Part shown: one piece after another, positions 1 through 21,989 of the stretch
How the letters are laid out: every line of letters starts with the position of its first letter
How positions within the stretch are numbered: the stretch's first letter is position 1
DNA from: a virus
Reading direction: 5' to 3' (one strand)
Virus record (IMG/VR): IMGVR_UViG_3300043409_000563
Span: 1-21,989 of that record
Length of the DNA: 21,989 nt
Made by a program: the position numbers and the translations under genes
The notes under the pieces: model-generated
The model's database searches: none
Seen by the model: the letters and a program-made list of their open reading frames with translations, nothing else
Told to the model about the DNA's origin: nothing

Positions 1-23
1 AGGGGCATCATCATGTCTCACGT

Positions 24-56
24 ATCATCTACATGTTACATCATCTACTTGTTACA
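24..56. repeat. Tandem 16-bp direct repeat
   Basis: Two adjacent copies of a 16-bp unit (ATCATCTAC, then A or T, then TGTTAC) lie at 24-39 and 40-55, followed by A at 56. They differ at one position. Both end in the TGTTACA half-site, and the second copy runs straight into the palindrome at 49-67. A degenerate third copy may begin near position 7 (ATCATCATGT), so the array may continue before the window. The layout is typical of a protein-binding array, but the binding protein is unknown. Confidence 0.6.
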
Positions 57-70
57 TTGTGTAACAACGG
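49..70. promoter_or_regulatory. Palindromic operator-like site, copy 1
   Basis: Perfect 8-bp inverted repeat TTGTTACA / TGTAACAA separated by 3 bp (49-67), followed by CGG. The same 22-bp block recurs at 1133-1154 with only two differences, both in the central spacer (57-58). Two copies bracketing the single minus-strand gene suggest binding sites for a dimeric regulator. A recombination or replication role cannot be excluded. Confidence 0.6.
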
Positions 71-131
71 CGCACCCTTTCAGCGTCTGCGAGGCTACTG
101 ACTACTATGCTGCGCATCGGCCCGCGCGCAT

Positions 132-159
132 AAGAAAACCCCGGCTGGTTAGGCCGGGG
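132..159 (-). terminator. Distal intrinsic terminator, minus strand
   Basis: Stem CCCCGGC (139-145) / GCCGGGG (153-159) with a 7-nt loop. On the minus strand it is followed by TTTTCTTA (complement of 131-138). The plus-strand side has no T-run, so it acts leftward. It lies about 90 bp beyond the stronger terminator at 251-284, making a tandem terminator pair for the gene at 301-987, or the end of a short unrecognised transcript. Confidence 0.75.
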
Positions 160-250
160 CTGAAGTTCAGGGATGTGTGGTGTGTGTGGCACCACAAGGG
201 CAGACTGGCACGGCTGGAATGATCCGTCAACGGAGCATAATCACAGACGC

Positions 251-284
251 AAAAAAAGCCCGGCATGGTTTCCCATGCCGGGCT
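251..284 (-). terminator. Strong intrinsic terminator of the 301-987 gene
   Basis: Perfect 12-bp stem AGCCCGGCATGG (257-268) / CCATGCCGGGCT (273-284) with a 4-nt loop. On the minus strand it is followed by a T-run (complement of the seven A at 251-257). It begins 16 bp after the stop codon at 301, exactly where the terminator of the minus-strand gene is expected. Confidence 0.92.
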
Positions 285-300
285 CTAGCTTAGATGTGGA

Positions 301-987
301 TTACTTGGCAGGCTTTGCGTCCTCCGCGTCGCATGCCTTCAAGGCCTTCATGAATGCCGCGACTGCAGCCTTGCGGCTTGCCGTGACCGTGCCAGCATTT
401 TCCTTGCAGAACGTTTCCGCGAGTGCCGCGAGATTGAGAAGCCCGGCTGACGCCGCTTCACGGCTGACGACATGGTCAACCGTGACCGTCTTACCCTTGC
501 CCTTGGATGTGAGTGCCGTGAAGGACACAGGCTCACGAGCGGCCGGAGCCGGAGCCGCCTCAGGCTTGCCCTTGCCCTTGCCGGGCTTCCTGCCGCCGCT
601 CTTCTTTTTCCGGCCTTCCGGGTTGCTCACACCAGCATCAGCGCAAACGCGTGAAAACCATGTAGCAGCCGCGCCAAACGCGTCTTGCTCTTCCACCGTG
701 CGCACGGCTTGCCCAGCCTTGGGAGTGCCACCGTTCTTGCAGGCTCCGGCAATGCCCTTACCCTTTGCAATGGCGGTTTCCCGATCCAGCGACGCGTAGA
801 ACCGCGAGCCGATCCGCCCCCCAATGCTATCAATGCGGAGTGCATCATACTTCCGGCCTTCATCATGGAATGCCTTGCGCACAGCCTCAACCGCAGCCGT
901 GTAAGACATGCCTGCATCATATGACGTTCCGGCCACATCCTGCAGGATGACGGTAGACTTGAGGACCTTTTTTGACTTGGTAGACAT
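301..987 (-). CDS. Hypothetical protein with basic Gly/Lys linker
   Basis: 228 residues, not recognised. The frame is open to 1074, but I place the start at the ATG at 987. It is preceded by AAGGAA at 9-nt spacing, and a promoter -35 box covers the upstream ATG at 1074. Residues 1-120 look like a mixed alpha/beta domain. Residues 125-142 are a strongly basic Gly/Lys/Arg stretch (GRKKKSGGRKPGKGKGK) resembling an AT-hook-like or other nucleic-acid-binding linker, followed by an Ala/Pro hinge (144-150). Residues 155-228 look mostly helical and Ala/Lys-rich. There is no signal peptide or membrane segment. It is the only minus-strand gene, has its own promoter and terminators, and faces away from the structural operon, so an early or regulatory role is possible. 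That is inference from position and charge only. Confidence 0.85.
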   Translation of the reverse strand: MSTKSKKVLKSTVILQDVAGTSYDAGMSYTAAVEAVRKAFHDEGRKYDALRIDSIGGRIGSRFYASLDRETAIAKGKGIAGACKNGGTPKAGQAVRTVEEQDAFGAAATWFSRVCADAGVSNPEGRKKKSGGRKPGKGKGKPEAAPAPAAREPVSFTALTSKGKGKTVTVDHVVSREAASAGLLNLAALAETFCKENAGTVTASRKAAVAAFMKALKACDAEDAKPAK

Positions 988-1014
988 TTGGTAAGTTTCC
1001 TTTACATAGGTTGC

Positions 1015-1039
1015 GTGGTCACTGGGAAGCCCCAGCCAC
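1015..1039 (-). promoter_or_regulatory. 5'-leader hairpin of the minus-strand gene
   Basis: On the minus strand the predicted transcript would begin near 1039 with GTGG, CTGGG, loop GCTT, CCCAG, a 3-nt bulge and CCAC. That is a two-part stem at the very 5' end. It could protect the mRNA from 5'-end decay or affect translation. The start site is predicted, not known. Confidence 0.4.
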
Positions 1040-1045
1040 AAAAAG

Positions 1046-1074
1046 AGAATACGCCCATTGCGTGCATATGTCAA
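1046..1074 (-). promoter_or_regulatory. Sigma70-type promoter of the minus-strand gene
   Basis: Read on the minus strand: TTGACA (plus-strand 1069-1074), exactly 17 bp, then TATTCT (1046-1051). The -35 is a perfect consensus and the -10 matches 4 of 6. The predicted start near 1039 leaves a leader of about 50 nt before the ATG at 987. The fit to the host housekeeping consensus suggests expression by host RNA polymerase, probably early. Confidence 0.8.
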
Positions 1075-1102
1075 CCATCTCAGATTTCAGCCATTTAATT
1101 GC

Positions 1103-1163
1103 ATGCCCGGCGTAATGCCCGGTAATGCCGCGTTGTTACACCGTGTAACAACGGTATGCCCGG
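1103..1163. repeat. ATGCCCGG short repeats around the palindrome
   Basis: ATGCCCGG occurs at 1103-1110, 1115-1122 and 1156-1163, and a variant ATGCCGCG at 1125-1132. Two of them share a GTA prefix. They cluster on both sides of the palindrome at 1131-1153, upstream of the minus-strand promoter. They may be accessory binding sites or simple local duplication. Confidence 0.4.
1131..1154. promoter_or_regulatory. Palindromic operator-like site, copy 2
   Basis: Perfect 10-bp inverted repeat CGTTGTTACA / TGTAACAACG with a 3-bp spacer (1131-1153). It is the better-matched copy of the site at 49-70. It lies about 57 bp upstream of the -35 box of the minus-strand promoter, which suits an activator or a looping repressor acting with copy 1. 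A regulator gene is not visible in the window. Confidence 0.65.
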
Positions 1164-1363
1164 TCCTCCGGTCATCCGTACCCGGAGCATCCCCCCTCCC
1201 CCTCCGTACACGGACCATCCGCCCACGGACGGAGTTGTCCTGGGGGTTGCCCCCCACACATTAAGTAATTCTTTTTCCCCCTGATCACCCCCCCAAGGGG
1301 TTCAGCGCGCGACCATGGCTGCTACTACCCCATACCCCATAGAACTCGGACCACCGTTTCAAT
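1155..1363. other. C-tract-rich non-coding segment
   Basis: No gene seen. Plus-strand C-runs occur at 1191-1196, 1198-1202, 1250-1255, 1277-1281 and 1288-1294, giving matching G-runs on the minus strand. There is a small hairpin TGGGGG (1241-1246) / CCCCCA (1251-1256), and a T-run at 1272-1276 too far downstream to make a convincing terminator. TCCGT/ACGGA-type inverted repeats sit near 1203-1232. Confidence 0.5.
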
Positions 1364-1380
1364 ATGTTAACAGTTAACAT
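1364..1380. promoter_or_regulatory. Palindrome ATGTTAAC-A-GTTAACAT
   Basis: Perfect 8-bp inverted repeat around a single central A. It is the first of three odd-length perfect palindromes leading into the structural operon. Its TGTTA/TAACA half-sites are also found in the 49-67 and 1131-1153 palindromes, but their spacing is 2 bp shorter here. It is an operator candidate for the late operon. Confidence 0.55.
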
Positions 1381-1408
1381 TCTGCCCTACCCCGCCTTCA
1401 TGCCCGCC

Positions 1409-1421
1409 GGAAAATTTTTCC
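1409..1421. promoter_or_regulatory. Palindrome GGAAAA-T-TTTTCC
   Basis: Perfect 6-bp inverted repeat around one central T, directly upstream of the putative -35 box at 1428. The A/T core could also act as an UP-type element for RNA polymerase. Confidence 0.4.
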
Positions 1422-1427
1422 AAGAAT

Positions 1428-1456
1428 TTGACAGGGGCAAATCAAACGTCTAAGAC
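1428..1456 (+). promoter_or_regulatory. Candidate promoter of the structural operon
   Basis: TTGACA (1428-1433), 17 bp, then TAAGAC (1451-1456). The -35 is a perfect consensus. The -10 matches only 3 of 6, as might be expected if an activator or antiterminator is needed. A perfect palindrome ACGTCT-A-AGACGT (1446-1458) lies exactly over the -10, and a smaller ACGTG/CACGT repeat follows (1455-1467). The distance to the first start codon at 1485 is about 29 bp. Confidence 0.5.
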
Positions 1457-1458
1457 GT
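1446..1458. promoter_or_regulatory. Palindrome ACGTCT-A-AGACGT over the -10 box
   Basis: Perfect 6-bp inverted repeat around a central A, coinciding with the candidate -10 at 1451-1456. A protein bound here would block the promoter. Centres of the three palindromes lie at 1372, 1415 and 1452, so they are roughly 43 and 37 bp apart. Confidence 0.45.
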
Positions 1459-1484
1459 GAGCCACGTACCACAAGGACCAAGCC

Positions 1485-1925
1485 GTGAGCGTACCTGCCA
1501 AGATCAGCACACAGGTGGGGCCGTTGAAGCCGGAAGACCCGGCAACACTTGGATACCCCGCCACCCTGCCCATCGAAGTCGCGCTGAAGACAGCGTCGAT
1601 CCAGCGCATATGCGAAGCCTATGGCATCAGCCGCGACGAGTGGAACGTGTTGCGCTACCAGCCGCAGTTCATTGCCGACGTGGCAGCCGCGCACGCCGAG
1701 CTGAAGAAGGAGGGCATGTCCTTCCGCATGAAGGCGAGGCTGCAGTCCGAGGAACTGCTGAAGCAGAGCTGGAAGATGATCCACGAGCCGCACGACAGCG
1801 TGCCGCCCAACGTCAAGGCCGACCTCATCAAGTTCACGATCCGCGCCGCAGGGCTTGAGCCCGACCCGAAGAACGGCCAAGGTCTCGGCGGCAGCAACCT
1901 GCAGATCAACATCAATCTGGGATGA
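1485..1925 (+). CDS. Terminase small subunit (probable)
   Basis: 146 residues, GTG start at 1485 with AAGGA at 7-nt spacing. The DNA-recognition subunit of the packaging motor selects phage DNA and hands it to the large terminase. Residues about 33-65 (ALKTASIQRICEAYGISRDE and onward) read as a helix-turn-helix, followed by a long amphipathic helix (about 67-105) suited to ring formation, and a Gly/Asn-rich tail. It is first in the structural operon and separated from the large terminase by one small gene. The family call rests on position, size and the HTH-plus-helix layout. A different DNA-binding regulator is the alternative. Confidence 0.78.
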   Translation: MSVPAKISTQVGPLKPEDPATLGYPATLPIEVALKTASIQRICEAYGISRDEWNVLRYQPQFIADVAAAHAELKKEGMSFRMKARLQSEELLKQSWKMIHEPHDSVPPNVKADLIKFTIRAAGLEPDPKNGQGLGGSNLQININLG

Positions 1926-2122
1926 TCGCCATGTACGTGGACGACCCGACCATCTTCAAGCACCTCGCGTGGTTCTTCGGTTTCCTCGCGGGCGTCATCG
2001 TCTACCTGTTCATCATCGCAACCATCGCCTACCTCGCCGCGTCCGACATCCGGCGCACCGCCAAGGACCGCATCATGGATGACGGCGACGTGGACGGTGG
2101 GGAGACGGATCACGAGCGATGA
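1922..2122 (+). CDS. Small single-span membrane protein between terminase genes
   Basis: 66 residues. The start overlaps the upstream stop by ATGA, and its own stop overlaps the next start the same way, so it is probably expressed by translational coupling; no good Shine-Dalgarno is present. ATG at 1931 is an alternative start. Residues about 13-41 form one long hydrophobic segment (LAWFFGFLAGVIVYLFIIAT and onward), followed by a basic patch (RRTAKDR) and an acidic tail. T7-type phages keep lysis genes beside their terminase genes, so a holin or spanin-like role is possible. No family motif proves this. Confidence 0.75.
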   Translation: MIAMYVDDPTIFKHLAWFFGFLAGVIVYLFIIATIAYLAASDIRRTAKDRIMDDGDVDGGETDHER

Positions 2123-3546
2123 GCCGGAACGTCATCAACTACAAGCCGCCGCCGACCATCAAGGAGTTCATCAAGGACTTCAAGCCGGGCGAGCTGTTCT
2201 ACGACTGGATCGTCGGCCCTGTCGGCTCGGGCAAGACCACCGGCATCTTCTTCAAGCTCATCTACATGGCCAAGCTGCAGGAGCCGTCGTCGGATGGCAT
2301 CCGGCGCACGCGTGCGGTGATCGTCCGCAACACCCTGCCGCAGCTGCGCGACACGACCGTGAACTCGTGGAACATGTGGTTCAAGGAAGGGCAGGCGGGG
2401 CACTGGAAGCTCACCGAGTGGAAGTTCACCCTCCGCTTCGACGACGTGGAGTGCGAGGTCCTGTTCAGGCCGCTCGACACGGCAGAGGACGTGGCGCGGG
2501 TTCTCTCCCTTGAAGTGACCTTCGCGATCCTCGACGAGTTCGTGCAGATACCGAAGGAGATCGTGGACGCCCTGTCCGCGCGTCTTGGCCGTTACCCGTC
2601 AGCGAAGGACGGCGGTGCGACGAACTGGGGCATGTGGGGCTCGTCGAACCCGGACAACGAAGACAATTGGTGGTATGATTATCTTCATAGGAACCTTCCC
2701 GAGAATGCCCGATACTACATCCAGCCGTCTGGGTTCTCTGCTGCTGCGGAGAACGTCGAGAATTTGCCCGGTGGCGCTGCGTATTACACAAATCAGGCGA
2801 AAGGAAAGTCTGAAGCGTGGATCAAGCAGTTCATCGACGCCGAGTGGGGCTTCTCCGTCTCCGGCAAGCCCGTCATCCAGAGCTTCCGGTCCGCGCTCCA
2901 CGTCTCCAAGCGACCGCTCATCTACAACAAGCATCTCCCCCTTGTTGTCGGGTTTGATCCGGGCCTTGCTGGATCGGCGCTGATCTTCGGGCAGGAAGAC
3001 CAGCGCGGACGCCTGCTCGTCTTGGGAGAGCTGGTGCAGTCGGGCTATGGCGCGGAACGGCTCATCAGTGAGCGGATGAAGCCCTACATACGGCAGCACT
3101 TTCCAGAGGCGAGCGTGATCGTGGCCCCGGACCCGGCAGCGGCCAGCCGGAGCCAGCGGGACGAGAAGCCGGTGATCGACGCCTTCAGGAAACACTTCAC
3201 GGTGAAGATCGAGACCAACAACCGGCTCAACATCCGCATCGACGCGATCGACCACTACGCATGCATGCTGATTGAGGGTGAGCCTGCGCTGATGATCGAC
3301 GAGCGCATGTGTCCCATCCTGTGCCGTGCGCTGAAGGGCGGCTGGCGCTACGCGATGGATACGAAGAAGGACATGATCAAGACGCCGGACCCGGAGAAAA
3401 ACCAATACAGCCATCCGGGCGACGCGTTCGGGTACTTCTGCAGGTTCTTCCACCGGCAGGCGTTGCGTGATATGAGGTCCACCGGTCCGAACAACAAGAC
3501 CTTCTCGCCGGGGCGGCAGTACACCTCGGCCTACCACATGAGGTGA
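2119..3546 (+). CDS. terL: Terminase large subunit (packaging ATPase/nuclease)
   Basis: 475 residues. It pumps DNA into the prohead with its N-terminal ATPase and cuts the concatemer with its C-terminal RNase H-like nuclease. Walker A is GPVGSGKT (residues 33-40). Walker B is AILDE (136-140) with the catalytic Glu140. A motif-III-like GSSNPD lies at about 174-179. Candidate nuclease metal ligands are Asp280 (GFDPG), Asp338 (APDPAA) and Asp435 (SHPGDAF), in the usual order and spacing. All catalytic elements are present, so it should be active. The start overlaps the preceding stop (ATGA). The segment around 2661-2720 has much lower GC than the rest of the gene. Confidence 0.96.
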   Translation: MSRNVINYKPPPTIKEFIKDFKPGELFYDWIVGPVGSGKTTGIFFKLIYMAKLQEPSSDGIRRTRAVIVRNTLPQLRDTTVNSWNMWFKEGQAGHWKLTEWKFTLRFDDVECEVLFRPLDTAEDVARVLSLEVTFAILDEFVQIPKEIVDALSARLGRYPSAKDGGATNWGMWGSSNPDNEDNWWYDYLHRNLPENARYYIQPSGFSAAAENVENLPGGAAYYTNQAKGKSEAWIKQFIDAEWGFSVSGKPVIQSFRSALHVSKRPLIYNKHLPLVVGFDPGLAGSALIFGQEDQRGRLLVLGELVQSGYGAERLISERMKPYIRQHFPEASVIVAPDPAAASRSQRDEKPVIDAFRKHFTVKIETNNRLNIRIDAIDHYACMLIEGEPALMIDERMCPILCRALKGGWRYAMDTKKDMIKTPDPEKNQYSHPGDAFGYFCRFFHRQALRDMRSTGPNNKTFSPGRQYTSAYHMR

Positions 3547-3553
3547 CACCGCT

Positions 3554-5671
3554 ATGGCCGACATCGACGAGAACCCCCCGTCCATCGCGGTTGATCCCGC
3601 AGACAAGGCACCCGTTTCCCAGATCAGGTCTGAGGTGCTTAAAATGCTCGGTGACGGGCTCATGCGGACATTCGAGCAGTACGCGTCCGACCGGCAGGTG
3701 GCTGAGCAGAAGTGGCTGAGGAACCTGCGACAGTACCTCGGCGTCTACGACCCCGACATTGAGAAGATGATCCCGGCAAACCGGTCGAGGGCCTACCCGC
3801 GCGTGACGCGGGTGAAGTGCATCTCGGTGCTGTCGCGCATCATGAACCTGATGTTCCCCGGCAACGAGCGCAACTGGGAAGTCAAGGCATCTCCCTCGCC
3901 CGACATGGCACCCGACGACGTGATGGAAGCGATCAAGCGCGAGATGGCGAAGCAGCAGCAGGAAGGCGTGCAGGTCCAGATGACAGATGAGCTGATTGGC
4001 TACGCTGTCAAGAAGCTCGCGGACGAGCGCGCGGAAGCACTGGCGCTGCTCATCGACGACCAGCTGCAGGAGATCGGCGGCGACCAGACGATGGATTATA
4101 TCGCGCTCAATCGCAAGGTCGCGGCGTCGGGCATCATGTTCGGCCTCGGCGTGCTGCGCGGGCCGTTCGTCATCACATCGCAGCGGACGAAGTGGGAGAT
4201 CGACCCGGCCACGCAGCAGCCCGTACCCAAGATCGTCGAGGGCTACAAGCCCATGTTCGAATTCCTGCCGGTGTGGGATTTCTACCCCGACATGAGTTCG
4301 AAGACGCTCGTGCAGATGGACGGCTGGTTCTCGCGGGCTGTCATGAGCAAGTCGCAGCTGCGCGCACTGGCCAACCGGAGCGACTTCTTCGGCGACCAGA
4401 TCAAGGCGTACCTCATGCGCAACCAGACCGGCAACTACAAGCCGCGCACTTTCGAGACCGAGCTGCGCACCATGGGTGTGAAGGTCAATGTGAACGACCA
4501 GAAGACCGAGAGCGGCAAGTACGAGATACTGGTCTGGCACGGGCCGATCTCGGCGCAGCAGCTCGTGGCTGCCGGTGCCGACGTGCCGAAGGACAAGATG
4601 GCCGACGACATTGAAGCCGAGGTGTGGATGGTCGAGGGTACGGTCATCAAGGCCGACATCAACCAGTGGCGCAAGATCGGCGTCGAGGTGCGCACGATCC
4701 ATCCGTTCCTGTTCGATGAGGACGACACGTCGCCGGTCGGCACCGGCCTGCCTGCCGTGGTGCGTGACAGCCAGATGTCGATCTCGGCCACCACGCGCAT
4801 GCTGCTCGACAACGCCTCGTCCGTGTGCGGCCCGAACTTGGAGCTGAACACTGAGCTGCTTCGTCCAGATCAGGACATTACCAACGTCCACGCCTACAAG
4901 ATTTGGTATCGCGAAGGGACGGGGCCGGACGCCCAGTTCCCGGCAGTGCGCAACGTGGTGATTGAGAGCCACATGGATGAGCTGCTGAAGGCCATCGACC
5001 TGTTCATGCGCTTTGCCGACATGGAGACCTTCGTTGGTCCGGCGACCGGTGGCGACATGTCCAAGGCTCCGTCAGAGCCCATGCGCACGGCGGCGGGAGC
5101 ATCCATGTTGCGGGGTGACGCGTCGCTACCCTTCAAGGACATCGTGCGCAACTTCGACAGCTTCACCCAGTCGGTGATCTACGCGCTGGTGCTGTTCAAC
5201 AAGAAGTTCAACCCGGATCGCGCCAAGCCGGGCGACTACAACGTGATCGCACGTGGTGCAACGAGCCTCATCGCCAAGGAGATCAGGGGCATTCAGGTGG
5301 ACAGTCTCGCGATGTCGCTCACGGACGGCGAGAAGATGCACGTGGACGATCGCAAGCTCGTCGAGGCGCGCTTCGCGGTACGCGACATGTCGAACATGCT
5401 GCTGCCGATGGACGACGTGATGCGCAAGCAGGCTGCCAACCAGCAGATGATGCAGGCTCAGAACGAGCAGCAGCAGAAGCTTACGGAAGCCAACGTGCGC
5501 AAGCTGCTCTCCGACGCACTCAAGAACATCGCGCAGGCACAGAAGAACAGCGCCGCTGCCGACGCGACCACAGCACAGGCGGCGCTCGACATCATGGAGA
5601 AGGGCCTCAATGTCATTGACGGATCGCAAGAGCAGGGCGGAAGCTCTGGTTCGGGTTCTTCGGGAGCGTAG
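3554..5671 (+). CDS. Portal protein
   Basis: 705 residues, ATG at 3554 with AGGTGA at 7-nt spacing. It forms the dodecameric ring at the head vertex through which DNA enters and leaves, and docks terminase and adaptor. Size and place directly after TerL fit the long podoviral portals. The N-terminal part is helical with a conserved-looking wing/clip region (RSRAYPRVTRVKCISVLSRI, about 78-97, then NLMFPGNERNW). The C-terminal 110 residues are Gln/Ala-rich coiled helix (RKQAANQQMMQAQNEQQQ), which resembles a portal barrel, and end in a Gly/Ser tail. The last 62 nt overlap the next gene in another frame. Confidence 0.9.
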   Translation: MADIDENPPSIAVDPADKAPVSQIRSEVLKMLGDGLMRTFEQYASDRQVAEQKWLRNLRQYLGVYDPDIEKMIPANRSRAYPRVTRVKCISVLSRIMNLMFPGNERNWEVKASPSPDMAPDDVMEAIKREMAKQQQEGVQVQMTDELIGYAVKKLADERAEALALLIDDQLQEIGGDQTMDYIALNRKVAASGIMFGLGVLRGPFVITSQRTKWEIDPATQQPVPKIVEGYKPMFEFLPVWDFYPDMSSKTLVQMDGWFSRAVMSKSQLRALANRSDFFGDQIKAYLMRNQTGNYKPRTFETELRTMGVKVNVNDQKTESGKYEILVWHGPISAQQLVAAGADVPKDKMADDIEAEVWMVEGTVIKADINQWRKIGVEVRTIHPFLFDEDDTSPVGTGLPAVVRDSQMSISATTRMLLDNASSVCGPNLELNTELLRPDQDITNVHAYKIWYREGTGPDAQFPAVRNVVIESHMDELLKAIDLFMRFADMETFVGPATGGDMSKAPSEPMRTAAGASMLRGDASLPFKDIVRNFDSFTQSVIYALVLFNKKFNPDRAKPGDYNVIARGATSLIAKEIRGIQVDSLAMSLTDGEKMHVDDRKLVEARFAVRDMSNMLLPMDDVMRKQAANQQMMQAQNEQQQKLTEANVRKLLSDALKNIAQAQKNSAAADATTAQAALDIMEKGLNVIDGSQEQGGSSGSGSSGA

Positions 5672-5855
5672 GACGAGCCAAGAGGTCCAGACTGTAATGG
5701 ACCTCTTGCAAATCCAGATCGAAGGAGTAAAAAGCAAGCTCCTGACATGTACGCTGGATGAGTTTCCTAGACTGCAAGGCGAGGGTCAGGCGTATGAAAA
5801 GCTGGTGAAGCTGATCACGCGTCCGAGCCTCGCAATCAACCCAACAGAGGAGTAG
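5610..5855 (+). CDS. Small helical protein between portal and scaffold
   Basis: 81 residues, function unknown. ATG at 5610 is preceded by AGAAGGG at 5-nt spacing, which favours this start over the in-frame ATG at 5697 (AGAGG at a long 11-nt spacing). With the longer form, the first 20 codons lie inside the portal gene in another reading frame. The protein is nearly all helix (RAEALVRVLRERRTSQEVQT then DLLQIQIEGVKSKLL), charged, with no membrane segment. The stop codon overlaps the Shine-Dalgarno of the scaffold gene. A minor head-assembly role is inferred from position. Confidence 0.75.
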   Translation: MSLTDRKSRAEALVRVLRERRTSQEVQTVMDLLQIQIEGVKSKLLTCTLDEFPRLQGEGQAYEKLVKLITRPSLAINPTEE

Positions 5856-5858
5856 TAG

Positions 5859-6776
5859 ATGGCTGACGCGGCTGAGACGGAACTGCAGACGACAACGACC
5901 GTGGTGAACTTCGACGATGCGTTCGCGATGCTCGCGGACATCGACAAGAAGTTCGAAGATGATGTGGCGGCGGGCAAGACACCCACGCCTCCTGCAGCCC
6001 AAGAGACGCCCGCTGAGACCCCGGCTCCTGCTCCGGCTGCCGAGGAGCCCAAGGTCGAGGAGAAGCCCGCAGAGGCCCCCGCACCGGCCCCTGCACCGGC
6101 TCCGGCTCCCGCTGCCGAGGAGGAGGACGAGGAAGCCACCGACGACGTGCTCGCGAAGCTCGCGAAGCTGGTGAAGGAAACACCGGCAGCGCCCGCACCG
6201 GCACCCGCGCCTGCCCCTGCCGCCGAGCCGCAGCTGCTCAGCGACGAGGAGAGCAGCTTCGTCCAGAACTACGAGAAGGAGTGGCCGGACATCGCGAAGG
6301 CCGAGAGCCTGCGCCGCAAGGTCGAGTACAAGCAGCTCGTGAACTACGTCTTCTCGCAGGTGGCGCAGGAACTGCGGCCCCTGTTCGAAACGGTGCAGGT
6401 GCTGTCCACGCGCACCCACCACCAAGACCTCACATCCAAGGTGGAAGATTACGACAACGTCCGTGACAAGGTCATCGACTGGGTCGGCAAGCAGCCCACA
6501 TATTTGCAGGTTGCGTACAAACATGTTATTGAGAACGGAACGGTCGATGAGATCAGCGATCTCGTGGGCCGGTTCAAGCGAGAAACAGGTGCTGTGACGG
6601 CACAGCCAGTGGCCCCGGCCCCGGCACCTGCGAAGAAGGAAACTGAGCTGCCTTCAGCGACCAAACAAGCGGCTGCTGCATTGGCCCCAGTCAGTTCCAA
6701 ACGGTCGGCAGTACCGCAGGCCGCAGACCCCAACGACTTTGAGGCTGCGTTTGCGTCATTCGCCAGCAAAATGTGA
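5859..6776 (+). CDS. Scaffolding protein (probable)
   Basis: 305 residues, ATG with GAGGAG at 6-nt spacing. It would direct assembly of capsid subunits into a prohead and then leave. It lies immediately before the major capsid gene, the classic scaffold position. Composition fits: highly charged, with acidic helices at the N-terminus, two Ala/Pro/Glu-rich hinge stretches (about residues 46-90 and 106-125), a helical core (about 127-245) and another Pro/Ala linker before a short C-terminal helix (DPNDFEAAFASFASKM) that could be the capsid-binding end. No protease motif is seen. Confidence 0.82.
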   Translation: MADAAETELQTTTTVVNFDDAFAMLADIDKKFEDDVAAGKTPTPPAAQETPAETPAPAPAAEEPKVEEKPAEAPAPAPAPAPAPAAEEEDEEATDDVLAKLAKLVKETPAAPAPAPAPAPAAEPQLLSDEESSFVQNYEKEWPDIAKAESLRRKVEYKQLVNYVFSQVAQELRPLFETVQVLSTRTHHQDLTSKVEDYDNVRDKVIDWVGKQPTYLQVAYKHVIENGTVDEISDLVGRFKRETGAVTAQPVAPAPAPAKKETELPSATKQAAAALAPVSSKRSAVPQAADPNDFEAAFASFASKM

Positions 6777-6797
6777 ACTTAAATTGGAGCTAAACCC

Positions 6798-7832
6798 ATG
6801 AACGCGATCACCTACGGTGACATCTCCCCGGCAGTCGCAGCCTATGCTGTTGTTCGCATGCTCAAGCGCGCGATGCCTTTCCTCCAGCTGGAGAAGTTCG
6901 GCCAGACCTACCCTCTGCCGACGAACTCCACCCAGACCGCCAAGTTTCGTCGCTACTTCCTCAGCGGCGCGACCGGCACGGCGGGCAACAGCTCGGGCAA
7001 CTACTACATGCCGGTGGCTACCACGCCGCTGGTTGAAGGCGTGACCCCGGCTGGCAGCAAGCTCGCCAATCAGGACTACACGGTGACACTCGCCCAGTAC
7101 GGCGACTACGTGACCATCACCGACGTGGTCGAAGACACGCACACCGACAAGGTGCTCGCGGAAGCCACCGACATCCTCGGTGAACAGGCGGCTCTCACCG
7201 TCGAGACGCTGCGCTTCAACGTCCTCAAGGCAGGCACCAACGTGTTCCTCGGAAACAGCGTTGGTTCACGCGATGCGATCGTCACCGCGATCTCGCTCAC
7301 CGACCAGCGCCGTGTGACCACTGCCCTCAACCGGCAGAACGCGAAGAAGATCACATCGGTCGTCGCATCCAACGCCGACTTCAACACGAAGTCCGTGGAA
7401 GCGTCCTACATGGCGGTGTGCCATCCCGACCTCGAAACGGACATCCGTGGCATGACCGGCTTCAAGCCGGTGGCTGACTACGGGCCGCACACTTCGCCCT
7501 TCGAAGGCGAGATCGGCTCGGTCGAGCAGGTGCGCTACCTGACCTCGACCGTGATCGCTCCGTGGGCGGATGCCGGTGGCAACAAGGGCGCGATGCGCTC
7601 GACCTCGGGCACCAAGGCCGATGTCTACCCGGTCCTGATCTTCGCTCGCGACGCCTTCGGTATCGTCCCGCTCAAGGGCAAGTCGTCCATGACCCCCATG
7701 GTCGTGAACCCGAAGCCCTCGGCAGGCGACCCGCTGGCCCAGCGCGGCACTGTCGGCTGGAAGCTGTGGACCGCCACGGTGATCCTGCAGGAAGCCTTCA
7801 TGGCTCGCCTTGAGGTCGCTGCGACGGCCTAA
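6798..7832 (+). CDS. Major capsid protein, N4-gp56 family
   Basis: 344 residues, ATG with GGAG at 8-nt spacing. It is the HK97-fold shell subunit. The N-terminal half matches the N4-gp56 family pattern I know: RMLKRAMPFLQLEKFGQ, then PLPTNSTQTAKFRRY, LVEGVTPAGSKL, and VTLAQYGDYVTITDVVEDTH. The usual C-terminal part follows, with FARDAFGIVPLKG and a final QEAFMARLEV strand. Length is normal and the gene is intact. It is followed by a terminator-like hairpin, which may set the amount of downstream message relative to capsid. Confidence 0.95.
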   Translation: MNAITYGDISPAVAAYAVVRMLKRAMPFLQLEKFGQTYPLPTNSTQTAKFRRYFLSGATGTAGNSSGNYYMPVATTPLVEGVTPAGSKLANQDYTVTLAQYGDYVTITDVVEDTHTDKVLAEATDILGEQAALTVETLRFNVLKAGTNVFLGNSVGSRDAIVTAISLTDQRRVTTALNRQNAKKITSVVASNADFNTKSVEASYMAVCHPDLETDIRGMTGFKPVADYGPHTSPFEGEIGSVEQVRYLTSTVIAPWADAGGNKGAMRSTSGTKADVYPVLIFARDAFGIVPLKGKSSMTPMVVNPKPSAGDPLAQRGTVGWKLWTATVILQEAFMARLEVAATA

Positions 7833-7839
7833 CGATAAC

Positions 7840-7872
7840 GGGGGTGGCCTAGCGCCGCCCCTTTCATCCTTT
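7840..7872 (+). terminator. Terminator-like hairpin after the capsid gene
   Basis: GGGGTGGC (7841-7848) pairs with GCCGCCCC (7854-7861), with one G-T wobble and a 5-nt loop, followed by TTTCATCCTTT. The tract is interrupted, so partial termination is likely. It sits between the capsid gene and the next late gene in an otherwise continuous operon. Confidence 0.6.
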
Positions 7873-7897
7873 CCACATCCTTCTAGGAGTTACGAAT

Positions 7898-8242
7898 ATG
7901 ACAACCACCACAGTAGCAGCGCGGTCTCAGGCGCGGGGTATCTCGAACTTCGCCTCTGGCTCCTTCACTTCGGACGGCAACGTCACGAACATCACGCTCG
8001 GCTTCGTGCCGCGCTACATGAAGGTGTTCAACAACACCGACGTGATCCAGTGGGAGAAGACCGAAGGCATGGCGGCAGCCGACGCGGTGAAGACCGTGGC
8101 AGGCTCCACCGGGGCCAGCGACACGATCGCCACGACCGTCGAGACCGGCTCCGATGTGCTGTTCAACAGCGACGGCACGGTGTCCCTGTCGGCGGCTCTC
8201 GTCGGCAGCTCCAAGGCGATCTCTTGGATCGCAATGGCCTGA
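7898..8242 (+). CDS. Hypothetical virion protein downstream of capsid
   Basis: 114 residues, ATG with AGGAG at 8-nt spacing. Thr/Ser/Ala/Gly-rich with alternating beta pattern (VTNITLGFVPRYMKVFNN, then SDVLFNSDGTVSLSAALVGS), no membrane segment. The place directly after the capsid gene and the all-beta look suggest a head decoration or accessory capsid protein. This is inference from context; I do not recognise a named family. Confidence 0.8.
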   Translation: MTTTTVAARSQARGISNFASGSFTSDGNVTNITLGFVPRYMKVFNNTDVIQWEKTEGMAAADAVKTVAGSTGASDTIATTVETGSDVLFNSDGTVSLSAALVGSSKAISWIAMA

Positions 8243-8247
8243 TGAAC

Positions 8248-8269
8248 TGAGGGGGCTCCGGCCCCCTCA
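8248..8269 (+). terminator. Perfect hairpin with TCCG loop, no T-run
   Basis: TGAGGGGGC (8248-8256) / GCCCCCTCA (8261-8269), a 9-bp perfect stem closed by a TCCG tetraloop of the UNCG type. The sequence after it is AAACCACTT, so intrinsic termination is doubtful. It may instead stabilise the 3' end of the capsid-region message or mark a processing site. Confidence 0.5.
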
Positions 8270-8320
8270 AACCACTTCTCGGGGGCGCGTATGCTCTACC
8301 CAGTATCGGAGGCCACGGCC

Positions 8321-8575
8321 ATGGACGGCAACACCATCAGGATCATGCGCCACAAGAATGGCTTCGAAATCGAGATGCGCGATCCGAAGATCGAAGAAGC
8401 CAATCGCAAGGCCAAGGGTGGCCGATGGCAGAACCCCGAGGTCTCCTACGTGTTCAAGACATTCAAGGAGCTGCAGGACTTCCTGACGGCCAACCTTGAG
8501 AAGGCGCTGCCGGTGCCAAAGCCGGACGCATACGAAACCAGCTTCGCGGAAGCTGCAACAGAGGACGACGACTGA
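8321..8575 (+). CDS. Hypothetical protein, connector region
   Basis: 84 residues from ATG at 8321, chosen because GGAGG lies at 8-nt spacing. An in-frame ATG at 8291 would add 10 residues but has only a G-run upstream. Pattern: short beta strand IRIMRHKNGFEIEM, a helix DPKIEEANRKAK, strand VSYVFKT and helix FKELQDFLTANLEK, then an acidic tail. I believe similar small proteins occur in this place in other podovirus-like genomes with N4-gp56 capsids, but I cannot name a function. It is coupled to the next gene by TGATG. Confidence 0.78.
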   Translation: MDGNTIRIMRHKNGFEIEMRDPKIEEANRKAKGGRWQNPEVSYVFKTFKELQDFLTANLEKALPVPKPDAYETSFAEAATEDDD

Positions 8576-8919
8576 TGACGGACTTTGACGACATCGAACC
8601 GAACCTGCCGCCCGCCAAGAGCAGCAGGACCGCCAAGAAGGCTGACGCCAAGGTGCGGAAACCTCAGACAGTTACGGCACCCGGCAAGGTGCGTCTCGTT
8701 GTCGAGGAAAACGATAGCATTCCGCCCACCGGCCTGTTCCTCGGGCTCAATGGTATCGGTTATCTCCTGCGCCCCGGCGAGGAGGTTGAGGTGCCGCTCG
8801 GCGTGAAGGAAATTCTGGACCACGCCGTGATGTCCACGCCGCAGATGGACCCCTCCACGCAGCAGGTCATTGGCTATCGTGAAAGAATGCGCTATCCCTA
8901 CCGGCTAGTGACCACCTGA
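8575..8919 (+). CDS. Hypothetical conserved phage protein
   Basis: 114 residues, ATG overlapping the previous stop by one base, GAGGA at 9-nt spacing. Residues 1-36 are polar, Lys-rich and likely disordered. Residues 37-112 form a compact beta domain (GKVRLVVEENDSIPPTGLFL, GYLLRPGEEVEVPLG, then QQVIGYRERMRYPYRLV). I recall this type of small protein between capsid and adaptor genes in related phages. Function unknown; a minor head or connector part is plausible. Confidence 0.82.
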   Translation: MTDFDDIEPNLPPAKSSRTAKKADAKVRKPQTVTAPGKVRLVVEENDSIPPTGLFLGLNGIGYLLRPGEEVEVPLGVKEILDHAVMSTPQMDPSTQQVIGYRERMRYPYRLVTT

Positions 8920-8933
8920 CATGAGGCCGACCG

Positions 8934-9695
8934 ATGAACCTTCAGGAGCTGCTGGACGAGCTTCGGGTTAATATCCTGAACGACCGTACCGACCGAATTG
9001 AAGGGTCGTCGGACTATCTCTGGACTGATGCGACGCTGATCCGATACATCAATGAGGCTCAGCGTCGCTTCGCACGTCAGGGGCTTGTGATCCGCGACAG
9101 CAAGACCACCGAGGTCTGCGAAGTCACGATGCAGACCGGCGTCGAGGAGTATACCCTTCACCAATCAGTGCTCGCAGTCATCTCCGCGAAGATCGCGGAC
9201 GATACGTTCGACTTGCGCCGGGGCGGACATTCGATGTTCGACAGCTACCGCGCGCCGGACGATCAGGTCTTCGATGTGAACCAGTTCGCATCTGCCGCGC
9301 CGGGCAAGCCACTCGTGTTCTCGACCGACGAGACACTGGTAGCGGATGACAACGGCTCCGTCAGTGTGGTGTCCATGCGCCTGTATCCGAAACCTTCTGC
9401 GGACTACAACGGGCTCAAAGTCAAGCTGCGTGTTGTGCGGCTCCCGATCGAACCGCTGAAGGGTCTGAAGCAGGTGCCGGAGGTTCCCGAGGATCACCAT
9501 CTCGACATGCTCGACTGGGCGGCGTATCTGGCGCTGCGCGTCGTCGATCACGATGCAGGTAATCCGGGTCGCGCGCACGAGTTCCGCAAGATGTTCGAAA
9601 ATCATGTGCGGGATGCGCGGGCCACCGCGATGCGCAAGTTGTTCGCCCCGGCAGGTTGGGGCTTTGGCCGTAACGGCTTTATCTGGGAGCACTGA
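8934..9695 (+). CDS. Head-tail adaptor/connector protein
   Basis: 253 residues, ATG with GAGG at 7-nt spacing. Helical N-terminus (LQELLDELRVNILND, then WTDATLIRYINEAQRRFARQ) is the typical opening of phage adaptor proteins that bind below the portal. A beta-rich middle follows (about 55-175), then a helical C-terminus (HLDMLDWAAYLALRVVDHDA, then HEFRKMFENHVRDARATAM). Length and position after the capsid block fit a podoviral adaptor. The exact family is not certain. Confidence 0.8.
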   Translation: MNLQELLDELRVNILNDRTDRIEGSSDYLWTDATLIRYINEAQRRFARQGLVIRDSKTTEVCEVTMQTGVEEYTLHQSVLAVISAKIADDTFDLRRGGHSMFDSYRAPDDQVFDVNQFASAAPGKPLVFSTDETLVADDNGSVSVVSMRLYPKPSADYNGLKVKLRVVRLPIEPLKGLKQVPEVPEDHHLDMLDWAAYLALRVVDHDAGNPGRAHEFRKMFENHVRDARATAMRKLFAPAGWGFGRNGFIWEH

Positions 9696-9697
9696 TC

Positions 9698-11185
9698 ATG
9701 GCTGACGGCGTCACGATTTCGAGGAACACACCGGACGAGATGGATAAGTGGCTCAAGGGCCAAATCCAGCTCAATCAGAAGCTCTACGGAGAAGACGAGA
9801 CAGCGCGTGCCGCGAAGAACGCGAGCCCGAAGATTGGCGATGTCATGGACTTCGGCGCAGGCTCGTTCGGCAAGTACGTGACAGGTGCAGACGGCAAGCC
9901 GACGACGGTCCCGGTCGATGCGACCGGCAAGGCGCTGCAGGCTGCCCCGGAGCAGCCGAAGTTCTCGCGCGAGCAGCTGGATGCGTACTACGCGAAGCCA
10001 GAGAACAAGCCGTACCCGCTGACGAGCTTCGCCCTCGGTTACGCCGATGGCTCCTCGCGCTGGCTCAACAACAACTCCTTTGGCCTGATCCCGTCATTCG
10101 CTGACACGATGGCGAAGAACAAGGGCATCCCTGCAGACCAAGCGCAGATGATCCTCGACGCCGGTATCCGTGCGAACGACAAGTCGGGCTTCGCGGGTCA
10201 GGCGATCAGCACGGCGGCTCCCACGGCGCTGTCGATCATGGCCGCAGGCGAGGCGCTTCCGGCGATCTGGGCAGGCAAGGGCGCGGCGCTGAAGGGCGGC
10301 GTAGAGATCGCGAAGGGGCTTGGCCGAATGGCGAAGGCGGCGGCGCCTGAGATCGGCACGGCACTTGGCACGGCGGTCAGCATGCCCTTCGCCATGCGAG
10401 GCATGCTTGACGATGCAACGAAGACGCCTGCGTCGGAGCAGAACGCGGCAACGGCCCCTTCCGCAACTGCTCCTGCAGCCACGGCTCCGGCTGTGGCTGC
10501 ACCTGCGGTTCAGGGCGCGACACAGAACGCGCCATCGATCGGAGATCAGCTCGTGAGCCCGCCCTCGACCGTCAACATCGGCGGCACGAGCTACACGCGC
10601 AGCGTCGATCCGCAGTCGAAGACAGGCATGTACTACGGCACCGACAAGCAGGGCGGCGTCATGGCGCTGTCCGAGCAGGATGTGGCTGGCAAGCTCCAAG
10701 CGGAGAGCGCGGAGAAGGGCCGGGCATTCCTGCCGGAAGTCTACGAGCTGCGGACCGTCAACCCGATGGGCGCTCCGGTGCGCGGGATGGCGAACCTGCG
10801 CGAGATCGACAGGAACAATTTCACACCTGAGGTCGAGAAGGAATTCCAGCAGGTGTCGGAGAACACAGGCACCTCCCTGCAGCAGCTGCGCCAGATCGCG
10901 GCAGGCCGGGCAGCGGCAGGCTGGGGCTACGGCCTCGGTCGTGCGGACCGGGCAACAGCGCCGGTCACAAGTGCTGATGTCGCCGCGAGCCAGTGGAACA
11001 CACTGCAGCAGGCGATGGAGGGATCAATCGCTGCGGCGGGTGATGACCCGAAGAAGAAGCGAGTGGTCTACGACGCATGGACATCGGTGCTGGCGAACAT
11101 CAACGGGGCCAAGAGTGGCAAGAGCGTTGATCAGGCACTGGAGACCCTGCAGCAGATCATGAGCGAACAGGGTCAGGCCGAATAG
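9698..11185 (+). CDS. Internal virion/ejection protein (probable)
   Basis: 495 residues, ATG with GGGAG at 8-nt spacing. Residues about 1-115 are polar. Residues about 165-245 are an Ala/Gly-rich amphipathic or hydrophobic stretch (AISTAAPTALSIMAAGEALP and onward) that could insert into membranes. Residues about 250-277 are an Ala/Pro/Thr hinge. After a small beta segment (VNIGGTSYTRS) the C-terminal half is helical and Gln/Ala-rich. No enzyme motif is found. It stands directly before the giant ejection-type gene, and the Ala/Gly-rich membrane-active design is shared with it, so a role as a partner injected with the DNA is inferred. Confidence 0.65.
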   Translation: MADGVTISRNTPDEMDKWLKGQIQLNQKLYGEDETARAAKNASPKIGDVMDFGAGSFGKYVTGADGKPTTVPVDATGKALQAAPEQPKFSREQLDAYYAKPENKPYPLTSFALGYADGSSRWLNNNSFGLIPSFADTMAKNKGIPADQAQMILDAGIRANDKSGFAGQAISTAAPTALSIMAAGEALPAIWAGKGAALKGGVEIAKGLGRMAKAAAPEIGTALGTAVSMPFAMRGMLDDATKTPASEQNAATAPSATAPAATAPAVAAPAVQGATQNAPSIGDQLVSPPSTVNIGGTSYTRSVDPQSKTGMYYGTDKQGGVMALSEQDVAGKLQAESAEKGRAFLPEVYELRTVNPMGAPVRGMANLREIDRNNFTPEVEKEFQQVSENTGTSLQQLRQIAAGRAAAGWGYGLGRADRATAPVTSADVAASQWNTLQQAMEGSIAAAGDDPKKKRVVYDAWTSVLANINGAKSGKSVDQALETLQQIMSEQGQAE

Positions 11186-11205
11186 TTTAATCTGGAGAAC
11201 GTTTC

Positions 11206-14200
11206 GTGGATACGAAGCTCGACAGCTCAAAGTTTCCTCTACTCAACGAACTGATGCGCAACCCGCCGCCTGCGGTGGAAGCCGAGAAGCCGCAGAACAC
11301 CGGCTGGCTCGCGCCCGGCATCAGCGCCGGTATCGACAATATGCAGTCGAGCTTCGGCAGCTACATCCAGTCCGTGGGTGACATCGCGCGGTCGCCCACT
11401 ATCGCCCAGTTCGGTAAGGACATGGCGGTGCGCAACGATCTGGAAGCTGCGCAGAATGGGCGTCCCGACCGCGAGAGCTTTCGTGACCTGCAAAGCTGGT
11501 CTGAGGTGCCGAGCTTCGTTGGCTATCAGGTCGCGAAGCAAGTGCCGCAGATCGGCGCGAGCTTGCTGGCCGCATGGCTGGGCAAGAAGTTTGTCACACC
11601 ATACATGCCGGAAGCAGCGGCCACAGTCGGTGCGAAGGTGCCGGGCTGGCTCGGCGGTGGTGGCGCGCTCGTAGGCGACGCCGCAAAGAAGAAGGGTGCC
11701 GAGTGGGCTGCAGCGATGGCCGCGCAGGTTCCGCTCAACTTCCCGCTGGCTGCAGGCAGCATGTACAGTGAGGCCGACGCGGCAGGAAACGCCGGGCCGG
11801 GCGCTGCGCTCGCGGCGAACGCGCTCGCGATCCCGTACTCCATCATGGAAGGCTTCCAGCCCGCCGCATTGGAGAGCGCACTGGCAAAGGGCCTCACCGG
11901 CAACTTCCTCAAGCGCGTAGGAATGAGTTCCGCAGTCGGCGCGGCGACAGAGACCGTGACCGAAGGTGTGCAGACCGGCATGGAGCAGGCGTTCCGTACC
12001 GACCTGCCTCTGCGCGACAAGCTAAGCAACGTCGTCGAAGGCGCGCTCACGGGTGGCATGGTCGGCGGCATCCTCGGCTCGTTCGGTGGTATCCGCAGGC
12101 TCAAGACTGCCGACCCCGCATCGGTCACGAATGATGACATCGGCAAGATCGTCGATGATGCTACATCCGACAAGATGGCTCAGCCGCCGACGCCGATGCA
12201 GCGTGACGGCGCTCCGATGCCGCCTCTGCGCGATAACCGCCCGCTTGGTGCGCGCACGGCTGACGGCAAGAACTACGCCATCCCGACTGAAGAACTGATG
12301 GCCGGGCTTGCCAAGGCGCAGCAGCACCAGATGGACGTGCAGCAAGGTGCACAGCGGAATGACTTCGCCGCCTACTTCGGCACCGAGCAGTCTCCGGTGA
12401 CTGAGAACCCGGCGACAACGACGATCATGGAACGCATCAAGCAGGAGCTTGACCTGCGCGATCAGGAGCAGCAGGGGATCGCGCCGGTCGAGGACCCTGC
12501 GGTCGCCGCCGACATGATGCGCACCATCGCGCAGGGTCCGATGCAGGGTGAGGTGCGTACCTACGAGGACACGCGGAACCCGGCCTACGAGGCACCTGCG
12601 CCGGTCGCGGCTGAGCCCGCACCTGTGGCTCCGTTTGCCAGCCCTGCCTCCGAACCCACATTTGAGCTGTTTGATCCTCAGGGTGAGCGCCTTGGGGAGC
12701 AGCAGGCTCCGGTGTCGAAGAATGTCGAGGTGCCGCCCGACACCAAGGAGATCGCTGCGCGCAAGACCGAGACCTCCAAGCTCCTCGGGGACAACAAGTC
12801 TCAGTGGGCGAAGGACATCATCAATGCTCCGACCAAGGACAATGTCGATGTCTTGAGCAACGCGCTGAAGACAATGGACAGCTACGACGCGCGGAACGTG
12901 AAGCCGCCGTCGAAGCTGCTGGAGTACCTGCGCGCCGAGAAGGTCGTGGACGACAAGGGTGTCCGGCGCAACATCCCTGCTGAGCTGGATGCGGCAGCCG
13001 CCAAGGTCGATGAGCTGCAGGCGCGTGCCCGGCAGCTTGGCACGGCGCAGGCGCTGGCCGAGGCGAAGAAGTTCCAGAAGGAGCAGTACGACCCGCTGCT
13101 GGCGACTGCCACGAAGCTCAAGGAAGCTGCGAAGCGGCAGTCCGTGACGCAGCAGGCTCCTGTGGGCGCGGAAGGCATCGACGCGGATCAGCTCATCGGC
13201 AACAAGCAGTCCGAAGGATCGACCGCATACGAGGCCGCGCAGACATTGGAGCGCGCAGCCCCTGTGTGGGATGCGGTGCTCGGCAAGGCGAACGACAGCG
13301 CACCGCTCGCAAAGGTGAAGACTGAAAATCTTCTATCTGAACTCGCAGCTGTTCAATCGCGGGCCATCACCGGGACGGCCAACACTGAGTGGGCGCAGCT
13401 GTTCGGTGAGCAGCCCGGCGTGTCGATGCCGCGCAAGACGGACGTGGCGCGTACTCAGCAGCTCCAGCAGGAACTGGCCCGGCGCGATGCAGCGGCTCCG
13501 GCGCAGGCCGAGAAGCCGGTCAGTGGTTCGCGCGACATGTTCGGCAAGCGGGCTCCCATCGACCTGAGTGCTGAGCAGCTTAATCCGGCGCAGAAGTACG
13601 CCGCGTCGCTCACGTCGTCGAAGACGCAGGGTGCCGCGAGCTTCGTGGTCGATAACCTCAAGTACGCCGAGGACGAGGGCACCGTGGTCCGCACGGTCGC
13701 CAACGAGATCGCCAAGATGCAGCAGGCCGGTAAGGCGCTGCCCAGCTTCCTGCGTGACATGGGGCAGAACATCGGCCTCATTGACGAGAGCGGCAAGGTT
13801 CGCGATCTCAACAAGGAGCTTCGCGATGCGCAGAAGAAGCTCGCCAACATGTGGGCTGCCGCGAAGAAGGCCGGTGGCGATGGCAAGCAGGCGCAGGCGT
13901 ACCAGCGCCAGACCGTGCAGCCGCTGATCGACACAGCAGAGCGCATCAACGCCGCGCTGACACTTGCACCCAAGCCCGCGTCGGACATCAGGCAGGGCGG
14001 TGTGCGCGAGATGATGCTGAACCCTGCCGAGGCAGCAGTGGCAATGCCTGCCCAGCGTGAGGGCGTGACACTGGAACGCAAGCTGGCGATGCTCGGCACA
14101 ATCGCGAAGGACAACAGCCCGAAGGTGCGCCACATGCACGCTGCGGCTCGCGATGCGCGGGCCATGGTCGAGAGCTTTGCGCCCAACGCGACGGCGGCGA

Positions 14201-17200
14201 TGGATACTCTGCTCGCCAAGTACGCGCGCATCACAGGCGGTGTCATGTTCAGCCGTGTCGCTGCGGATCAGCAGGGGCCTCCGCTGCAGCGTGCCGACTT
14301 CGACAAGGCGCTCACCGCGATCATCAGCAAGCTGCCTGCGTCCGCACGCAACATCATCACGGTCGTGGAGACGACCAACGATCTACCATCTGAAGTCTTG
14401 GTTGCTGCCGAGCAGCAGGGCTTCCCGGCGAGCGAAATTCACGGTGTGCTGTATGGTGGCCGCGTCTACGTTGTGCGCGACAAGATCAGCTCTGCGGAGG
14501 ACCTGCAAGAGGTCATCAACCACGAGGTGTTTGGTCACGGCGGCGCGCGGGCGCTGTTCGGGGACCAGCGCGAGGCGATGCTGTCTACGGCATTCAAGCT
14601 GGCCGGTGGTGTCGAGGGACTGCGCCGGATCGCGCGGGCCTTCGGTGTCGAAGCGCAGCTGAACCCTTACATCCCGGCGCGCGAGCTGACGGACGCCGAC
14701 AAGGCGGCTCTGGTAGATGAGCTGCTGGCGCAGGCTGCAGGGGTCGCCACCGGCAAGTTCAAGACCGCAGTGCTCTCGTGGGTGGGCACATTCAAGAACG
14801 CCCTGTACAACGTCCTGAAGGCCGTGGGGCTCGACACTCTGGCAGAGCGGCTGAACACCTTCGACGCTGCTGACCTTGCAGTGATGATGACCAACATGCG
14901 CGACGCGGTCGAGCGCGGCAATGCCATCGACGGCAAAGGCGTGGCCTTCAAGTTCTCGACGCCGCAAGGCATGAACGAGAGCGCGCAGAACTTCATGAAG
15001 ACCGCCGAGAACATCAAGGGCTGGTTTGCAGACAAGGCATGGCCGGAGCTGTCGCTGAAGATGAACCAGTTCCATCTCTACACCAGCACGCTCGGCCACA
15101 TCGCGGACTTCTTCGGGTCGGCGTTCCAGCGCGGCGAAAAGAACGCGTTGAAGGATTACGCGAGCTACGTTCATGATCTCAGCACCGTGAACCATCAGAT
15201 CGCGCATCTGGTGAAGATTTCATACGCGGCCTACGAGACACTTGAGCAGGGCTTCCCGAAGGCGGCGAAGGCCGTTGGAGACCTGATGGGTGCTGCGTAC
15301 TACCGGATCGACCCGCGCAAGACGTGGGACGCGCAGCCGACGCTGCACGCCAATCCTTCGCTCAAGCCGATCGCTGAGGGCTATCACAAGCTCTACAACG
15401 ACCTGCGCCAGAACAAGGCGGCAGCCGGAGTGTACGACGCATTCATCGAAACGAACGAAGCCGTGCACTTCATGCAGCAGGCGATGGTGCTCTACAATCT
15501 TCTCGCCACCGATGGTGATGTCTCGCAGGACGTGAAGACCAATCTCGCGACGCGGAACCCGATGGATGAGTTCCGCAACACGGAGAGCGCGTTCTCCAAC
15601 CTCAGGAGCGCCCGCGACTTCTGGAAGTCCAAGGTGGACAGCCTCATAAACTTCACGGACAGCTACGTGAAGGCACAGCGCGGCATGCTGGGCCTGTCGA
15701 ACGAGGAGACCAAGGGCAAGATCAACCGCAGCACCAGCACGCTGGATGCGATGGTGACGGACTTCCGGCAGCAGCACACAGCCATGTCGCAGGCTCCGTA
15801 CTTCCATCTCGGGCGGTTCGGTGACTACGTGGTCTCGTTCTACATCAAGGCGGATGAGAACGACGTGGTGTCTCCCGACAAGTATTCTAGGATCGCGGAA
15901 GCGTTCAAGGCTGCGGGTGTCGATGGTATCGAAATCCCGCCCGGCTCGACGCGGCACAACGTCTTCCTCCGGTTCGAAAGCCTGTCAGCGATGCAAGAGG
16001 CTGCCCGTGTGGCGCGTCAGCTCGCGAAGGAAGGTATTGTGCGGGACGACGGAGACAACAAGATCAAGGCTTACACGCGCGAGCACGAGAGCGAGATCGA
16101 CAGCTTGGAGCTTCAGCGCCGCCCGCAGTGGGCCAGCGCACTGGTTGCATCCATCAAGTCCGAGCACTTCGGAAAGTACGAGAACCTGTCCGAGGAGCAG
16201 CAGAAGCTCGTCAACTCAATGAACAACGAGTACGAGCGGCACGTGACGCAGTTCCTCATCAACCTGCTGCCGGACACCGCGCAGAGCAAGGTGATGGTCC
16301 ATCGCAACTCGGTGCCGGGCTACTCGTCCGACATGATCAGGTCCTTCCTGTTCCGCACGAACGTGGCCGGTCGAGCGATTGCCAGCCTCTACGCATCTCC
16401 GAAGATGGCCTCGTCGATGGCAGGCATGTTCGAAGTGGCGAAGGATGCGCGGACCGATCCCGACATCAAGAAGGGCCTCGTGGTCCAGAACATCGTGTCG
16501 GAAGTTATGAAGCGTGATGCTGACCGGCGCATGGTGGTAGGCAATACCTTCCTCGACACGGTGAACGCCTTCAACCACGCCTACTTCATGGGCCTCGCTC
16601 CGTCGCACTTCATCGTGAACCTGACACAGATACCGGTGACGCTGTGGCCCGAGCTGTCGAAGAAGTTCGGGTTCATCCCGTCTGCGAAGGCGATTGCCAA
16701 GGTCACGCCGACAGCCCTCAGCATCATGAAGGCGACGCTGATCGAAGGCAGGAAGCTCGGCTGGAAGAACTTGCCCGACGCGTCGATCACACGTGAGGTG
16801 CTTGAGCGTTCCGATCTGAAGCTCACCAAGTCGCAGATCGAGTTCGTGCTGAAGGTCGTGAACAACAGTCTGGTTGACATTGGCAGCCAGTCTCGCGAGC
16901 AGGGCCGGATCATCGAAGGTAGCGGCGATGCGAAGACCGAGCAGGTGCTGCGCTGGACATCGGCCACAGGCTACTACTCCGAAATGCTCTCCCGTCTCGT
17001 CGCGGCCTTGGCGTCGCGCGAGCTGTACGGCGAGAACACGAAGGGTCTGATGGAGTACACACACAACACGATCCGTCAGTCCATGTTCGACTACGAGCAA
17101 GGCAACCGCGCCCGCGCGACAGGCCGCATGGGTCTGGCCGGGCAGTATACGCCGATCATGACGAGCCTCATGCAGTACACATTCCAGCTGACTGAGAAGC

Positions 17201-18150
17201 TGTACCGCGAGTTCCATGCAGCGTTCGTCGATGGTGCGAAGACCCGCGCAGAGAAGGCCGAAGCCCGCAAGTTCTTGGGCGCGCATCTGGCTGCCGTTAC
17301 CACGCTCGCAGGCACGGTGGGCATGCCGATGGCGAACCTGTTCGCGATGGTCTTCAACAACCTTCGTGACTTGTTCCCTGATGACGATGACGAGCCGACA
17401 GACATCTTGGCTTCGTACAAGAACTTCATGACCTACATCTTCGGCAAGGATGCGGCGAACGTCATCGCGCACGGTGTGCCTCGTGCCTTCGGCATGGACA
17501 TCTCCAAGCGTGTCGGTGAGCAGGACCTGATCCCGTACCTCCACATGTTCTCTCGCGTGCTGCTCGACAAGCGCGCGTGGCAGGACAAGGCGGGCGACGG
17601 TGCCATCGAAGCTCTCGGTGCTCCTGTCAGCATGGCGCTCAAGCTGATGTCCGGCACCGAGCGGATCATGAACGGCGATGTGCTCGGCGGTATGGCGCAA
17701 GCCTTGCCGAATGCGCTTGCAGGCCCGGCGAAGGCAGCATCGCTGTACATCGACGGCTACGTGGACACCAAGGGCAATAAGATACCGATGACTGCCGGTG
17801 GGTCCGACATGTTCTGGCAAGCGATGGGCTTCAACCCGGATCGCCGGGCGCGCTACTCGGAAGCCAAGGGCGTGCAGGCGTCACTCAACGGCGCGATGTT
17901 CCGCAAGCAGCGTCAGCTGCGCGAGGACTTGGTGACGGCACTGGAGGAGGGGAACGTGGACGCTGCCCGAGCTGCATTGCAGGCCGTGAAGCGGTGGGAT
18001 GCACGGAACCCGGAGTTCGACATCCTGCCGACGATCGGCTCCGTGATCGGTTCGCGCAAGCGCGAGCGCGAGCAGGCCGAGCAGAGCAGCACACCGCTTG
18101 GCGTGAAGCCCGAATTGGCCGACCGCACGGCGTTCTTCGGGTACGATTGA
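11206..18150 (+). CDS. Giant virion protein: zincin-like plus LPD38-like
   Basis: 2314 residues, GTG start with GGAGA at 7-nt spacing. Likely carried in the head and ejected into the host. Residues 105-300 are Ala/Gly-rich and amphipathic, with the pattern ATETVTEGVQTGMEQAF seen in phage ejection proteins. Residues 300-1000 are mostly coiled helix with Pro/Ala hinges (e.g. 459-505). Residues about 1045-1180 form a zincin-like peptidase domain: strand GVLYGGRVYVV, then HEVFGHGG (His1106, Glu1107, His1111), with Glu1172 as possible third ligand. Residues about 1690-2115 match the LPD38 domain of large polyvalent phage proteins: VPGYSSDMIRSF, LAPSHFIVNLTQIP (1797-1810), FDYEQGNRAR (1961-1970), a hydrophobic helix at 2027-2052, and GKDAANVIAHGVPRAFGMDI. 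It replaces the several smaller internal proteins of T7-like phages. Domain names are from recalled patterns, not a search. Confidence 0.85.
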   Translation: MDTKLDSSKFPLLNELMRNPPPAVEAEKPQNTGWLAPGISAGIDNMQSSFGSYIQSVGDIARSPTIAQFGKDMAVRNDLEAAQNGRPDRESFRDLQSWSEVPSFVGYQVAKQVPQIGASLLAAWLGKKFVTPYMPEAAATVGAKVPGWLGGGGALVGDAAKKKGAEWAAAMAAQVPLNFPLAAGSMYSEADAAGNAGPGAALAANALAIPYSIMEGFQPAALESALAKGLTGNFLKRVGMSSAVGAATETVTEGVQTGMEQAFRTDLPLRDKLSNVVEGALTGGMVGGILGSFGGIRRLKTADPASVTNDDIGKIVDDATSDKMAQPPTPMQRDGAPMPPLRDNRPLGARTADGKNYAIPTEELMAGLAKAQQHQMDVQQGAQRNDFAAYFGTEQSPVTENPATTTIMERIKQELDLRDQEQQGIAPVEDPAVAADMMRTIAQGPMQGEVRTYEDTRNPAYEAPAPVAAEPAPVAPFASPASEPTFELFDPQGERLGEQQAPVSKNVEVPPDTKEIAARKTETSKLLGDNKSQWAKDIINAPTKDNVDVLSNALKTMDSYDARNVKPPSKLLEYLRAEKVVDDKGVRRNIPAELDAAAAKVDELQARARQLGTAQALAEAKKFQKEQYDPLLATATKLKEAAKRQSVTQQAPVGAEGIDADQLIGNKQSEGSTAYEAAQTLERAAPVWDAVLGKANDSAPLAKVKTENLLSELAAVQSRAITGTANTEWAQLFGEQPGVSMPRKTDVARTQQLQQELARRDAAAPAQAEKPVSGSRDMFGKRAPIDLSAEQLNPAQKYAASLTSSKTQGAASFVVDNLKYAEDEGTVVRTVANEIAKMQQAGKALPSFLRDMGQNIGLIDESGKVRDLNKELRDAQKKLANMWAAAKKAGGDGKQAQAYQRQTVQPLIDTAERINAALTLAPKPASDIRQGGVREMMLNPAEAAVAMPAQREGVTLERKLAMLGTIAKDNSPKVRHMHAAARDARAMVESFAPNATAAMDTLLAKYARITGGVMFSRVAADQQGPPLQRADFDKALTAIISKLPASARNIITVVETTNDLPSEVLVAAEQQGFPASEIHGVLYGGRVYVVRDKISSAEDLQEVINHEVFGHGGARALFGDQREAMLSTAFKLAGGVEGLRRIARAFGVEAQLNPYIPARELTDADKAALVDELLAQAAGVATGKFKTAVLSWVGTFKNALYNVLKAVGLDTLAERLNTFDAADLAVMMTNMRDAVERGNAIDGKGVAFKFSTPQGMNESAQNFMKTAENIKGWFADKAWPELSLKMNQFHLYTSTLGHIADFFGSAFQRGEKNALKDYASYVHDLSTVNHQIAHLVKISYAAYETLEQGFPKAAKAVGDLMGAAYYRIDPRKTWDAQPTLHANPSLKPIAEGYHKLYNDLRQNKAAAGVYDAFIETNEAVHFMQQAMVLYNLLATDGDVSQDVKTNLATRNPMDEFRNTESAFSNLRSARDFWKSKVDSLINFTDSYVKAQRGMLGLSNEETKGKINRSTSTLDAMVTDFRQQHTAMSQAPYFHLGRFGDYVVSFYIKADENDVVSPDKYSRIAEAFKAAGVDGIEIPPGSTRHNVFLRFESLSAMQEAARVARQLAKEGIVRDDGDNKIKAYTREHESEIDSLELQRRPQWASALVASIKSEHFGKYENLSEEQQKLVNSMNNEYERHVTQFLINLLPDTAQSKVMVHRNSVPGYSSDMIRSFLFRTNVAGRAIASLYASPKMASSMAGMFEVAKDARTDPDIKKGLVVQNIVSEVMKRDADRRMVVGNTFLDTVNAFNHAYFMGLAPSHFIVNLTQIPVTLWPELSKKFGFIPSAKAIAKVTPTALSIMKATLIEGRKLGWKNLPDASITREVLERSDLKLTKSQIEFVLKVVNNSLVDIGSQSREQGRIIEGSGDAKTEQVLRWTSATGYYSEMLSRLVAALASRELYGENTKGLMEYTHNTIRQSMFDYEQGNRARATGRMGLAGQYTPIMTSLMQYTFQLTEKLYREFHAAFVDGAKTRAEKAEARKFLGAHLAAVTTLAGTVGMPMANLFAMVFNNLRDLFPDDDDEPTDILASYKNFMTYIFGKDAANVIAHGVPRAFGMDISKRVGEQDLIPYLHMFSRVLLDKRAWQDKAGDGAIEALGAPVSMALKLMSGTERIMNGDVLGGMAQALPNALAGPAKAASLYIDGYVDTKGNKIPMTAGGSDMFWQAMGFNPDRRARYSEAKGVQASLNGAMFRKQRQLREDLVTALEEGNVDAARAALQAVKRWDARNPEFDILPTIGSVIGSRKREREQAEQSSTPLGVKPELADRTAFFGYD

Positions 18151-18193
18151 TTTCTATCTGACATCCGATTAGGTTGATACGAGCGAGGCTGAG

Positions 18194-18537
18194 ATGACTG
18201 CTAAGATATACAACATCACGATTGAGCAGGGCGCGACCTTTCGGCTGAACCTCGTGTGGCGAAACCCTGACCTGACGCCGAAAGACCTCACCGGGTACAC
18301 TGCACGGATGCAGGTCCGGCGCAGGCACAGCGATCCCGACATCCTGCTGGAGTTCACCACGGAGAACGGCGCGATCATACTTGGTGGAGCAGCAGGCACG
18401 ATTTCGATCGTCGGGCTCGCGACACTCACAGATGATGTCTCAGTCAAGCAGGGTGTCTACGACCTTGAGCTGGTCAACGGCACGGATGTGGATCGCATCG
18501 TGGAGGGCTCTGTCGAAATCACACCGGAGGTCACGCG

Positions 18538-18541
<4 letters not shown>
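18194..18541 (+). CDS. Small conserved tail-region protein
   Basis: 115 residues, ATG with GAGG at 5-nt spacing. All-beta pattern: [19 protein letters not shown], then [14 protein letters not shown], ending in [11 protein letters not shown] and [14 protein letters not shown] recognise this layout from small proteins encoded just upstream of tail-fibre genes in many phages, but not a proven function; a fibre-attachment or baseplate-type part is plausible. The stop overlaps the next start as GTGA, so the two are coupled. Confidence 0.82.
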
Positions 18542-20510
<1,969 letters not shown>

Positions 20511-20514
<4 letters not shown>

Positions 20515-21314
20515 GGCGGGCTATCCTCGCAGCGTCCGTATTCTCAGGGCTGATCATCCCAGCGACACCTCAGCTGTTTGTTCCAGCTGCGCCTGCCATC
20601 GTGAAGGCAGATCACTTGGAGCTAACACGTCATCTGCTTGCGATCCCGATCCCGGTGGGCGTGCCAGCATCAATGCAGCGGCCCCCGCCGTCCTACCTCT
20701 CTGTTGCTGGCTCGGCAGCATCACAGACCGCAGAGACCTACACGTGGACACACACGATCGAAGCGACAGCAACATGCATTATCGTCGCGTTCGGCGGGAT
20801 GAGCGGCGTACCTGTTGTCGGCAACCTCTCCTGCACGGTCAACGGCGTGGCGATGACGCAAGCCGTGGTGACATCAGCGTCCACCAAGTTCAAGCACGCG
20901 CTGTTCTACATGTTCAATCCGCCGACAGGCGCGCAGACGATTGTTGCGACAGCAAGCGGGACCATCGACCGCCATGGTGCAGCACACTCGGTCACGGTTG
21001 CTGGGGCAGCGTCAGTCGATGCCAGCAATTCAGGAACAGGGACAACATCAGCGTCAGCGGTGTTGACGACGTCCAAGAAGACGCTTGTCATCGCTGGTGC
21101 CACAGTGAACACCTCCGTATCGACAGGCTCGACCATGACGATCTCATCGCCCGCGAGCAGCACGAACGTGCGAGAGGTCACGAGCACATACATCACTCGG
21201 CAATTCACAATCGCATACAAAACGCCAGTGCAGGACGCTGGTACTGTGACAGTCACAGTCGCCCCGACGAACTCGTCCACTGTCCACGTCTGCGCTGTTG
21301 CGCTGGCGGCATAG
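20511..21314 (+). CDS. Beta-rich surface/tail protein
   Basis: 267 residues, ATG overlapping the preceding stop (ATGA), GGAGA at 9-nt spacing. Residues 1-29 are hydrophobic after MRR ([20 protein letters not shown]) and look like a signal peptide or a buried anchor. Residues about 65-265 are Thr/Val/Ser-rich beta strands: [41 protein letters not shown], then [14 protein letters not shown]. This pattern (NGVAMT, then NPPTG, then a beta strand) resembles a beta-sandwich domain common in phage and bacterial surface proteins. It lies between two collagen-like genes, so a fibre-associated adhesin is inferred. Confidence 0.75.
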
Positions 21315-21323
21315 GAGAACCAG

Positions 21324-21785
21324 ATGGCGGTCAATTTCCCCAACAGCCCCGCGCTCAACGAGATTTATGCTTATGGCAACCGATCATGGAAGTGGAATGG
21401 TACAGGATGGATCGCGTACTCAAGTACAGCTGAGATCGGACCAACCGGCCCTGTGGGTGCTACGGGTGCCACTGGTCCTGCTGGCGCTACTGGTCCTTCT
21501 GGTGCCGATGGTGCTGCTGGCGTCACAGGCGCTACCGGAGCGACTGGTCCTTCTGGTGTCGATGGTGCCTCAGGTCCCTCTGGTGTTGCTGGCGTGGATG
21601 GCGCTACTGGACCCTCAGGGGCCACTGGAGCAACCGGAGCAACTGGACCGGCAGGAGCTGACGGTGCTACAGGAGCAACTGGACCTGCTGGAGCCACCGG
21701 ACCAAGCGGAGCTTCGGGAGCGACTGGACCGACAGGTCCGACTGGCCCGCAAGGGGACGTAGGCTTTCTTCTGATGGGTGGGTGA
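21324..21785 (+). CDS. Second, short collagen-like tail protein
   Basis: 153 residues, ATG with AGGAGA at 5-nt spacing. Residues 1-35 are a small module ([20 protein letters not shown], then NGTGW) of a type often placed at the N-terminus of phage fibre proteins. Residues 39 to about 144 are Gly-X-Y repeats, and the protein ends in [10 protein letters not shown] with no globular head, unlike the long fibre upstream. Codons differ from the first collagen gene: GGT/GCT/ACT units at first, then GGA/GCA/ACT units. It might form a short rod or be a remnant of a longer fibre, or assemble with the next protein. Confidence 0.82.
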
Positions 21786-21786
21786 C

Positions 21787-21989
21787 ATGACAGCGACGAA
21801 CAAAGTCCTCGGGCAAGCTGCACCGGGTGCCACGACAGAGACAGACCTTTACACCGCGCCCTCGCAGGCCGTCGTGTCCACGCTGGCGATCTGCAACAGG
21901 TCAGCGACAGCCACCACGTTTCGCGTGTCGGTGGCTGTGGCCGGTGCAGCGACCGAGAACAAGCAGTACATCTACTATGACGTGACCAT
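21787..21989 (+). CDS. Tail-region protein, cut by the window end
   Basis: Only the first 67 residues are visible. ATG at 21787 lies one base after the preceding stop, with a weak GGGTGGGTG upstream. The sequence starts MTATNKVLGQAAPG, then DLYTAPSQAVVSTLAICNRS, and shows beta strands (FRVSVAVAGAA, then QYIYYD). This resembles small beta-sandwich proteins that I recall next to phage fibre genes. Function is not known, and the C-terminus is missing. Confidence 0.78.
   Translation, partial: MTATNKVLGQAAPGATTETDLYTAPSQAVVSTLAICNRSATATTFRVSVAVAGAATENKQYIYYDVT

Follow-up and report, generated by a model that had tools for sequence, protein, structure and literature searches.

A giant, cysteine-free protein of a probable Rollin-like phage carries a predicted HEXXXH-type zincin module and may process itself

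What might a phage gain from a single polypeptide of over two thousand residues with a metalloprotease-like motif near its middle? The window analysed here, i.e., the whole stretch of 21,989 nucleotides, is a viral record of 22 kb to which nothing in the phage collection is closely related, and it raises this question through one long gene:

11206..18150, + strand: giant polyvalent protein of virion/ejection type; open frame of 2314 aa with zero cysteines

As the initial annotation had proposed, the protein is encoded by one uninterrupted frame (11206-18150, +), which starts with GTG and is preceded by GGAG at 11194-11197, 8 bases 5′ of the start codon. Neither megablast in phages nor a pattern scan revealed a close relative of the whole giant protein. 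The genes located 5′ of it encode the terminase large subunit, the portal, a probable scaffold, the major head protein and structural proteins; two of them are given here as context:

3554..5671, + strand: portal (head-tail adaptor family), phrog_332; 39.5% identity to Rollin over 296 aa
6798..7832, + strand: major head protein, phrog_1357; 47% identity to Rollin

Pseudomonas phage Rollin has its portal, scaffold, head and tail genes in the same order, and it has its own giant gene (2184 aa) at the equivalent position. Judged from gene order and sequence, the giant protein probably belongs to a Rollin-like short-tailed phage. The Rollin counterpart (OR577172, annotated OppA) has its gene place, zincin and C-terminus in common with the window protein, whereas the two are 26% identical and the Rollin motif, HEMGH, is shorter by one residue. 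For two such giant genes (L003, 912-8966; L008, i.e., Rollin, 5938-12492) the public annotations, 'putative portal' and 'oligopeptide ABC transporter OppA', are apparently mistaken. Downstream of the window's giant gene, two collagen-repeat proteins (18538-20514 and 21324-21785) are probably tail fibres.

The central part of the giant protein contains a module defined by conservation and predicted fold:

14266..14943, + strand: zincin (MPTase) module, residues 1021-1246
14521..14538, + strand: HEVFGH, residues 1106-1111; HExxxH-spaced motif, predicted to bind zinc and to be catalytic
14719..14721, + strand: Glu1172, predicted third metal ligand, conserved in 61/63 homologues

HEVFGH is the sole HExx(x)H site in the 2314-aa protein. 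The conservation analysis covered 63 modules that share less than 90% identity and came from bacterial genomes as well as from phages and viral contigs; at 40% identity they form 38 clusters. His1106 and Glu1107 occur in every module (63/63 each), and His1111 (62/63), Glu1172 (61/63) and, less strictly, Gly1113 (55/63) are retained; the two rows lacking Glu1172 are second tandem copies (HELGGH) from Acinetobacter prophages and are possibly misaligned. As most modules are only 13-32% identical to that of the window, this conservation rules out a chance origin of the motif. The HExxGH site and the guess that Glu1172 is the third ligand, both made from the window sequence, thus gained support, and conservation of His1106, Glu1107 and His1111 in homologues, set beforehand as a test, was found. 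Among 75 countable motifs the spacing was HExxxH in 70 (52 of them HExxGH) and HExxH in 5. Frames of more than 1000 aa are nearly the sole setting of the module, and no close relative of it was found in plasmids.

AlphaFold2, run on residues 1021-1246 with 19 alignment rows, returned a model with a mean pLDDT of 81 and a pTM of 0.75. Its elements are ordered as a helix, a small sheet, a long helix carrying HE (model residues 77-112) and a helix with Glu1172 (143-160). This corresponds to the architecture of the HEXXXH clade, in which a helix and a three-stranded sheet are followed by two helices, the second of these C-terminal helices holding the conserved Glu. It also agrees, if indirectly, with the geometric test set at the outset, by which His1106, His1111 and Glu1172 should meet around a metal site. 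Plain Foldseek in PDB gave no match at E 0.001. A second look at solved structures with VIA-align showed that every row above Z 5 is a zincin: the catalytic part of lethal factor (7.5), PPEP-1 (6.5), MATCAP (5.7) and a HExxH-domain oxygenase (5.2), all middling values, below Z 8, by the program's own note. IrrE (Z 5.0) and ArdC (Z 4.7) follow below, and in some additional rows it is the N-terminal domain of lethal factor that aligns. In BFVD, eight matches had E <0.001, and several of the best named ones are large polyvalent proteins. Taken with the conservation, the agreement of the model with unrelated zincins makes a persuasive case that the module would adopt a zincin-type arrangement, as first proposed. 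Zinc would presumably be bound by His1106, His1111 and Glu1172, with Glu1107 as the general base.

Among the domains of phage polyvalent proteins the zincin MPTase is the most frequent, and it includes a HEXXXH set, in which the helix is likely bent (Iyer et al. 2017, PMC5512222). The window module has the same HExxxH motif, the Glu in the next helix and the setting in a giant phage protein, here perhaps beside an LPD domain; no essential difference was seen, and in the tree set no other copy exceeds 30% identity to that of the window. By its sequence, the window motif is a fresh example of this already known clade. The earlier view that such spacing is hardly described was not supported; it is described in PMC5512222, PMC10499314 and PMC5805324. 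HExxxH is functional in dipeptidyl peptidase III and tubulin carboxypeptidases (PMC5805324, PMC10499314), and dipeptidyl peptidase III varies between HExxGH and HExxH (PMC5805324). Dipeptidyl peptidase III (M49) and TMCP/MATCAP share a HExxGH or HExxxH zinc site with the window protein; no sequence relation to the module was found for either, the likeness to MATCAP being that of the fold match given above, and the M49 Pfam family had no match in the window protein at E 1.

Outside the zincin, the following parts were distinguished:

11269..12108, + strand: N-terminal Ala/Gly-rich domain of virion structural protein type, residues 22-301; common to Bruynoghevirus orf18 and, weakly, to the N4 vRNAP N-terminus
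12109..14235, + strand: Ala/Gln-rich stretch without a family match, residues 302-1010
15145..15336, + strand: diverged LPD39-like patch, residues 1314-1377; weak match to our own LPD39 profile
15805..15828, + strand: HLGRFGDY, window version of the PLxRFG motif, residues 1534-1541
16213..18081, + strand: PLxRFG/tail-700 C-terminal domain, residues 1670-2292; NF032893, phrog_30335, phrog_10089

The membrane-active-looking N-terminus noted earlier (residues 105-300) held up in part, as an Ala/Gly-rich region that matches virion-protein profiles: residues 22-301 match phrog_6958 (virion structural protein, E 5.7e-17), and residues 102-301 match the N4 vRNAP profile phrog_2206 (E 3e-4). The C-terminal half, first taken as LPD38-like, proved to be of another type. 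No Pfam match to LPD38 (PF18857) was obtained at E 1, profile-profile comparison with LPD38-type C-termini stayed below 1%, and residues 1670-2292 match the NCBIfam model NF032893 'PLxRFG domain' with 230.7 bits (cut-off 100; E 3e-68). PHROGs labels this C-terminus 'DarB-like antirestriction' (phrog_10089). Unlike other PLxRFG giants that share this domain, the window's giant protein gave no match to a methylase or helicase; its motif reads HLGRFG (1534-1539), which differs from PLxRFG in the first letter and sits outside the NF032893-matched stretch. The Pfam model of LPD39 (PF18858) found no match in the window protein. Our own LPD39 profile gave a full-sequence E of 4e-4, obtained in a tiny set, and an E of 0.025 for the best single stretch. 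LPD39 is clear in relatives with the same C-terminus (Rollin, 1F273_PE002, douglas 12A4, L027, L036, L090), and these relatives are devoid of LPD38. In CF418P1, PTXU04 and Vibrio phage D274, the zincin module also stands before the other type of C-terminus, the one with LPD38; occurring before both types, it is a cassette combined with either of two different C-terminal bodies. An AlphaFold2 model of residues 1240-2314 reached a pLDDT of 48 and was kept out of all searches.

How such a protein might reach its place of action is suggested by its composition. None of its 2314 residues is a cysteine, and the giants of CF418P1 (2684 residues), Rollin (2184), 1F273 (3763), douglas (3026), PTXU04 (2197), Pavtok (5007) and SopranoGao (4369) are cysteine-free as well. 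The same holds for known ejected proteins, i.e., N4 gp50 (3500 residues), gp51 and gp52, T7 gp15 and gp16, and P22 gp7, gp16 and gp20. DarB of P1, a contractile-tailed phage, has nine cysteines, and the P1 Dar proteins do not share the scarcity. Altogether, 57/69 zincin-bearing frames lack cysteine. Giant zincin proteins of 2000-5000 residues with none or almost none were seen in the window and in L003, L004, L006-L009, L012, L034-L038, L042, L094 and L097-L099. The absence of cysteine is possibly a sequence mark of ejected proteins that cross the oxidising periplasm; no paper stating this was found in the literature searched, which consisted mostly of journals open without subscription. The lack of cysteine, shared with the ejected T7, P22 and N4 proteins, the synteny with Rollin and the N-terminal virion-protein profile all support the initial proposal of an ejection protein, and the giant protein is probably ejected into the host cell with the DNA.

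Directly outside the modelled domain (1021-1246), the window protein contains two similar peptides:

14245..14256, + strand: MFSR, boundary motif directly before the zincin module, residues 1014-1017
14950..14961, + strand: KFST, boundary motif directly after the zincin module, residues 1249-1252

A short (R/M/K)-F-S-(R/Q/T) peptide flanks the module in many homologues (L009, L012, L027, L035, L047, L048 and others). RFS and FSR were the top two enriched tripeptides in the module flanks (p 2e-7 and 3e-7, uncorrected for about 3100 tripeptides). For the strict form, 25/36 matches fell in border stretches and 11 elsewhere, with 15% expected (p 1.4e-13, 12 clusters); this value is optimistic, since both the regular expression and the limits of the flanks were set once the data had been inspected, and since the rows are related to one another. 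The control dipeptides LS, IS, VS, FA, FT and FG were flat at the borders. Related FS/YS motifs tend to separate successive domains in L036, L037, L027 and L007. The FS motif is absent near the zincins of CF418P1-type proteins, N4, Pavtok and others, which rules it out as a universal mark of polyvalent proteins. The FS peptide is a possible cleavage or linker signal. A bolder version, in which (R/M/K/Q)-F-S-(R/Q/K/T/L/V) is the module's own cut site and a large class of giant ejected proteins are self-cleaving polyproteins with one short recognition peptide, we regard as unlikely. Together, the cysteine scarcity and the FS border peptide are perhaps worth more than the HExxGH motif itself.

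With moderate confidence, we propose that the giant gene of the window, from a Rollin-like phage, specifies a large internal virion protein of the polyvalent kind, which is ejected with the DNA and whose zincin most likely processes the protein itself. Such a protein would begin with an N-terminus like the membrane-crossing segments of the virion/N4-vRNAP type, followed by the Ala/Gln-rich stretch, the HEXXXH zincin, the LPD39-like stretch and the PLxRFG domain. With zinc held by His1106, His1111 and Glu1172 and with Glu1107 acting as general base, the zincin would cut its own polypeptide at the linkers on either side, in the virion or, likelier, after entry; this would release the C-terminal part, leaving the N-terminal one bound to the membrane. 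That the module is proteolytic we infer from its predicted site, and self-cleavage and the positions of the cuts are speculative. Self-processing is favoured by the near confinement of the module to frames of more than 1000 aa, which fits action in cis, by the concentration of FS motifs at both module borders and by the proposal of self-processing for the MPTase class, for which Iyer et al. (2017) suggest this or action on host proteins (PMC5512222). Against it we count the N4 vRNAP, whose zincin aligns to the window's family (HHalign 91%) and which is packaged uncut (PMC5512222, PMC12633501), as well as the CF418P1-type homologues, which carry the same module without the FS border motif. Also counted against this explanation were a homologue with Asn in place of the second His (L087) and the fold scores below Z 8.

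The N4 case introduces the first alternative, in which the zincin folds but processes nothing and instead plugs or regulates the C-terminal body, as the CTD of N4 vRNAP seems to do, and the metal site serves stability or an unseen step. N4 gp50 and the window protein share the order of membrane-type N-terminus, zincin and large C-terminal body and have zero cysteines; they differ in that N4 has HELVH instead of HEVFGH, and no polymerase domain was found in the window protein with Pfam, NCBIfam or the polymerase part of phrog_2206. The structural study of N4 vRNAP found no degradation and assigned no protease function to the zincin domain, which retains HExxH beside the large helical C2 domain, while the CTD inhibits transcription (PMC12633501). 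In most of the complete giants of our set, the module is accompanied by one of the two large C-terminal bodies. An invariant catalytic base (Glu1107) is, however, hard to square with a purely structural site, and we consider this alternative possible but somewhat improbable. Direct homology of the C-terminus of the window's giant protein with the N4 C2 body was also considered and found no support (HHalign about 1%).

Another option is that, after entry, the zincin serves as an effector and cleaves a host protein, either a defence protein or a regulator. Its fold is common to host-targeting metalloproteases, and relatives join the zincin to methylase, helicase and InPase domains, for which a role early in infection is assumed (PMC5512222); but there is no clue to a substrate and the module is almost never free-standing, which leaves this role quite unlikely. 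That the zincin attacks the wall or the outer envelope of the cell while the DNA enters is very improbable: ejected proteins of short-tailed phages do, in general, cross the periplasm, some of them with lytic domains, but no lysozyme, transglycosylase or endopeptidase family matched the giant protein in Pfam, phrog or NCBIfam. Nothing was found that points to a target in host defence or the cell wall, both of which had been suggested initially. That HExxGH is fortuitous and the module no metalloenzyme, a notion to which the lack of a matching Pfam model for the module in the window protein might lend some weight, is hardly credible given its conservation in 63 modules and the predicted fold.

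The family offers a defined module with conserved catalytic and ligand residues, natural HExxH versions (Rollin) and two candidate cut sites in the window, and the self-processing hypothesis is thereby directly testable in laboratory phages. The natural form shorter than HExxGH by one residue is HExGH: HEMGH in Rollin (L008, 5938-12492) and HELGH in its relative L026 (3302-10537), with the rest of the sequence aligning. In the tree, the short HExxH form requires at least three changes, a number equally low in 41/500 label shuffles, and the five 'short' rows include L087, which actually reads HELVGN; in view of the long branches and this weak label test, no particular origin of the short form is claimed here. 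The HELVGN copy is probably inactive, and the same genome (G987) has an intact copy, L077. Tandem HExxxH zincin modules occur within one protein in L036 and L037 (Acinetobacter) and in L039 (Halomonas), and in several prophage proteins (L017, L018, L020-L023) the module is paired with a canonical HEWWH zincin.
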